From Pseudomonas sp. SG20056 (GTDB lineage: Bacteria > Pseudomonadota > Gammaproteobacteria > Pseudomonadales > Pseudomonadaceae), in the NCBI RefSeq assembly GCF_031764535.1, contig NZ_CP134499.1, forward strand, positions 1,612,001 through 1,676,000: 64,000 nt of DNA, in the 5' to 3' direction. The position numbers and the translations under genes are program-made. Shown one piece after another: positions 1-64,000 of this stretch (position 1 is its first letter; each line of letters begins with the position of its first letter). The notes under the pieces are model-generated. The model searched no databases and was not told the origin of the DNA. It worked only from the letters and a program-made list of their open reading frames with translations.

Positions 1-183
1 CACATTGCTGGCCTTGGTTTTTCCCCTAGACTTGCCTGAACAAGGGTATAGCGCCTGCAGCATAGGCCTTGCTTAGCCCGTCAGATTGTTGGCAGTCTTG
101 CCATGTGCGCCAGTTTTTGCGCAGCATAAGCCGGATGTGTCACGCGCTGAGCGGAGCGTCCGTTTCGGCCTAGAGGAAAACCG

Positions 184-1554
184 ATGAGCATGCAGAACAA
201 GCCGCAGATGGTCGAGGCCGTACTGTTCTTCAGTGAGCGCGGCGGCATCTGCAAGCAAATGTTTTTCCCCGAATTCGAAGCCTTGCTCGACGGCGTAGTG
301 AATATGCCGGAGTTCGCCGACGAGCAGATGCGTGTGGCGTACGTGCTGATCAACCCGCGCCTGTTGATTAAGGCGCTGGTGTTTTTCTACCTGGACTTCG
401 ACGAAAAGGGCGCGCCGGATTCCGGCTGGAATATCCCTCTGCAGGCCCTGGCCGAGCGAGCTGGGCGTGGGCCTGATCTGGGTGCTGGGCCGATTCGACT
501 GGCGTGCCGCAGTCAGTGCCCGGTGTCCTGGCACCAGATGCACCTCTGGGACCCCAGTCTGACCCCTGGCGATAACGACCTGGCGCTGCTTCGCGATGTG
601 GTCAAGCGCAACAGTCTTGGTTTGCTGGCCGAAGACGAAAATGTCCAGGCGGTTGCGCCAGAGCGGTTGCAGATGGCCTCGGAGGATAAGTGGTACGCCC
701 CGGATCCTGCTCAGGAAGAAGCTGCCAAAGCCACCGAAAAGCTTGATCAGGAGCAACGCCTGAAAGCCGCGCAACTGATCAAGCAGCAGCGCTTGCGCAT
801 CAGCAGCCTGACCCAGCAGCATGAAGAAGAACTGGCCAAGTTCAAGTTGGCCAGCGACGAGCAGAGCAAGAACCTGCAGGCGCAAATTCACGGCCTGCAC
901 CAGGCCTTGCGACAGCAAGAAGAGCACAATGCTGCGTTGAAGGCGCAGCTGGCTGCTCAGGCGGCGAGCTTCCAGGTCTCCCGTGAGGAGATGACCGAGC
1001 AACTGCGGGCGCTGGAACGTGATGGCCGCAGTGAGAGCGACAGCCTGCGTGCGCAGTTCGAAGGCGAGATGCAGGCCAAGATTGCTTCTGCAGTGGCTGA
1101 ATACAAAGAGCAGATCGCCATTCGCGATGTCGAACTGGCTTATCGCGGTGAGCAGGACACGCAAGCGCTGCAGGAGATCAACCGGCTCAAACGCGCTTAT
1201 GCCGATCTGGCAAGCCAAGGCGGTGATCAGATTCTCGAGCGCCTGGCCAAGCTTGGTGTGGTCTTCGTGGTCTATCACCCAGGCGCGGGTCACCTGACCA
1301 TCCCGCTGCAGGATATCGCTTCGTACCAGGACAACCCGCTGGCCTATGCTGCGGCCAAGTGCTTTGTCAGTGAAGAGCAGTACCGTCATTGGCTGGCGCA
1401 TTACCAGCAACCGAGTTGCGAAGCCTCGCTGCCAAGTGGCGAGCGCTGCGCCATCCCGATCGACCGTATCGACACGCCGAGCCGTTTTGCCCTGGGTGAA
1501 TCCAATTGCTGTGCGCGGCACAAGGCCAGTAGTCGTTTGCGTACTGTCAGTTAG
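184..1554 (+). CDS. Coiled-coil protein of unknown function
   Basis: A 456-residue protein that I do not recognise as a named family. Residues about 1-175 look globular, about 175-350 are rich in Q, E, K, A and L with heptad-like spacing and should form a long coiled coil, and 350-456 form a separate C-terminal region. That end holds Cys412, Cys422, Cys442, Cys443 and His446, spaced like a possible metal site. There is no signal peptide, so it is probably cytoplasmic. The ATG at 184 follows a GAGGA ribosome-binding site. The next gene starts two bases after its stop, so the two are probably co-transcribed. Similar proteins in Pseudomonas are sometimes labelled as partitioning-related; nothing seen here supports that role. 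Confidence 0.85.
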   Translation: MSMQNKPQMVEAVLFFSERGGICKQMFFPEFEALLDGVVNMPEFADEQMRVAYVLINPRLLIKALVFFYLDFDEKGAPDSGWNIPLQALAERAGRGPDLGAGPIRLACRSQCPVSWHQMHLWDPSLTPGDNDLALLRDVVKRNSLGLLAEDENVQAVAPERLQMASEDKWYAPDPAQEEAAKATEKLDQEQRLKAAQLIKQQRLRISSLTQQHEEELAKFKLASDEQSKNLQAQIHGLHQALRQQEEHNAALKAQLAAQAASFQVSREEMTEQLRALERDGRSESDSLRAQFEGEMQAKIASAVAEYKEQIAIRDVELAYRGEQDTQALQEINRLKRAYADLASQGGDQILERLAKLGVVFVVYHPGAGHLTIPLQDIASYQDNPLAYAAAKCFVSEEQYRHWLAHYQQPSCEASLPSGERCAIPIDRIDTPSRFALGESNCCARHKASSRLRTVS

Positions 1555-1556
1555 CC

Positions 1557-2504
1557 TTGTCTGTTGTCCTCCCCGACTGGGCGCCGCGCGCGCCCTTGCA
1601 ACCTTTGCGATTGGAGTGGGCGCTAGCTGCCGGGGTTGAACTGGCGGTATTGCGCCTGGATCTTCTTGACCCGCTGATCAGCGGTAATAAATGGTTCAAG
1701 CTCTCCGAGCATCTACGCGCCGCAGAAGCCTGTGCTGCCACTGGCGTGATCAGCCTGGGTGGTGCGCACTCCAATCACCTGCATGCCCTGGCCGCTGCTG
1801 GTAAACGCTTCAATTTCCAGACGGTTGGGCTTCTACGTGGTCATCCGCAGCAGACTCAGACGGTGGATGATCTACAGGCTTTTGGCATGCACTTGCATTG
1901 GTTGGGTTATGCGGGCTACCGGGCTCGTCATGCGGCCGATTTCTGGTTGCCCTGGCAGGTGCACTATCCAGGCTTTTATTCGCTGCCCGAGGGCGGTGGC
2001 GGCCTGCCGGGCGCGCTGGGCTGTATAAGCCTGGTGCAGCAGGTTCGCCAGCAGCTGCCAAACCTCGGTTGGGACGATTACGACGCCTGGTGGCTTGCGG
2101 CTGGAACGGGCACCACCCTGGCTGGTCTGTTGCTCGGTGAGGCTGCCGCACATCCGGTGCATGCGGCTCTGGCGGTGCCGGCCGACCATGGCGTCGAGCA
2201 GCAGGTGCAGGCGATTGTTCAGGCTGCCGGTATGCCAGTCGGGCGTTATCAGTTGCATGAGGCCAGCCGTGGTGGATTTGCTAAGGTGGATGCCGAGTTG
2301 CTCAATTTTATGCTGGCGGCGGAAGCGCAAAGTGGCGTGCCGCTGGAGCCGCTGTATACCGCCAAGGCATTAATGGCGTTGCGCCAGCAGGTCGAGGCCG
2401 GTTACTTTGCTCGCGGCAGCCGCCTGGTGTTTGTCCATACGGGTGGCTTGCAGGGTCGTGCCGCTGCCATATTGCAGGCGGCGCAAGCATGCTCAGCCGA
2501 TTAA
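1557..2504 (+). CDS. PLP-dependent ACC deaminase / D-cysteine desulfhydrase family protein
   Basis: A 315-residue fold-type II pyridoxal-phosphate enzyme of the 1-aminocyclopropane-1-carboxylate deaminase / D-cysteine desulfhydrase group. The segment SGNKWFKL near residue 41 carries the expected PLP-binding lysine, and GGAHSNH near residue 64 matches the phosphate/substrate motif of the family (usually GGxQSNH). A glycine-rich GTGTTLAGLL near 182 fits the cofactor phosphate loop. Sequence alone cannot separate true ACC deaminase from D-cysteine desulfhydrase; the latter-like annotation is the more common outcome for such Pseudomonas genes. The only early in-frame start candidate is TTG at 1557, two bases after the upstream stop, which suggests translational coupling. 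The exact N-terminus is uncertain. Confidence 0.85.
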   Translation: MSVVLPDWAPRAPLQPLRLEWALAAGVELAVLRLDLLDPLISGNKWFKLSEHLRAAEACAATGVISLGGAHSNHLHALAAAGKRFNFQTVGLLRGHPQQTQTVDDLQAFGMHLHWLGYAGYRARHAADFWLPWQVHYPGFYSLPEGGGGLPGALGCISLVQQVRQQLPNLGWDDYDAWWLAAGTGTTLAGLLLGEAAAHPVHAALAVPADHGVEQQVQAIVQAAGMPVGRYQLHEASRGGFAKVDAELLNFMLAAEAQSGVPLEPLYTAKALMALRQQVEAGYFARGSRLVFVHTGGLQGRAAAILQAAQACSAD

Positions 2505-2545
2505 CCCGGCTACACTGAATTTCACCAGCGGAGCCTGGATATTCC

Positions 2546-3655
2546 ATGAGCGAACCCCTTAACCCCGAACAGTTACGCAGCCTGACGCCACTTAACGTGC
2601 TGTCCGAGCAGCAGTGGCGCGAACTGCGTGCGCAGTTGGTGCCGCAGCCATTGCTGGCGGGGCAGTTGTTGTTTCGCCCGGGGGATCAGGCACGCTTGAC
2701 CTACTACCTGTTGGCGGGCGAGTTGCTGCTGCAATCGGTCGACGGCCAGGAGCAGCGCTTGCAGGCCGGTAGCGAGGCCAGTTGTCACCCTTTGTCGCCG
2801 AGTCTGCCGCGCCTGCATGAAGCGCGAGCGCTGACCGATGCCAGCGTGCTGGCGCTGGACACTGCGACCCTCAATCGGCTGCTGACCTGGCGCCTGGCTT
2901 ATCAGGATCTGCTGCTGGAGCTGGGGCAGAACCATGTCGAAGTCGAGTGGCTGGAGCGTCTGCTGGAAAACCCGCTGTTTGCCAAGGTGCCGCCGTCCAA
3001 CGTGCGTGCCATGCTGGAGCGTTTGCAGCGTGTCGAGTTGGCCGCAGGCAGTACCGTGTTAAAAGAAGGTGATGTGGGTGACAGCTGCTATTTCCTGAAA
3101 AATGGTCGGGCCGAAGTGATTCGCGGCGCGGACAGTGCGCAGCAGGTGTTGGCCGAACTGGAGATTGGCGCCTGCTTTGGTGAGGAGGCCTTGCTGGCCG
3201 ACCGCCCGCGCAACGCCACGGTGACCATGCTGGAAGACGGTGTGGTATTGCGCCTGGATCGCCAGGATTTCTTCGCCCTGCTCAAGGCTCCGGTGGTCGA
3301 TGAAGTGTCGCTCGGCGAAGCATCGCGTTTGCTCGCGGCAGGCGCGCAGTGGTTGGATGTGCGCCTGCAGGAAGAATACGAGCGTGCCCATGCGTTGCAG
3401 TCACTGAATATGCCGCTGCAACTGCTGCGTCTGAAAGCGCGCTTGCTGGATAAAACACGCACCTACCTGTGTTACTGCGACAGCGGCAAACGCAGCGCCA
3501 GTGCGGTATTTCTCCTCTCGCAGCTTGGTTATCGCGCCTATGCGCTGCGTGATGGGGTGGATGCCTTACCGGCGATCCAGCGTGATGCGCTGTTGTGTGA
3601 AAGTGGCTCGGGTTATCTGGCGCGCTCGGGCGGACGTACTGAACGCAGTCTGTGA
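2546..3655 (+). CDS. Cyclic nucleotide-binding / rhodanese fusion protein
   Basis: A 369-residue protein with two cyclic nucleotide-binding-like beta-barrel regions and a C-terminal rhodanese-like domain. The second cNMP domain (about 140-245) is clearest: KEGDVGDSCYFLKNGRAEV, then GACFGEEALLADRPRNATV, which matches the phosphate-binding cassette (FGExAL...R-A). The N-terminal 1-125 region is a weaker copy. Residues about 250-355 are rhodanese-like, with WLDVRLQEEYERAH and the active-site loop CDSGKRSA, in which Cys is the predicted catalytic residue. No DNA-binding helix-turn-helix is visible, so it is more likely a cNMP-gated sulfurtransferase or sensor than a CRP-like regulator. It is cytoplasmic, starts 41 bases after the deaminase-like gene and ends one base from the convergent DUF1853 gene. 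Confidence 0.88.
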   Translation: MSEPLNPEQLRSLTPLNVLSEQQWRELRAQLVPQPLLAGQLLFRPGDQARLTYYLLAGELLLQSVDGQEQRLQAGSEASCHPLSPSLPRLHEARALTDASVLALDTATLNRLLTWRLAYQDLLLELGQNHVEVEWLERLLENPLFAKVPPSNVRAMLERLQRVELAAGSTVLKEGDVGDSCYFLKNGRAEVIRGADSAQQVLAELEIGACFGEEALLADRPRNATVTMLEDGVVLRLDRQDFFALLKAPVVDEVSLGEASRLLAAGAQWLDVRLQEEYERAHALQSLNMPLQLLRLKARLLDKTRTYLCYCDSGKRSASAVFLLSQLGYRAYALRDGVDALPAIQRDALLCESGSGYLARSGGRTERSL

Positions 3656-3656
3656 G

Positions 3657-4604
3657 CTAGCTGGCCGATTGCGCTGGCCAGTGATCATCGACCAGAAACA
3701 CCCGCTCGGCTTCCAGCCATTCATTCTGCGGGCCTTCAGTCAGGCGTACGAGCAACTGCGCGTTGGCATCGCCCGGTAGTGCGGTGAACCACTGATTGAA
3801 TTGCTCGTGCGACCACAGATGCTCTGCCTCAATCCGCGCTGACGCCAGCCAGGCGTGCCGTGCTAACGGCTGCCAGTGGCCTTGGTTGTGCGTGGCAAAA
3901 CGCGTCCAGTCAGTGCGATGCAGCCAGCGCCCACGCAGATGCTCAGAGTTGCCATGTTGCGGCGCGGCATAGGATGGCAGCTGCCAGGGATAGAACAGAT
4001 AACCGCCCAGCCATAACGCCGCCTGAGGTTGCTGAATAGCCAGCTCGATCAACCGCTGCTGGGCTTCCGCGCGGGTGGATAGCGGCAACTGATGTTGGCC
4101 CAGGTGCGCCAGTTTGATATCCAGACGGTCATGGCTGCCCGGGCCCAGCCAGTGCGCCAGCTCTGCGCCACTACAATTCTGTTGGCCGAGGTACAGCTTG
4201 ATCGCCAGTTCCAGGTGATGCACGCCTTCCTCATCGCGCAGCAGCATATCCAGCTCACCCAGGGTATGACCCTGTTGGCGGATGGGCAGGTTGGCGGCCA
4301 GTACCTCGACACCCGGTGCGGCATGCAGTGCAAACTGCCAGAGGCGTTCGTAGTACAACCCCAGGCGGCGTACTGAGCTTTGGCTTAGCCACTGCTGTAG
4401 GGCATGACTGTCGGTATCCAGACTGAGCAGCCAATCCGCCAGCGCATCGGGTTGTTGGCTCCAGTTACTGGCCTTGAGTGGATGACGCTGTGGCCAGGGC
4501 GTCTGTGTCAGCAACGGCGGCGAGAGCAGTGCCCAAGCCAGGTCGCGCACAGTAGGTTGGCGCAACTGCGAGGGCAGGTCGGTGAGTGAGGGGAAGGGCA
4601 TCAT
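3657..4604 (-). CDS. DUF1853 family protein
   Basis: A 315-residue protein of the DUF1853 family, function unknown. The core has GELDMLLRD followed by HLELAIKLYL (about residues 116-141). That is the D...ExK spacing of the PD-(D/E)XK nuclease fold, so a nuclease-like fold is a reasonable inference, but no activity is established. No signal peptide or membrane helix is apparent. The gene converges with the cNMP/rhodanese gene, with the two stops one base apart. It is divergent from nadK across a 173-bp region holding inverted repeats. The start shown gives MMPF; the second ATG, three bases downstream, is equally possible. Confidence 0.85.
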   Translation of the reverse strand: MMPFPSLTDLPSQLRQPTVRDLAWALLSPPLLTQTPWPQRHPLKASNWSQQPDALADWLLSLDTDSHALQQWLSQSSVRRLGLYYERLWQFALHAAPGVEVLAANLPIRQQGHTLGELDMLLRDEEGVHHLELAIKLYLGQQNCSGAELAHWLGPGSHDRLDIKLAHLGQHQLPLSTRAEAQQRLIELAIQQPQAALWLGGYLFYPWQLPSYAAPQHGNSEHLRGRWLHRTDWTRFATHNQGHWQPLARHAWLASARIEAEHLWSHEQFNQWFTALPGDANAQLLVRLTEGPQNEWLEAERVFLVDDHWPAQSAS

Positions 4605-4679
4605 GCTGCGAGCATAGCGCTTTGCGGCTATTTGCGAGCTGCTGCGCGGGTTAAAAGTAACCCCGCTAGCTCTTCAATA

Positions 4680-4693
4680 AGCGCTTAAGCGCT
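4680..4693. repeat. Perfect 14-bp palindrome upstream of nadK
   Basis: AGCGCTTAAGCGCT is a perfect palindrome in the divergent intergenic region between the DUF1853 gene and nadK, about 85 bases before the nadK start. It could be an operator half-site pair or simply a small hairpin. A second inverted repeat, AGCGG-TTTG-CCGCT, lies just downstream near 4707-4720. No regulator can be named. Confidence 0.4.
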
Positions 4694-4777
4694 GTCATGG
4701 CCGGTCAGCGGTTTGCCGCTGCCATGGGCTTTCGCCCATAATCCGAGCCACTAGACCCAGAGCCTGGCGGGAGCACC

Positions 4778-5665
4778 ATGGAGCAGTTTCGTAATATCGG
4801 CATCATCGGTCGACTGGGCAGCACCCAGGTTCTCGACACCATTCGCCGGCTGAAGAAATTTCTGCTCGCTCGTCACCTGCATGTAATCCTCGAAGACACC
4901 ATTGCTGAAGTGCTGCCGGGCCACGGCTTGCAGACCTCGTCGCGCAAGATTCTTGGCGAAGTATGCGACCTAGTAATCGTGGTCGGCGGTGATGGCAGCA
5001 TGCTCGGCGCCGCCCGTGCGTTAGCGCGGCATAAGGTGCCGGTGCTGGGGGTCAACCGCGGCAGCCTGGGCTTTCTCACCGATATTCGCCCCGATGAGTT
5101 GGAGGTGAAGGTGGCCCAGGTGCTCGAAGGGCATTACCTGACCGAAAACCGCTTTCTGCTGGAGGCCGAGGTGCGCCGCAATGGCGAAGCCATCGGTCAG
5201 GGCGATGCGCTCAACGATGTGGTGCTGCATCCGGGCAAGTCCACGCGGATGATCGAGTTCGAGCTGTTTATCGATGGCCAGTTCGTCTGCAGTCAGAAGG
5301 CTGATGGCTTGATCGTGGCCACGCCGACCGGCTCCACGGCCTATGCGCTGTCCGCTGGCGGGCCGATCATGCATCCCAAACTGGATGCCATCGTGATCGT
5401 GCCGATGTACCCGCATACGCTGTCCAGCCGGCCGATTGTGGTGGATGGCAACAGCGAGCTGAAAATCGTCGTGTCCAAGGATCTGCAGCTGTATCCGCAG
5501 GTCTCCTGTGACGGACAGAATCACTTCACCTGCGCCCCCGGCGATACGGTCACTGTGGCCAAACGGCCGCAGAAACTGCGCCTGATTCACCCGCTGGACC
5601 ACAACTATTACGAAGTCTGTCGCAACAAGTTGGGCTGGGGTAGCCGCCTTGGCGGGGGGGCTTGA
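4778..5665 (+). CDS. nadK: NAD kinase
   Basis: ATP-dependent phosphorylation of NAD to NADP in the cytoplasm. At 295 residues the length is normal for bacterial NadK. The diagnostic motifs are present in order: VVGGDGSMLGAAR near residue 69 (GGDG, with the catalytic Asp), NRGSLGFLTD near 93, LNDVVLHPG near 146, and DGLIVATPTGSTAYALSAGG near 175, which binds NAD. The ATG at 4778 follows GGGAG. The stop codon overlaps the start of the phosphatase gene by one base (TGATG), so the two are translationally coupled. Very confident. Confidence 0.97.
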   Translation: MEQFRNIGIIGRLGSTQVLDTIRRLKKFLLARHLHVILEDTIAEVLPGHGLQTSSRKILGEVCDLVIVVGGDGSMLGAARALARHKVPVLGVNRGSLGFLTDIRPDELEVKVAQVLEGHYLTENRFLLEAEVRRNGEAIGQGDALNDVVLHPGKSTRMIEFELFIDGQFVCSQKADGLIVATPTGSTAYALSAGGPIMHPKLDAIVIVPMYPHTLSSRPIVVDGNSELKIVVSKDLQLYPQVSCDGQNHFTCAPGDTVTVAKRPQKLRLIHPLDHNYYEVCRNKLGWGSRLGGGA

Positions 5666-6639
5666 TGCACCTAGATCCCGCTCGCGGTTATGACCTGATC
5701 GGCGATATCCATGGCTGCGCAAAGACCTTGGAGCGCCTGCTGAGCACCTTGGGTTACCGCCAGCAGGCGGGGGTGTGGCAGCACCCTAAGCGTATGGCGA
5801 TCTTTCTGGGGGATCTGGTTGACCGTGGCCCGCGTATCCGTGAAACGTTGCATGTGGTGCGCGATATGGTCACGGCCGGAAAGGCGCTGTGCATCATGGG
5901 TAACCATGAGTTCAATGCGCTGGCCTGGAGTACGCCGGCCGCCCCAGGCAGCGGCCGGCAGTTTGTTCGTGAGCACACACCACGGCATGCGCGGCTGATC
6001 AAGGAAACCCTGGAACAGTTCGACGCCTATCCGGCAGAGTGGCAGGAGTTTCTCGACTGGTTCTATGAGTTACCACTGTTTATCGATGCTGGGCATTTCC
6101 GTGTGGTGCATGCCTGTTGGGACGACAGCCTGATTGAGCCTCTGCGTGCGCAGTTTGCCGATGGCTGCATCGATGAGCATTTTCTCCAGGCTGCTGCCGT
6201 GCACGGCAGCTTTGCCAATACCGCGCTTGATCGATTGCTGCGCGGCACTGATATGCGTCTGCCGCACGGTATGACCCTGACCAGCGATGACGGTTTTACC
6301 CGCGCGCACTTTCGCACCAAATTCTGGGAAGAAGACCCGCAGACTTATGGCGATATCGTCTTCCAGCCCGATGCCCTGCCGGAACTGGCAGCGCAGATGC
6401 CGCTCAGCGAGATGCAGAAAACCGAACTGCTTAAATACGGTGCTGATCAGCCACTGCTGTTTGTCGGCCACTACTGGCGCAGCGGCAAACCTGCACCGAT
6501 TCGCAGCAACCTGGCCTGCCTGGACTACAGCGCCGTGTTGAACGGTAAACTGGTGGCCTATCGGCTTGATCAGGAGACGCGCCTGGATACACACAAGTTT
6601 GTCTGGGTTGATGTCGAAAGCCCAGAGGCGCGACCATGA
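5665..6639 (+). CDS. Calcineurin-like metallophosphoesterase
   Basis: A 324-residue protein of the PPP-type metallophosphoesterase family (diadenosine tetraphosphatase / PrpE / serine-threonine phosphatase group). The full set of metal-binding motifs is visible: GDIHG near residue 13, GDLVDRGP near 49, GNHE near 79, and a late FVGHYWRSGKP near 269 containing the last metal-ligand histidine. The substrate cannot be read from the sequence; a dinucleoside polyphosphate or phosphoprotein are the usual possibilities. The ATG at 5665 overlaps the nadK stop by one base, and its own stop overlaps the rhomboid start by four bases. This places it in a nadK-phosphatase-rhomboid unit. Confidence 0.92.
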   Translation: MHLDPARGYDLIGDIHGCAKTLERLLSTLGYRQQAGVWQHPKRMAIFLGDLVDRGPRIRETLHVVRDMVTAGKALCIMGNHEFNALAWSTPAAPGSGRQFVREHTPRHARLIKETLEQFDAYPAEWQEFLDWFYELPLFIDAGHFRVVHACWDDSLIEPLRAQFADGCIDEHFLQAAAVHGSFANTALDRLLRGTDMRLPHGMTLTSDDGFTRAHFRTKFWEEDPQTYGDIVFQPDALPELAAQMPLSEMQKTELLKYGADQPLLFVGHYWRSGKPAPIRSNLACLDYSAVLNGKLVAYRLDQETRLDTHKFVWVDVESPEARP

Positions 6640-7505
6640 GCGCAGTCGCGGCAATACGTTTGCCTGAGCATATCGATCTGAGTGGCTTTATCTCCTTGTT
6701 GCAGCGCTTGCAGGTGCCGCACCGGGTTGCGGAAGAGGCGGGCGAGCAGGTGCTCTGGGTGCCCGGTGAGCAACTGGCCGAGCAAGTGCGCGAACTTTAT
6801 GGGCGCTACCCACAAGGTGATACTGAGGTATTGGTTGATTTCTCTCCGGCTTCGATCGATGTTGCCCCGGGCTTTATTCAACAGCTAAAAGCTAGTCGTA
6901 TGACGGCTGTTGTCCTGGTGCTGACCTTTATCGCAGCCGCTATCACCTTGCTCGGCGATAACCTGGCGATTGTCAGCTGGCTAAGCTTTGTCGACTACCG
7001 CCTCCAGGGCGATTACATCTACTTCAGCTATCTCAACGACACATTGGCCAACGGTCAGTGGTGGCGGCTGCTGACGCCGATGCTGATTCACTTTGGCATC
7101 CTCCATCTGGCGATGAACACCCTGTGGTATTGGGAACTGGGCCGGCGGATCGAGGCGCGTCAGGGTGCCGTAATGCTCTTGGGGCTGACACTGCTGTTTA
7201 GCCTCGCGGCCAATTTCGCCCAGTACCTGCATGCTGGCCCATCGCTGTTTGGCGGCTTGTCCGGGGTGCTGTATGGCTTACTTGGGCACTGCTGGATCTT
7301 CCAGCGGTTGGCGCCCACTCCCGCCTATCGGCTGCCGCCAGGGGTATTGGTGATGATGCTGGCCTGGCTGTTGATCTGCATGACTGGCATCTTCGAACTG
7401 CTGCAATTCGGCGCAATTGCCAACGCGGCGCACGTCGGCGGCCTGCTCGCCGGTTGCCTGACCGGGCTGCTTGGTGGCGCGCTGGCACGTCGGCGACACA
7501 GTTAG
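6636..7505 (+). CDS. Rhomboid family intramembrane serine protease
   Basis: An inner-membrane rhomboid protease (GlpG type) of 289 residues. An N-terminal cytoplasmic domain (about 1-85, GlpG-like) precedes about six membrane helices. The catalytic serine lies in LFGGLSGVLYGLLGHC (GxSG, about residue 211). The catalytic histidine lies in NAAHVGGLLAG near 267. A conserved HFGILHLAMNTLWYWELG segment near 152 matches the H-x-x-x-N motif of helix 2. Substrates are unknown. The start ATG overlaps the phosphatase stop (ATGA), so it is coupled to nadK and the phosphatase gene. Confidence 0.93.
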   Translation: MSAVAAIRLPEHIDLSGFISLLQRLQVPHRVAEEAGEQVLWVPGEQLAEQVRELYGRYPQGDTEVLVDFSPASIDVAPGFIQQLKASRMTAVVLVLTFIAAAITLLGDNLAIVSWLSFVDYRLQGDYIYFSYLNDTLANGQWWRLLTPMLIHFGILHLAMNTLWYWELGRRIEARQGAVMLLGLTLLFSLAANFAQYLHAGPSLFGGLSGVLYGLLGHCWIFQRLAPTPAYRLPPGVLVMMLAWLLICMTGIFELLQFGAIANAAHVGGLLAGCLTGLLGGALARRRHS

Positions 7506-7550
7506 TTCTTTTACAGGCTGGTAAACTGCCACTTTGCATTTGGAGGCGCC

Positions 7551-7814
7551 ATGTCGTCCTTTCTTGAAGCGATTGAAAACATCACCCCTGAGATCTACCA
7601 GAGCCTCAAGCTGGCCGTGGAAATCGGTAAATGGCCCGATGGCCGCAAGTTGACTCAGGAGCAGAAGGAGCTGACCCTGCAGGCGCTGATTGCCTGGGAA
7701 ATCCACAACCTGCCGGAGGAAGAGCGCATTGGTTACATGGGCCCGCAGGAATGCAGCTCCAAGTCCGAGCCGATCCCCAATCTGTTGTTCAAGTCCTCGG
7801 ATACCCTGCACTGA
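7551..7814 (+). CDS. YeaC-like DUF1315 protein
   Basis: An 87-residue cytoplasmic protein of the DUF1315 family, to which E. coli YeaC belongs; function unknown. The family hallmark is seen in EIYQSLKLAVEIGKWPDG, followed by LTQEQKELTLQA. GGAGG lies seven bases before the ATG. Its TGA stop shares its last base with the ATG of the DUF2797 gene, so the two are coupled. Confidence 0.9.
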   Translation: MSSFLEAIENITPEIYQSLKLAVEIGKWPDGRKLTQEQKELTLQALIAWEIHNLPEEERIGYMGPQECSSKSEPIPNLLFKSSDTLH

Positions 7815-8650
7815 TGAGCGAGTTGGCCCGTGGTGCCCTGAGCAAAATGGCGGCGCAGCTGGATGCGCCGGTGCAGTACAGCTTTCGCCTGGGCGATGAC
7901 CTGCTGCCGGTCAACCCGCTGATCGGCAAGACCCTGCGCCTGGAATACCTGGGCGCAATCCATTGCACACATTGTGGACGCAAGACCAAGAGCAGCTTCA
8001 GTCAGGGCTATTGCTACCCCTGCATGCAGAAGCTGGCGCAGTGCGATATCTGCATCATGAGCCCCGAGCGCTGTCACTATGATGCAGGCACCTGCCGCGA
8101 GCCGAGCTGGGGCGAGCAGTTCTGCATGACCGATCATGTGGTCTACCTGGCCAACTCCAGTGGCATCAAGGTAGGCATCACCCGCGCCACGCAGATTCCC
8201 ACGCGTTGGATCGACCAGGGTGCGACCCAGGCGCTGCCGATTCTGCGGGTCGCAACCCGTCAGCAGTCTGGCTTTGTTGAAGACCTGCTGCGCAGCCAGG
8301 TGGCGGACAAAACCAACTGGCGTGCGCTGCTCAAGGGTGATGCTGCGCCGGTGGATTTGCTAGCCGTACGCGAGCAGCTGTTTGCTACGTGCAGCAGTGG
8401 GTTGACCGAGCTGCAGCAGCGCTTTGGTATTCAGGCTATCCAGCCGCTCAGCGATCAGCCCGTGCTGCAGATCAGCTATCCGATTGAGGCCTATCCGGCG
8501 AAGATCACCAGCTTCAATCTGGACAAGAATCCGCTGGCCGAAGGCACGTTGCTGGGCATCAAGGGCCAGTACCTGATGTTCGATACTGGCGTGATCAATA
8601 TCCGCAAATACACCGCTTACCAGCTGGCCGTTCACGAACTGGCCGCCTGA
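7814..8650 (+). CDS. DUF2797 domain protein
   Basis: A 278-residue protein of the DUF2797 family, function unknown. It carries a cysteine-rich segment near residues 53-100 (THCGRKTKSSFSQGYCYPC, QCDICIMSPERC), which suggests a zinc-binding site. Next come FCMTDHVVYLANSSGIKVG and TRWIDQGA, which resemble a GIY-YIG-like fold; that resemblance is inferred by eye. No signal peptide is seen. The ATG at 7814 overlaps the YeaC-like stop by one base, and a longer in-frame extension upstream overlaps that gene and is not credible. A GC-rich hairpin (CGGCGC-TCGC-GCGCCG) follows in the gap before pepN. Confidence 0.85.
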   Translation: MSELARGALSKMAAQLDAPVQYSFRLGDDLLPVNPLIGKTLRLEYLGAIHCTHCGRKTKSSFSQGYCYPCMQKLAQCDICIMSPERCHYDAGTCREPSWGEQFCMTDHVVYLANSSGIKVGITRATQIPTRWIDQGATQALPILRVATRQQSGFVEDLLRSQVADKTNWRALLKGDAAPVDLLAVREQLFATCSSGLTELQQRFGIQAIQPLSDQPVLQISYPIEAYPAKITSFNLDKNPLAEGTLLGIKGQYLMFDTGVINIRKYTAYQLAVHELAA

Positions 8651-8704
8651 GTTACTTATTCGCGAACCCGGCGCTCGCGCGCCGCAGACAAAGGGCCACA
8701 CGCC

Positions 8705-11365
8705 ATGCGCACCGAACAGCCGAAGATGATCTACCTCAAGGACTACCAGGCCCCGGATTATCTGATTGATGAAACGCACCTGACCTTCGAGTTGTTCGAG
8801 GACCATACCTTGGTGCATGCGCAACTGGTGATGCGCCGTAATCCGGCTGCGGGTAGCGGTCTGCCGCCGCTGGTGCTGGACGGTCAGCAGCTTGAGCTGC
8901 TCAGTGTGGCGCTCGACGATCGCGAGCTGAGTGCTGGTGATTACCAGCTGAGCGACAGCCATCTGACCTTGCAGCCCACTAGCGCCAGCTTCGTGATCGA
9001 CAGCAGCGTGCGCATCCACCCGGAAAGCAATACCGCGCTGGAAGGGCTGTACAAATCCAGCGGCATGTTCTGCACCCAGTGCGAGGCCGAGGGCTTTCGC
9101 AAGATCACCTATTACCTCGACCGCCCGGATGTGATGAGCAAGTTCACCACTACCCTGAGCGCCGCGCAGCATGACTACCCGGTGCTGCTGTCCAACGGCA
9201 ACCCGATTGCCAGTGGTCAGGAGGAGGGCGGCCGACACTGGGCGACGTGGGAAGACCCGTTCATGAAGCCGGCCTACCTGTTTGCACTGGTCGCCGGTGA
9301 TCTCTGGTGTGTGGAAGACAGCTTCACCACCATGAGTCAGCGCGAGGTGGCGCTGCGTATTTATGTCGAGCCGGAAAACATCGACAAATGCCAGCACGCC
9401 ATGGACAGCCTGAAGAAATCCATGAAGTGGGATGAGGAGGTCTACGGCCGCGAGTACGACCTGGACATCTTTATGATCGTCGCGGTCAACGACTTCAACA
9501 TGGGTGCCATGGAAAACAAGGGCCTGAATATCTTCAATTCCAGCTGCGTGCTGGCCAAGGCCGAAACCGCCACCGACGCCGCGCATCAGCGCGTTGAAGC
9601 GGTTGTAGCTCACGAATACTTCCACAACTGGTCGGGCAACCGCGTGACCTGCCGCGACTGGTTCCAGCTGTCGCTCAAAGAAGGCTTTACCGTCTTCCGC
9701 GATGCCGAGTTCAGCGCCGATATGCACTCGCGCACGGTCAAACGCATTGAAGACGTGGCCTACTTGCGCACGCACCAGTTCGCCGAAGATGCTGGCCCCA
9801 TGGCCCACCCGGTGCGCCCGGATGCTTTTATGGAAATTTCCAACTTCTACACCCTGACGGTGTACGAGAAAGGCTCGGAAGTCGTGCGCATGATCCGCAC
9901 CCTGGTTGGCGCCGAGGGCTTCCGCAAAGGCAGCGACCTGTACTTCGCACGTCATGATGGCCAGGCGGTGACCTGTGATGACTTTATCCGGGCGATGGAA
10001 GAAGCCAATGGCGTCGATCTGACTCAGTTCAAACGTTGGTACAGCCAGGCCGGCACACCGCGCCTGGAGGTCAGTGAAAGCTACGACGCAGCCGCCAACA
10101 GTTATCGCCTGCACTTCCGCCAGAGCTGCCCGGCTACCCCGGGGCAGGCTGAGAAGCAGCCGTTTGTCATCCCGGTCGAGCTGGCTTTGCTTGATGCTCA
10201 GGGGCGTGAACTGCCGCTGCAACTGGTCAGTGAAGACGCTGCAGTGGGCACTTCCCGCGTGCTGCAGATAACGGAAGCGGAACAGGCGTTTACCTTTGTC
10301 AATCTCGCGGAAAAACCGCTGCCGTCCTTGCTGCGCGGCTTCTCGGCACCGATCAAGCTGAGCTTCCCCTACAGTCGTAATCAGTTGATGTTCCTGATGC
10401 AGCACGACAGTGACGGCTTCAACCGCTGGGAAGCGGGGCAGCAACTGTCCGTGCAAGTGCTGCAGGAGATGATTGACCAGCATCAGCGTGGCGAGCCGTT
10501 GGTGCTTGATCAACGTTTGGTTGAGGCCTACCGCACGCTGCTGGCCGACGATTCGCTGGATCAGGCCATGGTCGCTGAAATGCTCTCGCTGCCAGGTGAA
10601 GCCTATCTGACAGAAATCAGTGCTGTGGCCGATGTCGAAGCCATCCACGCCGCCCGTGAGTTTGCGCGCATGCAACTGTCGGATGCGCTGTTCGATCTGT
10701 TGTGGCAGCGCTATCAACGTAACCGCGAGGTGTCCCGCGCTAGCGCTTATGTGGCTGAGGCCGAACACTTTGCCCGGCGCAGCCTACAGAATATTGCGTT
10801 GTCCTACCTGATGCTCAGCGGCAAGGCTGAGGTGTTGGCGGCTTGTTTGGAGCAGTTCGAGAACGCTGACAATATGACCGAGCGTTTGACTGCGTTGGCG
10901 GTGCTGGTCAATTCGCCGTTCGAAGACGAAAAGGCAACCGCCCTGGCCAGCTTCGCCGATTTCTTCAAGGACAACCCGCTGGTTATGGATCAGTGGTTCA
11001 GCGTACAGGCAGCTTGTGCCTTGCCGGGTGCGCTACAGCGTGTTGAACAACTAATGCAGCATCCGGCGTTTACCCTGAAGAACCCGAATAAGGTTCGTTC
11101 GCTGATCGGTGCGTTTGCCGGGCAGAACCTGCTGGGTTTCCATCAGGCAGATGGCAGTGGCTACCGCTTCCTGGCCGACCAGGTGATTACCCTCAACGCC
11201 CTCAACCCGCAGATCGCGTCGCGTTTGTTAGCGCCGCTGACTCGCTGGGCCAAATACGGCAGTGCTCGTCAGGCGCAGATGAAAGCGCAACTTCAGCGCA
11301 TTCTGGCCTCGGGTGAATTGTCCAGTGATGTCTATGAGGTAGTCAGCAAGAGCTTGGTTGGTTAA
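8705..11365 (+). CDS. pepN: Aminopeptidase N
   Basis: An 886-residue zinc metallopeptidase of family M1, removing N-terminal residues from peptides in the cytoplasm; the length is typical for proteobacterial PepN. The exopeptidase motif GAMEN is at residues 267-271. The zinc motif HEYFHNW begins at 303 (HExxH 303-307), with the third ligand Glu326 in LKEGFTVF. The C-terminal half fits the alpha-helical PepN domain. It follows the DUF2797 gene by 54 bases on the same strand and is followed by a predicted terminator. Very confident. Confidence 0.97.
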   Translation: MRTEQPKMIYLKDYQAPDYLIDETHLTFELFEDHTLVHAQLVMRRNPAAGSGLPPLVLDGQQLELLSVALDDRELSAGDYQLSDSHLTLQPTSASFVIDSSVRIHPESNTALEGLYKSSGMFCTQCEAEGFRKITYYLDRPDVMSKFTTTLSAAQHDYPVLLSNGNPIASGQEEGGRHWATWEDPFMKPAYLFALVAGDLWCVEDSFTTMSQREVALRIYVEPENIDKCQHAMDSLKKSMKWDEEVYGREYDLDIFMIVAVNDFNMGAMENKGLNIFNSSCVLAKAETATDAAHQRVEAVVAHEYFHNWSGNRVTCRDWFQLSLKEGFTVFRDAEFSADMHSRTVKRIEDVAYLRTHQFAEDAGPMAHPVRPDAFMEISNFYTLTVYEKGSEVVRMIRTLVGAEGFRKGSDLYFARHDGQAVTCDDFIRAMEEANGVDLTQFKRWYSQAGTPRLEVSESYDAAANSYRLHFRQSCPATPGQAEKQPFVIPVELALLDAQGRELPLQLVSEDAAVGTSRVLQITEAEQAFTFVNLAEKPLPSLLRGFSAPIKLSFPYSRNQLMFLMQHDSDGFNRWEAGQQLSVQVLQEMIDQHQRGEPLVLDQRLVEAYRTLLADDSLDQAMVAEMLSLPGEAYLTEISAVADVEAIHAAREFARMQLSDALFDLLWQRYQRNREVSRASAYVAEAEHFARRSLQNIALSYLMLSGKAEVLAACLEQFENADNMTERLTALAVLVNSPFEDEKATALASFADFFKDNPLVMDQWFSVQAACALPGALQRVEQLMQHPAFTLKNPNKVRSLIGAFAGQNLLGFHQADGSGYRFLADQVITLNALNPQIASRLLAPLTRWAKYGSARQAQMKAQLQRILASGELSSDVYEVVSKSLVG

Positions 11366-11411
11366 TTAGTGAGCGGTAACAACCTAGGGTGGCAGCGCCA
11401 CCCTACATAAA

Positions 11412-11438
11412 ACACTCAATGTGTTTGAGTGTTTTTTG
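11412..11438 (+). terminator. Rho-independent terminator after pepN
   Basis: AACACTCAA and TTGAGTGTT form a stem around a short TGTG-containing loop, followed by a run of T (TTTTTTG). A small GGGTGGC-AG-CGCCACCC hairpin immediately upstream near 11387-11404 may add to it. It sits about 50 bases after the pepN stop. Confidence 0.8.
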
Positions 11439-11528
11439 ATCAGTGCATTAACTCTAAAGACCGATCCTGCCTATCTATGTGCAATGCATAGGGTTACAGG
11501 TGCTCATACAGTCCTTTTTAACCTCACT

Positions 11529-11578
11529 AAAGTGTTACCTGGCTTAATCGGGTAACACTTTTTGTGTTACCCGATTAA
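11529..11578 (+). promoter_or_regulatory. Two mutually exclusive hairpins (attenuator-like)
   Basis: Hairpin A pairs AAAGTGTTACC (11529-11539) with GGTAACACTTT (11551-11561), 11 perfect pairs followed by T residues. Hairpin B pairs TTAATCGGGTAACAC (11544-11558) with GTGTTACCCGATTAA (11564-11578), 15 perfect pairs around a TTTTT loop. Both use 11551-11558, so only one can form at a time. The arrangement looks like an attenuator, or like overlapping terminator remnants, in the leader before the DUF1302 gene. No leader peptide or known riboswitch is recognised. Confidence 0.45.
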
Positions 11579-12001
11579 ATGTAAGCAGAGTTTGCGCAAT
11601 ATGGATTGAGCTGCTTGGCTTGACCTTGGCTGATTTGTTTGAAACATCTAGGCGTGCACAACGCAGTAAGGTGACTGATCGCGCCAGATGGTAGGACAAA
11701 ATAGGAAAAATCTGTCACTGCATGGGCTTGCCTGGCTTGTGAATGATCAGTCACAAAGTGGCTTTATAGTTTGGCTGTGTGTTGAGCTGGATTTTTTATA
11801 CGCCTGTTTGAATTGGCACTATGGTTGCAGGGAACTAAATTGATTTGACCTCGTCATGGTGCACGCCAAACAGTGAGGTGCGTGTAAGCGCGTTGGGGGC
11901 TTGCCTTCCAATCAACATTTAAGGCCGTCATCAGTATGGCCATAACGTGCCCCAGCGGTTGGGGTACAAAAAAGATGATCTGTCCACGGAGTAATGTTTC
12001 G
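11579..12001. other. Long non-coding leader before the DUF1302 gene
   Basis: About 420 bases, more AT-rich than the surroundings and with no credible gene. It contains the inverted repeat TTGTGA-N8-TCACAA (11737-11756), a TATAGT at 11765-11770 that could be a -10 element without a good -35, and the CGGAG ribosome-binding site just before 12002. The promoter of the envelope gene set should lie here. Confidence 0.6.
11737..11756. promoter_or_regulatory. Operator-like inverted repeat
   Basis: TTGTGA (11737-11742) and TCACAA (11751-11756) are perfect 6-bp inverted arms with an 8-base spacer, directly upstream of the TATAGT hexamer at 11765. The spacer is two bases longer than in a CRP/Vfr site (TGTGA-N6-TCACA), so no regulator is assigned. 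Confidence 0.3.
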
Positions 12002-13993
12002 ATGGAAATTAAGTCCCGTAAGCCCGTATTGCGTTTCGCACCTGCCAAGGCAGGTTTTGCTTTTGTCGGTCTCCTTCCTCTGCTGGTAGCGGCACATGCC
12101 CAGGCAGTGGAATTCAGCTTCGCCGACGATGAAATCAGCGGCTCCATCGATACCACCGTGTCTTATGGTCAACTTTGGCGCGTACAGGGCCAGGACAAGA
12201 CCAACAACGATATCAACACCAACGACGGTAACCGTAACTTCAATACCGGTCTGGTATCTGAGGTGTTTAAAATCACGACCGATATGGAAGTGACCTACCA
12301 AAACTACGGCGCCTTTGTGCGCGGTACTGCGTTCTATGACACCCAGATCATGGATAAGCGCAACAATTACTACGACACCAGCCTGGCTTATCAGCCAAGC
12401 CAGAACGTACCAAACGATGACAGTTTTACCCGTGGTACTCGTCATTCGGCTGGTCGCAATGCAGAAATCCTTGATGCCTATGTTTACGGTAACTGGGATG
12501 TTGCCGATATGCCGGTTGGCGTGCGCTTCGGTAAGCAGGTATTCAACTGGGGTGAAGGCCTGTTCTACCGCGGTGGGGTAAACACTACTAACCCAGTAGA
12601 TGCCGGTAAGTTCCGTTTGCCAGGTGCAGAAGTCAAAGAAGTGCTGGTTCCTGTTGAGGCGCTGAGCTTTAGCGTTGGCCTGACTGACAATATTTCTATG
12701 GATGCATTCTATCAGTTCAACTGGAAAGAGTCGGCGATTGATCCAGTGGGTACTTATTTCTCTGAGACCGACTTGTTCGGTGAGGGGGGTAATACTGCAT
12801 ATAATGATTTCTCAGGTACTACATTAGCGCCTGCTATCACTGGGTATAATAATTTGGCTGCCGGCGCTTTCGGTGGGCCAGCTCTTGCCGGTGCTCGTGC
12901 AGCAGGTCTCTATCAGAACGGCGTGAATACCTCATTCGGAAATATTCTAAAAGTTGCTGATGTCAATAGTGATTTGAATGCCAAGAATGATGGTCAATAT
13001 GGCCTATCTTTCAAATATATTGCTGAGGAGTTGAACTCTACGGAGTTTGGTGCATATCTCGTTAATTATCATGCCAAAGAGCCGACGATTTACGCTGATT
13101 TGAATGGTTATACAGGTGTCAATGTTAATAACTTGGCTGCTGCTGTTGGTGGTTTAACCAATGCCGTTGGCTTTGCTACTGTAGATATTCTTGGGGCTAC
13201 TCAGGCAAAGCGGGAATATGCTGAAGATATTCGTATGTATGGCTTGAGCTTCAATACAACCCTTAATGAAACCTCTGTTTTCGGTGAGCTGGCATATCGA
13301 CCTAATCTGCCAGTCGGCATTGCAGCTACTAACGATCTTTTAGGCGATCTTGTAATTCAAGGTGCTAAGCTAGCGAATAACTCTGGTCTTATTCCAGGTA
13401 GCGGTACAGCTATTATTTCAGGTGAGCAGATTTCTCGTGACGGTTCTGTAAGTAACTATCGCCGCGTTGAGTCATTCAATCTTTCACTTGGTGCAATTCA
13501 TAATTTTGGTAACGTCCTCAGCTTTGACTCGCTGTTCGGTGTTGCAGAAATTGCTTCCGAGCATTTGCGTGGCGACAGTTTGAAATACACCGGTGTTCGC
13601 TCCACAGCAAACCCGTTTGCTCCACAAACGTACACTCGTTGCATCGCAGGTCGTGCTAATACCTCTTATTCGACCGATGAGGCTATGGCTGAGCAGGATT
13701 GTGCGTCTAGTGATGCTTACGGCTACACGCTGGTACTTTCCGGCACTTGGAACGACGTTTACGCAGGCGTAAACCTGTCGCCGTTCACTGTTTTTAAACA
13801 CGACTTCCAAGGCAACTCGCATCAGACCGGTAACTTTATCGAAGATCGTAAGGCTTACACCGTGGGTCTGCGCGCCAGCTACCTGAATAGCCTGGAAGCT
13901 GAGATTCAATACACCGAGTTTATGGGCGCCGGTCAGAGCAACTCGGGTCGTGACCGCGACAATATCGGCCTGAACGTCAAATATTCCTTCTAA
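12002..13993 (+). CDS. DUF1302 outer-membrane beta-barrel protein
   Basis: A 663-residue exported protein of the DUF1302 family. An N-terminal signal peptide ends near AHAQAVEF. The rest alternates short beta strands with turns and ends in NVKYSF, an aromatic-terminated barrel C-terminus suited to BAM-mediated insertion. The ATG at 12002 follows CGGAG; a longer frame from 11936 lacks a signal-peptide start and is rejected. The gene directly precedes the DUF1329 gene, a pairing that recurs widely in Proteobacteria. The central part (about 12780-13550) falls to roughly 30-45% G+C with codons unlike the flanks, which suggests an exchanged surface-loop segment. It probably acts as the outer-membrane channel or docking protein of the four-gene set; its substrate is unknown. 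Confidence 0.88.
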   Translation: MEIKSRKPVLRFAPAKAGFAFVGLLPLLVAAHAQAVEFSFADDEISGSIDTTVSYGQLWRVQGQDKTNNDINTNDGNRNFNTGLVSEVFKITTDMEVTYQNYGAFVRGTAFYDTQIMDKRNNYYDTSLAYQPSQNVPNDDSFTRGTRHSAGRNAEILDAYVYGNWDVADMPVGVRFGKQVFNWGEGLFYRGGVNTTNPVDAGKFRLPGAEVKEVLVPVEALSFSVGLTDNISMDAFYQFNWKESAIDPVGTYFSETDLFGEGGNTAYNDFSGTTLAPAITGYNNLAAGAFGGPALAGARAAGLYQNGVNTSFGNILKVADVNSDLNAKNDGQYGLSFKYIAEELNSTEFGAYLVNYHAKEPTIYADLNGYTGVNVNNLAAAVGGLTNAVGFATVDILGATQAKREYAEDIRMYGLSFNTTLNETSVFGELAYRPNLPVGIAATNDLLGDLVIQGAKLANNSGLIPGSGTAIISGEQISRDGSVSNYRRVESFNLSLGAIHNFGNVLSFDSLFGVAEIASEHLRGDSLKYTGVRSTANPFAPQTYTRCIAGRANTSYSTDEAMAEQDCASSDAYGYTLVLSGTWNDVYAGVNLSPFTVFKHDFQGNSHQTGNFIEDRKAYTVGLRASYLNSLEAEIQYTEFMGAGQSNSGRDRDNIGLNVKYSF

Positions 13994-14059
13994 ACATAAC
14001 TAGAAAATATCGAGTGCCTGCGGGCACTCGGTTGCTGACTTATTTCACGGAGAATCAAG

Positions 14060-15430
14060 ATGCTGAAAAAGCACACGCTGATTGGTGCAGCCATTGCGCT
14101 GGCACTGTCCGCTGGCAGCGCGTTCGCTGCGGTTTCGCCTGCGGAAGCGGCCAAGTTGGGCGCAAGCCTCACCCCGTTCGGTGCCGAGAAAGCCGGTAAC
14201 GCGGCGGGCACCATTCCTGAGTGGACCGGTGGTATTACTCAGGCGCCAGCGGCTTACAAGACGCCAGGCCAGCACCACGTAGATCCGTTTGCTGATGACA
14301 AGCCATTGTTCACCATCACTAAAGCCAATCTGGATCAGTACAAAGACAACCTGACCCCAGGTCAGATTGCGATGTTCAATACCTATCCGAACAGCTACCA
14401 GATGCCGGTCTATCAGACCCGTCGTTCCGGTTCTGCGCCGCAGTGGGTGTATGACAACACCATCAAGAACGCCAGTACGGCCAAGTTGCTGGATGGCGGT
14501 AACGGCTTCTCCGACGCTTACGGCGGTATCCCGTTCCCGATCCCGCAAAATGGCGTAGAAGCGCTGTGGAACCACATTGCACGCTACCGTGGTACCTACA
14601 TTGTGCGTCGTGCTTCGGAAGTAGCCGTGCAGCGTAACGGCAGCTACTCCCTGGTGACCTCGCAGCAGGAAGCCATGTTCAAGTTCTACAACCCGAAAGG
14701 GACTGCAGCTGACCTGAACAACATCATGTTCTACTACCTGTCCTTCACCAAGAGCCCGGCGCGTCTGGCTGGTGGTGCGGTACTGGTGCACGAAACCCTG
14801 GATCAGGTAAAAGAGCCACGTCAGGCCTGGGGCTATAACGCTGGTCAGCGCCGCGTACGTCGTGCGCCGAACCTGGCCTACGACACTCCGATCGCTGCCG
14901 CTGACGGCCTGCGCACTGCAGACGACACCGACATGATCAACGGTTCGCCAGATCGTTATGACTGGAAGCTGGTAGGCAAAAAGGAAATCTACATTCCTTA
15001 CAACAGCTACAAAGTCACCAGCCCGGACGTCAAGTACAAGGACCTGCTGCAAGTTGGTCACTTGAACCCAGCCTTTACTCGCAACGAGCTGCACCGTGTG
15101 TGGGTAGTCGAGGGTACGCTGAAGTCGGGTTCGCGCCACATCTACTCCAAGCGCACCCTGTTCCTCGACGAGGACAGCTGGCAAGCAGCTGTGGTTGATC
15201 AGTACGACGGTCGTGGCGAGCTTTGGCGCGTTTCGATTGCCTACCTGAAAAACTACTACGACCTGCCGACCACCTGGTCTGCGCTGGATACTTTCCACGA
15301 TCTGCAAGCCCGTCGTTACCACGTGCAGAACCTGGATAACGAAGAGCCAAGCACCATCGACTTCAGCCAGGCTGTGCCGGATGACGGTTACTTCAAACCT
15401 GCTGCGCTGCGTCGCCGCGGTACGCGTTAA
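14060..15430 (+). CDS. DUF1329 periplasmic protein (LolA/LolB-like fold)
   Basis: A 456-residue exported protein of the DUF1329 family, described as outer membrane lipoprotein-sorting-like because the fold resembles LolA/LolB. A clear signal peptide (about residues 1-23) ends in GSAFAAVS. The mature protein has many tyrosines and prolines and family segments such as FPIPQNGVEALWNHIARYRG and VWVVEGTLKSGSRH. It lies 66 bases after the DUF1302 gene, preceded by ACGGAGAATC, and is followed by a strong terminator. It is inferred to be a periplasmic carrier of a lipid or other hydrophobic molecule between the RND protein and the DUF1302 barrel; this role is not proven. Confidence 0.9.
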   Translation: MLKKHTLIGAAIALALSAGSAFAAVSPAEAAKLGASLTPFGAEKAGNAAGTIPEWTGGITQAPAAYKTPGQHHVDPFADDKPLFTITKANLDQYKDNLTPGQIAMFNTYPNSYQMPVYQTRRSGSAPQWVYDNTIKNASTAKLLDGGNGFSDAYGGIPFPIPQNGVEALWNHIARYRGTYIVRRASEVAVQRNGSYSLVTSQQEAMFKFYNPKGTAADLNNIMFYYLSFTKSPARLAGGAVLVHETLDQVKEPRQAWGYNAGQRRVRRAPNLAYDTPIAAADGLRTADDTDMINGSPDRYDWKLVGKKEIYIPYNSYKVTSPDVKYKDLLQVGHLNPAFTRNELHRVWVVEGTLKSGSRHIYSKRTLFLDEDSWQAAVVDQYDGRGELWRVSIAYLKNYYDLPTTWSALDTFHDLQARRYHVQNLDNEEPSTIDFSQAVPDDGYFKPAALRRRGTR

Positions 15431-15448
15431 TCCGCGTGTAGGTTGAGC

Positions 15449-15479
15449 AAAAGGCCGCTACTGTTGTAGCGGCCTTTTG
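15449..15479 (+). terminator. Rho-independent terminator after the DUF1329 gene
   Basis: AAAAGGCCGCTAC and GTAGCGGCCTTTT form a 13-bp perfect stem with loop TGTT, ending in T residues. It separates the DUF1302-DUF1329 pair from the propeller-RND pair, so the second pair should have its own promoter within 15480-15625; no convincing -35/-10 pair could be picked. Confidence 0.9.
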
Positions 15480-15625
15480 CTATTTGTCAGTCCAACAGGG
15501 CATGGTAGACGGGCGGGTTTAACAAAACATAACGTCGCGCCGATTGTCAGGCCTTTTGAAAGCTCAGTAGGATAGGCGCACTGCTATAAGGGTAGTGCTA
15601 CCTATAAGAATAAGGGGGAAGGTAT

Positions 15626-16714
15626 ATGAGTGAGCCCGTCATGCGGCGCACCCAGGCCGGTCGTGTTGTGGGGTTGTCCCGCGCACCGGCGCTCCGCGTC
15701 CACTCACCGATAGCCAAAGCGCTGTCGCTGTGTAGTGTGCTATCCGTGCTGATGTTTACCAGTGCGCCATTGCAGGCTGCCAGCGATGACGCCAGTCATT
15801 TCTCAGTAGCCTCTGCCCAAGCTCAACAAAGTCTGCTGCTGGATGTCGCTAGTCTGGGTAAGCGCCTGGTCACCGTGGGTGATCGTGGGCATATCCTCTA
15901 TTCCGACGACAACGGGGCAAGCTGGGTTCAGGCAAAGGTGCCGACCAAGCAGATGCTCACTGCCGTGTTCTTTATCGACGACAGCCATGGCTGGGCTGTT
16001 GGTCACGATGCACAGATTCTCGCCAGCAGCGATAGCGGCGCTACTTGGGTCAAACAGTTTGAAGACCTTGAGCGTGAAGCGCCGCTGCTGGATGTCTGGT
16101 TCAAGGACCGCAATAACGGTTATGCCGTAGGCGCATACGGCGCCTTGTTGGAAACCACCGATGGCGGTGCCAACTGGGAAGATGTCAGCGACCGCATGGA
16201 CAACGAAGACGCCTACCACCTCAACGCCATTGTCGAAGTTAAAGACTCCGGCCTGTTTATTGTGGGCGAACAGGGTGCGATGTTCCGTTCCCCGGATTGG
16301 GGCCAGACCTGGGAAACCTTGGAAGGCCCTTACGAGGGCTCGCTATTCGGTGCTCTAGGCACTGATGAAGCCGGTGCGCTGCTGGTTTATGGCCTGCGTG
16401 GGCATCTGTTCCGTTCGGCAGACTTTGGTACGACCTGGCAGGCAATCAGCCTGAACACGGCCAACAATGGCCCTCTGGAGTTTGGTCTGGCTGACGGCAA
16501 TCGTCTGGCTGACGGCTCCATTGTGGTGGTTGGGCATGGCGGTACCGTACTCAAGAGCACCGACAACGGCCGCAATTTCAGTGTGACCAATCGTGCCGAC
16601 CGGCTTTCGCTGGCAGGCGTTGCAGCAATGGAAAACGGCAATCTGATTCTGGTAGGGCAGGGTGGTGTTCATGCTGCTACGCCTACTGGCGCCGATCTGG
16701 GCCAACAACAATAA
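15626..16714 (+). CDS. YCF48-like Asp-box beta-propeller protein
   Basis: A 362-residue exported protein with at least six Asp-box motifs (S/T-x-D-x-G-x-x-W/F): SDDNGASW, SSDSGATW, TTDGGANW, SPDWGQTW, SADFGTTW and STDNGRNF. These indicate a beta-propeller of the YCF48/BNR type. The N-terminus has a long basic region before a hydrophobic stretch ending near LQAASDD, a late signal peptide. GGGGGAAGG precedes the ATG at 15626. Only 15 bases separate it from the RND gene, so the two form an operon. In photosynthetic organisms YCF48 helps assemble photosystem II; here a scaffold or assembly role in the envelope transporter is inferred. Confidence 0.88.
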   Translation: MSEPVMRRTQAGRVVGLSRAPALRVHSPIAKALSLCSVLSVLMFTSAPLQAASDDASHFSVASAQAQQSLLLDVASLGKRLVTVGDRGHILYSDDNGASWVQAKVPTKQMLTAVFFIDDSHGWAVGHDAQILASSDSGATWVKQFEDLEREAPLLDVWFKDRNNGYAVGAYGALLETTDGGANWEDVSDRMDNEDAYHLNAIVEVKDSGLFIVGEQGAMFRSPDWGQTWETLEGPYEGSLFGALGTDEAGALLVYGLRGHLFRSADFGTTWQAISLNTANNGPLEFGLADGNRLADGSIVVVGHGGTVLKSTDNGRNFSVTNRADRLSLAGVAAMENGNLILVGQGGVHAATPTGADLGQQQ

Positions 16715-16729
16715 GCCGGGAGCCTTTGC

Positions 16730-19084
16730 ATGAGTAAGCATCAACAACAACCTGCCTCCTTCCTGGAGCGGTTGATCTTCAACAATCGCCCGGCCGTGAT
16801 TCTGCTGTGCCTGTTGATCAGTCTGTTTCTGTTCTTCCAGGCGGCGCAGGTGCGTCCGCAGACCAGCTTCGAGAAGATGATTCCGCTGGGACATCCCTAT
16901 ATTCAGAAGATGCTCGAGCACCGCAATGACCTGGCGAACCTGGGTAACACCGTGCGTATCTCGGTGGAAGCGGTGGATGGCGATATCTTCAGCAAGGAAT
17001 ACATGGAAACGCTGCGTCAGATCAACGACGAAGCCTTCTACATTCCGGGTGTCGACCGTTCCGGTCTGAAGTCGCTGTGGAGCCCAAGCGTACGCTGGAC
17101 CGAAGTGACTGAAGAAGGGTTTGCCGGCGGTGAAGTGATTCCGCAAACCTACGACGGTTCTGCAGAAAGCCTTGAAGAGCTACGCAGCAACATCCTCAAG
17201 TCCGGGCAGATTGGCCGTCTGGTGGCCAACAACTTCAAGTCGAGCATCGTCGACCTGCCGTTGCTGGAGACCTATGCCGACCCGAATGATCAGAGCAAGC
17301 AGATCCCGCTGGATTACCAGAAGTTCTCCCACGAACTGGAAGAGAAGATCCGCGAGAAGTACCAGGCGCAGAACCCCAACGTCAAAATCCACATCATTGG
17401 TTTCGCCAAGAAAGTCGGCGATCTGATCGATGGTCTGATTGGCGTGGCGTTGTTCTTTGCCGTGGCCATCGGCATCACCTTCGTTCTGCTGCTGTGGTTC
17501 ACCCACTGCTTCAAGAGCACCCTGGCGGTGGTCCTGACCACGCTGATCGCGGTGGTCTGGCAGCTGGGTTTGCTGCATACCCTGGGCTTCGGGCTTGATC
17601 CGTACTCGATGCTGGTGCCGTTCCTGGTCTTTGCCATCGGTATTTCCCATGGCGTGCAGAAGATCAACGGCATTGCCATGGCATCGGGCGAAGCGACTGA
17701 TTCGTTGTCCGCCGCACGTATGGCTTTCCGTCAGCTGTTTATTCCGGGTCTGGTGGCGCTGCTGTCGGATGCGGTGGGCTTTATCACCCTGCTGCTGATC
17801 GACATCGGCGTTATCCGTGAGTTGGCCATCGGCGCCTCCATGGGTGTGGCGGTGATCATTCTGACCAACCTGATTCTGCTGCCAGTGATGATTTCCTATG
17901 TCGGCATCAGCAAGAAGGCGGTGAAGATCAGCCGCGAAGAAGCCGACAAGGAGCATCCGTTCTGGCGCTTTATCTCCAACTGCGCGCACCCGATGGTCGC
18001 CCCGATTTCCGTGGTGGTTGCGGTCGCGGCGCTGGCGGGCGGTGTGTGGTACGGGCAGAACCTGAAGATCGGTGACCTTGACCAGGGCGCGCCTGAGCTG
18101 CATCCGGATTCGCGCTACAACCTGGATAACGATTTCGTCATCCGCAACTACTCCACCAGCTCCGATGTACTGGTGATCATGGTCAAGACGGCGGCCGAAG
18201 GTTGCTCGACTTACCCGACGTTGTCGGCCATGGATGAGTTGATGTGGAAGATGGAGAACACCGAAGGCGTGCAGTCGGCCATTTCCATGGTTACCGTGTC
18301 GCGTCAGGTGATCAAGGGCATGAACGAGGGCAACCTGAAATGGGAAACCCTGTCGCGTAACCAGGACGTGCTGAACAACTCCATTGCTCGGGCCGATGGT
18401 CTGTACAACGGCGATTGCTCGGTGGCGCCGCTGCTGGTGTTCCTCACCGATCACAAGGCAGAAACCCTGTCGCGTGCGGTCAAGGTTGCTGAAGACTTTG
18501 CCAAGGAAAACAACAAGGACGGCCTGGAGTTCATCCTGGCAGCCGGTAACGCGGGTATCGAAGCCGCGACCAACGAAGTGATCGCCAAGTCCGAGACCAC
18601 CATGCTGCTCGCGGTATACGCCGCAGTGGGCATCATGTGTCTGCTGACCTTCCGTTCCTTCGCGGCAACGCTCTGCGTGATGCTGCCACTGGTGCTGACA
18701 TCGGTACTGGGTAACGCCCTGATGGCCTTTATGGGCATCGGTGTGAAAGTGGCAACTCTGCCGGTAATCGCTCTGGGTGTGGGTATCGGTGTCGACTACG
18801 GCATCTACATCTACAGCCGTCTGGAGACTTACCTGCGTCAGGGCCTGTCGTTGCAGGAGGCCTACTACGAGACCCTCAAGTCGACCGGTAAAGCCGTGCT
18901 GTTCACCGGTATCTGCTTGGCGATTGGTGTGGCCACCTGGATCTTCTCGGCGATCAAGTTCCAGGCCGACATGGGCCTGATGCTGACCTTTATGTTCCTC
19001 TGGAACATGATCGGCGCGATCTGGCTGTTGCCTGCTCTTGCACGCTTCCTGATCAACCCGGAGAAGCTGCGCAACAAGGCCTAA
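16730..19084 (+). CDS. RND/MMPL family inner-membrane transporter
   Basis: A 784-residue RND-superfamily protein of the MMPL/HpnN-like group, lacking the drug-efflux AcrB length of about 1040. It has a duplicated plan: one N-terminal helix (about 20-40), a periplasmic domain (40-235), five helices (235-400), then a second helix (about 415-435), periplasmic domain (435-615) and helices to 770. In helix 4 of the second half, VGIGVDYGIYIYSR holds Asp689, a likely proton-relay residue. The equivalent position of the first half reads AIGISHGVQ with His307 instead. It is probably proton-driven export or trafficking of a hydrophobic compound. It follows the propeller gene by 15 bases and ends at a terminator. 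Confidence 0.9.
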   Translation: MSKHQQQPASFLERLIFNNRPAVILLCLLISLFLFFQAAQVRPQTSFEKMIPLGHPYIQKMLEHRNDLANLGNTVRISVEAVDGDIFSKEYMETLRQINDEAFYIPGVDRSGLKSLWSPSVRWTEVTEEGFAGGEVIPQTYDGSAESLEELRSNILKSGQIGRLVANNFKSSIVDLPLLETYADPNDQSKQIPLDYQKFSHELEEKIREKYQAQNPNVKIHIIGFAKKVGDLIDGLIGVALFFAVAIGITFVLLLWFTHCFKSTLAVVLTTLIAVVWQLGLLHTLGFGLDPYSMLVPFLVFAIGISHGVQKINGIAMASGEATDSLSAARMAFRQLFIPGLVALLSDAVGFITLLLIDIGVIRELAIGASMGVAVIILTNLILLPVMISYVGISKKAVKISREEADKEHPFWRFISNCAHPMVAPISVVVAVAALAGGVWYGQNLKIGDLDQGAPELHPDSRYNLDNDFVIRNYSTSSDVLVIMVKTAAEGCSTYPTLSAMDELMWKMENTEGVQSAISMVTVSRQVIKGMNEGNLKWETLSRNQDVLNNSIARADGLYNGDCSVAPLLVFLTDHKAETLSRAVKVAEDFAKENNKDGLEFILAAGNAGIEAATNEVIAKSETTMLLAVYAAVGIMCLLTFRSFAATLCVMLPLVLTSVLGNALMAFMGIGVKVATLPVIALGVGIGVDYGIYIYSRLETYLRQGLSLQEAYYETLKSTGKAVLFTGICLAIGVATWIFSAIKFQADMGLMLTFMFLWNMIGAIWLLPALARFLINPEKLRNKA

Positions 19085-19112
19085 GCCTGATACGCAGTCG
19101 CAACACGAAAAG

Positions 19113-19138
19113 CCGCGACCTTTAGGTCGCGGTTTTTT
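19113..19138 (+). terminator. Rho-independent terminator after the RND gene
   Basis: CCGCGACC and GGTCGCGG form a perfect 8-bp stem with loop TTTA, followed by TTTTTT. It closes the four-gene envelope set. Confidence 0.92.
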
Positions 19139-19169
19139 ATTGTCTACGGGTTAGCTGACATGTCACCCA

Positions 19170-19236
19170 TGTAGGCGCGGACTTGTCCGCGAAGTTGCTG
19201 CAGTCTGGCGCAATTCGGGGCAAGCCCGCTCCTACA
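19170..19236. repeat. REP pair in inverted orientation (REPIN)
   Basis: A degenerate REP (19170-19193, TGTAGGCGCGGACTTGTCCG...) and a second in reverse orientation (19214-19236, GGGGCAAGCCCGCTCCTACA) face each other about 20 bases apart. The second matches the common Pseudomonas REP (TGTAGGAGCGGGCTTGCCCC). They lie between convergent transcription units, the usual site for such elements. The rest of 19085-19387 holds only the terminator and no gene. Confidence 0.8.
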
Positions 19237-19387
19237 AAAACGAGCTGCTGGCCCATTATTCGAGGGAAACCGTTTAGCGCTTAGCGGGTTGTCTGGCAGA
19301 AACGCTGTGCAGTTGTGGCTCAACTCCAGCCGATGTCTCTGACCAGGTTCCGCCGTGGCGGCGGAGCCTGCTTGCCAATGCCAGTGG

Positions 19388-21028
19388 CTAGCGCGGATAC
19401 AGGGGCGGCAAAGCGCTGGTATCCGGGTTGGCGATGCTTTCGAGGTCTTCTACGGCAGGCAGGCTGCGAATCGCCAGCCACAGATTGCGGCCCTGCCAGT
19501 GCTGGCCGCTCTCGCTGTACAGCGCGCCATTTAGGCCATCGAGGGCGTCGGACAGTGGGGTAAAGCGCGCGGCCATATCGGCGAGGGTTTCCGGTTGTTG
19601 GCGGGCCCAGGCGTCCAGCGCGTGACGAGTAGCTTGCGAATCGTTGGCCATACAGCTGCGTTTGAGGTCATCAAGCAGGTTGCGTTGGCTTGGGCCTGTC
19701 TGCTGGCTGGGTAATACCGGAGGCTGACGTCGCGCGCGCCACCACAGAGTAAAACCGAGCAGGGTGGTCAGGCTCAGCAGCGAGGTGCTGAGTTGCCAGG
19801 GCCAGAGGTGTGCGTTGTCTACCTCGTTGACTGTGGGGCGGGCTGCCTCAATCGGCAGGGTTTCCAGATTGGGGTTGGCGGCGACCTGCAGGTTGCGCGC
19901 AGGCAGGCTGCTGCGTTCGAGCTGGTCGGTCGTAGTGTTCCACCACAGCACTTCGATTGCCGGTAGGGTAATTTCGCCTTCACGGTTGGCCACAAGCGCC
20001 TCACGCTCTTCGCGGCTGGCTACCAGGCCGTTGTCGTTGGCCTGGTTGGCTAATTGGGGTTGATCGGGGTAACGGCGCAGGCCGGCAACCTGGGTGGCGG
20101 GCAAGGGCGGTAATTGTGCGCTGGCCAAACCTTCAACCTTGAGCAGTAGGCTGCGGGTCAGCGAATCGCCAACGCGGGCGGTTTCCGGCTGGGGGCTCCA
20201 GACTTCACTCAGGCTGAGTGCGCGTGCTGGCAGCCAGGGTGCGTCTGCCGGGTAGCTGGCTGGCTTGGCTTTTACCGTCAGCGGAATTTCCGGCGAACGG
20301 ACCCGCACCACTTTGCCGGGGCGTGGACCGAACGGGTTGTAGGCATTGCTGGCGGCGCGATCAACCGCAGTGGCGGTAAAGGCTTGCGAGGGGATCAGCA
20401 GGTCGCCACTTTCCTGGGGGAAGATCGCGTAACGCAGCTCAATCACACCGTGGCGCACGCCGTTGATGTCTTTCTCATACGTGCGCGGTTCACCCAGGGC
20501 TTCAACACGCGCCTGGGGCATATCTAGTTGGGTCAGGCTGCTGTCGTCGTAAAGCGAGACGGAGTGGTAGATGCGCAGCGTCAGCACGGTTTGCGCCTGC
20601 ACGTAGACGCTTTCCTGGTCCAGGCTGGCATCGATAAACACCGGTGCCAGGCGACTGTCATCGGCGCTGGAGGTCTGCTGTACGTGCAGGGTGATGGGTT
20701 CGCTTTGCAGCTGGCCAAGGTTCAGCGGCGGGATCACCACATAACCGCTGTGCTTGGGTTGCAGGGTGACTATCCAGCGCGTGCTCGCCTGGGCACCGTT
20801 GCTGCCGCTGGTCAGGCGGTTGACCTGGCGGGTGCCGAGCACTTCGAACAGCTCATTGAGCGGCTGCAGATCGGGCTTGCCGAACAGCGTGGCGTCATCC
20901 GATTCCAGGGTCAGCTCAACGCTCTCGCCGGCATCCAGGCGGGTGCGGTCGACGCTGGCGGTCAGGCTTTGCGCGCTGACGTTCAGGGCCAGCAGGCCAA
21001 GTAGAAGGGTACAGAGCAGTCGGCTCAT
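19388..21028 (-). CDS. BatD-like protein
   Basis: A 546-residue BatD family protein (oxygen tolerance / aerotolerance-type operon). A signal peptide (residues 1-19, ending NVSAQS) leads a long periplasmic beta-rich region of repeated immunoglobulin-like segments. One membrane helix follows near 425-445 (STSLLSLTTLLGFTLWW), with a cytoplasmic tail. It is the last gene of the moxR-bat cluster, and its ATG overlaps the batB/C stop by four bases. Family members work with the VWA proteins and the MoxR ATPase in envelope stress or complex maturation; the substrate here is unknown. Confidence 0.9.
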   Translation of the reverse strand: MSRLLCTLLLGLLALNVSAQSLTASVDRTRLDAGESVELTLESDDATLFGKPDLQPLNELFEVLGTRQVNRLTSGSNGAQASTRWIVTLQPKHSGYVVIPPLNLGQLQSEPITLHVQQTSSADDSRLAPVFIDASLDQESVYVQAQTVLTLRIYHSVSLYDDSSLTQLDMPQARVEALGEPRTYEKDINGVRHGVIELRYAIFPQESGDLLIPSQAFTATAVDRAASNAYNPFGPRPGKVVRVRSPEIPLTVKAKPASYPADAPWLPARALSLSEVWSPQPETARVGDSLTRSLLLKVEGLASAQLPPLPATQVAGLRRYPDQPQLANQANDNGLVASREEREALVANREGEITLPAIEVLWWNTTTDQLERSSLPARNLQVAANPNLETLPIEAARPTVNEVDNAHLWPWQLSTSLLSLTTLLGFTLWWRARRQPPVLPSQQTGPSQRNLLDDLKRSCMANDSQATRHALDAWARQQPETLADMAARFTPLSDALDGLNGALYSESGQHWQGRNLWLAIRSLPAVEDLESIANPDTSALPPLYPR

Positions 21029-22785
21029 TGCAGTTGTTCCTGGCGCTGTTGTTGTTCCAGCCTGAATTTACGCCGCAGCAACTCGCCCGGATCATCGGGG
21101 ATCTGCCGCAGCCATTGTTCCAATGCCTGACGCCGCTCGCCATCGAGGGCCGGCTCGGCGCTGGCGATCTGTTCTTCGCCGCTGTCGCTGTCGTCTTCTT
21201 CTGGTTGTTTCGGCGGTGTATCCGCGTCTTCGTTGGCGCCGGGCTGTGCGGGTTTTTCGCCCTGATCTTCAGGCTCTGAAGGCTCGGCCGGCGATTGCTC
21301 TGCCTGTTGCTGTGCGTCTGGATCGGACTGGCCTGCCTGCGGCTGGCTGCTGGGCTGATTCTGCTGCTCGTCGGGTTCTTGCGGGTCGTCGGTTTGATTC
21401 TGCTGTTGCTGTTGGTTCTGGCGCAGCAGTTCTTCGACCAGGGCTTTGTTTTTTTGCGCTTGGGCCAAGTCGGGTTGCAGCTCCAGTGCCTGGGTGTAGG
21501 CGTCCACGGCGGCTTCCAATTCGTTGCTGCGTGCCAGGGCGTTGCCACGGTTGTAGTGGTCGCTGGCGCTTTCGCCATTGGCAAAGCGTTCGGCGGCCGC
21601 GGCGTAATCGCCGGCCTGGTAGAGCGCTTGGCCTTGCCAGCGCGGATCGTTGAAACGTTGCGCAGCTTCTGCAGGCTGTTGCGCCTCCAGCAGGCGCTGG
21701 CCTTGCTGGTCAGCGCGGAGCCAGAGGTCGTCGAAGCTGAAGGCGTAGCTGTTCTGCGGCAGGCTCAGCAGCAACAGCGGTAAGCACAGCAGCCAGCCGC
21801 GGCGGGCGGCGCAGGCGGCCAGTAACAACAGCGGCAGAAGCAACCAGTGGCTCTGGTCTGCCCAGGCTTGCAGCTGGGTCAGCTCACCATCGCGGCGCAG
21901 CTGTTGCGGTGCATCGAGTAGGCCCAGGTTGCGCAAGTCGCGTTCATCCAGCGTCACGCCCTGATACTGCCCGCCCAGCTCGTTGGCAAAGCGCTTGAGG
22001 CCGTTGCTGTCCAGGCGTGGCAGCAGGATGGTGCCCTGAGCATCCTTGAGGAATGAACCGTCCTCCTGAATGATCGGCGCGCCCTGGGTGCTGCCAATGC
22101 CGAGAATGCGTAGGCGCTCACCACGGCGGCCGAGCGCCTGGGTGATGGCCTGGCGTTGCGTCTCGTCGATGCTGCTGGTCAGCAGCAGCAGGCGGCCATT
22201 ACCCTGTGCACCCTGCTCGAGCAGTTGTAGGGCTTTGGCCACCGCCAGGTCGGCACGCTTGCCAGGCTCCGGCATGATCTCTGGGCTCAATACATCGAGT
22301 AGATTGCGGCTGGTGGCAAGGTCGTCGGACAGCGGCACCAGGGTGTGTGCGCTGCCGGCATATACGACGATGGCGGTTTGCGCATCCTGGCGCGCTTCCA
22401 ACAGATCGAGCAACTTGCGCTTGGCCTGGGCCAGGCGATTGGGCGAGGCGTCGCTGGCGAGCATCTCGGGGGTCAGTTCGAGCAGTACCACCAGCGGGTC
22501 GGCAGGCTTGGGGTTCTGCTGCTCGATGCGTTGCCAACTGAGGCCGAGCAGTGCCAGCACTGCCAGTAGCCACGCCAGGCCGAGTGCCAGCCAGGGCAGA
22601 CGGCTGTTGCGCCCACCGGTGGCGGTCAGCAGCGCGGTCTGGAAAGCGGCCGGCAGCAACGCTTGCCAGCGGCCGCTGCGTTTCTCCCGGTGCCAGAGCT
22701 GCCAGAGCAGAAAGCCCAGCAGCGGTATTAGCAGTAGCCAGAAGGGTCGTTGCCAGTGCGGCCAGAGGCTGGTCAATTCGCTCAT
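21025..22785 (-). CDS. BatB/BatC fusion: VWA and TPR membrane protein
   Basis: A 586-residue protein combining a von Willebrand A domain (about 85-300) between membrane helices (10-30, 60-80, 310-345) with a TPR region (about 375-465) and a very low-complexity Q/E/D/P/S-rich tail (about 465-545). The VWA metal site is degenerate: where DxSxS is expected the sequence reads VVLLELTPEMLA. It therefore probably lacks a normal MIDAS, unlike its neighbour batA. The C-terminal segment PALDGERRQALEQWLRQIPD is conserved-looking. It overlaps both neighbours by four bases. The fusion corresponds to the separate BatB and BatC of other bacteria. Confidence 0.9.
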   Translation of the reverse strand: MSELTSLWPHWQRPFWLLLIPLLGFLLWQLWHREKRSGRWQALLPAAFQTALLTATGGRNSRLPWLALGLAWLLAVLALLGLSWQRIEQQNPKPADPLVVLLELTPEMLASDASPNRLAQAKRKLLDLLEARQDAQTAIVVYAGSAHTLVPLSDDLATSRNLLDVLSPEIMPEPGKRADLAVAKALQLLEQGAQGNGRLLLLTSSIDETQRQAITQALGRRGERLRILGIGSTQGAPIIQEDGSFLKDAQGTILLPRLDSNGLKRFANELGGQYQGVTLDERDLRNLGLLDAPQQLRRDGELTQLQAWADQSHWLLLPLLLLAACAARRGWLLCLPLLLLSLPQNSYAFSFDDLWLRADQQGQRLLEAQQPAEAAQRFNDPRWQGQALYQAGDYAAAAERFANGESASDHYNRGNALARSNELEAAVDAYTQALELQPDLAQAQKNKALVEELLRQNQQQQQNQTDDPQEPDEQQNQPSSQPQAGQSDPDAQQQAEQSPAEPSEPEDQGEKPAQPGANEDADTPPKQPEEDDSDSGEEQIASAEPALDGERRQALEQWLRQIPDDPGELLRRKFRLEQQQRQEQLQ

Positions 22786-23813
22786 GACTGTTTCCCCCGC
22801 AGCCGTGTCAGCTGATTGCGCCAGCGTTGTTGCAGGCTCGGCCAGAGTGTCTGGCTGACCAGTAGCACGCTTAGCAGTAAGGCCAGGCCCAGCGGCCAGG
22901 GATAGAGCGGCAAGGTCGGTCGCGCCAGGGTCGGTTTCTGCGCTACCGGTTCCAGGCGGTCTAGGGTCGCTTCGATGGCTTGCAGCTCCTCGCTGTCGCG
23001 GGCGCGGAAGTATTCGCCGCCAGTGGCCTCGGCAATCGCCCGCAGGCTCGGCTCGTCCAGATCGATACCGGGATTAAAGCCAAGCATGCCGAGCACGCCA
23101 CCTTGCTCAGGGTCGGCACCGATGCCGATCGGGTAAATGGTGATGCCTTCCTCGGCGGCCAGGCGCGCGGCGGTCATGGGGTCGATTTCACCAGCGTTGT
23201 TGGCGCCATCGGTGACCAGTACCAGCACGCGGCTCTGCGCCGGGCGCTCGCGCAGACGTTTGACCGCCAGGCCAATGGCGTCGCCGATGGCGGTCTGTGG
23301 TCCGGCGATGTTCTTCTGTGCTTCATCCAGCCAGGTATGCACGGTCTGCCGGTCGAAGGTCAGCGGCGACTGCAGGTAGGCGCGGCTGCCGAATAGGATC
23401 AGGCCAACCCGGTCACCCTGGCGGCCGTCGATAAAGTCGCCGAGCAGGTGTTTGACCAGGGTCAGGCGACTGACTTCCTGGTCTTCCCAAATCATGTCGG
23501 AATAATCCATGGAGCCGGATACATCCACCGCCAGCAGCAGGTCGCGACCGCTGGCGGGCAACGGCAGCGGCTCACCCAGCCATTGCGGGCGCGCGCTGGC
23601 GAGCAGCAGTAACAGCCAGATCAGCGCAAACGGTGCTTGTTGTCGCAAGGCTGGCAGTCGTACGCGAGCGCGGCGTCCGCTCAAGCCTTCGAGCTCCGCC
23701 AGAAAGCTGATTTTCAACGCTGCCTCGCCGCTGTCCGCAGGCGGTAGCCAGGCGCGCAGCAGCCAGGGTAGGGGAGCAATCAGGAAGACCCAGGGCCAGG
23801 CAAACTCAAACAT
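22782..23813 (-). CDS. BatA-like VWA domain protein
   Basis: A 343-residue membrane protein with a von Willebrand factor A domain. MFEFAWPWVFLIAPLPWLL gives an N-terminal helix, a second lies near residues 58-72, the VWA domain spans about 90-285, and a final helix is near 305-325. The MIDAS site is intact: AVDVSGSMD (DxSxS), with a later FGSRAYLQSPLT and LVTDGANNAGE. The ATG at 23813 overlaps the end of the DUF4381 gene by eight bases. A longer frame to 23867 lies wholly within that gene and is rejected. It is probably the metal-binding partner of batB/C in a MoxR-dependent envelope complex. Confidence 0.92.
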   Translation of the reverse strand: MFEFAWPWVFLIAPLPWLLRAWLPPADSGEAALKISFLAELEGLSGRRARVRLPALRQQAPFALIWLLLLLASARPQWLGEPLPLPASGRDLLLAVDVSGSMDYSDMIWEDQEVSRLTLVKHLLGDFIDGRQGDRVGLILFGSRAYLQSPLTFDRQTVHTWLDEAQKNIAGPQTAIGDAIGLAVKRLRERPAQSRVLVLVTDGANNAGEIDPMTAARLAAEEGITIYPIGIGADPEQGGVLGMLGFNPGIDLDEPSLRAIAEATGGEYFRARDSEELQAIEATLDRLEPVAQKPTLARPTLPLYPWPLGLALLLSVLLVSQTLWPSLQQRWRNQLTRLRGKQS

Positions 23814-24300
23814 GTTTGCGAATCCAGATCGACACCGCCTGGTTGAGCCCAGCGATGGCCTTGTCATCCAGATTGCAGTGCGGGCGATAAGCGCCTTCCA
23901 CCAGAATCATCCAGCGGGTCAGGCCGGCCGCAGGGCAACGGCTGTCGAGGAAGGCCAGCCAGGCGCGGCTGCTCAGAATATGGCTGTTGCTTTGCGGGTA
24001 ACGCTCGCGGCACAGACGTTTGAGAATGGCGTTGAGTTGCTGCAGCCAGGGGCCGGCATCGACGCCGTCGTAGGGTTTGTCGAGGCGTTCGAGTTCGTTC
24101 AGCGCGGCCTGGCGCAGCGGGTCAAGCGGTGCTTCGCTCGATTGCTCGGCAGCTTTGCGTGGCAGGCGTTTAAGCAGCTTGAAAGCGGCCCACAGCAGTA
24201 CGGGCAGGAGCAGGGCGAGCAGCCACCAGCCCGGTGCCGGCGGCCACCAGCTGATCGGCGCGGGGGCGATCAGCGGTTCGAGTTGATCCAGCGGGTTCAC
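23806..24300 (-). CDS. DUF4381 membrane protein
   Basis: A 164-residue protein with one N-terminal membrane helix (about 23-45, GWWLLALLLPVLLWAAFKLL), then a cytoplasmic helical domain of the DUF4381 family. Its position between DUF58 and batA is the standard one in the moxR-bat cluster of Pseudomonas. The start is GTG, overlapping the DUF58 stop (GTGA). Function unknown. Confidence 0.9.
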   Translation of the reverse strand: MNPLDQLEPLIAPAPISWWPPAPGWWLLALLLPVLLWAAFKLLKRLPRKAAEQSSEAPLDPLRQAALNELERLDKPYDGVDAGPWLQQLNAILKRLCRERYPQSNSHILSSRAWLAFLDSRCPAAGLTRWMILVEGAYRPHCNLDDKAIAGLNQAVSIWIRKHV

Positions 24301-25238
24301 AGGGCCTTCCTCGGCCGCTGGGCATTCAGGTGTTCACGCAGCTGCTCGATCATCTCGCTCTGGGTATTGAGGGCCAGCAGCGGCACGCCGAGTTTCTGTG
24401 CCAGGCGCTGCCAGCGCGCCTGGCGGGCATCGGCCAGGCTGCGGTAGGCCTGGCGCAGTTCGGCGTCCTGGGTGTCCAGCTCCAGTTGCGCGCCGTGCTC
24501 AGTAAAACGCAGCAGGCCGGCATTGGGCAAGGCATGGTCGAGCGGGTCGGAAAGGGGCAGCAACAGCAGGTCGGTATGCCGCGCCAGTAGCAGCAACTGC
24601 TGTTCGCTACTGTCGTTCAGCGTGCGCTCATCACACAGAACCACCACCAGGCTGCCGGGGCGCAGCACTTCGCGGGCGCGGCGTAAGGCCAGGCCGAAGC
24701 TGTCGCGCCCGCCCTGACTGTCGTTGCTCAGGGCCTGATTGGCTTTGGCCAGGCGGCTGAGCAGTTGCAACAGGCTCTGCTTGCTGCGCCGGGGTTTGAT
24801 TTCGTGGTGTTCCAGGTCACCGAATACCAGCCCGCCGATGCGGTCGTTGTGGCCCAGCGCAGCCCAGCCTATCAGGCTGGCGGCCTGGGCGGCGAGCACC
24901 GATTTGAACATCAGCCCGGAGCCGAAGAACAGCCGCTTGCTCTGCTCGACCATAATGTAGATCGGTCGTTCGCGCTCTTCATGGAACAGCTTGGTGTGCG
25001 GCTCCTGGGTGCGCGCGGTCACTCGCCAGTCGATGGTGCGCACGTCATCGCCGGGCTGGTACACGCGCACCTGATCGAAGTCCACGCCGCGTCCGCGCAG
25101 TTTGGAGTGGTGTAGGCCGATCAGCGGGCTGCGCCGCGCCGGGGTGGAAAACAGCTGCACCTCACGCACACGGTGGCGCATCTCGATCAGTTCACCGAGG
25201 CTGACGCGAATGCCGGGTTGCGTGGGTTGGTCGTGCAT
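24297..25238 (-). CDS. DUF58 domain protein
   Basis: A 313-residue DUF58 protein, the usual partner of MoxR ATPases. The family signature is visible as SKLRGRGVDFDQVRVYQPGDD followed by VRTIDWRVTARTQEPHTKLF (about residues 46-86). The C-terminal half has a VWA-like fold. No membrane helix stands out apart from a weak hydrophobic patch. It begins five bases after the moxR stop and overlaps the DUF4381 gene by four bases. Confidence 0.92.
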   Translation of the reverse strand: MHDQPTQPGIRVSLGELIEMRHRVREVQLFSTPARRSPLIGLHHSKLRGRGVDFDQVRVYQPGDDVRTIDWRVTARTQEPHTKLFHEERERPIYIMVEQSKRLFFGSGLMFKSVLAAQAASLIGWAALGHNDRIGGLVFGDLEHHEIKPRRSKQSLLQLLSRLAKANQALSNDSQGGRDSFGLALRRAREVLRPGSLVVVLCDERTLNDSSEQQLLLLARHTDLLLLPLSDPLDHALPNAGLLRFTEHGAQLELDTQDAELRQAYRSLADARQARWQRLAQKLGVPLLALNTQSEMIEQLREHLNAQRPRKAL

Positions 25239-25243
25239 GGTGG

Positions 25244-26215
25244 TTAGGCGACCGCCACAACGTCGAGAATGCGCTGCACTACGCGGTCCTGGTCGATGCC
25301 GGCGGCTTCTGCCTCAAAGGACAGAATGATGCGGTGCCGCAGCACGTCGAACAGCACCGCCTGGATATCTTCCGGGCTGACGAAATCCCGCCCAGCCAGC
25401 CAGGCGTGGGCCCGTGCACAGCGGTCCAGGGCAATCGAGCCGCGCGGGCTGGCACCGTAGGCAATCCACTCGGCCAATTCCGGGTCGAACTTGGCTGGGG
25501 TGCGTGAAGCCATCACCAGTTGCACCAGGTATTCCTCCACCGCGTCGGCCATATAAAGACCGAGGATTTCCTGGCGTGCGGCAAAGATTGCCTGCTGGCT
25601 GACCAGTTGCTCGGGCTTGGTTTCACCGTTTAGCGCTTCGCCACGGGCCTGGGCGAGGATCTTGCGTTCCACGCTGGCGTCGGGGAAACCGATCTTCACG
25701 TGCATCAGAAAACGATCGAGCTGGGCTTCAGGCAGCGGGTAGGTGCCTTCCTGCTCGATCGGGTTTTGTGTGGCCATCACCAGAAACAGCGGCGACAGCT
25801 GATAAGTGCTGCGGCCCACCGACACCTGGCGTTCTGCCATGGCTTCAAGCAGCGCCGATTGCACCTTGGCCGGGGCGCGGTTGATCTCGTCGGCCAACAC
25901 CAGGTTGTGGAAGATCGGCCCCTGCTGGAACACGAAGCTGCCGGTTTCCGGGCGATAGATCTCGGTGCCGGTGATATCAGCCGGGAGCAGGTCGGGGGTG
26001 AACTGGATGCGGTGGAACTCGGCCTCGATACCTTCGGCCAGCTCCTTGATCGCCTTGGTCTTGGCCAGACCGGGAGCGCCTTCGACCAGCATGTGGCCAT
26101 CGGCGAGCAAGGCAATCAGCAGCCTTTCGATGAGTTTTTCCTGGCCGAGGATCTGACTTGAAAGAAAATGTCGCAGCGCGACAAGCGCTTCACGGTGTTC
26201 CATCGTTAAGCTCAT
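25244..26215 (-). CDS. MoxR family AAA+ ATPase
   Basis: A 323-residue MoxR-type AAA+ ATPase. It has Walker A in EGAPGLAKTKAIKELA (about residue 40), Walker B LVLADEINRAPAKVQ (about 106) and sensor 1 VMATQNPIEQEGTYPLPEAQ. The C-terminal lid carries YGASPRGSIAL. It should act as a chaperone-like ATPase, working on the VWA and DUF58 proteins encoded just downstream. It is the first gene of the cluster and is divergent from gdhB, with 173 bases between them. The second ATG (MEHRE, four codons in) is an alternative start. Confidence 0.95.
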   Translation of the reverse strand: MSLTMEHREALVALRHFLSSQILGQEKLIERLLIALLADGHMLVEGAPGLAKTKAIKELAEGIEAEFHRIQFTPDLLPADITGTEIYRPETGSFVFQQGPIFHNLVLADEINRAPAKVQSALLEAMAERQVSVGRSTYQLSPLFLVMATQNPIEQEGTYPLPEAQLDRFLMHVKIGFPDASVERKILAQARGEALNGETKPEQLVSQQAIFAARQEILGLYMADAVEEYLVQLVMASRTPAKFDPELAEWIAYGASPRGSIALDRCARAHAWLAGRDFVSPEDIQAVLFDVLRHRIILSFEAEAAGIDQDRVVQRILDVVAVA

Positions 26216-26388
26216 CCGGCAAATGTGACCAGCGAGTCTTGAATCTCGCCAGAGTTAAGTGGCAGCCACTTTAATGCAATCGCGGCCTCCTAGACTAACG
26301 TTGAACAACAAGGTTGTGGCGAAGGTCATTACTCGTGACTGCCTTGATCGAGTCCCCTGACGAATAACAAGCCAAACGGAGCAAACCC

Positions 26389-29300
26389 ATGGCGTTCTTT
26401 ACGGCGGCCAGCAAAGCCGATTTTCAGCACCACCTGCAAACGGCGCTGGCGCAGCACGTCAGTGAACAGGCTCTGCCACAAGTAGCCCTGTTCGCCGAGC
26501 AATTCTTCGGCATCATCGCCCTTGAGGAACTGACCCAGCGTCGCCTCTCTGATCTGGTCGGCTGCACCTTGTCGTCCTGGCGATTGCTGGAGCGTTTTGA
26601 ACCGGCCAAGCCCGAAGTGCGGGTATTCAACCCCGATTATGAAAAACACGGCTGGCAGTCCACCCACACGGCCGTGGAAATTCTGCACAGTGACATTCCG
26701 TTCCTGGTCGACTCGGTGCGCATGGAGCTGAACCGTCGTGGTTACAGCATCCACACCTTGCAGAACAGCGTGTTTAGCGTGCGCCGCAACAAGAGTGGCG
26801 AGCTGCAGGAAATCCTGCCCAAGGGTGCCCAGGGCAAGGATGTACAGCAGGAAGCGCTGATGTTCCTGGAGATTGACCGCTGCGCCAACGTCGGCGAGTT
26901 GAAGACCCTGGAAAAAGACCTGCACGAAGTATTCAGCGATGTGCGCCTGAGCGTCGCCGACTTCCAACCGATGAAAGCCAAGGCCAAGGAACTGCTGGCC
27001 TGGCTGGATAAAGCCAAGCTCAAGGTTGAAGGTGCCGAGCTGGAAGAGATCAAGGTATTCATGAGCTGGTTGCTCGACGACCACTTCACCTTCCTCGGCT
27101 ATGAAGAGTTCACCGTTGCCGACAGCGCCGGCGGCGGCAGCATGGTCTACGACGAAAAGTCCCTGCTGGGCATGTCCAAGCGCCTGCGCAGCGGCCTCAA
27201 GGTCGATGAACTGCATATCGAACCGGAAGCTGTGGCTTACCTGCGCGAGCCGCAGCTGCTGTCCTTCGCCAAGGCCGCCGTACCGAGCCGCGTGCACCGT
27301 CCGGCCTACCCGGATCTGGTGTCGATCCGCGAGCTGGATGCCAAAGGCAAGGTGGTCAAGGAATGCCGCTTTATGGGCCTGTACACCTCGGCCGTGTATG
27401 CCGAGAGCGTTTGGAACATTCCGTTTATTCGCCGCAAGGTGGCGGTGATCAAGCAGCGTTCCGGTTTCGACAGCAGCGCGCACCTGGGCAAAGAGCTGGC
27501 TCAAGTCCTGGAAGTGCTGCCGCGTGACGACCTGTTCCAGACCCCGGTGGACGAGCTGTTCAACACCACCATGGCCATCGTGCAGATTCAGGAACGCAAC
27601 AAGATTCGCGTATTCCTGCGCCGCGATCCGTATGGCCGTTTCTGCTACTGCCTGGCTTATGTGCCGCGTGATGTGTACTCCACCGAAACCCGCATGAAGA
27701 TCCAGCAGGTGCTGATGGAGCGTCTGCAGGCTACCGATTGCGAGTTCTGGACCTTCTTCTCCGAGTCGGTACTGGCGCGGGTGCAGTTCATCCTCAAGGT
27801 TGACCCGAAGAACCGCGTGCAGATCGACCCGCTGCGCCTGGAAAAAGAAGTGATCCAGGCCTGCCGTTCGTGGAAGGACGATTACACCAGCCTGATCGTC
27901 GAAAGCCTCGGCGAAGCCCAAGGCACCGAAGTGCTCAGCGAATTCCCCGGCGGCTTCCCGGCTGGTTACCGCGAGCGTTTCGCCCCGCACTCGGCAGTGG
28001 TAGACATGCAGCACCTGCTTAGCCTGAACAGCGAGCGCCAACTGGTGATGAGCTTCTACCAGCCGCTGACCCAGGGCGAGCAGCAGCTGCACTGCAAGCT
28101 GTACCACGCCGACACGCCACTGCCGCTGTCGGACGTGCTGCCGATTCTGGAAAACCTCGGCCTGCGCGTGCTCGGCGAGTTCCCCTACAAACTGCGTCGC
28201 GCCGATGGCCGCGAGTTCTGGATTCACGACTTCGCCTTCACCTATGCCGAAGGCCTGGATGTCGATATCCAGCAGCTCAACGACACCCTGCAGGGCGCTT
28301 TCGTCAATATCGTTGGCGGCGCGGCGGAGAACGACGGCTTCAACCGTCTGGTGCTGATGGCCGCCATGCCGTGGCGTGATGTGGCGCTGCTGCGGGCTTA
28401 CGCCCGTTACCTCAAGCAGATTCGCCTGGGCTTCGACCTCAGCTACATCGCCAGCACCCTGGTCAACCACGCTGATATCGCCAAGGAGCTGGTGCGCCTG
28501 TTCAAAACGCGTTTCTACCTGGCGCGCAAGCTCACCGCTGATGACCTGGAAGACAAGCAGCAGAAGCTCGAGCAGGCAATTCTCGCCGCGCTGGACAACG
28601 TTGCGGTGCTCAACGAAGACCGCATCCTGCGCCGCTACCTGGACCTGATCAAAGCCACCCTGCGCACCAACTTCTACCAGACCGATGCCAGTGGTGCGCC
28701 GAAGAGCTACTTCAGCTTCAAACTCAACCCGCGCGCGATTCCGGATATTCCTCGGCCGACGCCGAAGTTCGAAATCTTCGTCTACTCGCCGCGTGTTGAA
28801 GGGGTGCACCTGCGTTTTGGCGACGTCGCCCGTGGTGGTCTGCGCTGGTCGGACCGTGAGGAAGACTTCCGCACCGAGGTGCTGGGCCTGGTCAAGGCGC
28901 AGCAGGTGAAGAACGCGGTGATCGTGCCGATGGGCGCCAAGGGCGGCTTTATTCCACGGCGTATGCCGGTCGGCGGCAGCCGTGATGATGTGCTGGCCGA
29001 GGGCATTGCCTGCTACCGCATCTTTATCAGCGGCCTGCTGGACATCACCGACAACCTGAAAGACGGCGCCGTGGTACCGCCGCAGAACGTGGTGCGCCAC
29101 GACGGCGACGATCCGTACCTGGTGGTAGCGGCCGACAAAGGCACCGCGACCTTCTCCGATATCGCCAACGGCATTGCTGCCGAATACGGCTTCTGGCTGG
29201 ACGATGCGTTCGCCTCGGGCGGCTCGGCCGGTTACGACCACAAAGGCATGGGCATCACCGCCAAGGGCGGCTGGGTCTCGGTGCAGCGTCACTTCCGTGA

Positions 29301-31230
29301 ACGCGGCATCGATGTGCAAAAGGACAACGTCACCGTAATCGGCATCGGCGATATGGCTGGCGATGTATTTGGCAACGGCCTGCTCCTGTCGGAAAGTCTG
29401 CAGCTGGTCGCAGCCTTCAACCACATGCACATCTTTATCGACCCCAACCCGGATGCGGCCAAGAGCTTTGTTGAGCGTCAGCGTCTGTTCGATCTGCCAC
29501 GCTCCAGCTGGGCCGATTACGACGCCAAGCTGATTTCGGCGGGTGGCGGGATTTTCCTGCGCAGCGCCAAGAGCATCGCCATCAGCCCGCAGATGAAAGA
29601 GCGCTTCGATATCAGCGCTGACAAGCTGGCGCCAAACGAACTGCTGAACGCCTTGCTCAAGGCGCCGGTGGATCTGCTGTGGAACGGCGGTATCGGCACC
29701 TACGTCAAATCCAGCAAGGAAAGCCACGCCGATGTCGGCGACAAGGCCAACGACCTGCTACGAGTGGATGGCCGCGAACTGCGCGCCAAGGTTGTGGGTG
29801 AGGGCGGTAACCTCGGTATGACCCAACTGGGCCGAGTCGAGTACGGTCTCAATGGCGGCAAGAGCAACACCGACTTTATCGACAATGCCGGTGGTGTGGA
29901 CTGCTCCGACCATGAAGTGAACATCAAGATTCTGCTCGGCGAAATCGTCGGCGCTGGCGACATGACCGGCAAGCAGCGCAACAAGCTGCTGGTGGAAATG
30001 ACCGACGCGGTGGGTGGTCTGGTACTGGGCAACAACTACAAGCAGACCCAGGCGTTGTCGCTGGCCGAGCGTCGCGCCCGCGAGCGGGTTGGTGAGTACA
30101 AGCGTCTGATGAGCGCCCTGGAAGCAGCTGGCAAGCTGGATCGCGCTCTGGAGTTCCTGCCCACTGACGACGAGCTCAATGAGCGCGCCGCCAATGGCTT
30201 GGGCCTGACCCGGCCGGAGCTGTCGGTGCTGATTTCCTACAGCAAGATCGACCTCAAGGAATCGCTGCTGAAGTCCCTGGTGCCGGATGACGAGTACCTG
30301 GCGCGTGAGATGGAAACCGCCTTCCCGCCGCTGCTGGCGAAGAAATTCGGTGAGCCGATGCGTCGCCATCGCCTCAAGCGCGAAATCGTCAGCACACAGA
30401 TCGCCAACGATCTGGTCAACCATATGGGCATCACCTTCGTGCAGCGCCTAAAGGAGTCCACCGGCATGAGCGCGGCGAATGTCGCCGGCGCCTATGTGAT
30501 CGTGCGTGACCTGTTCCGCCTGCCGCACTGGTGGCAGCAGATCGAGGCGCTGGACTACCAGGTCCCGGCCGAGCTGCAACTGCAGTTGATGGATGAGCTG
30601 ATGCGTCTGGGCCGCCGCGCGACCCGCTGGTTCCTGCGTAGCCGTCGTAATGAGCTGGACGCGGCCCGCGATGTGGCGCATTTCGCACCGCGTATCGAGG
30701 CCCTGGTCGGCCGGCTCGACGAACTGCTCGAAGGCCCAGCCCGTGAACAGTGGCTGGCGCGCTTCCAGGGGTATGTCGAAGCCGGCGTGCCGGAAGAGCT
30801 GGCGCGTGTGGTCGCCGGTACCAGCCATCTGTACACCCTGTTGCCGATCATCGAAGCGTCGGACGTGACCGGGCAGGAGCCGGATCGCGTAGCGGCGGCG
30901 TACTTCGCCATTGGCGGGTCGCTGGAGCTGTCCTGGTACCTGCAGCAGATCACCAGCCTGCCGGTGGAAAACAACTGGCAAGCGCTGGCCCGCGAAGCCT
31001 TCCGCGATGACCTGGACTGGCAGCAGCGCGCTATCACCGTCTCGGTACTGCAAATGGCCGAAGGCCCGGCGGATATCGAGGAAAGGGTCGGTGTTTGGCT
31101 GGATCAGCACCGCCGTCTGGTGGATCGCTGGAAGGTTATGCTCGGCGAACTGCGCGCGGCCACCAACACCGATTACGCCATGTATGCCGTGGCTAACCGC
31201 GAGTTGATGGACCTGGCGCAAAGCGCCTGA
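26389..31230 (+). CDS. gdhB: NAD-specific glutamate dehydrogenase, large type
   Basis: A 1613-residue NAD-dependent glutamate dehydrogenase of the 180-kDa class, oxidatively deaminating glutamate to 2-oxoglutarate; the length is typical. The N-terminal half (1-700) holds ACT-like regulatory regions, and the catalytic core lies near 720-1200. Visible core segments include RFGDVARGGLRWSDREEDFR, VKNAVIVPMGAKGGFI (substrate lysine region), FASGGSAGYDHKGMGITAKG and VIGIGDMAGDVFGNG, the NAD-binding glycine motif. The C-terminal part is helical. It stands alone and ends in a very strong terminator. In Pseudomonas this enzyme serves catabolic use of arginine and glutamate. Confidence 0.97.
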   Translation: MAFFTAASKADFQHHLQTALAQHVSEQALPQVALFAEQFFGIIALEELTQRRLSDLVGCTLSSWRLLERFEPAKPEVRVFNPDYEKHGWQSTHTAVEILHSDIPFLVDSVRMELNRRGYSIHTLQNSVFSVRRNKSGELQEILPKGAQGKDVQQEALMFLEIDRCANVGELKTLEKDLHEVFSDVRLSVADFQPMKAKAKELLAWLDKAKLKVEGAELEEIKVFMSWLLDDHFTFLGYEEFTVADSAGGGSMVYDEKSLLGMSKRLRSGLKVDELHIEPEAVAYLREPQLLSFAKAAVPSRVHRPAYPDLVSIRELDAKGKVVKECRFMGLYTSAVYAESVWNIPFIRRKVAVIKQRSGFDSSAHLGKELAQVLEVLPRDDLFQTPVDELFNTTMAIVQIQERNKIRVFLRRDPYGRFCYCLAYVPRDVYSTETRMKIQQVLMERLQATDCEFWTFFSESVLARVQFILKVDPKNRVQIDPLRLEKEVIQACRSWKDDYTSLIVESLGEAQGTEVLSEFPGGFPAGYRERFAPHSAVVDMQHLLSLNSERQLVMSFYQPLTQGEQQLHCKLYHADTPLPLSDVLPILENLGLRVLGEFPYKLRRADGREFWIHDFAFTYAEGLDVDIQQLNDTLQGAFVNIVGGAAENDGFNRLVLMAAMPWRDVALLRAYARYLKQIRLGFDLSYIASTLVNHADIAKELVRLFKTRFYLARKLTADDLEDKQQKLEQAILAALDNVAVLNEDRILRRYLDLIKATLRTNFYQTDASGAPKSYFSFKLNPRAIPDIPRPTPKFEIFVYSPRVEGVHLRFGDVARGGLRWSDREEDFRTEVLGLVKAQQVKNAVIVPMGAKGGFIPRRMPVGGSRDDVLAEGIACYRIFISGLLDITDNLKDGAVVPPQNVVRHDGDDPYLVVAADKGTATFSDIANGIAAEYGFWLDDAFASGGSAGYDHKGMGITAKGGWVSVQRHFRERGIDVQKDNVTVIGIGDMAGDVFGNGLLLSESLQLVAAFNHMHIFIDPNPDAAKSFVERQRLFDLPRSSWADYDAKLISAGGGIFLRSAKSIAISPQMKERFDISADKLAPNELLNALLKAPVDLLWNGGIGTYVKSSKESHADVGDKANDLLRVDGRELRAKVVGEGGNLGMTQLGRVEYGLNGGKSNTDFIDNAGGVDCSDHEVNIKILLGEIVGAGDMTGKQRNKLLVEMTDAVGGLVLGNNYKQTQALSLAERRARERVGEYKRLMSALEAAGKLDRALEFLPTDDELNERAANGLGLTRPELSVLISYSKIDLKESLLKSLVPDDEYLAREMETAFPPLLAKKFGEPMRRHRLKREIVSTQIANDLVNHMGITFVQRLKESTGMSAANVAGAYVIVRDLFRLPHWWQQIEALDYQVPAELQLQLMDELMRLGRRATRWFLRSRRNELDAARDVAHFAPRIEALVGRLDELLEGPAREQWLARFQGYVEAGVPEELARVVAGTSHLYTLLPIIEASDVTGQEPDRVAAAYFAIGGSLELSWYLQQITSLPVENNWQALAREAFRDDLDWQQRAITVSVLQMAEGPADIEERVGVWLDQHRRLVDRWKVMLGELRAATNTDYAMYAVANRELMDLAQSA

Positions 31231-31261
31231 TAGATGCAGTGCAGGCCTGGCCTGCGCTGTT

Positions 31262-31312
31262 CCTGCCCCAATAAAAAGCCCCGCTTAGTGCGGGGCTTTT
31301 TATTGGGGCAGG
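31262..31312. terminator. 51-bp perfectly palindromic bidirectional terminator
   Basis: The 23 bases at 31262-31284 pair perfectly with 31290-31312 around the loop TTAGT. The core is AAAAAGCCCCGC / GCGGGGCTTTTT. Because the A/T tracts lie inside the stem, it can terminate both gdhB and transcription coming from the right. Confidence 0.93.
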
Positions 31313-31339
31313 TCAGGCGCCAGCACAGACGCAATTGCT

Positions 31340-31450
31340 CCCGATCTTGCGAGCTAGAGTCCTGCCAGGCAAAAACAGGCGAGGAAGCGGAGTGCACTGT
31401 TGTACATGAGCAGTACTCGTTTCACTCGCCCTTCGGGTCGCGCTGAAGCG
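31340..31450 (+). repeat. Dispersed structured repeat, copy 1
   Basis: A non-coding segment after gdhB related to the complement of 36495-36620. Shared blocks in the same order are GCGAGC, CAGGCAA, AGGCGA, GCGGAGT, a short AC-containing spacer, and ATGAGCAGT. Copy 1 lacks the terminal inverted repeat of copy 2, so its limits are approximate. The remainder of 31231-31528 holds the gdhB terminator and no gene. Confidence 0.55.
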
Positions 31451-31528
31451 CGTTAGCCATAGCGGCTTGCCGAGTCTTTTTAAAACGCCGCAGGGCCGAC
31501 GCGCAGCAGATCGTTGACCGCCCTAACC

Positions 31529-32203
31529 CTAGTCGTCGAAATCCATCCAGCCGCCCATCTCCTTCCAGCGGTTGACGATGCCGCAGAACAGCTCGGCGGT
31601 TTTCTCGGTGTCGTAACGTGCCGAGTGCGCTTCTTTGCCATCGAAGTCGATACCGGCGGCCTGGCAGGCCTTGGCCAATACGGTCTGGCCATAGGCGAGG
31701 CCGGCCAGGGTGGCGGTGTCGAAGCTTGAGAAGGGGTGGAACGGGTTGCGCTTGATGCCGGTGCGGTTAACAGCGGCATTGAGGAAGCCCAGGTCGAAGC
31801 TGCTGTTGTGGCCGACCAGAATCGCCCGCTTGCAGCTATTGGCTTTCAGCGATTTGCGCAGACCACGGAAGATTTCCGTCAACGCGTGCTCTTCGGTCAC
31901 GGCCATACGCAGCGGGTGATCGAGTTTGATGCCGGTGAAGTCCAGCGCCGCCTGTTCGATATTCGCGCCTTCGAACGGTTCGATACGGAAGAACTGGGTG
32001 TGCTCTGGGTAAAGGAAGCCGCCTTCATCCATGCCAATGGTGGTGGCAGCAATCTCCAGCAGGGCATCGGTGGCGCAGTTGAAACCACCAGTTTCCACGT
32101 CCACTACTACCGGCAGGTAGCCACGAAAGCGCGCGGCCATCGGGTGGCGCGGGCCGGAGTGGCTGCCGCTTTCGGCTTCGTCGTCGTACAGGTCTTCACT
32201 CAC
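31529..32203 (-). CDS. rnt: Ribonuclease T
   Basis: A 3'-to-5' DEDDh exonuclease of 224 residues that trims tRNA CCA ends and the 3' ends of other stable RNAs. The exonuclease motifs are [11 protein letters not shown] (ExoI, Asp and Glu), [15 protein letters not shown] (ExoII) and [14 protein letters not shown] (ExoIII, His and Asp). The start is GTG at 32203 and overlaps the pyrC stop by four bases (GTGA), so rnt is coupled to pyrC as in other Pseudomonas. An ATG 21 codons in would cut off only a variable N-terminus. Confidence 0.95.
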
Positions 32204-33246
32204 GCGTGGCGCTCCAGCAGACGCCAGCGCAGGGTTTCACCGGCGCGCAGCGGGATAACGGTTTGCTCGCCCAGCGGCAGGCTGGCCGGTGCGGTCCAGT
32301 CTTCACGCACCAGGGTGATGCTGTCGGTGTTGCGCGGCAGGCCGTAGAAGTCTGGGCCGTTGAGGCTGGCGAAGGCTTCCAGCTTGTCCAGTGCATTGCG
32401 CTGTTCGAAGGCCTCGGCATACAGCTCGATGGCCGCATAGGCGGTGTAGCATCCGGCGCAGCCGCAGGCTGCTTCCTTGGCATGCTTGGCGTGCGGTGCC
32501 GAGTCGGTGCCGAGGAAGAACTTGGCGTTACCGCTGGTGGCCGCATCCAGCAGGGCATCCTGATGGGTGTTGCGCTTGAGAATCGGCAGGCAGTAGAAGT
32601 GCGGGCGAATACCGCCCACCAGCATGTGGTTGCGGTTGTACAGCAGGTGATGGGCGGTGATGGTCGCGCCGACGTTGGCCGAAGCGCTTTGCACAAATTC
32701 CACCGCATCGCGGGTGGTGATGTGCTCGAACACCACTTTCAAGGTCGGGAAACGCTCGACCACACGGCTCAGGTGCTCGCCGATAAAGATCTTCTCGCGG
32801 TCGAATACATCGATCTCGCTGCGCGTCACTTCGCCGTGTACCAATAGCGGCAGACCGACTTCGGCCATGGCTTCGAGCACCGGAAAAATCTTGTCGATGC
32901 TGGTTACGCCCGAATCGGAGTTGGTAGTCGCTCCGGCCGGGTAGAGCTTGGCCGCATACACAAAGCCCGAGGCTTTGGCGGTGCGCACATCGTCAGGCTG
33001 AGTCAGATCAGTCAGGTACAGCACCATCAGCGGCTCGAAACGGCTGCCGGCAGGGCGGGCGCTGAGAATGCGCTGGCGATAGGCATCGGCTTCGCTGGCA
33101 TTGCGTACCGGCGGTACCAGGTTAGGCATGATGATGGCGCGGCCGAAGGTGCGGGCTACATCGGCGACGGTGTGGGGCAGGACGCCACCGTCGCGCAGGT
33201 GGATGTGCCAGTCGTCGGGGCGCAGCAGGGTAAGGCGGTCAGTCAT
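32200..33246 (-). CDS. pyrC: Dihydroorotase
   Basis: A 348-residue class II dihydroorotase, the zinc enzyme closing carbamoyl-aspartate to dihydroorotate in pyrimidine synthesis. The HxH metal motif is in [10 protein letters not shown] near residue 14. The carbamylated lysine is in [15 protein letters not shown] near 100, and further histidines are in LLVHGEV and [10 protein letters not shown]. The late Asp ligand is in [15 protein letters not shown]. It is the first gene of a pyrC-rnt operon, divergent from motY across 205 bases. Confidence 0.96.
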
Positions 33247-33451
33247 GGAAGCTTCCAGGCGGGCAAAACGTGGCGAGAATGCTACCGGAAAAGCCCCCTG
33301 GCAGCACGTTGAAAGCAGGCGCGGCAGGTAAAGCTGACTGAAGGCGGGATTGAATCATGGCCCGACTTGCAGAAGAGGCATAAAGCGCTGCTCAAGTTTT
33401 TCGCCGTGGCACCGATAGACAGAGGGTAAGCCGTATTCCCTGGAGTCTGTC

Positions 33452-34375
33452 GTGCGACCCTATCCACTCGCGGTGCTTTGCCTGCTGGCAAGCCAGCCCG
33501 TCCTAGCCATCAGCTTCCAGACCCGTCTGGAGAAGATCGAGTGGCAGGTCGAAGGCGATCAGTTCGAGTGCCGTCTGTCGCAACCCATTACTGATTTCGG
33601 TTCCGGGGTGTTTGTACGGCGAGCGGGTGAACAGGTGACCTTCAGCCTGAAAGCTCGTGAGCGCTGGCTGGGTGCTGGTAATGCCACCTTGTTGGCGGCG
33701 GCGGCGCCCTGGCAGCCGGGGCGCGGTGATATCAACTTGGGCTCGGTCAGCGTGGTACCGGCCGAGGTGCTATTCAACAGTTCGCAGGAGCAGGGCACGC
33801 GCTTGCTGACGGGGCTGTTGGAGGGGCGCAGTCCTCTGGTACGCCATCGCACAGCCATGGGGGGGGACGCGGTTGAAGTGCGTCTGTTGCCGGCCAAATT
33901 CAACAAGGCCTACCACGAATACCTGGATTGCACGGCCAAGCTGCTGCCGGTGAATTTCGATCAAGTGCGCAAGAGTCAGGTCGGTTTTCCAGGTGGTGGT
34001 GTTACGCTGGAACCACTGGCCCAGGCCAAGCTCGATATCATCCTCAGCTTTCTCAAGGCCGACCCCAGCGTCAATCGCATTCAGCTAGACGGCCATGCCG
34101 ACAATGGCGGCAATCGCCTGACTAATCGCGATTTGTCGCGCCGCCGTGCGTTGGCGGTGATGGAATACCTCAAGGCCAACGGCATTCCTGCCGAGCAGAT
34201 CACCATGCGTTTTCATGGTGAGCGCTACCCGGTGGCACCAAACAACAATGAAGCCAATCGGGCGAAGAACCGCCGAGTAACCATTCTGCTTGACCGGGTG
34301 CCGGAAGCGGCAGTGCCCCCTGCGCCAGAAGCGGAGCCGGCGCCTGCTGCTGCGGACCCTGCGGCCACCTCCTAG
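33452..34375 (+). CDS. motY: Flagellar T-ring protein MotY
   Basis: A 307-residue exported protein with a signal peptide (1-19, ending QPVLAIS), an N-terminal beta-rich domain (about 20-155) typical of MotY, and an OmpA-type peptidoglycan-binding domain (about 170-275). The latter is seen in [20 protein letters not shown] and [15 protein letters not shown]. The tail (280-307) is Pro/Ala-rich. In Pseudomonas MotY forms part of the ring around the flagellar basal body that supports the stators. The GTG start at 33452 follows TGGAG. Position beside pyrC and argG agrees with the P. aeruginosa arrangement as I remember it. An unspecific OmpA-family protein is the alternative. Confidence 0.85.
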
Positions 34376-34506
34376 CGCCTGCAACTCGTCTGTTGTCCAA
34401 CAATTATCCGTCGCTTGGTCGTCACAAGCTGTCGCGCCTCTGTAAATCAGGCGGCATGGGCAGTAGAATCGTCGGTTTTCCCGCACAACCCCGTGGAGTT
34501 GATGGC

Positions 34507-35724
<1,218 letters not shown>

Positions 35725-35752
35725 TAGACTGGAGCACCTGCACCACACCAAG

Positions 35753-35774
35753 CCCCGGCCATAAGCCGGGGTTT
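35753..35774 (+). terminator. Terminator between argG and gloA
   Basis: CCCCGGC and GCCGGGG form a stem with loop CATAA, followed by TTTGCATTT. The T run is short. Confidence 0.75.
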
Positions 35775-35819
35775 GCATTTATAAGCCCACACAGCCGGGC
35801 ATTGATGAGGAGACACCTG

Positions 35820-36212
35820 ATGAGACTGCTGCATACCATGCTGCGCGTCGGCGATATGGATAAATCCATCGCGTTCTACACCGAAGTGCTGGGCATGACC
35901 CTGCTGCGCCGTAAGGACTACCCGGAAGGGCAGTTCACTCTGGCCTTCGTCGGTTATGGCGATGAAGCGCACAACAGCGTGATCGAACTGACCCATAACT
36001 GGGGCGTGGAAAGCTACGAACTGGGCACTGGTTACGGCCATATCGCCCTGGAAGTGGCGGATGTGTACAAGGCCTGCGAAGACATTCGCACCCGCGGCGG
36101 TAAGATCACCCGCGAGCCGGGGCCGATGAAGCATGGCACCAGCATTCTGGCGTTCGTCGAAGACCCGGATGGTTACAAGATTGAGCTGTTGTCGCCATCG
36201 CGCGCCGATTAA
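35820..36212 (+). CDS. gloA: Lactoylglutathione lyase (glyoxalase I)
   Basis: A 130-residue metal-dependent glyoxalase I that converts the methylglyoxal-glutathione adduct to lactoylglutathione. The four expected metal ligands are visible: His5 (LLHTMLRV), Glu in [10 protein letters not shown] near 56, His in GYGHIALEV near 74, and Glu in GYKIELL near 122. Its short length fits the bacterial nickel-type enzyme. The ATG at 35820 follows GAGGAG; the six upstream codons of the longer frame are rejected. Confidence 0.96.
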
Positions 36213-36237
36213 GGCTGGCTGAGTCTGCTGAGCCACA

Positions 36238-36267
36238 AAAAAGCCCCGCAGTGTAGCGGGGCTTTTT
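36238..36267. terminator. Bidirectional terminator between gloA and the PA3496-family gene
   Basis: AAAAAGCCCCGC and GCGGGGCTTTTT form a perfect 12-bp stem around AGTGTA. It serves gloA on the plus strand and the small gene on the minus strand. Confidence 0.93.
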
Positions 36268-36279
36268 GTTGCCGGCGGG

Positions 36280-36459
36280 TTAGAGGTCGAAGTCGTATTC
36301 TGCCAATTGCTTGTGCAGGCGGCGCTCTTCGAGGAAGTTATCGATGATGCGGCGCTTGGTCAGGTTGGTCTTGGCAACCTCTACCGGCGCTTCGGTGTCA
36401 TCCGCTTCTTCGGCAACAAAGTCTTCGTCGAGCTCAAGTTCTTCTTTGTCAGTGCTCAT
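36280..36459 (-). CDS. Small acidic protein, PA3496 family
   Basis: A 59-residue protein starting MSTDKEELELDED, with a strongly acidic first half and a basic helical second half (TKRRIIDNFLEERRLHKQL). It resembles the PA3496 family, which is annotated as a putative envelope-integrity protein; that function is from family naming and is not visible here. GGAG lies eight bases before the ATG. The twenty-codon extension of the open frame runs into the repeat element and is rejected. It lies downstream of the rnf-nth operon on the same strand. Confidence 0.8.
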   Translation of the reverse strand: MSTDKEELELDEDFVAEEADDTEAPVEVAKTNLTKRRIIDNFLEERRLHKQLAEYDFDL

Positions 36460-36494
36460 AGATTCACTCCAGGCTACCAGGGCCATCCAGCTGC

Positions 36495-36620
36495 TGTGAA
36501 AACTACTGCGCTCGGCCATGCTGCGTTGGAAACCGGCTCACACTGCTCATTTACAGCTCGTAAACTCCGCGTGTTCGCCTATTTCCGTCTTGCCTGACCT
36601 TCGCTCGCTACGTTTTCACA
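36495..36620 (-). repeat. Dispersed structured repeat, copy 2, with terminal inverted repeats
   Basis: A 126-bp non-coding element bounded by perfect 9-bp inverted ends, TGTGAAAAC (36495-36503) and GTTTTCACA (36612-36620), with further inverted similarity inward (TACTGCGCTCG against TAGCGAGCG). Read on the minus strand it matches copy 1 at 31340-31450 in ordered blocks. It lies between nth and the small PA3496-family gene. It looks like a MITE-like or foldback intergenic repeat. Confidence 0.65.
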
Positions 36621-36708
36621 CAACCTGATTTGCGCACCTTATAGCGACAAAACCTGGGCGGGTAAAAAAGATTTTTTCAATCAGCTTATTGAACTGCTGA
36701 ATAGCGGC

Positions 36709-37347
36709 TCAATCGTCGGAGGTTTTCTGTTTGTATTCGCACAGATCTTCGATGCGGCAGCTGCCACAGCGTGGCTTGCGCGCCTGGCACACGTAGCGAC
36801 CATGGAGGATCAGCCAGTGGTGTGAGTCGAGGAGAAATTCCTTGGGCACGAATTTCATCAGCTTGTTTTCCACTTCCAGCACGTTTTTGCCGGGAGCAAT
36901 CCCAGTGCGGTTGCTGACGCGGAAGATATGCGTGTCCACCGCCATGGCCAGCTGGCGGAATGCGGTGTTGAGCACCACGTTTGCGGTCTTGCGGCCGACC
37001 CCGGGCAGGGCTTCGAGGTCTTCGCGGTTATCCGGTACCTGGCTGCCATGCTTCTCGATGAGGATGCGGCAGGCCTCGATAACGTTCTTGGCCTTGCTGT
37101 TGTATAGGCCAATGGTCTTGATGTATTCGCTCAACCCCTCAACGCCGAGTGCATAGATCGCCTCGGGGGTATTGGCTACCGGGAATAATTTGGCGGTGGC
37201 CTTGTTGACGCTGACGTCAGTGGCCTGGGCGGACAGGGTGACCGCTACCAGCAGCTCGAACGGCGAACTGTAGGCCAGCTCGGTCTTCGGCTCGGGGTTG
37301 TCTTCATGCAGGCGGCGGAAGATCTCGTAGCGCTTGGCGGCGTTCAC
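36709..37347 (-). CDS. nth: Endonuclease III
   Basis: A 212-residue DNA glycosylase/AP lyase acting on oxidised pyrimidines. The helix-hairpin-helix [19 protein letters not shown] (about 110-128) contains the catalytic lysine. The catalytic aspartate is in [12 protein letters not shown]. The iron-sulfur cluster cysteines are in [17 protein letters not shown] (C-x6-C-x2-C-x5-C). It is the last gene of the rnf operon, overlapping rnfE by four bases, the same linkage as in E. coli rsx-nth. Confidence 0.97.
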
Positions 37348-38057
37348 TCGATCACTCCGGTCACCCGTACGCGGCGGCTTTGCACTGGAGCATCAACCTG
37401 CTGCGCCTTGGCTCGCTCGGCCAGCACCTCATCCACACGGTTTTTGCAGGCGATCAGCAAGCCCAGCACGATAAAGGCACCCGGCGGCAGGATGGCCAGC
37501 AGGAAGCCCTTGTACTCGGGGATCAGCGTCAGCTGCCAGTTGGCGGCGATAGGGCCGAACAGCAGGTGCATATTGGCAAACACCGCGCCGGTGCCGAACA
37601 GCTCGCGCAGCGCGCCGATCATCACCAGCACCACGCCAAAGCCCAGGCCCATCATCAGGCCGTCATAGGCGGCGCGGGCCGGGTCGTTCTTCGCAGCGAA
37701 GCCATCGGCGCGGCCGAGGATCACGCAGTTAGTAGTGATCAGCGGGATAAAGATGCCGAGAATCTGGTACAGCTCGTAGGTGAAAGCCTGCATCAGCAGT
37801 TCGATGCAGGTGGTCAGGGCGGCGATGATCATCACAAAGGCCGGCAGCCGCACGGCGGTGTTGACCACGCCGCGCACCAGCGACACGGCGGTGTTGGAGC
37901 ACACCAGCACCACGGCACTGGCCAGCGCCAGGCCGAGGGCGTTGGCCGCCGAGTTGCTTACTCCGAGCAGCGGGCAGAGGCCGAGCAGTTGTACCAGCGC
38001 CGGGTTGTTCTTCCACAGGCCGTTAAGGGTGATCTCGCGGTAGCTGGGACTAGCCAT
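37344..38057 (-). CDS. rnfE: Rnf/Rsx electron transport complex subunit E
   Basis: A 237-residue membrane subunit of the Rnf (Rsx) complex, with about six helices. Family segments include [19 protein letters not shown] near residue 18 and [20 protein letters not shown] near 105. It is homologous to rnfA in the same operon. Rnf couples electron transfer between ferredoxin and NAD to ion movement; in gammaproteobacteria the Rsx form keeps SoxR reduced. It overlaps rnfG by eight bases and nth by four. Confidence 0.95.
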
Positions 38058-38691
38058 TGGACTTCACCTGGGCTGCGAACAGCTGCTCTTGATTGGCATC
38101 GAAATACTGCAGGGCCTTGTGCACGGCCTTGACCACCGCGCGCGGGGTGATGGTGGCGCCGGCAAACTGGTCGAACTCGCCACGATCTTTCTTCACTGCC
38201 CAGCCATCCTCGCCGGGATTGCTCAATGACTTGCCGTCGAAACTACGAATCCAGGCGCTCTTGGCCAGCTCGATCTTGTCGCCCAGGCCGGGGGTTTCCC
38301 GATGACCCAGCACACGTACACCGGCTAGGCGGCCGTCGGCCTGGATACCGATCAGCAAGTGGATCGCGCCGCTGTAACCGTCCGGCGCGGTGGCGCGCAG
38401 GATCACGGCGCTGGGTTTGCCGTCTTGCAGGGCGATATAGGCGGTCTGCGGCGACTTACTGCCGAGCAGAGGATCGTGCAGCTGGATGCTGTTATCCAAC
38501 AGGTGGTTGTCGTAGCTACCTTGCGGCAGGATCTCGCTCAGAGCGCGCACCTGGGCTTCGCGCTCCGCGTTGGCAATACGCTCGGCCGTGGCTTGCTGCA
38601 GCATGGCTACCAGGCCCACGGTGGCGATGGCAAACAACCCGAGCACCAGGGCGTTCTTCAGCATCGAGCGGCTAATTTCAGGTAGGGCCAC
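38050..38691 (-). CDS. rnfG: Rnf/Rsx electron transport complex subunit G
   Basis: A 213-residue subunit with one N-terminal membrane helix (about 12-32, [17 protein letters not shown]) and a periplasmic FMN-binding domain. FMN is covalently attached to a threonine in the family motif S/T-GAT; here it reads FAGATITP near residue 185. [13 protein letters not shown] is also characteristic. The start is GTG at 38691, two bases after the rnfD stop (TAACCGTG). The much longer open frame to 39165 overlaps rnfD and is rejected. Confidence 0.93.
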
Positions 38692-38693
38692 GG

Positions 38694-39725
38694 TTACTCT
38701 CCCAACTTGAAGCCGCGAGTCGGCTTGCGGTGGCCGTAGGTGCGCGGCCGCGTGTAGTAGTCGATGGTTGGGGCGGCCAGGTTCATCAGTAGCACGGCGA
38801 AGGCAACGCCGTCCGGATAGCCGCCCCAGGCGCGGATTACATAGACCAGCACACCCACGCCGATGCCGAAAATCAGCCGGCCGAGGTTGCTGGTGGCGCC
38901 GCTGACTGGGTCGGTGACGATAAAGAAGGCGCCGAGCATAGTCGCGCCCGTCAGCAGGTGAAACAGCGGTGAGCCGTTGGAGTCCGAGCCCGAGCCGTTC
39001 CAGAACAACAGGCTCATCAGGGCCAGGGCGGCGAGCATGCCCACCGGTGCGTGCCAGGTGAACAGACGCTTGTGCAGCAGGTACAGGCCGCCAGCGAGGA
39101 AGGCCAGGTTGACCGCTTCGGTGGCGGCGCCACCGAGGTAGCCGAATGCCGGATTCTGTGCCCACAGCTCGTCGACGGTCAGGCTCTTGTTGACCTTCAA
39201 CGCGTCCAGCGCGGTGGCCTGGGCCCAGCCGTCAGGCAGGTTGGCGATGCCAAGAATCTGTTGCAGCCCTTCAAGCAGGCCGACCGTATGCGGGGCTGGC
39301 CAGCTGGTCATCTCTACGGGGAAGGAAATCAGCACCACCACATAGCCGAGCATGGCCGGATTAAAGGGGTTCTGCCCAAGGCCGCCATACAGCTGCTTGC
39401 CGAACAGCACGGCAAAACCCACCGCCACCAGGGTCAGCCACCAGGGCGAATAGGGCGGCAGCGCCAGGGCCAGCAGTACAGCGGTGACCAGTACGCTGTA
39501 GTCCTTGAGGAAGAACAGCACCGGGCGTTTACGCAGCGCCAGGATAGCCGCTTCAAAACCCAGTGCGCAGGCGCTAGCCCATAGCAGGTTGATCAACGTG
39601 CCGGCGCCGAACAGCCAGGTCAGGGCGAGAATCCCCGGCACCGTAGCCAGCAGCACCTGCAGCATCACTTGCTGGGTGCGGTTGCTGCCCTTGGCGTGGG
39701 GCGATGTGATACGGGGCAGGGCCAT
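38694..39725 (-). CDS. rnfD: Rnf/Rsx electron transport complex subunit D
   Basis: A 343-residue polytopic membrane subunit with about nine helices. The covalent flavin site is in [17 protein letters not shown] (SGAT, about residue 270). The N-terminal segment [20 protein letters not shown] and [19 protein letters not shown] near 105 are family hallmarks. The gene follows rnfC after 39 bases and is followed two bases later by rnfG. Confidence 0.96.
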
Positions 39726-39764
39726 TGGCGCTCCGGTCGTTGAGTTGGCTACGCAGGGCTGTGA

Positions 39765-42461
39765 TCAGCTGCCTGCGTGTTCCTGTAATTGGCGTTCAGC
39801 ATCCGCCAGGCGCTGGCGTGCAGTGGCCAGGGCGTCGGCTGCACTGTTGTCATCACGCTCCAGCTTGCGCAGATCGGCGCGGGCAAAGGCCACTTCGGTC
39901 TTCAGCGCGCGGGTGGTTTCGTCGATCGGCTGCTTGTCGGTGCGCACCAGCTCGGGAGCCGGCTTGCCAGATGCATCCTCGGCCTGGTGCAGCGCCTGCT
40001 CGGCGGCGCTCAATGCTTCGCGCAAGCTGCCAAGCGTGGCTTCATCGCTGCCGGCTTTCTCGGCTTTTTTCAGTTCGGCGCGTTTCATTGCCAGTTCGAT
40101 CTTGGCTTTTTTCAGCGGATCGGGGGCGTCTGCATCAGACGCTTTCGAGGCAGCAGCTGGCGCCTGGGCTTCCAGGCCAGCCAGGAGTTTTTCGGCGGCT
40201 TCCAGCTGGCTGCGCAGTTGCTGCAGTTCGCTGTGCTGCGCGTCGTTTGGTGCTTCGAGTTTTTCCAGCTTGCGCACCTGGGCGCGGAGCATGGCGGCGT
40301 CGATCTTGGCTTTTTTCAGTGCACCATCGTTGGCAGCCGGTTTGGCGGCCGGTACTGGTGCCTGGGCTTCCAGGCTAGCTAGGAGTTTTTCGGCGGTTTC
40401 CAGCTGGCTGCGCAGTTGCTGCAATTCGCTTTTCTGCTCGTCGCTGGGTGCTTCGAGTTTTTCCAGCTTGCGCACCTGGGCGCGGAGCATGGCGGCGTCG
40501 ATCTTGGCCTTTTTCAGTGCACCATCATCGGCAGCCGATTTGGCCGCAGGCGCTGGCGCTTGAGATTCCAGGCTGGCCAGCAGCTTCTCTGCTGCTTCCA
40601 ACTGGCTGCGCAGTTGCTGCAATTCGCTGTGCTGCTCGTCACTCGGTGCTTCGAGTTTTTCCAGCTTGCGCACCTGGGCGCGCAGCATGGCGGCGTCGAT
40701 CTTGGCTTTTTTCACTGCACCATCGTCGACTGCTGGCGCTACGGCCGGGGCTGGCGGGTTGGCGGCCATGGCGCTATCGAGTGCTTGCTGGGCGATGGTT
40801 GCAGCGCTGCGCAGTTCGTCGACCTGGGCCTGTAGTTCGGGGCTGGCATGGGTGGCCAGCTGCTTTTCTGCTTTCTTCAGGGCGACCTGGGCCATGCTGG
40901 CTTCGATCTTGAGTTTCTTCTGCTCGTCACTCAGGCCGGGTTTCGCCGGTGGCACAGTGCTGTCCGCTGCTGCCGATGCGGTTTGCGCTTGGGCCGCTTT
41001 GGCTTGAGCGGCTTTAGCGGAACGGGCCTGGCGTTCGGCTTCTTTCTGCTCTTCGGCGCGGCGCAGGCGTTCCTGGCGCAGCTCGAAGCGTTGTTTCGAT
41101 TGCTCGGCCTTGAGCTGCTTCTGCTCTAGGTCGCGAATCTCGCCCTTGGCGGCGCGGTAGTACTGCACCAGCGGGATGCTCGACGGGCAGACATAGGCGC
41201 AGGCGCCGCATTCGATGCAGTCGAACAGGTTATGCGCCTTGAGCTGTTCATGCTCCTGACCGATGGCGAAGAAGTGCAGCTGCTGCGGCAGCAGGCTGGC
41301 CGGGCAGGCTTCGGCGCATTCGCCGCAGCGGATGCACGGCATGGCCGGCGGTGGCGGTGGCAGCTCGGCGGTGGTCGAGGCCAGCAGGCAGTTGGTGGTC
41401 TTGATCACGGGTACGGCGAAGTCGGGCAGGGTAAAGCCCATCATCGGGCCGCCCATGATCAGGCGGTTCAACTTGCTGCGGTTCAGGCCAGCAAACTCCA
41501 GCAATTCACCCGCCGGCGTGCCGAGCAGTACCTCGACGTTCATCGGTCGGGCCAGGGCCTCACCGGTCAGGGTGGTAATGCGTGAGATCAGCGGTTTGCC
41601 GTGCATCACCGCGTCATGGATGGCTACGCAGGTGCCAACGTTCTGGCAGAGCATGCCGATATCCGCCGGCAGGCCACCGCTGGGCACTTCCACGCCGGTG
41701 AGAATCTGGATCAGCTGCTTTTCGCCACCGGATGGGTACTTGGTGGGGAATACCTTGAGCTGATAGCTGCGCTCGTTCAGCGCGCTGCGCACGGCGGCGA
41801 TGGCTTCGGGTTTGTTGTCCTCGATGCCGATCAGCACCTGATCCGGCTGGATCAGCTGCACCAGAATATCGATGCCGCTGATCAGCTCGTTGGCGCGCTC
41901 GCGCATCAGCAGGTCGTCGGCGCTGATATAGGGCTCGCACTCGGTGCCGTTGATGATCAGCGTGTGGATCTTCTGCGTCGGCCGCGCGTTGAGTTTCACC
42001 GCCGTGGGAAAGCCCGCACCGCCCAGACCGCTGATGCCCGCCTGGCGAATCAGTTCAACCAGAGCGCTGTTTTCCAGATGGCGATAGTCAGGCTGTGGGG
42101 TCAGCTCGATCCATTTATCCAGCCCATCGCTGTCGATCACGATGGCCGGAGCGAGCATGCCGGATACATGCGGGTAAGGCTGCGGGCCGATAAAGCTCAC
42201 GGTGCCGGAGGTCGGCGCGTGCACGGGTACGCTGACAAAGCCGGTGGCAGCGGCGATCAGCTGGCCTTTCAGCACGCGATCACCCACGGCGACTACAGGT
42301 TCTGCGGGCGCGCCGATATGCTGGTTAAGCGGCAGCGTCAGACGCTTGGACAGCGGCGCCGGCTGGATCGGCGTGCGGTTGGACAGCTCCTTGCGCTCGG
42401 CCGGGTGAATGCCGCCGGGGATATCCCAGATCAGTGCTTCTGCCTTGTGCAATGCGCTCAT
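39765..42461 (-). CDS. rnfC: Rnf/Rsx electron transport complex subunit C with extended repeat tail
   Basis: A 898-residue subunit. Residues about 1-450 form the conserved core, with the NADH/flavin-binding glycine loop [17 protein letters not shown] and two 4Fe-4S motifs [12 protein letters not shown] and [12 protein letters not shown]. Beyond about 450 comes a long, highly charged alanine-rich coiled coil that makes the protein far longer than minimal RnfC (about 450-550). Within it three tandem 66-residue repeats ([20 protein letters not shown] and following) are almost identical in protein and DNA. The start at 42461 overlaps the rnfB stop (ATGA); a longer frame overlaps rnfB and is rejected. 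Confidence 0.95.
40123..40716 (-). repeat. Three tandem 198-bp direct repeats inside rnfC
   Basis: The block ending in TTTTTTCAGTGCACCATC recurs at a constant 198-bp interval (near 40320, 40518 and 40716), with a fourth, more diverged unit just below 40122. Each unit encodes 66 residues of charged coiled coil followed by an Ala/Pro-rich hinge. The near identity suggests recent expansion or ongoing recombination. Confidence 0.92.
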
Positions 42462-43033
42462 GCCGCCTGCTCCCGGTCGCTGGCAATCAGTTGGCCGGGC
42501 AGCAGGGGTTTTTCCCATTTCCAACTTTGTACGGTGCTGCCGACTTCCAGCATGTCGATGCAGTCCACCGGGCAGGGTTCGACGCACAGGTCGCAGCCGG
42601 TGCATTCGCTGACGATCACCGTGTGCATCTGTTTGGCCGCGCCGACGATGGCGTCCACCGGGCAGGCCTGGATGCACTTGGTGCAACCGATGCATTCGGC
42701 TTCGCGGATATAGGCGACCATCTGCGGTTTCTCGCCTTCCACGGCGTCCAACGGCTCGGCTTCAACGTCGAGCAGGTCGGCCAGGGCCTGGATGGTCGCT
42801 TCGCCGCCGGGTGGGCATTTGTTGATCTTGTCGCCGCCGGCAATCGCCTCGGCGTAGGGCTTGCAGCCTGGATAGCCGCATTGGCCGCACTGGGTTTGTG
42901 GCAGCAGGGCATTGATCTGTTCGGCAATCGGGTTGCCTTCGACCTTGAAGCGCACCGCGGCGAAACCGAGGATGGCGCCGGCCACCAGGCACAGGGCGAG
43001 CAGGGCGAGAACCGCGATCAGTACCAGGCTCAT
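42458..43033 (-). CDS. rnfB: Rnf/Rsx electron transport complex subunit B
   Basis: A 191-residue iron-sulfur subunit. An N-terminal membrane helix (about 3-25) precedes a first cluster motif [19 protein letters not shown] (about 48-66). Two ferredoxin-type 4Fe-4S motifs follow, [16 protein letters not shown] (about 115) and [16 protein letters not shown] (about 145). It passes electrons between ferredoxin and the membrane part of the complex. It overlaps rnfA and rnfC by four bases at each end. Confidence 0.96.
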
Positions 43034-43614
43034 AGCTTGATCAGCCCGGTAAAGCCCATAAAGGCCAGGGACATCAACCCGGCGGTGATCATGCCGATGG
43101 CCGCGCCCTGAAAGGACTTCGGCACGTCGGCAATCGCAATGCGCTCACGCATGGCAGCAAACAGCACCAGTACCAGGGAGAAGCCGAGGCCGGCGGCAAA
43201 GCCGTTGGCGGTGGCGGTGATAAAGGTGAATTCGGCCTTGTTAGCGTTGAGCAGGGCCACGCCCAGAACGATGCAGTTGGTGGTGATCAGCGGCAGGAAG
43301 ATGCCGAGCACGCGGTACAGCAGCGGGCTGGTTTTGTTCACTACCATTTCTGTGAACTGCACTACCACGGCAATCACCAGAATAAAGCTGATGGTACGCA
43401 GGAATTCGATATCCAGCGGCTTGAGCACGTACTGCTGCACCAGGTAGCTGCACATGGCGGCCAGGGTCAGCACGAAGGTGGTGGCCAGCGACAGGCCGAT
43501 AGCCGTCTCGATCTTCTTCGAGACGCCCATAAAGGGACACAGGCCAAGGAACTGGACCAACACGAAGTTGTTGACCAGGATGGCGCTGACCATGATCAAG
43601 GCGAGTTCGGTCAT
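43030..43614 (-). CDS. rnfA: Rnf/Rsx electron transport complex subunit A
   Basis: A 194-residue inner-membrane subunit with six helices. Family segments are [19 protein letters not shown] (about 13-31) and [17 protein letters not shown] (about 100). The ATG at 43614 (MTELALIM) is preferred over the four-codon longer frame at 43626. It is the first gene of rnfABCDGE-nth; the promoter should lie in the 155 bases before metG's end. Confidence 0.95.
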
Positions 43615-43769
43615 TGCGGGTTCCATTGATGGACGGGCAAAGGCCGCAGGAAAGGGGTGGCTATTATCGGTAAGCCGATCCTGCCATACAAGCCGGATCA
43701 GCCTTCCTGAGGTGCTGCCATAAGGCTAGCGCAGCCTGATCAGAGTGGCTGCGCTATTGGGTCGCAGGT

Positions 43770-45812
43770 TTACTTGACCCGCTGGCCTGGTTTGGCACCG
43801 CTGTCTGGGCTGAGCAGGTAGATTTCCTCGCCGCCAGGGCCGGCAGCCAACACCATGCCTTCGCTGATGCCGAACTTCATCTTACGCGCTGCCAGGTTGG
43901 CTACGTAAAGGGTCAGGCGGCCTTCCAACTTGCTTGGGTCCGGGTAGGCGCTCTTGATGCCGCTGAACACGTTGCGTTTGGCGTCACCGATATCCAGGGT
44001 CAGGCGCAGCAGCTTGTCGGCACCTTCAACGAACTCGCATTTCTCGATCAGGGCGATACGCAGGTCGACCGCGGCAAAGGCGCCGAAGGCGATTTCGGCG
44101 GCCAATGGGTCTTTGGTTAGTTCGCCGTTGCCAGCGGCTGCTGGAGCGGCTTCGCTGGCGGCCAGGTCTTCTTTGGAGGCTTCGATCATGGCGTCGATTT
44201 TCGCAGGCTCGATACGGGTCAGCAGGGCGCTGAACGGGTTCAACTGGTGGTTGGCCAGCAGCGTCTGGTGGTCGTCCCAGGTCAACGGAGCGACATTGAG
44301 GAAGGCCTCGGCGTCGCTGGCCAGTTGCGGCAGCACTGGTTTCAGGAAAATCACCAACTGGCGGAACAGGTTCACGCCCAGGGCGCAGATGGCCTGCACT
44401 TCGTCCTGCTTGCCGTCCTGTTTGGCCAGGGACCAGGGCGCTTTGTCGGCGATCCAGGCGTTGGCGCGGTCGGCCAGGGCCATGATCTCGCGCATGGCAC
44501 GGGCGAAATCGCGGGCCTCGTAGGCTTCGGCGATGCTCGGTGCGGCGACCTGGAAGGCTTCGGTCAGTTCCGGCGCGGCATTGCCGGCCACCAGTAGGCC
44601 GTTGTTGCCTTTGTGGATAAAGCCGGCGCAGCGGCTGGCGATATTTACCACTTTGCCGACCAGGTCCGAGTTGACCTTCTGTACGAAGTCTTCCAGGTTC
44701 AGGTCGAGGTCATCCACGCCACGGCCCAGCTTGGCCGCGTAGTAGTAGCGCAGGTATTCCGGGTTCAAGTGATCGAGGTAGGTGCGCGCCTTGATAAAGG
44801 TGCCACGGGATTTGGACATCTTCTGTCCGTTGACGGTCAGGTAGCCGTGCACGGCCACTGCGGTCGGCTTGCGCAGGCCTGCGCCTTCAAGCATGGCCGG
44901 CCAGAACAGGGCGTGGAAGTTGACGATGTCCTTGCCGATAAAGTGGTACAGCTCGGCGGTCGAGTCCTTGTTCCAGAACGCATCGAAGTCCAGCTCCGGG
45001 CGCTTGGCGCAAAGATTCTTGAAACTGGCCATATAGCCGATCGGCGCGTCCAGCCAGACGTAGAAGTATTTGCCCGGCTCGTCGGGGATTTCGAAGCCGA
45101 AGTAGGGCGCATCGCGGCTGATATCCCATTCCTGCAGGCCGGAATCCAGCCATTCGGCGATCTTGTTGGCCACTGCGTCCTGCAGCGCGCCGCCGCGGGT
45201 CCAGCTTTTCAGCATGGCCTCGAAGTCCGGCAGCTTGAAGAAGAAGTGCTTGGAATCGCGCAGCTCGGGTACGGCGCCGGAAATCGCAGAGCGCGGGTTC
45301 TTCAGCTCGGTCGGCTCGTAGGTGGCACCGCATTTTTCGCAGTTGTCGCCGTACTGATCTTCGGCCGCGCACTTGGGGCAGGTGCCTTTGATAAAGCGGT
45401 CGGCGAGGAACATGCCCTTCTCAGGGTCGAAGTACTGGGTCACCGAGCGGGTGGCGATATGCCCGGCGTCACGCAGCTTCAGGTAGATGGCCGCAGACAG
45501 CTCGCGGTTCTCTTCGGAGTGAGTCGAATGGTAGTTGTCGAAGTTGACCCCGAAGTCGGCAAAGTCGGCTGTGTGTTCGGCCTGCACATTGGCGATCAGT
45601 TGTTCCGGGGTGATGCCTTCTTTCTCTGCGCGCAGCATGATCGCCGAGCCATGGGCGTCGTCGGCGCAGACGTAGATGGCCTGGTTGCCGCGTAGCTTCT
45701 GGAAACGCACCCACATGTCGGTCTGGATGTACTCGAGCATATGGCCAAGGTGGATCGAACCGTTGGCGTAGGGCAGGGCGCTGGTAACGAGAATCTTGCG
45801 GGCTTGGCTCAT
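43770..45812 (-). CDS. metG: Methionyl-tRNA synthetase
   Basis: A 680-residue class I synthetase charging tRNA-Met. The HIGH-type motif is in [14 protein letters not shown] (about 14-27) and the KMSKS loop in [11 protein letters not shown] near 331. A zinc knuckle [18 protein letters not shown] lies near 146-163. The C-terminal tRNA-binding (EMAP-like) domain starts near 575 with [20 protein letters not shown], indicating the dimeric long form. It is divergent from apbC, as in E. coli. Confidence 0.97.
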
Positions 45813-45968
45813 GGGATCGGCTGCACTGGTAACTCAGGGAAGCCGGCAACTATATAGGGGCGGCGGATATTTTTCATCCTTGCACGGGCAATGCCTGCCG
45901 GTGCGCGCCTATGGAGTTAGCCTGGGGTAAGATGCCCACCTGCTTTACTCAGCCTTTCGGAGCCTTCC

Positions 45969-47060
45969 ATGAGTGTCGTTACCCGCGCAGCGGTCGAAGC
46001 CGCCTTGTCCCAATACACCGATCCGCACTTGAATCAGGACCCGGTTAGCGCTGGTTGCCTGCGTGAGGTGGATATTCAGGGTGGGCAGGTCAAGGTGCGT
46101 CTGCAGTTGGGCTACGCGGCTGGGCTGTTCAAAAGTGGCTGGGCGCAGATGCTGCAGATGGCTCTGGAAGGGCTCGACGGCGTCGAGCGTGCGCAGGTGC
46201 AGGTTGACTGCGTGATCGAAGCGCACAAAGCGCAGGATCAGGTGCCAGCGCTGGCCAATGTGAAGAACGTGATTGCTGTGGCGTCCGGCAAGGGCGGGGT
46301 GGGCAAGTCCACTACGGCGGCCAATCTGGCGCTGGCGCTGGCCCGTGAAGGTGCCAAGGTCGGCATTCTCGATGCGGATATCTATGGGCCGAGTCAGGGC
46401 ATCATGTTCGGTATTCCGGAAGGCACGCGGCCGCAGGTGAAGGACCAGAAGTGGTTTGTGCCGCTCAAGGCCCATGGTGTGGAAGTGATGTCCATGGCCT
46501 TTCTCACCGACGAAAACACCCCGGTGGTGTGGCGCGGGCCGATGGTTTCCGGCGCGCTGCTGCAGCTGATTACCCAGACTGCCTGGGATGACCTGGATTA
46601 CCTGGTGGTCGATATGCCGCCGGGCACTGGCGATATCCAGCTGACCTTGGCGCAGAAGGTGCCGGTGGCGGGTGCTGTTATCGTCACTACGCCACAGGAT
46701 CTGGCCCTGCTGGATGCCAAGAAGGGCGTGGAGATGTTCCGCAAGGTGAATATCCCGGTGCTTGGCGTGGTGGAAAACATGGCCGTGCACATTTGCTCGA
46801 ACTGCGGGCATGCCGAGCATCTGTTTGGTGAAGGCGGCGGCGAGAAGCTGGCGGCGCAGTTTGGTGTCGACCTGCTGGCCTCGCTGCCGCTGTCGATGGC
46901 CATTCGTATGCAGTCCGATGGTGGCAAGCCCACTGCCATTGCCGATCCGGAAAGCCAGATCGCGATGATCTATCAGGAAACTGCACGCAACGTCGGTGCG
47001 CGGATTGCTCAGGGCGGGGCGCAGCATGCGATGCCTTCTATTGTGATCAGCGAAGACTGA
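45969..47060 (+). CDS. apbC: Iron-sulfur cluster carrier protein ApbC/Mrp
   Basis: A 363-residue Mrp/NBP35-family P-loop ATPase that carries and delivers Fe-S clusters. An N-terminal MIP18/DUF59 domain (1-90) is followed by the deviant Walker A VASGKGGVGKSTTAANLALA near 101. Next come the switch DADIYGPSQG and VVDMPPGTGDIQ. The cluster-binding CSNCGH is near 277. The ATG at 45969 follows CGGAGCC. A terminator follows at 47120. Confidence 0.96.
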   Translation: MSVVTRAAVEAALSQYTDPHLNQDPVSAGCLREVDIQGGQVKVRLQLGYAAGLFKSGWAQMLQMALEGLDGVERAQVQVDCVIEAHKAQDQVPALANVKNVIAVASGKGGVGKSTTAANLALALAREGAKVGILDADIYGPSQGIMFGIPEGTRPQVKDQKWFVPLKAHGVEVMSMAFLTDENTPVVWRGPMVSGALLQLITQTAWDDLDYLVVDMPPGTGDIQLTLAQKVPVAGAVIVTTPQDLALLDAKKGVEMFRKVNIPVLGVVENMAVHICSNCGHAEHLFGEGGGEKLAAQFGVDLLASLPLSMAIRMQSDGGKPTAIADPESQIAMIYQETARNVGARIAQGGAQHAMPSIVISED

Positions 47061-47119
47061 TCCGGTTGTGGCGCACGCCGGTGCGCCACATCTCGTGCAC
47101 AGACAAACCAGCGCCCACA

Positions 47120-47148
47120 AAAAAGCCCCGCACTAGGCGGGGCTTTTT
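47120..47148. terminator. Bidirectional terminator between apbC and the cold-shock gene
   Basis: AAAAAGCCCCGC and GCGGGGCTTTTT form a perfect 12-bp stem around ACTAG. It can serve both convergent genes. Confidence 0.93.
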
Positions 47149-47168
47149 CTCAAGCGGGTTAGCGCAGG

Positions 47169-47378
47169 TTAGACAACCTGAACTTCCTCAGCTTGCATGC
47201 CTTTCTGACCACGGGTGGCCACGAAAGTCACTTGCTGGCCTTCTTTCAGGCTCTTGAAGCCATCGCTCTGGATAGCTTTGAAGTGTACGAACAGATCGTC
47301 ACCGGATTGCGGAGTGATGAAGCCGTAGCCTTTCTCATCGTTGAACCACTTAACGGTGCCAGTTTGACGATTGGACAT
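47169..47378 (-). CDS. Cold-shock domain protein (CspA family)
   Basis: A 69-residue single cold-shock domain. It shows [19 protein letters not shown] with RNP1 (KGYGFI), then [10 protein letters not shown] with RNP2 (LFVHF). It binds single-stranded RNA/DNA, probably as an RNA chaperone. MSNRQTG is chosen as start because TAGGAG lies upstream at normal spacing; the longer frame is leader. A long AT-richer leader (to about 47600) could give cold-dependent control, as in cspA genes. Which of the several Pseudomonas paralogues (for example CapB) it is cannot be decided. Confidence 0.95.
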
Positions 47379-47702
47379 GTGAATGTCTCCTAACAAAAGT
47401 AATAACAGCCCTGGAAAAGCCCAGGCCGGGACTGAGTGCAACGAGTACTAGGAGTCGGACGATGTTTGATCGAAATCTAGGCATCAAGTAGCGATTCGCG
47501 GTGACACATGCAGCACAGTGAGCCCACCATACCCGCTTTTAGCGCTAAGCGCGAATGCTCTGTGCATCTTTCTGTTATTTAGCGACAGACAGGCGCTTTA
47601 GCGTTTTGCGCCTGGCACTGGCTCAAGAGCCTTTGAACCCTGCTGCCGGCCCCGGTAAGATGCGTGCACTTTTCACTCTTCGCCATAAGCAGGACACCCG
47701 CC
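47379..47702. other. Divergent intergenic region between the cold-shock gene and dcd
   Basis: It holds the ribosome-binding sites of both genes. It also holds a hairpin near the cold-shock start (CCTGG-AAAAGC-CCAGG) and GCGC-rich inverted repeats around 47538-47553 (TAGCGCTAAGCGCG) and 47591-47612. No further gene is seen. The cold-shock mRNA probably has a long 5' untranslated region here. Confidence 0.6.
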
Positions 47703-48269
47703 ATGAGCATCAAATCGGATAAATGGATTCGCCGCATGGCTCAAGAGCACGGCATGATCGAGCCTTTCGTTGAGCGCCAGGTACGTGCCGAGGGCGCACA
47801 GCCGCTGATTTCCTATGGCGTTTCCAGCTACGGTTACGACGTGCGCTGCGCCGATGAATTTAAGGTGTTTACCAACATCAACTCGGCCACCGTCGACCCG
47901 AAGAACTTCGACGAGAAGAGTTTTGTCGATGTGAAAAGCGATGTATGCATCATTCCACCGAACTCCTTCGCGTTAGCGCGCACTGTGGAGTTCTTCCGTA
48001 TTCCACGTGACGTACTGACCATTTGCCTGGGCAAGAGCACCTACGCGCGCTGCGGAATCATCGTCAACGTCACGCCGCTGGAGCCGGAATGGGAAGGCCA
48101 CGTGACCCTGGAATTCTCCAATACCACTACTTTGCCGGCGAAGATCTATGCCAACGAGGGTGTGGCACAGATGCTGTTCCTGCAGTCTGATGAGGCGTGC
48201 GAAGTGTCTTATAAGGATCGTGGCGGTAAGTACCAGGGCCAGCTGGGCGTGACCCTGCCCAGAGCTTGA
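47703..48269 (+). CDS. dcd: dCTP deaminase
   Basis: A 188-residue homotrimeric dCTP deaminase producing dUTP for thymidylate synthesis. Typical segments are [18 protein letters not shown] (about 37-54), [19 protein letters not shown] with the catalytic Glu nearby, and the C-terminal [18 protein letters not shown] lid. The ATG at 47703 (MSIKSDKW) is the standard N-terminus; the 13-codon extension is rejected. Confidence 0.97.
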
Positions 48270-48285
48270 TCGGTCGCTTTAACGA

Positions 48286-48312
48286 AAAAAGCCGGGCAAT
48301 GCCCGGCTTTTT
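48286..48312. terminator. Bidirectional terminator between dcd and nadE
   Basis: AAAAAGCCGGGC and GCCCGGCTTTTT form a 12-bp stem around AAT, between two convergent genes. Confidence 0.92.
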
Positions 48313-48328
48313 CATGGTTCTCAGAAAC

Positions 48329-49156
48329 TCAGGGAACCAGCGGCAGTTCGCGCTTATGGCGAGTGGCGTCGTAGGTGCGCACGATGATGGCGTAGGCTTC
48401 CTCGCGCACGGGCTGGCCGTGGAGGAAGGCATCGATTTCCACGTAGCTGACGCCGTGGGCTTCTTCATCGGGTTTGCCGGGGCGTAGTTCTTCCAGGTCC
48501 GCTGTCGGTACTTTGAATACCAGATTTTCCGGTGCACCCAGGTGTTTAGCGATGGCCCGTACCTGGCCTTTGACCAGGCCCGATAGCGGGGCGAGGTCGC
48601 AGGCACCGTCGCCGAACTTGGTGAAAAAGCCCATCACCGCTTCAGCAGCGTGGTCAGTACCGATCACCAGGCCATTGTTGGCGTTGGCTATGGCGAATTG
48701 CGCGACCATGCGGATACGTGCCTTGATATTGCCTGTGACGAAGTCGCGGCGGGCGTCACTGAGCTTTTGCAGGTGGGTCACCTGCTCGCCGAGGCCCAGT
48801 ACGCTGTCCGCGATGTTCACCGTGTCCTCTTCATCGGCACGTATGAATTTCAGTGAGTCCTGGGCGTCCTGTTCGTCGTGCTGAGTGCCGTAGGGCAGGC
48901 GCACAGCGATAAAACGGTAGGCCTGATCACCGGTTTCCGCCCGCAACTCTTCTACGGACAACTGAGCCAAGCGGCCGGCAGTCAGCGAGTCAACGCCACC
49001 ACTGATGCCCAGAACCAGCACCTTGAGGCCGGAGCTGCGCAGGCACTGTTTGATAAAGGCCTTGCGCTTGTCGATCTGCGCCAGCAGTGCAGCGGTATCG
49101 GCGAAAGGCGCAACCACATCAAGGGCGGCGGCGATTTCGGCTTGGCGATTGCTCAT
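48329..49156 (-). CDS. nadE: Ammonia-dependent NAD synthetase
   Basis: A 275-residue enzyme amidating nicotinic acid adenine dinucleotide to NAD with ammonia. The PP-loop [16 protein letters not shown] lies near residue 48. Other family segments are [37 protein letters not shown] and [17 protein letters not shown]. No glutaminase domain is fused, in keeping with the short E. coli type. It converges with dcd. Confidence 0.96.
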
Positions 49157-49184
49157 TTCAAAGTCCTCACTGGGAGCAGAACAC

Positions 49185-49358
49185 GTGGCTTGTGCAGTCG
49201 CGCGGCAGCAATGCGCGGCGCTACGGCATCAAACGCGATCAAAGCGCAAAGCTTACGTTGAAGTGGCTGCAAAGTGCACGCTAGAGCTTCATACAGATGC
49301 TGTTGAAGCTCTTCTGGCCGAATTGCAGGCAAAAGAAAGGGCGCTAGAGGCGCCCTAA
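49185..49358 (+). CDS. Possible 57-residue small protein
   Basis: A short open frame divergent from nadE, starting at GTG 49185 with GGGAG eight bases upstream and ending inside the terminator stem at 49358. The second half ([20 protein letters not shown], then [13 protein letters not shown]) reads as an amphipathic helix. No family is recognised. It may be a remnant or chance frame. Confidence 0.25.
49328..49358 (-). terminator. Terminator after quiP (minus strand)
   Basis: Read on the minus strand, GGGCGC and GCGCCC pair around CTCTA and are followed by TTTCTTTT. It lies about 100 bases past the acylase stop. Confidence 0.75.
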
Positions 49359-49454
49359 AACGATGATGTGTGGAGTAAGTCCACTTTGTTTGAGCGGCAA
49401 TCACTGAATTGGTTCAGTGATTGCCGACGAACGGTCATTTTTGGAGTGCTCCGC

Positions 49455-51992
49455 TCAATTGCCGGGCATCAGCAGTAGGCGTTTGTTGCCGTAGACCTTG
49501 TCGAGGTTCTGTGACTGGAACGGGAAGCTCATGTAGCTGCCTTTTAACCAGGCGTCGATACCATCAGCGTAATGCTTGCTGGCCGGGTTGCCGGACTGTC
49601 CGGAGCTGTTAACGCCGATCAATGGTTCTTCGCGACCGAAGTCCACGACGATGCGCATGGCAGGGATCAGCCAGGTATCGAAGTTCTCCCCCCATTTGTA
49701 GGCCGCAACGTTCAGCGTGCCGTGATCGCCACCGGCCGGGTAGGGGCCACGGTCGAGATAGCCCTTGATGGCGTTGATGCTGGTGCGTTGGCTGGCGCTC
49801 ATGTATTGGGCAAGTTGGGTGGTCTCGGTAGTCCAGTTGTAGGTATGCAGCTTGCCCCATTGCCAGGCGCTGCGCTCACTGCCCAGTTTGCTCTCCAGCA
49901 GAGTCACGGCACCGGCCAGGCTGCGCGCGAGGATCGCGGGTTTGTCTTCGCGTTGTGCGGTGCGGGTGTCATTCCAGAATGGGCTGTCTTCACGGCCCAG
50001 CAGATGGTCGGCCTGGGCTGAATAGGAGTTGTTGGCGGTATCGACCAGCGCCTTCCAGGCCGGGCTGCTTTCCGGGCCCAGTTCGTCGAGGAAGGTGTCC
50101 CGCGCGATTTGGTAGAGGAAGGCACTGTACAGCGCGGCATCCGCCGAGCTGGCGGCCATCTTGCCGTCGAATTTCATCAGGCGGGCATAGGCCTCGCGGG
50201 CTTTGTTGCGTTCGGCTACTGGCAGGGCATCGATAGCGGCTTTCAGGCCTTCAGCCATGCCGGGTGCGCTGAACATATTCTGTAATTTGGCCACGAAGGG
50301 CGAGGTTTGGTCGTACTGCATGGCAATCATGCTTTGCGTGTCATGTTTGCCCGTTGCTGCCAATGCGGCGATCCGTTCGGCCCGCTCCGGGTAGAACCAG
50401 GAGTTGGACAGTTGCATGCCGTAGCCGCGTGGAACGGTGCGGTGGTTGGCGGTGCCCAGCCAGCCTTGCGGCGGGTCCTGATCGTAGGGGTGCAGCATCG
50501 GGTCGGCGAAGCCGTCCCAGGCGTACTGGCTGTCCCAGCCCGGCGAGGGCATTAGGCCCAGGCCGGCGCGGCGGTTGGGGAAGCGCCCGGTCACTTGCCA
50601 GCCGATATGCTGCGCATCGGCGAAGACAATGTTCAATGGCATGGCGCGCACTTCGCGGGTGGCCTCGAAGGCCTGTTCAACCGATTGCGCCCGCGACAGG
50701 TCGAAGAAGGCGTCCAGGGTCTTGTCGGCTTCGAACTGGGTGGTTTTCAGGGCCAGACCGTAGCGACTGCTCAGCTGCATGGGCTGCAGCATGTGTTTAC
50801 GCTCGCCCAGTACCGAGTTCAGCAAGGGGCCGTGGCGGGTTTCGAAAATGGTTTCGCGGATCGGCCGCTGGCCTTTTATAAAGAAGGTTTCCTGGCGCTC
50901 CTGTGCGGGTAGCCATTTACCGTCGGCCAGGTAGTGCAGGCGGCCGCCTTGCTGCTTGACCTGCTCAAGGAACAGATCCTGATTGTCGCCCATGACCATG
51001 GTCATACCCCAGCCCAGTTTGCCGTTGAAGCCGGCCACTACCGCCGGTACGCCAGCAATCGATACGCCTGCGGCTTGGAACTTCGGTGAGCGAATCTGCA
51101 CGAAATTCCACACTGACGGCATCGACAGCGGCAGGTGGGTATCGTTGGCCAGCAGGCTCTTGCCGCTGCGAGTGCGTTGCGGGGCGAAGGCCCAGTTGTT
51201 GGACGCTGCTACGCCGAGCATATGGGTGTCGGCGAATTGGCTGACGGCGGAACTAACCGCGTTGAGGCCGGCCAGTTGGCCCTTGAGATCGAGGCCTTTG
51301 AGTTTGTTGGCCTCGTCAAACGGCAATGGCTCGTCTGGGTAGGTTGGCAGCAGCCAAGCCAGCTGGTCGCTACCGACTTTCTGCGCAAGTACCAGTGAGG
51401 CGATTTCTTCTTGCAGGTTGACGGCCAGGCCGAAGTTCAGCAGGCAGAACACCAGCACCGAATCTTCGGCTTTCCAATAGGCCGGGCGATAACCGGACTC
51501 GGCCAAGTCCATCGGCAGTTTGTCGCGGTAGCGGAACAGGTAGGCGTTGACCCCGCGGGCATAGACTTCGAAGAACTTCTTGATGCGCGGCGAGGCATTG
51601 CTGTAGAGCACCTCGGCGCTTTTCTTAAGGTTGACCGCGCGCATGAAACGGTCCATTTCCAGCACGCCGGGGCCGGCCATTTCAGCCAGTCGACCTTCTG
51701 CCATCAGGCGTAGGCCGACCATCTGGCTGAGGCGGTCGCTGGCGTGCACATAGCCCAGGGCGAATAGCGCGTCATGGAAGGTGGTGGTTTCGATCAGTGG
51801 CATACCCAGCGGGTTGCGGCGAATCACCACGCTTTGCGCCAGGCCCTTGACCCGCACGATGCCCTGATCCGGGTGCACGCTGTCGCTGTAGCGGCTATTG
51901 AGCAATGATTGGCAGCCGGTGAGCACGACCATGGCCGTCAAGACGGCAGCGAGGCTGAGGTGGCTCATGGGGCGTAACGCGCGCGCTAGCAT
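49455..51992 (-). CDS. quiP: Penicillin acylase family lipoprotein, QuiP-like acyl-homoserine lactone acylase
   Basis: A 845-residue Ntn-hydrolase of the penicillin amidase family. Autocleavage should expose Ser264 in [11 protein letters not shown] as the nucleophile, leaving an alpha chain, a spacer and a beta chain. Asn in the SGQSGNPAS segment near the C-terminus is the usual oxyanion-site residue. Residues 1-27 form a lipoprotein signal ending VVLTGC (lipobox, Cys27). The sequence strongly resembles P. aeruginosa QuiP as I remember it, an acylase that removes long acyl chains from homoserine lactones; substrate range still needs assay. The ATG at 51992 follows AAGGAG. A longer frame to 52106 is rejected. 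Confidence 0.85.
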
Positions 51993-52123
51993 GCAGCAGG
52001 CTCCTTGCGGGTGGAAAACGGTCAGTTGGGGTGTGCGCTTTCCGACCGGGGCGTGGGCGCGCAGGTGCGGACGTATTACGTTAGCCAGCCGTCCTGCGCC
52101 TGACAAGACGCAGGGTGAGGGGA

Positions 52124-52588
52124 TCAGGCGCTTCGGCGCAGTGGCGGTAGAGCCTCATCAAGCAGCCAGCGGGCGGCGGCGCGAGCAGCTGCCTTGTGTT
52201 GCAGCTCCAGTTCGCTGAAACGCTGTTCATGCTGGCGGCGCACGCTTTTCTCCAGGGCCTTCCACTCAGCGTGGGTCGGCACCTGGGCGGTTGCCGCGAA
52301 CAACAGGTGAAAAACCTCACAGCGCTGATCCTTGCTGAGATTGCTGTCGTAGTTATCCAGCAGCACCTTGATCCGAATGGCGCCCTCGATCAGTGGTAAC
52401 TGTCCCTCGAGCAAACTGCTGGCGAGGATATGCAGATCGCCGCCGATACGTTCGCGCTGGGTGTCGAGTGCCTCGGCCTGGGCTTTTTCCTGAGCCCAGA
52501 CACGTCGCCATAGCTGCAGGGCGTACAGCGCCAGTGCGGCAATCAATACGCCGCTGCCGATCAGCACGAACAGGGTGAGGTTATTCAT
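52124..52588 (-). CDS. DUF2489 membrane-anchored protein
   Basis: A 154-residue protein with one N-terminal helix (about 5-27, [22 protein letters not shown]) and a soluble helical domain of the DUF2489 family, function unknown. MNNLTLF is preferred; the longer open frame overlaps the SEC-C gene. It lies seven bases after that gene and 130 bases before the acylase, so it may be in the same transcript. Confidence 0.85.
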
Positions 52589-52595
52589 CGCAGGC

Positions 52596-52799
52596 TTATG
52601 CGCCGTGGCATTTCTTGAATTTCTTCTCGCTGCCGCACGGGCAGGGGTCGTTGCGACCAACGTCTTTCAGGGCGTTGCGCGCAGGTTCCTGGTGGCCGTG
52701 GTTGCAGTTTGGGCCATGCACGTGGCCATGATCATGGTGGTGCGCATGATCGTGGTCATGATTGCAGTCAGGGCCGTGGACGTGTTCTTGCTGGGTCAT
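52596..52799 (-). CDS. Histidine-rich SEC-C motif protein
   Basis: A 67-residue protein. Residues 1-36 hold 13 histidines and two cysteines, with an internal repeat HVHGPxCNH at 6-14 and 26-34. Residues 50-66 are a SEC-C zinc motif, [17 protein letters not shown] (C-x-C-x8-C-H). The SEC-C motif in SecA binds zinc and SecB/ribosomes; free-standing versions have unknown roles. The His-rich arm suggests binding of Zn, Ni or Cu. GGAG precedes the ATG. It sits five bases from the LEA14-like gene. Confidence 0.88.
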
Positions 52800-52804
52800 G
52801 CGAG

Positions 52805-53296
52805 TTACTCCGGGATGTAATCGCCGGGAATTATCTCGCCATTGCGCGACATGTGCACGCTCTGTCCGAACAACCAGCCGGTTTTTACCGCACCTTGCAG
52901 GCGGTAGGGAATGGGTTGGTCAGGTTTTTCCAGGGCTTTGACGATCTGCCGCAAGTGGCGCCAGAGGTTGGTGCGCACCGGGATGGAGAAGTTGTGGTGG
53001 CCGTGAGCAGGCACAGTAAACGAAACGCTGGATTCACCTTCAGCCAGCTTGACCTGGTTCAGATGCACCAAGTAATCCATCCCGCGTACCGGCAGGCTGA
53101 AGTTGTTGGGGTTATCGATGCGAAAGCGCAGCGTGAAATGCTGCTCCAGCAGTTTGGCTTTTACGACGTCGACTTTAACGAGGCGTACTTCGGGCGACTT
53201 GAGATCGCCAGGAGAGGAGCAACCGCTAAGGCCCGACAGGAGGCCAAAAAACATCAATAGGCTGAGAATTCTTATCGTTTGCGCCTGATAAAACAT
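52805..53296 (-). CDS. LEA14-like (LEA type 2) lipoprotein
   Basis: A 163-residue predicted lipoprotein. The signal [20 protein letters not shown] ends in a lipobox LSGC (Cys26). The mature part has the LEA14/WHy beta-sandwich, seen in [20 protein letters not shown] and [17 protein letters not shown]. The role is unknown; related Pseudomonas proteins are simply annotated LEA type 2. CGGAG lies eight bases before the ATG at 53296, so the longer frame to 53410 is rejected. It is divergent from the 53409 gene. Confidence 0.87.
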
Positions 53297-53408
53297 TGCA
53301 TACTCCGAATGACGCATCAGTGTAACAAGCAAGTGCTTGGCTGCAACCTGTTGTGACGGTAAAAAAACCTGCGCCATACTGAGCAACGAATAGGACAGGA
53401 GTATGACC

Positions 53409-53984
53409 ATGGCTCGCTACGAAATTGCCTTCAGTGCGCAGTTGGTTCCGGGGGCCCAACTGGAGCTGGTGAAAGCTAACCTGGCCAAGCTGTTTCAGGC
53501 GGATGAGCAGCGGCTGGCGCTGCTGTTCTCGGGGCGGCGCATTGTGATCAAAAGCAATCTGGATGCGGCAGGGGCGGAAAAATACCGCTCGACCCTGGAG
53601 CGCGCTGGGGCTGTTGCCGAAGTGGCATGCCTGGATGATGAGACCGAAGAAATCGAGTTGGCCGCGCCGCCTGCTGTAGCCGCGGCTCCAGTTGCCGCGC
53701 CGGCTGCGTCACCTGTTGAGGCAGCGGTTACCAGCAAATCAGCGGGGCGCCTGCAGGTAGCTCCGCGTGATGAATATATGGCTGCGTTTGCGGAAGTGGA
53801 TGCCCCGGATTTTGGCATTGCGCCATTGGGTGACGATGTACAGGATGGCAAACCACCGGTGCAGGCTCCGGCCCTGGATTTGTCGCAGTTCAGCCTGGCA
53901 CCGCCCGGCAGCGATATGGGCGAGGCGAAAAAAGCCCCGGCCGGGCCGCCGCCGGATATCTCTCATCTGAAATTGCAGGATTAG
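53409..53984 (+). CDS. Uncharacterised protein with a conserved N-terminal module
   Basis: A 191-residue protein. Residues 1-75 (MARYEIAFSAQLVPGAQLEL, LFSGRRIVIKSNLDAAGAEK) form a small alpha/beta module that I have seen at the N-terminus of other Pseudomonas proteins, often before RDD- or DUF805-type membrane domains. Here it is followed only by an Ala/Pro/Glu-rich low-complexity region and no membrane helix. The second ATG at 53409 has AGGAG at proper spacing; the first, at 53403, is too close. Function unknown. Confidence 0.78.
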   Translation: MARYEIAFSAQLVPGAQLELVKANLAKLFQADEQRLALLFSGRRIVIKSNLDAAGAEKYRSTLERAGAVAEVACLDDETEEIELAAPPAVAAAPVAAPAASPVEAAVTSKSAGRLQVAPRDEYMAAFAEVDAPDFGIAPLGDDVQDGKPPVQAPALDLSQFSLAPPGSDMGEAKKAPAGPPPDISHLKLQD

Positions 53985-53993
53985 CTTGAGCGT

Positions 53994-54022
53994 GCAGAAA
54001 GTACTTTATTGCCGCTTTCTGC
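53994..54022. terminator. Possible terminator stem between the 53409 gene and the YchJ gene
   Basis: GCAGAAAG (53994-54001) pairs with CTTTCTGC (54015-54022) between two convergent genes. There is no T run, so it may be a weak or factor-assisted terminator. Confidence 0.35.
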
Positions 54023-54043
54023 GCGATCAACCCGCCTCAGTCG

Positions 54044-54514
54044 TCAGAAATAGCCGGCACAGCACTTCTTGAACTTCAGCCCGCTTGCGCAGGGGCAGGC
54101 GTCGTTGCGACCAAGTTTCAGCTCAACTGTTGGGTCAATGAAATACCAGTTGCCCTTATTGCGCACGAATGCCGAGCGTTCACGGTGGCTGCGTTCACCG
54201 CCCTCATCACGCCAGTGGGCGGTAAAAGTGACATAGGCGTGCTGCGGTTCACCATCAATCAGCTGCGTTTCATCAACCTCAAGTCCGAGCCAGGTACTGC
54301 CCAGGCTCCACGCGCGAATAGCCTCGTGGTCGAGGCCTGCTTGCTGGGCCGGTAATGTGCTGTGCACCAAGTAATCGATCAGCCCCAGGGCATAGGCGCT
54401 GTAACGCGAACGCATCAAGGCTTCGGCGCTGGGCGCCGGAGTACCTGCGTGATAAAGGCCGCAGCAAGCTGCCAGCAGTTGGCCGCTGCCGCATGGGCAG
54501 GTTGTGCTGCTCAT
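54044..54514 (-). CDS. YchJ family protein with two SEC-C motifs
   Basis: A 156-residue YchJ-type protein. SEC-C-like zinc motifs stand at both ends: [15 protein letters not shown] near residue 5 and [18 protein letters not shown] near 137. Between them lies an NTF2-like domain with [20 protein letters not shown] and [15 protein letters not shown]. The function of the family is unknown. Four bases separate its ATG from the end of the upstream methyltransferase-like gene, so the two are co-transcribed. Confidence 0.92.
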
Positions 54515-54518
54515 GGGC

Positions 54519-55016
54519 TTACCACCAGTACTTGCCGAAATTTTCCGGGTTGGCCCAGAACTTGGCGTTCAGCCAGTCGGGTACTTGCTTGTAGTCGAGC
54601 AGGTCATAGGTGAACAGGTTAAGTGTCTGTTCATCGCGCTGGAAACACTCACTGGCCTGCAGTGCGAGGGCAAAGAAGTCGGTCTCTTGCCAGTCACAGG
54701 CGTGCAAATCGACCAGTACAGCCATGCGGCTGGCATTTAGGTTACGAATGCCACCGAGCAGCTCTAGCCCGGTGCGTTTCGGCAAGTGCTCAAGGCAGTC
54801 GACAATCAGCGCCAGATCGAAACGTTGGGCGGCCACTTCATCAGGCAGGGCGCCTGCATCCGCGTGCACCAAGTGGCAACTTGGATGAGCCTGGATAAAT
54901 GCATCAATCGCAGGTAGTTTTCGGCTACCGACTACCAACAGGCGTTCTGGCGTGTAGCGTGCCAATAGGGCGGCAAGGGCTTGCTGGGGTGTTCGGGTGG
55001 ACGGGGTTGCAGGCAT
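54519..55016 (-). CDS. Methyltransferase-like protein (DUF6231 type)
   Basis: A 165-residue protein with a Rossmann-like arrangement: [18 protein letters not shown] (motif I region), [33 protein letters not shown] and [13 protein letters not shown]. It resembles a class I methyltransferase, but the glycine-rich SAM loop is poor (VVGSRK, without GxGxG), so activity is doubtful. I believe it corresponds to DUF6231. It is divergent from the OmpA lipoprotein genes. Confidence 0.78.
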
Positions 55017-55180
55017 AACGGCTCCTCGCTCAAGTGCGCAAAGACTAACGTGCTGCAGCAGTGCGGCCTAGTGCGGATCGTGCTAGTAATGTGTTTGCAT
55101 ATTCTCTGGCATATTTTGTTACTGGCGTCTTTACTTCGTCAGTATCGGTTTTTGCCGATTTACCAATAGGAGACGTATAT

Positions 55181-55807
55181 ATGAGCATCACCAGGAAAGC
55201 ATTACCCCTGATTGTCGCGAGTACCTTTTTGACCGGTTGTGCCGGGCTGCAGAAAACGGATTGGCCAACCTGTGCCGCGATCGGCGGTGTGGGCGGTGCT
55301 GCTCTGGGCGCTATTGAAAGCTCTACCTGGGCTGGCGGTGGTGCAGTCGTTGGCGCTGGCATGGCCGCTGCGTATTGCTGGGTGCATGGTGCCAGTGATG
55401 AGCAGGTTGTTGTGGTTGAAGAAGTGGTTGAAGAAGTTGTAGTTGCCGAACCAGCTGAAGCCGTACGTGTAGAACTGGACGTCAAGTTCGACTTCGACAA
55501 GGCTCAGGTCAAACCAGAAAGCTACGGTGACATCAAAAACCTGGCTGACTTCCTGACTCAATATCCACAAACCACCACCGTGGTTGAAGGTCATACCGAC
55601 TCCGTCGGTAGTGACGCTTATAACCAGACTCTGTCCGAGCGTCGTGCCAATGCGGTGCGTGATGTACTGGTTAATCAGTATGGCGTAGGCAGCGATCGCG
55701 TTAACGCTGTGGGCTATGGTGAAACTCGTCCGGTTGCGGACAACGCCAGTGCTGACGGCCGTGCCGTGAACCGCCGCGTAGAAGCAGAAGTAGAAGCTCG
55801 TCCTTGA
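55181..55807 (+). CDS. OmpA family lipoprotein, paralogue 1
   Basis: A 208-residue outer-membrane lipoprotein. The signal ends in a lipobox FLTGC (Cys20). A glycine-zipper segment (GGVGGAALGAIESSTWAGGG, about 32-51) follows, then a Glu/Val linker (VVVEEVVEEVVVAEPAE) and an OmpA C-terminal peptidoglycan-binding domain (about 100-205, with VVEGHTDSVGSDAYNQTLSE and ERRANAV). It probably links the outer membrane to the cell wall. AGGAG precedes the ATG at 55181; the 40-codon extension is rejected. A close paralogue follows 126 bases downstream. Confidence 0.92.
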   Translation: MSITRKALPLIVASTFLTGCAGLQKTDWPTCAAIGGVGGAALGAIESSTWAGGGAVVGAGMAAAYCWVHGASDEQVVVVEEVVEEVVVAEPAEAVRVELDVKFDFDKAQVKPESYGDIKNLADFLTQYPQTTTVVEGHTDSVGSDAYNQTLSERRANAVRDVLVNQYGVGSDRVNAVGYGETRPVADNASADGRAVNRRVEAEVEARP

Positions 55808-55835
55808 TCGTCTGACTCCAGACTTTCTGAAGAAA

Positions 55836-55865
55836 ACAAGCCAGACCCTCCGGGGTCTGGCTTGT
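55836..55865 (+). terminator. Stem-loop between the two OmpA lipoprotein genes
   Basis: ACAAGCCAGACCC and GGGTCTGGCTTGT pair perfectly (13 bp) around TCCG. No T run follows, so it may act as an RNA-stability or partial-termination hairpin. Confidence 0.6.
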
Positions 55866-55933
55866 GCAGCTTGAAGGGTAGGTCTTTACTCCTTAATTAC
55901 CGGCAGTAGCCGGCATTACAGGAGATTTCTACC

Positions 55934-56671
55934 ATGAGAGTTAGATCCATGATGGGGGTAGCCCCCATTCTCTTGGTCAGTAGTGTTCTTTCAGGTTGTG
56001 TCACAACTTCCAGTACGGGAGATGCGCCGCTCAACCAAGGGAACTGGCCCCTGTGCAGTGCAATTGGCGGTCTGACCGGTGCAGGTCTGGGCGCAATCGA
56101 AAGTTCTACGTGGGCAGCAGGTGGTGCCGTGGCCGGCGCGGTCATTGGTACGCTGATTTGTTACGCCCAAGATGGTGATGACGACGACGACGGTGTGTTT
56201 GACCGCCGCGATCGTTGCCCTGGTACTCCTCCAAATACGCCGGTGCATCACAACGGCTGTCCGATCAAGGAATATGCCAGTACACCTGCCGAAGCAGAGC
56301 CTGAGCCCATCGAAATGGTGGAATCGGTTCGGGTGGAACTGGATGTGAAGTTCGATTTCAACAAATCCGACGTCAAAGAAGACAGTCAGGCGGATATCAA
56401 GAGCCTTGCTGACTTTATGAAACAGTACCCGCAAACCACTACGACCGTTGAAGGACATACTGACGCTGTAGGCAGTGATGCCTATAACCAGGGGCTGTCT
56501 GAGCGGCGTGCCAATGCGGTGCGTGATGTGCTGGTCAATCAGCATGGCATCGACAGTGGCAGGGTTTCCTCTGTTGGATACGGTGAGTCGCGGCCGGTTG
56601 CTGATAATGACAGCGAGTCCGGGCGGGCAATCAATCGTCGTGTTGAAGCGGAGGTCGAAGCACAGCCGTAG
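55934..56671 (+). CDS. OmpA family lipoprotein, paralogue 2, with calcium-type linker
   Basis: A 245-residue lipoprotein (lipobox VLSGC, Cys22) with the same plan as paralogue 1: glycine zipper (GGLTGAGLGAIESSTWAAGG) and OmpA domain (about 140-245, TTVEGHTDAVGSDAYNQGLS). The linker differs. It contains DGDDDDDGVFDRRDRCPGTP, a thrombospondin type 3-like calcium-binding repeat as found in OprF-like proteins, with a likely disulfide (CPGTPP...NGCP). The two genes clearly arose by duplication, since zipper and OmpA regions are near identical while linkers are unrelated. ACAGGAG precedes the ATG. Confidence 0.93.
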   Translation: MRVRSMMGVAPILLVSSVLSGCVTTSSTGDAPLNQGNWPLCSAIGGLTGAGLGAIESSTWAAGGAVAGAVIGTLICYAQDGDDDDDGVFDRRDRCPGTPPNTPVHHNGCPIKEYASTPAEAEPEPIEMVESVRVELDVKFDFNKSDVKEDSQADIKSLADFMKQYPQTTTTVEGHTDAVGSDAYNQGLSERRANAVRDVLVNQHGIDSGRVSSVGYGESRPVADNDSESGRAINRRVEAEVEAQP

Positions 56672-56860
56672 CTGATGTGATGCGCTGGCAGGCCGTTGCG
56701 AACCTATCTCTTTGGTTCGCAACGGCCTGCCAGCGAGAGAGCGGTTTCAACCCAGTAAAAGCTGTGAAGGCATTTGGCCTCCATGGTTTTTACTGGTCTT
56801 CTGGCAGCACACTCCCAAAGCAGATAAGGTGCAGCAAAATAAAAACTGCCGGGGGCGGAT

Positions 56861-57169
56861 ATGAAGACATTTCTGACGTTGGGTAAGGTGCTGACGGCAT
56901 TGTTCTGGGGCGTTGTACTGGCAAATCTGCTGCAACCCTTTGCACAACCTTTTGCGCTGCTGTTGAACAGCGCCGGGGCTTTTATTCTGCTGATCCATGT
57001 GCTTGAACTGTGGTTCTTTGACAAGCGCATTGCCGCTTGCCCCAAGCCTGTTCAGGAGCGTGTGCAGGTCATGCTATTTGGTATCTTTCAGTTGCTTGGG
57101 TTGCCGGCGGAGCAAGCGCCTGTAGTCGAGCCTGAGCAAGCGCTGCCGATGGAGGCCGAAAATGCGTAA
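56861..57169 (+). CDS. DUF1145 membrane protein
   Basis: A 102-residue inner-membrane protein of the DUF1145 family with two or three helices (about 5-25, 30-52, 68-82). It contains NSAGAFILLIHVLELWFFDK, and the tail is acidic and Pro/Ala-rich. Function unknown. It overlaps the collagen-like gene by eight bases, so the two are coupled. Confidence 0.88.
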   Translation: MKTFLTLGKVLTALFWGVVLANLLQPFAQPFALLLNSAGAFILLIHVLELWFFDKRIAACPKPVQERVQVMLFGIFQLLGLPAEQAPVVEPEQALPMEAENA

Positions 57170-57923
57170 GCTGCTCGTACTCGCCGCGTTATTCAGTCCA
57201 CTGGCACTGGCCCAGGCTGTGATTGAAGTCGACTCCCATGCGGTTATGCGTCTACCAAGCAATACCAGCGTATTACTGCTGGATCGTCTGGAAATTGCCG
57301 ACCACGGTACCTTGTTGATCCCCCCCGGTCTGACCGAAATTCGTGTGGCGCAGCTAACTCTGGGTCGCGATGCGCGTCTGGCAATTGCTCCCAGTGATCA
57401 GGCACTGCGTCTTGAAGTGGACACTGCCGAGATTGCCAGCGGTGCTCAGATCAGTGCGCGCGGCGCCCGGGGCAGTGCTGAAAAACCGGCGTTGCCAGGC
57501 CGCAACCTGAGCCTGCGTTTGCAGGCCGTGACCCTGGAAAGCCTGGTGCTGGATGCCCGCGGTGGTACAGGGGCGCCTGGCTATGCGGGTCTAGCTGGCG
57601 CCGATGGCAAGCCAGCTGGTTGCACCTGGGGTGAAGCCAGTCGCGGCCATGATGGTTTGAATGGTGGGGACGGTCAGCCGGGTGCTGCTGGCGCGCAGGT
57701 GCGCCTGGAAGTCCCGCAGGGCTTTCCGGTTGAGCAGTTGCAGGTGCGTCTGGATGGCGGTAGCGGCGGTCAGCCGGGCGCGCCTGGTGCGGGCGGTCAA
57801 GGCGGCGTGAGCAAGGGCTGCTGGTTGTACAGCACTGATGGCGCGCGCGACGGCAAGCCTGGGCAGGCCGGCCAGCCTGGTGAGCCAGGCCCAGCGGGCG
57901 CTCTGAATGTCGTGCAGTTCTAA
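57162..57923 (+). CDS. Exported collagen-like protein
   Basis: A 253-residue protein with a signal peptide (1-18, ending PLALAQA), a beta-rich N-terminal region (about 19-130), and four glycine-rich stretches with Gly-x-y periodicity: about 134-153, 162-178, 199-215 and 227-247 (GKPGQAGQPGEPGPAGAL). The stretches are separated by short beta segments. Cys154 and Cys220 could form a disulfide. The Gly-x-y runs are short, so a stable triple helix is uncertain; polyglycine-II-like sheets are an alternative. GGAGG precedes the ATG. No cell-anchoring motif is seen, so it may be periplasmic or secreted. Confidence 0.85.
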   Translation: MRKLLVLAALFSPLALAQAVIEVDSHAVMRLPSNTSVLLLDRLEIADHGTLLIPPGLTEIRVAQLTLGRDARLAIAPSDQALRLEVDTAEIASGAQISARGARGSAEKPALPGRNLSLRLQAVTLESLVLDARGGTGAPGYAGLAGADGKPAGCTWGEASRGHDGLNGGDGQPGAAGAQVRLEVPQGFPVEQLQVRLDGGSGGQPGAPGAGGQGGVSKGCWLYSTDGARDGKPGQAGQPGEPGPAGALNVVQF

Positions 57924-57939
57924 CCGGTAATGTGTGTCT

Positions 57940-57963
57940 AACCGCTGCCCTCGGGCAGCGGTT
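57940..57963. terminator. Stem-loop after the collagen-like gene
   Basis: AACCGCTGC and GCAGCGGTT form a 9-bp stem with a short CCTCGG loop, between convergent genes. The T run is weak. Confidence 0.5.
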
Positions 57964-57975
57964 GCTTGAGCGCCG

Positions 57976-58440
57976 TTAGAACGAAGGGCGGATGCCGGCG
58001 ATTGTGACCACCAGCAACCCCAGCAGCAGGTTAATGCCGACCAGTCGGCGAATACGCCCAAGCACGGCGCCGCCATTCGGCCAATCCTCTGCCGCTACAG
58101 CGCGGCGCAGTTCAGGCAGTTGCAGGGCCTGGATGCGCAGAAACAGCGCCAACATGGCGATATACAGCCCCATCATGATGTGCACGTAGCGCGGCGCGGT
58201 ATCGAAACCGCTAAAGCGCAGGTGCAGCATGCCCACGCCGGTGACCGGCAGCACAATCACCGCCGCCCATACCCAGTAGAAAAACCGCGGAAAGACCTCC
58301 AGCCAGAGTTTTAGACGGGTTGGGGCTTCCAGTGCGGCGACGGCTGCTGGGCGCAGGATCATCCATGCGAAGAACATACCGCCCACCCAGATCAGGGCGG
58401 CGAGCAGGTGCAGGCTGTAGACGAAGGCGTAAGGGGTCAT
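57976..58440 (-). CDS. CopD family membrane protein
   Basis: A 154-residue protein with four membrane helices (about 5-28, 48-70, 82-102, 128-148). It has the CopD-type motif HLLAALIWVGGMFFAWMILR with a conserved His and later RYVHIMMGLYIAM. CopD proteins are linked to copper uptake, and short forms like this occur alone. No other copper gene lies nearby, so the role is open. It is divergent from dinG. Confidence 0.85.
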   Translation of the reverse strand: MTPYAFVYSLHLLAALIWVGGMFFAWMILRPAAVAALEAPTRLKLWLEVFPRFFYWVWAAVIVLPVTGVGMLHLRFSGFDTAPRYVHIMMGLYIAMLALFLRIQALQLPELRRAVAAEDWPNGGAVLGRIRRLVGINLLLGLLVVTIAGIRPSF

Positions 58441-58631
58441 GCAGGCACTCCTGTTGGTTAAAAATCTATTTCCGATCTGCCGCGCGTTGGCCTTGCGGGC
58501 TAGAAACAGGCTCTAGCTCGCGAGATCGTAAACAGGTTCTAAGCGGTTCAGCGCTGGATCGATTAGCGCGCTATGATAGCCGCCGATTACAAACACTGAA
58601 AATTTATCCAGCCTTTTCGCGCCAAGATCCC

Positions 58632-60776
58632 ATGCTCAGTACCGAACTCAAGTCCCAGATCCAGGGCGCCTATTCCCGTTTTCTCGAAGCCAAGTCGCTC
58701 AAACCGCGTTACGGTCAGCGCCTGATGATTGCTGAAATCGCCAAGGTGCTGGGTGCGATCAAGGCTGACGACGAAGGCCGGCGCTTGGGTGATCCCGCAG
58801 TGGTCGCGGTTGAGGCCGGCACCGGTACGGGCAAGACCGTGGCCTACAGCCTGGCGGCGATTCCCACTGCCAAGGCGGCGGGCAAGCGTCTGGTGATCGC
58901 CACGGCCACCGTAGCCCTGCAAGAGCAGATCGTGCACAAGGATCTGCCGGACCTGATGCGCAATAGCGGGCTGAATTTCAGCTTTGCCCTGGCCAAGGGC
59001 CGAGGGCGTTATCTGTGCCTGTCCAAGCTGGATATCCTGTTGCAGGAAGGTCAGGCGCAAAGCGCCACCGCCCAGCTGTTCGAAGAAGAAGGTTTCAAGA
59101 TTGATGTGGATGAGCAGAGCCAGAAGCTGTTCACCACGATGATCGAAAAACTCGCCGGCAATAAATGGGACGGCGATCGTGACAGCTGGCCGGAAGAGCT
59201 GGAAGACACACGCTGGTCGCAGCTGACCACCGATCACAGTCAGTGCACCAGCCGCCATTGTCCTAACTTTCAGCAATGCGCCTTCTATAAGGCGCGTGAG
59301 GGCATGGGTAAGGTCGACGTCATTGTCACCAACCACGACATGGTCCTGGCCGACCTGGCCTTGGGTGGCGGGGCGGTGCTGCCGGACCCGCGCGACACCC
59401 TTTACGTGTTCGATGAAGGCCATCACCTGCCTGACAAAGCCATTGGCCATTTCGCCCACTTTACCCGCTTGCGTTCGACTGCCGATTGGCTGACTCAGAT
59501 CGACAAGAACCTGACCAAGTTGCTGGCACAGAACCCGCTTCCGGGCGATCTAGGCAGGCTGATCGAGCAGGTGCCGGAATTGGCGCGGGAGCTTAAAACC
59601 CAGCAGCAATTTATGTTCGCCGCCTGTGAGCAGGTGGCCGATTTCAAACCGGGCGAAGATATGCAGGGCCGCGAGCGGCCGCGCCATCGCTTTATCGGCG
59701 GTGTGGTGCCGGAGCACTTGACCGAGCTGGGTCTGGAGCTGAAAAAGGGTTTTTCCAAGCTCAATGATCTGTTCACGGGCGTAACGGAACAGCTCAAGGA
59801 GGCCATGGACGGTGAGGGCGCTGTCGGTATTGCCAGTCACCAAGCCGAGGAGTGGTACCCGTTGTTCGGCAGCCTGCTGGCGCGGGCCAAGGGCAACTGG
59901 GAGCTGTGGCTGGCCTTTACTGCTGAAGACCCCGAGGAAAGCCCGCCGATGGCGCGCTGGCTGACCCTGGCCGACAGCGGTGCGCTGTTCGATATCGAGG
60001 TTAACGCCAGCCCGATCCTGGCGGCGGAAACCCTGCGGCGTAATTTGTGGAATGTCGCCTATGGCGCCCTGGTGACCTCGGCGACCCTGACGGCGCTAGG
60101 CACCTTTGATCGCTATCGCATGCGCGCCGGCCTGCCGAAAGTGGCAGTTACCACCGTGGTGCCGAGCCCGTTCCATCATGCCGACGCCGGTGTGCTGCGG
60201 GTACCCAACCTGAATGCCGATCCGCGTGATGCGGTGGCGCATACGGCGGCGATCATTCGCGATCTACCGGGTCTGGTTGAGGGCTCGCGCGGCACCCTGG
60301 TGCTGTTTTCCTCGCGTAAGCAGATGCAGGAAGTCTTCGACGGCCTGGAGCGCGACTGGCGCAAACGAGTGTTTATCCAGGGCAACCTGTCCAAGCAGGA
60401 AACCCTGAACAAGCACAAGGCGCGAGTCGATTCCGGTGAGGAAAGCGTGCTGTTTGGTCTCGCCAGCTTCGCTGAGGGTGTCGACCTGCCGGGTGCCTAC
60501 TGTGAGCATGTAGTGATCGCCAAGATACCCTTCGCTGTGCCAGATGATCCGGTGGAAGCGGCCCTGGCCGAGTGGATCGAAGCACGTGGCGGCAACCCCT
60601 TTATGGAAATCGCCGTACCAGATGCGTCGCTGCGTCTGGTGCAGGCCTGCGGCCGACTGCTGCGTACCGAAGCGGATCGCGGCATTATTACCCTGTTGGA
60701 CCGGCGCGTGGTCACCCAGCGCTACGGCAAGTCGATTCTCAATGCCTTACCGCCATTTCGTCGGGAAATCAGTTAG
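58632..60776 (+). CDS. dinG: ATP-dependent DNA helicase DinG
   Basis: A 714-residue XPD-like superfamily 2 helicase with a 4Fe-4S cluster, unwinding R-loops and other structured DNA 5' to 3'. Walker A is VEAGTGTGKTVAYSLA (about 61-76). The cluster cysteines include RYLCLSKL and CTSRHCPNFQQCAFYKAR. The DEAH-like box is VFDEGHHLPDKA. C-terminal motifs are LVLFSSRKQM, FGLASFAEGVDLPG and VQACGRLLRTEADRG. The ATG at 58632 matches the usual MLSTELK start; a 104-codon upstream extension overlaps the CopD gene and is rejected. Confidence 0.95.
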   Translation: MLSTELKSQIQGAYSRFLEAKSLKPRYGQRLMIAEIAKVLGAIKADDEGRRLGDPAVVAVEAGTGTGKTVAYSLAAIPTAKAAGKRLVIATATVALQEQIVHKDLPDLMRNSGLNFSFALAKGRGRYLCLSKLDILLQEGQAQSATAQLFEEEGFKIDVDEQSQKLFTTMIEKLAGNKWDGDRDSWPEELEDTRWSQLTTDHSQCTSRHCPNFQQCAFYKAREGMGKVDVIVTNHDMVLADLALGGGAVLPDPRDTLYVFDEGHHLPDKAIGHFAHFTRLRSTADWLTQIDKNLTKLLAQNPLPGDLGRLIEQVPELARELKTQQQFMFAACEQVADFKPGEDMQGRERPRHRFIGGVVPEHLTELGLELKKGFSKLNDLFTGVTEQLKEAMDGEGAVGIASHQAEEWYPLFGSLLARAKGNWELWLAFTAEDPEESPPMARWLTLADSGALFDIEVNASPILAAETLRRNLWNVAYGALVTSATLTALGTFDRYRMRAGLPKVAVTTVVPSPFHHADAGVLRVPNLNADPRDAVAHTAAIIRDLPGLVEGSRGTLVLFSSRKQMQEVFDGLERDWRKRVFIQGNLSKQETLNKHKARVDSGEESVLFGLASFAEGVDLPGAYCEHVVIAKIPFAVPDDPVEAALAEWIEARGGNPFMEIAVPDASLRLVQACGRLLRTEADRGIITLLDRRVVTQRYGKSILNALPPFRREIS

Positions 60777-60914
60777 CTGCGGCCCAGTAAGCAACTCGTT
60801 GAGCCTTATCGGCTCCAAATGGCTTGAGCACAATGCCTTGGTGAGCACCAGGGCCTGGATTTTGCCTCCGGCAGTGTTGTCCGAGGCGGTTGAAACAATG
60901 GGGGAGTGTGGTTC

Positions 60915-63119
60915 GTGAAGGTTAAGCGCAGGCTGCAAACGGCTGTTCTGGTATCAGCGCTCGTGGGGTTTGCCGGCGCAGCTGTGGCGAAAGAGTCGCA
61001 GGAACTGTTCAACTTTGTCCGGCCAATGGATGCCGTGCAGGTCACAACACAGGATGCCGATCTGCCCAACCGCATTGGCGAGCCCACTCCGCAAGGCGAA
61101 GTGCTGCGGCGGGTGACCTTCCATGCAGCTGAACAGCCGAGCCTAAGGTTGACCCCGCAAGACGGTAGCTGGGACTGGTCGCAGCAAACGCAGGTGAGCC
61201 TGCGTGTGCAGAACGCCATGGACTGGGCGCTGACTCTGGATGTGCTGATCGAGAGCACTGACGGTCAGCGGCTGAACACGCGTATTGCCTTGCCTGCCGG
61301 GCCTGCGCAAACCCTGTTGATTCCTTTGCAGGCAGTCTCGCCCCGCGATCACGGCATGCGTGCCGGCGTACCGATGCCCTGGACGCATAAAGGCCAGCGC
61401 CTGCTGTTGGCGGACACGGTCACGGGTGCGCTGGACCTGAGCAAGGTCAGCGCGGTCACTCTATCCATGCCGCAGCCGAAAACCGCGCAACATATTCTGA
61501 TCAGTCAGTTTGGCGTGAGTACCGAGAAGCTTTCGGCAGCGGCCTATGCTGGCATCGTCGACAGTTACGGCCAGTACACGCGCGCCGATTGGCCGGGCAA
61601 GGTAAAGAATGACGCGCAACTGCAGCAGGCGGTGGCCCAGGAGCAGAAGCAACTGCACAGCTGGTTGGCCGAGCGCCCTGCACATGACAAGTTTGCAGGC
61701 TGGACCGGCGGGATGCCGTTTGAGGCGAGCGGCTTCTTTCGCACCGAGAAGCGCGATGGCCGCTGGTACCTGGTAACGCCAGAGGGCCATCCGTTCTACT
61801 CGCTGGGCGTCAATGCGGTCACCGCGCAGCAGAGCGCCACCTACGTCGAGGGGCGTGAGGCGATGTTTGCCGGGTTGCCGCAACCGGGTGAGGTACTGGC
61901 GGCCTATTTCGGCACGTCCGACAGCCGCAGCGACACCGGTGCCAACCAGGGCCGGGCGTTTGCCAGCGGGCGCTGGTTCGATTTCTACAAGGCCAACCTG
62001 CAGCGCAGCTACGGTCAGGTTGACCCCGCGGCCTGGCGTACGCTGAGCCAGGACCGTTTGCAGGCCTGGGGTTTCAATACCCTGGGGAACTGGAGTGAGC
62101 CGTCCTTTGGCGGCGATACCCGCATGCCGTTCAGCATTCCGCTGTCGATTCATGGCGATTACGCCACCATCAGCACTGGCGTCGATTGGTGGGGCGCGAT
62201 GCCTGATCCGTTCGACCCGCGCTTTGCCATGGCCACCGAGCGCGCGGTGGCGATTGCCTCGCGTGATCACCGCGACAATCCCTGGCTGCTGGGCTATTTC
62301 GCCGATAACGAATTGGCCTGGGCCGGCCCGGCGGATGACCCCAACGGCCGTTACGCCCTGGCGTACGCCACGCTGCGCCTGACCACCGATGTGTCGGCCA
62401 AGCGCGCCTTCCTCAAGCAGCTGCGCGACAAGTATCGCAATCAGAATGGCCTGTCCCGCGCCTGGGGTATCGAGCTGTCGGCCTGGGAGTTGATGGAAGA
62501 TCCTGGCTTTAAGGCGCCGCTGCCAAGCGCCGAGTACCCGGCCATCGAGAAAGACATGCAGGCATTCTTGCGTCTGTATGCCGAGACCTACTTCAAAACC
62601 ATTGCCGATTCGCTTGAGTGGCACGCGCCTAATCACTTGCTGCTGGGGGGGCGTTTCGCCAGCAGCATCCCCGAGGCGGTGAATGCCTGTGCGACCTTCT
62701 GCGATGTGTTGAGCTTCAACTTCTATACCCGTGAGCCGCAGCACGGCTATGACTTTGCTGCCCTGCGCCAGCTGGACAAACCGTTGATGGTCACCGAGTT
62801 CCACTTCGGCTCGCGTGACCGTGGGCCGTTCTGGGGCGGAGTTGCCGAGGTTTATAAGGAAGAAGAGCGCGGGCCGGCCTATGCGCATTTCCTGGCCAAG
62901 GCCCTGGAAGAGCCGCAGATCGTCGGTGTGCACTGGTTCCAGTACCTCGATCAGCCGGTCACCGGGCGTCTGCTGGACGGTGAGAACGGTCATTTGGGTC
63001 TGGTTGCCATTACTGATCGGCCTTGGGATGGCTTTGTCAAAGCAGTGCGCAAAGCCAACCTTGATGTGCCTAAAACGCTGCTAAAGCCTGTAACTGCGCC
63101 AGATTCTAAGGCTCCGTAG
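60915..63119 (+). CDS. Exported agarase-like glycoside hydrolase
   Basis: A 734-residue exported enzyme. It has a signal peptide (about 1-22, ending GAAVAKES), a beta-sandwich N-terminal domain (about 25-220) and a TIM barrel (about 250-720) of the GH50/beta-agarase-like clan A type. The likely catalytic pair is Glu466 in YFADNELAW (acid/base, after Asn) and Glu628 in MVTEFHFGSRD (nucleophile). Substrate is not certain: agarose-like galactans are the family's known target, but a bacterial exopolysaccharide is plausible in Pseudomonas. The GTG at 60915 has GGGGAG at proper spacing. No polysaccharide genes lie alongside. Confidence 0.85.
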   Translation: MKVKRRLQTAVLVSALVGFAGAAVAKESQELFNFVRPMDAVQVTTQDADLPNRIGEPTPQGEVLRRVTFHAAEQPSLRLTPQDGSWDWSQQTQVSLRVQNAMDWALTLDVLIESTDGQRLNTRIALPAGPAQTLLIPLQAVSPRDHGMRAGVPMPWTHKGQRLLLADTVTGALDLSKVSAVTLSMPQPKTAQHILISQFGVSTEKLSAAAYAGIVDSYGQYTRADWPGKVKNDAQLQQAVAQEQKQLHSWLAERPAHDKFAGWTGGMPFEASGFFRTEKRDGRWYLVTPEGHPFYSLGVNAVTAQQSATYVEGREAMFAGLPQPGEVLAAYFGTSDSRSDTGANQGRAFASGRWFDFYKANLQRSYGQVDPAAWRTLSQDRLQAWGFNTLGNWSEPSFGGDTRMPFSIPLSIHGDYATISTGVDWWGAMPDPFDPRFAMATERAVAIASRDHRDNPWLLGYFADNELAWAGPADDPNGRYALAYATLRLTTDVSAKRAFLKQLRDKYRNQNGLSRAWGIELSAWELMEDPGFKAPLPSAEYPAIEKDMQAFLRLYAETYFKTIADSLEWHAPNHLLLGGRFASSIPEAVNACATFCDVLSFNFYTREPQHGYDFAALRQLDKPLMVTEFHFGSRDRGPFWGGVAEVYKEEERGPAYAHFLAKALEEPQIVGVHWFQYLDQPVTGRLLDGENGHLGLVAITDRPWDGFVKAVRKANLDVPKTLLKPVTAPDSKAP

Positions 63120-63235
63120 GGGGCTATTCGCCGAGCTGATAATAGGAATACCAGCCTTGTGCTGGGTTCACCGCAGGCGTCAGAGCTGAAACAATCTGCC
63201 GAACATTTGGCCGAGTATAAAAAGGGGGCAGGGTG

Positions 63236-64000
63236 GTGCAGATACAGGGTTATTTCGACCTCAAGTTCGAAGCGCTGAGAGACGCTTTTGCGGCACTGTT
63301 CGATGAGCCGCAAGAGCGCGGCATGGCCCTCTGCGTGCAAATCGGCGGCGAAACCGTAGTGGATCTGTGGGCCGGGGTTGCCGACAAGGATGGTCAGCAG
63401 GCCTGGCACAGCGACACCATTCTTAACCTGTTTTCCTGCACCAAGACCTTTACTGCAGTTACCGCGCTGCAACTGGTGGGCGAGGGTAAGCTCGAACTGG
63501 ATGCACCGGTCGCGCGCTACTGGCCCGAGTTCGCCGCCGCCGGCAAGGACAAGATCACCCTGCGCCACTTGCTCAGCCATCAGGCCGGGCTGCCAGCCTT
63601 GCGCGAGATGTTGCCGGCCGAAGCCTTATACGACTGGCAGGCGATGACCACGGCGCTGGCTGCCGAGCAGCCCTGGTGGGCTCTGGGTGAGGGCCATGGT
63701 TACGCGCCGATTACCTATGGCTGGCTGGTGGGTGAAGTGTTGCGCCGGGTTGAAGGGCTCGGGCCGGGCGAGTCCATCGTCGCGCGCACGGCCAAACCAC
63801 TGGGTCTGGATTTTCATGTCGGTCTGGCCGATGAAGAGTTCGACCGGGTGGCAGTCATCTCCCGTGGCAAGGGCAACTTTGGCGATGCGGCTGCCCAGCG
63901 CTTGCTCAAGACCATGATGAGCGAACCGGCAGCCATGAGTACGCGGGCCTTTACCAACCCGCCGTCGATCATGACCAGTACCAATAAACCTGAGTGGCGA
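63236..64000 (+). CDS. Beta-lactamase family serine hydrolase (EstB-like), truncated by window end
   Basis: At least 255 residues; the gene continues past the window. It belongs to the class C beta-lactamase-like esterases. The nucleophile motif SxxK is SCTK at about 67-70, in NLFSCTKTFTAVTALQLV. LRHLLSHQAGLPAL near 119 and the GYAPITYGWLVGEVLRR segment (Tyr region) fit the family. Most such proteins act on esters and not on antibiotics. There is no signal peptide. Two consecutive GTG codons (63233, 63236) follow an AGGGGGCAGG site; the second was chosen. Confidence 0.88.
   Translation, partial: MQIQGYFDLKFEALRDAFAALFDEPQERGMALCVQIGGETVVDLWAGVADKDGQQAWHSDTILNLFSCTKTFTAVTALQLVGEGKLELDAPVARYWPEFAAAGKDKITLRHLLSHQAGLPALREMLPAEALYDWQAMTTALAAEQPWWALGEGHGYAPITYGWLVGEVLRRVEGLGPGESIVARTAKPLGLDFHVGLADEEFDRVAVISRGKGNFGDAAAQRLLKTMMSEPAAMSTRAFTNPPSIMTSTNKPEWR

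Follow-up and report, generated by a model that had tools for sequence, protein, structure and literature searches.

An AmeABCD-type gene cassette in Pseudomonas sp. SG20056 suggests one inner pump with several interchangeable outer-membrane parts

Pseudomonas sp. SG20056 carries, next to pepN, four adjacent genes that by family, order and length read as a tetrapartite RND system of the AmeABCD type, a known but little-studied kind of system that spans both Gram-negative membranes. The four-gene combination has already been described as AmeABCD. New here is a modular, shared-engine reading of it, comprising two modules, dependence without linkage, an excess of outer pairs and an old copy at the pepN site. 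The comparison of genomes suggests that a single inner pump works with several interchangeable outer-membrane parts. We consider it likely that the cassette encodes a trans-envelope transporter of the AmeABCD kind built from two modules, in which a proton-driven RND protein and its propeller dock would act together with a LolA-like carrier and outer-membrane barrels.

The four genes and their products

Coordinates are those of the window, by which we mean the whole 64,000-nucleotide stretch analysed (NZ_CP134499.1, positions 1,612,001 to 1,676,000). The features are as follows.

8705-11365, + strand: pepN, a conserved upstream neighbour outside the machine (name from sequence reading)
12002-13993, + strand: DUF1302 outer-membrane barrel (AmeA-like), 663 aa; Pfam PF06980, E=2e-155
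14060-15430, + strand: DUF1329 periplasmic protein (AmeB-like), 456 aa; Pfam PF07044, E=4e-164
15446-15481, + strand: hairpin, probable intrinsic terminator at the border of outer and inner modules; -31.7 kcal/mol, z -6.5
15626-16714, + strand: YCF48/PSII_BNR propeller (AmeC-like), 362 aa, six Asp boxes; Pfam PF14870, E=4e-29
16730-19084, + strand: MMPL/HAE3-like RND transporter (AmeD-like), 784 aa; Pfam MMPL, E=2e-26

The initial annotation had placed four adjacent same-strand genes here, encoding an outer-membrane-type barrel, a LolA/LolB-like periplasmic protein, an exported six-Asp-box propeller and an MMPL-type RND protein, with a terminator splitting them into two transcripts. Pfam confirmed all four families at these coordinates. 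The models described below bear out the LolA-superfamily fold and, at low confidence, the barrel; the six boxes and the PSII_BNR/YCF48 match were found, and a strong hairpin is present between DUF1329 and YCF48. The three envelope proteins have export-type hydrophobic N-termini, judged by eye from the sequence.

The intergenic gaps are 66 nt between DUF1302 and DUF1329, 195 nt between DUF1329 and YCF48, and 15 nt between YCF48 and RND. The hairpin lies in the widest gap, exactly at the border of the outer and inner modules. None of the shuffled sequences equalled its folding energy, and it is conserved in the close relatives L049, L050 and L052. It is absent from the terminator-scan list because the T tract is taken up in the stem. 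Promoter-like hits of that scan were at chance level. It is plausible that the hairpin splits the cassette into two transcripts.

For the outer module, the Pfam match of DUF1302 covers residues 18-663. Its AlphaFold model (pLDDT 62) shows numerous long beta strands, and the nearest solved folds are the outer-membrane barrels MOMP, AlgE and the Occ family; given this pLDDT, we read only "outer-membrane barrel" from the model. DUF1329 shows a sub-threshold match to Pfam LolA_like besides PF07044, and its model is more confident (pLDDT 85.5). The nearest solved folds are LolA3 (9tp6), a DUF1329 protein (4z48) and LolA-superfamily proteins (3bk5, 3buu), with E-values down to 9e-17 and TM-scores, normalised by target, of 0.80 to 9tp6 and 0.77 to 4z48. 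The predicted fold of DUF1329 is that of the LolA superfamily, and the protein probably carries a hydrophobic ligand.

For the inner module, the propeller has its Asp boxes at residues 93, 134, 177, 222, 264 and 311, and the solved structures nearest to it are those of Ycf48 (PDB 5ojr/2xbg, E=8e-22). The best full-length NCBIfam match of the RND protein is HAE3 (TIGR00921), at 150.2 bits against a cut-off of 351.9, so we treat it as an HAE3-side relative and not as a strict member of that family. Its solved relatives are MmpL5, MmpL4 and MmpL3. Among 88 relatives D689-Y690 is near-invariant, S306-H307 is essentially invariant, and two cysteines of the second periplasmic loop, C492 and C563, are invariant. 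By analogy with the MmpL family, Asp689-Tyr690 and Ser306-His307 are probably part of the proton path; the two cysteines may form a disulfide. The Asp-Tyr pair lies in a late transmembrane helix, as in MmpL proteins such as MmpL3.

HpnN and MmpL3 share the RND architecture of the window protein. They differ from it at the TM4 position, which is Ser-His in the window protein and not Asp-Tyr, and in the cited literature they have no DUF1302 or DUF1329 partners. Against the NCBIfam models for HpnN, the RND protein scored far under the cut-offs (64 against 752 bits and 23 against 1100 bits), and the model for BstA also scored far under its cut-off. A family search of the source genome gave no match to squalene-hopene cyclase. 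Given the low HpnN scores and the missing cyclase match, we reject hopanoid transport in this genome as unsupported, and with it the hopanoid analogy drawn earlier. As for a tripartite HAE1 pump of the AcrAB-TolC type, neither a membrane fusion protein nor a TolC-type channel adjoins the RND gene, whose flanks instead hold DUF1302, DUF1329, YCF48 and pepN.

Co-occurrence, copy number and the pepN site

Our survey of the window's family took in 59 genomes. Both DUF1329 and the RND protein were present in 43 of them and both were missing from the other 16, a match that reflects fewer independent events than it appears to because the genomes are related. DUF1302 was found in 55 of the 59, including 12 that have neither DUF1329 nor RND, and it must therefore have other roles or subfamilies too. 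These 12 genomes (for example G194, G196, G197 and G200) each carry a single DUF1302 and no DUF1329 or related RND at E<=1e-50; their DUF1302 subfamily may do something else.

Operon linkage alone does not account for the association of DUF1329 with RND. Ten genomes have a single RND gene from which every DUF1329 is remote, either on another contig or about 0.8 Mb away on the same contig. In these ten genomes YCF48 still adjoins the RND gene. The wider class shows the same pattern: in a sample of 185 genomes, 24 of the 24 with a close RND carry strong DUF1329, DUF1302 and YCF48, where "close" means at least 380 bits and both the "close" and "strong" thresholds were chosen after viewing the score distributions. 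Three of the 185 combine a strong DUF1329 with no close RND, and one of these has a more distant RND beside DUF1329 and YCF48. Fisher P values overstate the co-occurrence, since the thresholds are post hoc and related genomes are not independent.

Outer-module genes outnumber the pump. DUF1329 exceeds RND in 41 of the 43 genomes, with totals of 250 DUF1329 and 98 RND, and these copy numbers suggest that several pairs share one engine. The source genome itself, according to family searches, holds five DUF1329, four DUF1302 and one close RND. Two remote pairs adjoin MalT/LuxR-type regulators, one of them also lying next to an acyl-CoA ligase and a gene reading as a thiolase, and a third pair adjoins a LysR regulator. 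This arrangement fits several outer pairs under separate control with one shared engine.

Two further observations concern these copies. The LysR-side pair (in locus L011, G000:C1:964000-982000) lies within about 5 kb of a gene reading as a tyrosine recombinase/integrase, and because of this proximity the pair may be mobile. The fifth DUF1329 (G000:C1:4073147-4074235; L012:8136-9476, - strand) has no detected DUF1302 adjoining it, sits on a long tree branch and is near a gene reading as a type II secretion secretin.

The modules themselves are separable. Across 80 loci with a related RND gene, YCF48 is directly upstream of RND in all 80; one of these loci, L122, ends at a contig edge. The upstream neighbour pepN precedes YCF48-RND in Pseudomonas, Stutzerimonas, Marinobacter, Hahella, Endozoicomonas, Thalassolituus and Moraxellaceae. 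By our tally, 6 pepN-site loci have both DUF1302 and DUF1329, 12 have DUF1329 only and 26 have neither. Many Pseudomonas lack an outer pair adjoining RND, and pairs are found elsewhere in their genomes.

Variants of the arrangement occur in other genera. In Marinobacter, Hahella and relatives (L098-L106, L109, L117 and L120), DUF1329 is the only outer-module gene between pepN and YCF48, and the fetched loci gave no match to DUF1302. In Idiomarina and Pseudidiomarina (L115, L116, L119, L121, L123, L124 and L128), DUF1329 is divergent from YCF48-RND, and here too DUF1302 had no match within the loci fetched. In Pontibacterium (L118:13782-16006), YCF48-RND is followed downstream by genes for an acyl-CoA dehydrogenase and a protein of the SCP2 sterol-transfer family.

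In a DUF1329 tree, all pepN-site copies form one clade (support 99/98) that includes several families. DUF1329 was therefore probably at this site in a common ancestor. Judged from the tree, the window copy is old and vertically inherited, and the P. putida and P. fluorescens lines probably lost the pepN-site DUF1329 later. The same clade rules out a recent catabolic-island insertion as the origin of the window copy, which has no catabolic neighbours. Plasmid cassettes adjoin acyl-CoA, aromatic and sterol-type genes, and in one case the order of the outer and inner pairs is swapped.

These surveys bear on several points of the initial annotation. Rather than occurring together rarely, the outcome it had named as counting against its grouping, the families co-occur strictly in the family sample and in all close-RND genomes of the class sample. 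It had read the locus as one four-gene machine; the four families do belong together, but as two separable modules, of which the outer is often missing. It had also raised the prospect of a fifth conserved partner, and the neighbour survey found none: the only widely shared neighbours are inherited genes upstream, among them pepN and DUF2797, and FadD-, FadE- and SCP2-like neighbours recur in a few lineages only.

Related systems, mechanism and direction of transport

AmeABCD was described in Castellaniella defragrans in 2018 as a hydrophobic-compound transporter for monoterpene tolerance (PMC6394551). As in the window, the cassette of strain 65Phen encodes DUF1302, DUF1329, COG4447/YCF48 and an HAE3-like RND in the same order, with sizes of 605/451/316/787 against 663/456/362/784 in the window, a likeness of families, order and lengths. 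The authors considered the lineage of such cassettes a likely new HAE3 subfamily (PMC6394551). Deletion of ameABCD reduced growth on monoterpene hydrocarbons and limonene tolerance; the mutant grew normally on low limonene with acetate and was less tolerant of high limonene even with acetate (PMC6394551). Nile Red accumulation was slightly increased, and real-time efflux was the same as in wild type (PMC6394551). Monoterpenes induce the Ame genes, which are located in a monoterpene island, whereas the window copy sits beside pepN without catabolic genes, has a hairpin between genes 2 and 3, and shares its genome with other outer pairs.

Other published cases involve the same families. In P. 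putida, PP_0765/PP_0766 and PP_2018/PP_2019 encode the same four protein kinds, as unlinked pairs where the window has adjacent ones, and all are needed for growth on Tween 20 (PMC10866462). Predicted contacts are strong between PP_2018 and PP_2019 and weak for PP_0766 with PP_0765 and with PP_2019 (PMC10866462). In Delftia acidovorans Cs1-4, DelCs14_1756, 1757 and 1758 (phnL) are consecutive DUF1302, DUF1329 and YCF48 genes (PMC3110197, PMC3958437), a likeness that covers three of the four families. They lie in a phenanthrene catabolic cluster; a phnL mutant was impaired on phenanthrene and not on pyruvate and produced fewer vesicles, and the authors interpreted the genes in terms of vesicle/nanopod formation (PMC3958437). 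A predicted COG4447/COG1033/PF07044/DUF1302 operon was reported in 2019 in aromatic regulons of Betaproteobacteria, under predicted AphR/AphS/AphT control, and was proposed to help against toxic aromatics (PMC6449761). An anaerobic benzene culture highly expressed a cluster with DUF1329, YCF48 and MMPL proteins (PMC13101534). A search for published links to steroids found nothing relevant.

In the mechanism we propose, the inner module would pair a proton-driven RND protein of the inner membrane with a YCF48 propeller that docks on it in the periplasm, and the outer module would consist of a DUF1302 barrel and a LolA-like DUF1329 that would carry a hydrophobic molecule between RND and barrel. 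One inner module would serve several outer pairs encoded elsewhere in the genome, each probably substrate-specific and under its own regulator. The cargo would be a hydrophobic growth substrate, its breakdown product, or an amphiphile needed to use it. We infer that the proteins form a physical complex in the source organism, that DUF1329 acts as a carrier, and what the cargo may be. A docking role for the propeller, proposed in the initial annotation, agrees with the published AlphaFold contact between PP_2018 and PP_2019 (PMC10866462). Its pathway for a hydrophobic molecule is in line with the published description of AmeABCD, but the outward direction it assumed is a deduction. It gave the substrate as unknown; for the family as a whole, clues from published phenotypes and from the surroundings of plasmid copies indicate hydrophobic compounds used for growth, or products of these.

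The published evidence on direction, a slight rise in Nile Red with unchanged efflux, is weak. We lean narrowly towards outward transport because other bacterial RNDs export, and because of the limonene and Nile Red phenotypes of the ame mutant and the reduced vesicles in Delftia; inward transport seems somewhat less probable, and only a small share is left for neither. An uptake machine, in which the barrel would admit the substrate, DUF1329 would carry it inward and RND would draw it into the inner membrane, is doubtful. It draws on copies inside catabolic gene clusters, on recurring FadD- and FadE-like neighbours, and on sole-carbon growth failures (monoterpene, phenanthrene, Tween 20), two of them on compounds that are not strongly toxic. 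The induction of nanopods by phenanthrene, judged not to be membrane stress, and the normal growth of the ameABCD mutant on low limonene with acetate agree with it. There is also a parallel in NPC1, a eukaryotic RND relative that takes cholesterol from the soluble carrier NPC2. However, to our knowledge, bacterial RND proteins of known direction (MmpL3, HpnN, AcrB) move cargo outward. The ameABCD mutant's poorer tolerance of high limonene with acetate and its higher Nile Red also speak against uptake, and the reduced vesicle production of the Delftia YCF48 mutant fits an outward flow of lipid or amphiphile.

That altered vesicle production could also be cited for a transporter that delivers a structural lipid, whether hopanoid-like or of another type, to the outer membrane, the catabolic link being secondary. 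Such a role would suit an old, vertically inherited pepN-site copy with no catabolic genes beside it, and HpnN and BstA are among the RND relatives. We nonetheless judge it improbable, as the source genome has no squalene-hopene cyclase match, both models score far under cut-off, 16 of the 59 family genomes live without the system, and mutants of other organisms are normal on pyruvate or acetate. Least probable is that two unrelated transcription units are neighbours by chance. The conserved hairpin between them and the many Pseudomonas with the inner pair alone at the site would allow this, but none of the 59 genomes of the family has DUF1329 without RND, whether or not the two are linked, plasmids repeatedly carry the four-gene cassette with its genes in more than one order, and the unlinked P. 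putida pairs share a mutant phenotype (PMC10866462).

Returning to the two-module transporter, we tentatively extend it to a hub-and-spoke arrangement, in which one RND and YCF48 engine would serve many interchangeable DUF1302/DUF1329 pairs, each handling a different hydrophobic compound; in its boldest form the engine would be an RND-driven importer. TolC is a single outer channel that serves many inner pumps. The arrangement suggested here would be its mirror image, one inner engine with many outer parts.

DUF1302 and DUF1329 are still listed as of unknown function in Pfam, although some genomes of Pseudomonadaceae have as many as 17 genes for DUF1329. The strict reliance of DUF1329 on a single RND/YCF48 pair offers these proteins a testable common role, the handling of hydrophobic compounds across the envelope. 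If this is true, loss of a single RND gene would disable many substrate-specific pathways together, and dependence on a shared engine bears on biodegradation and solvent tolerance.
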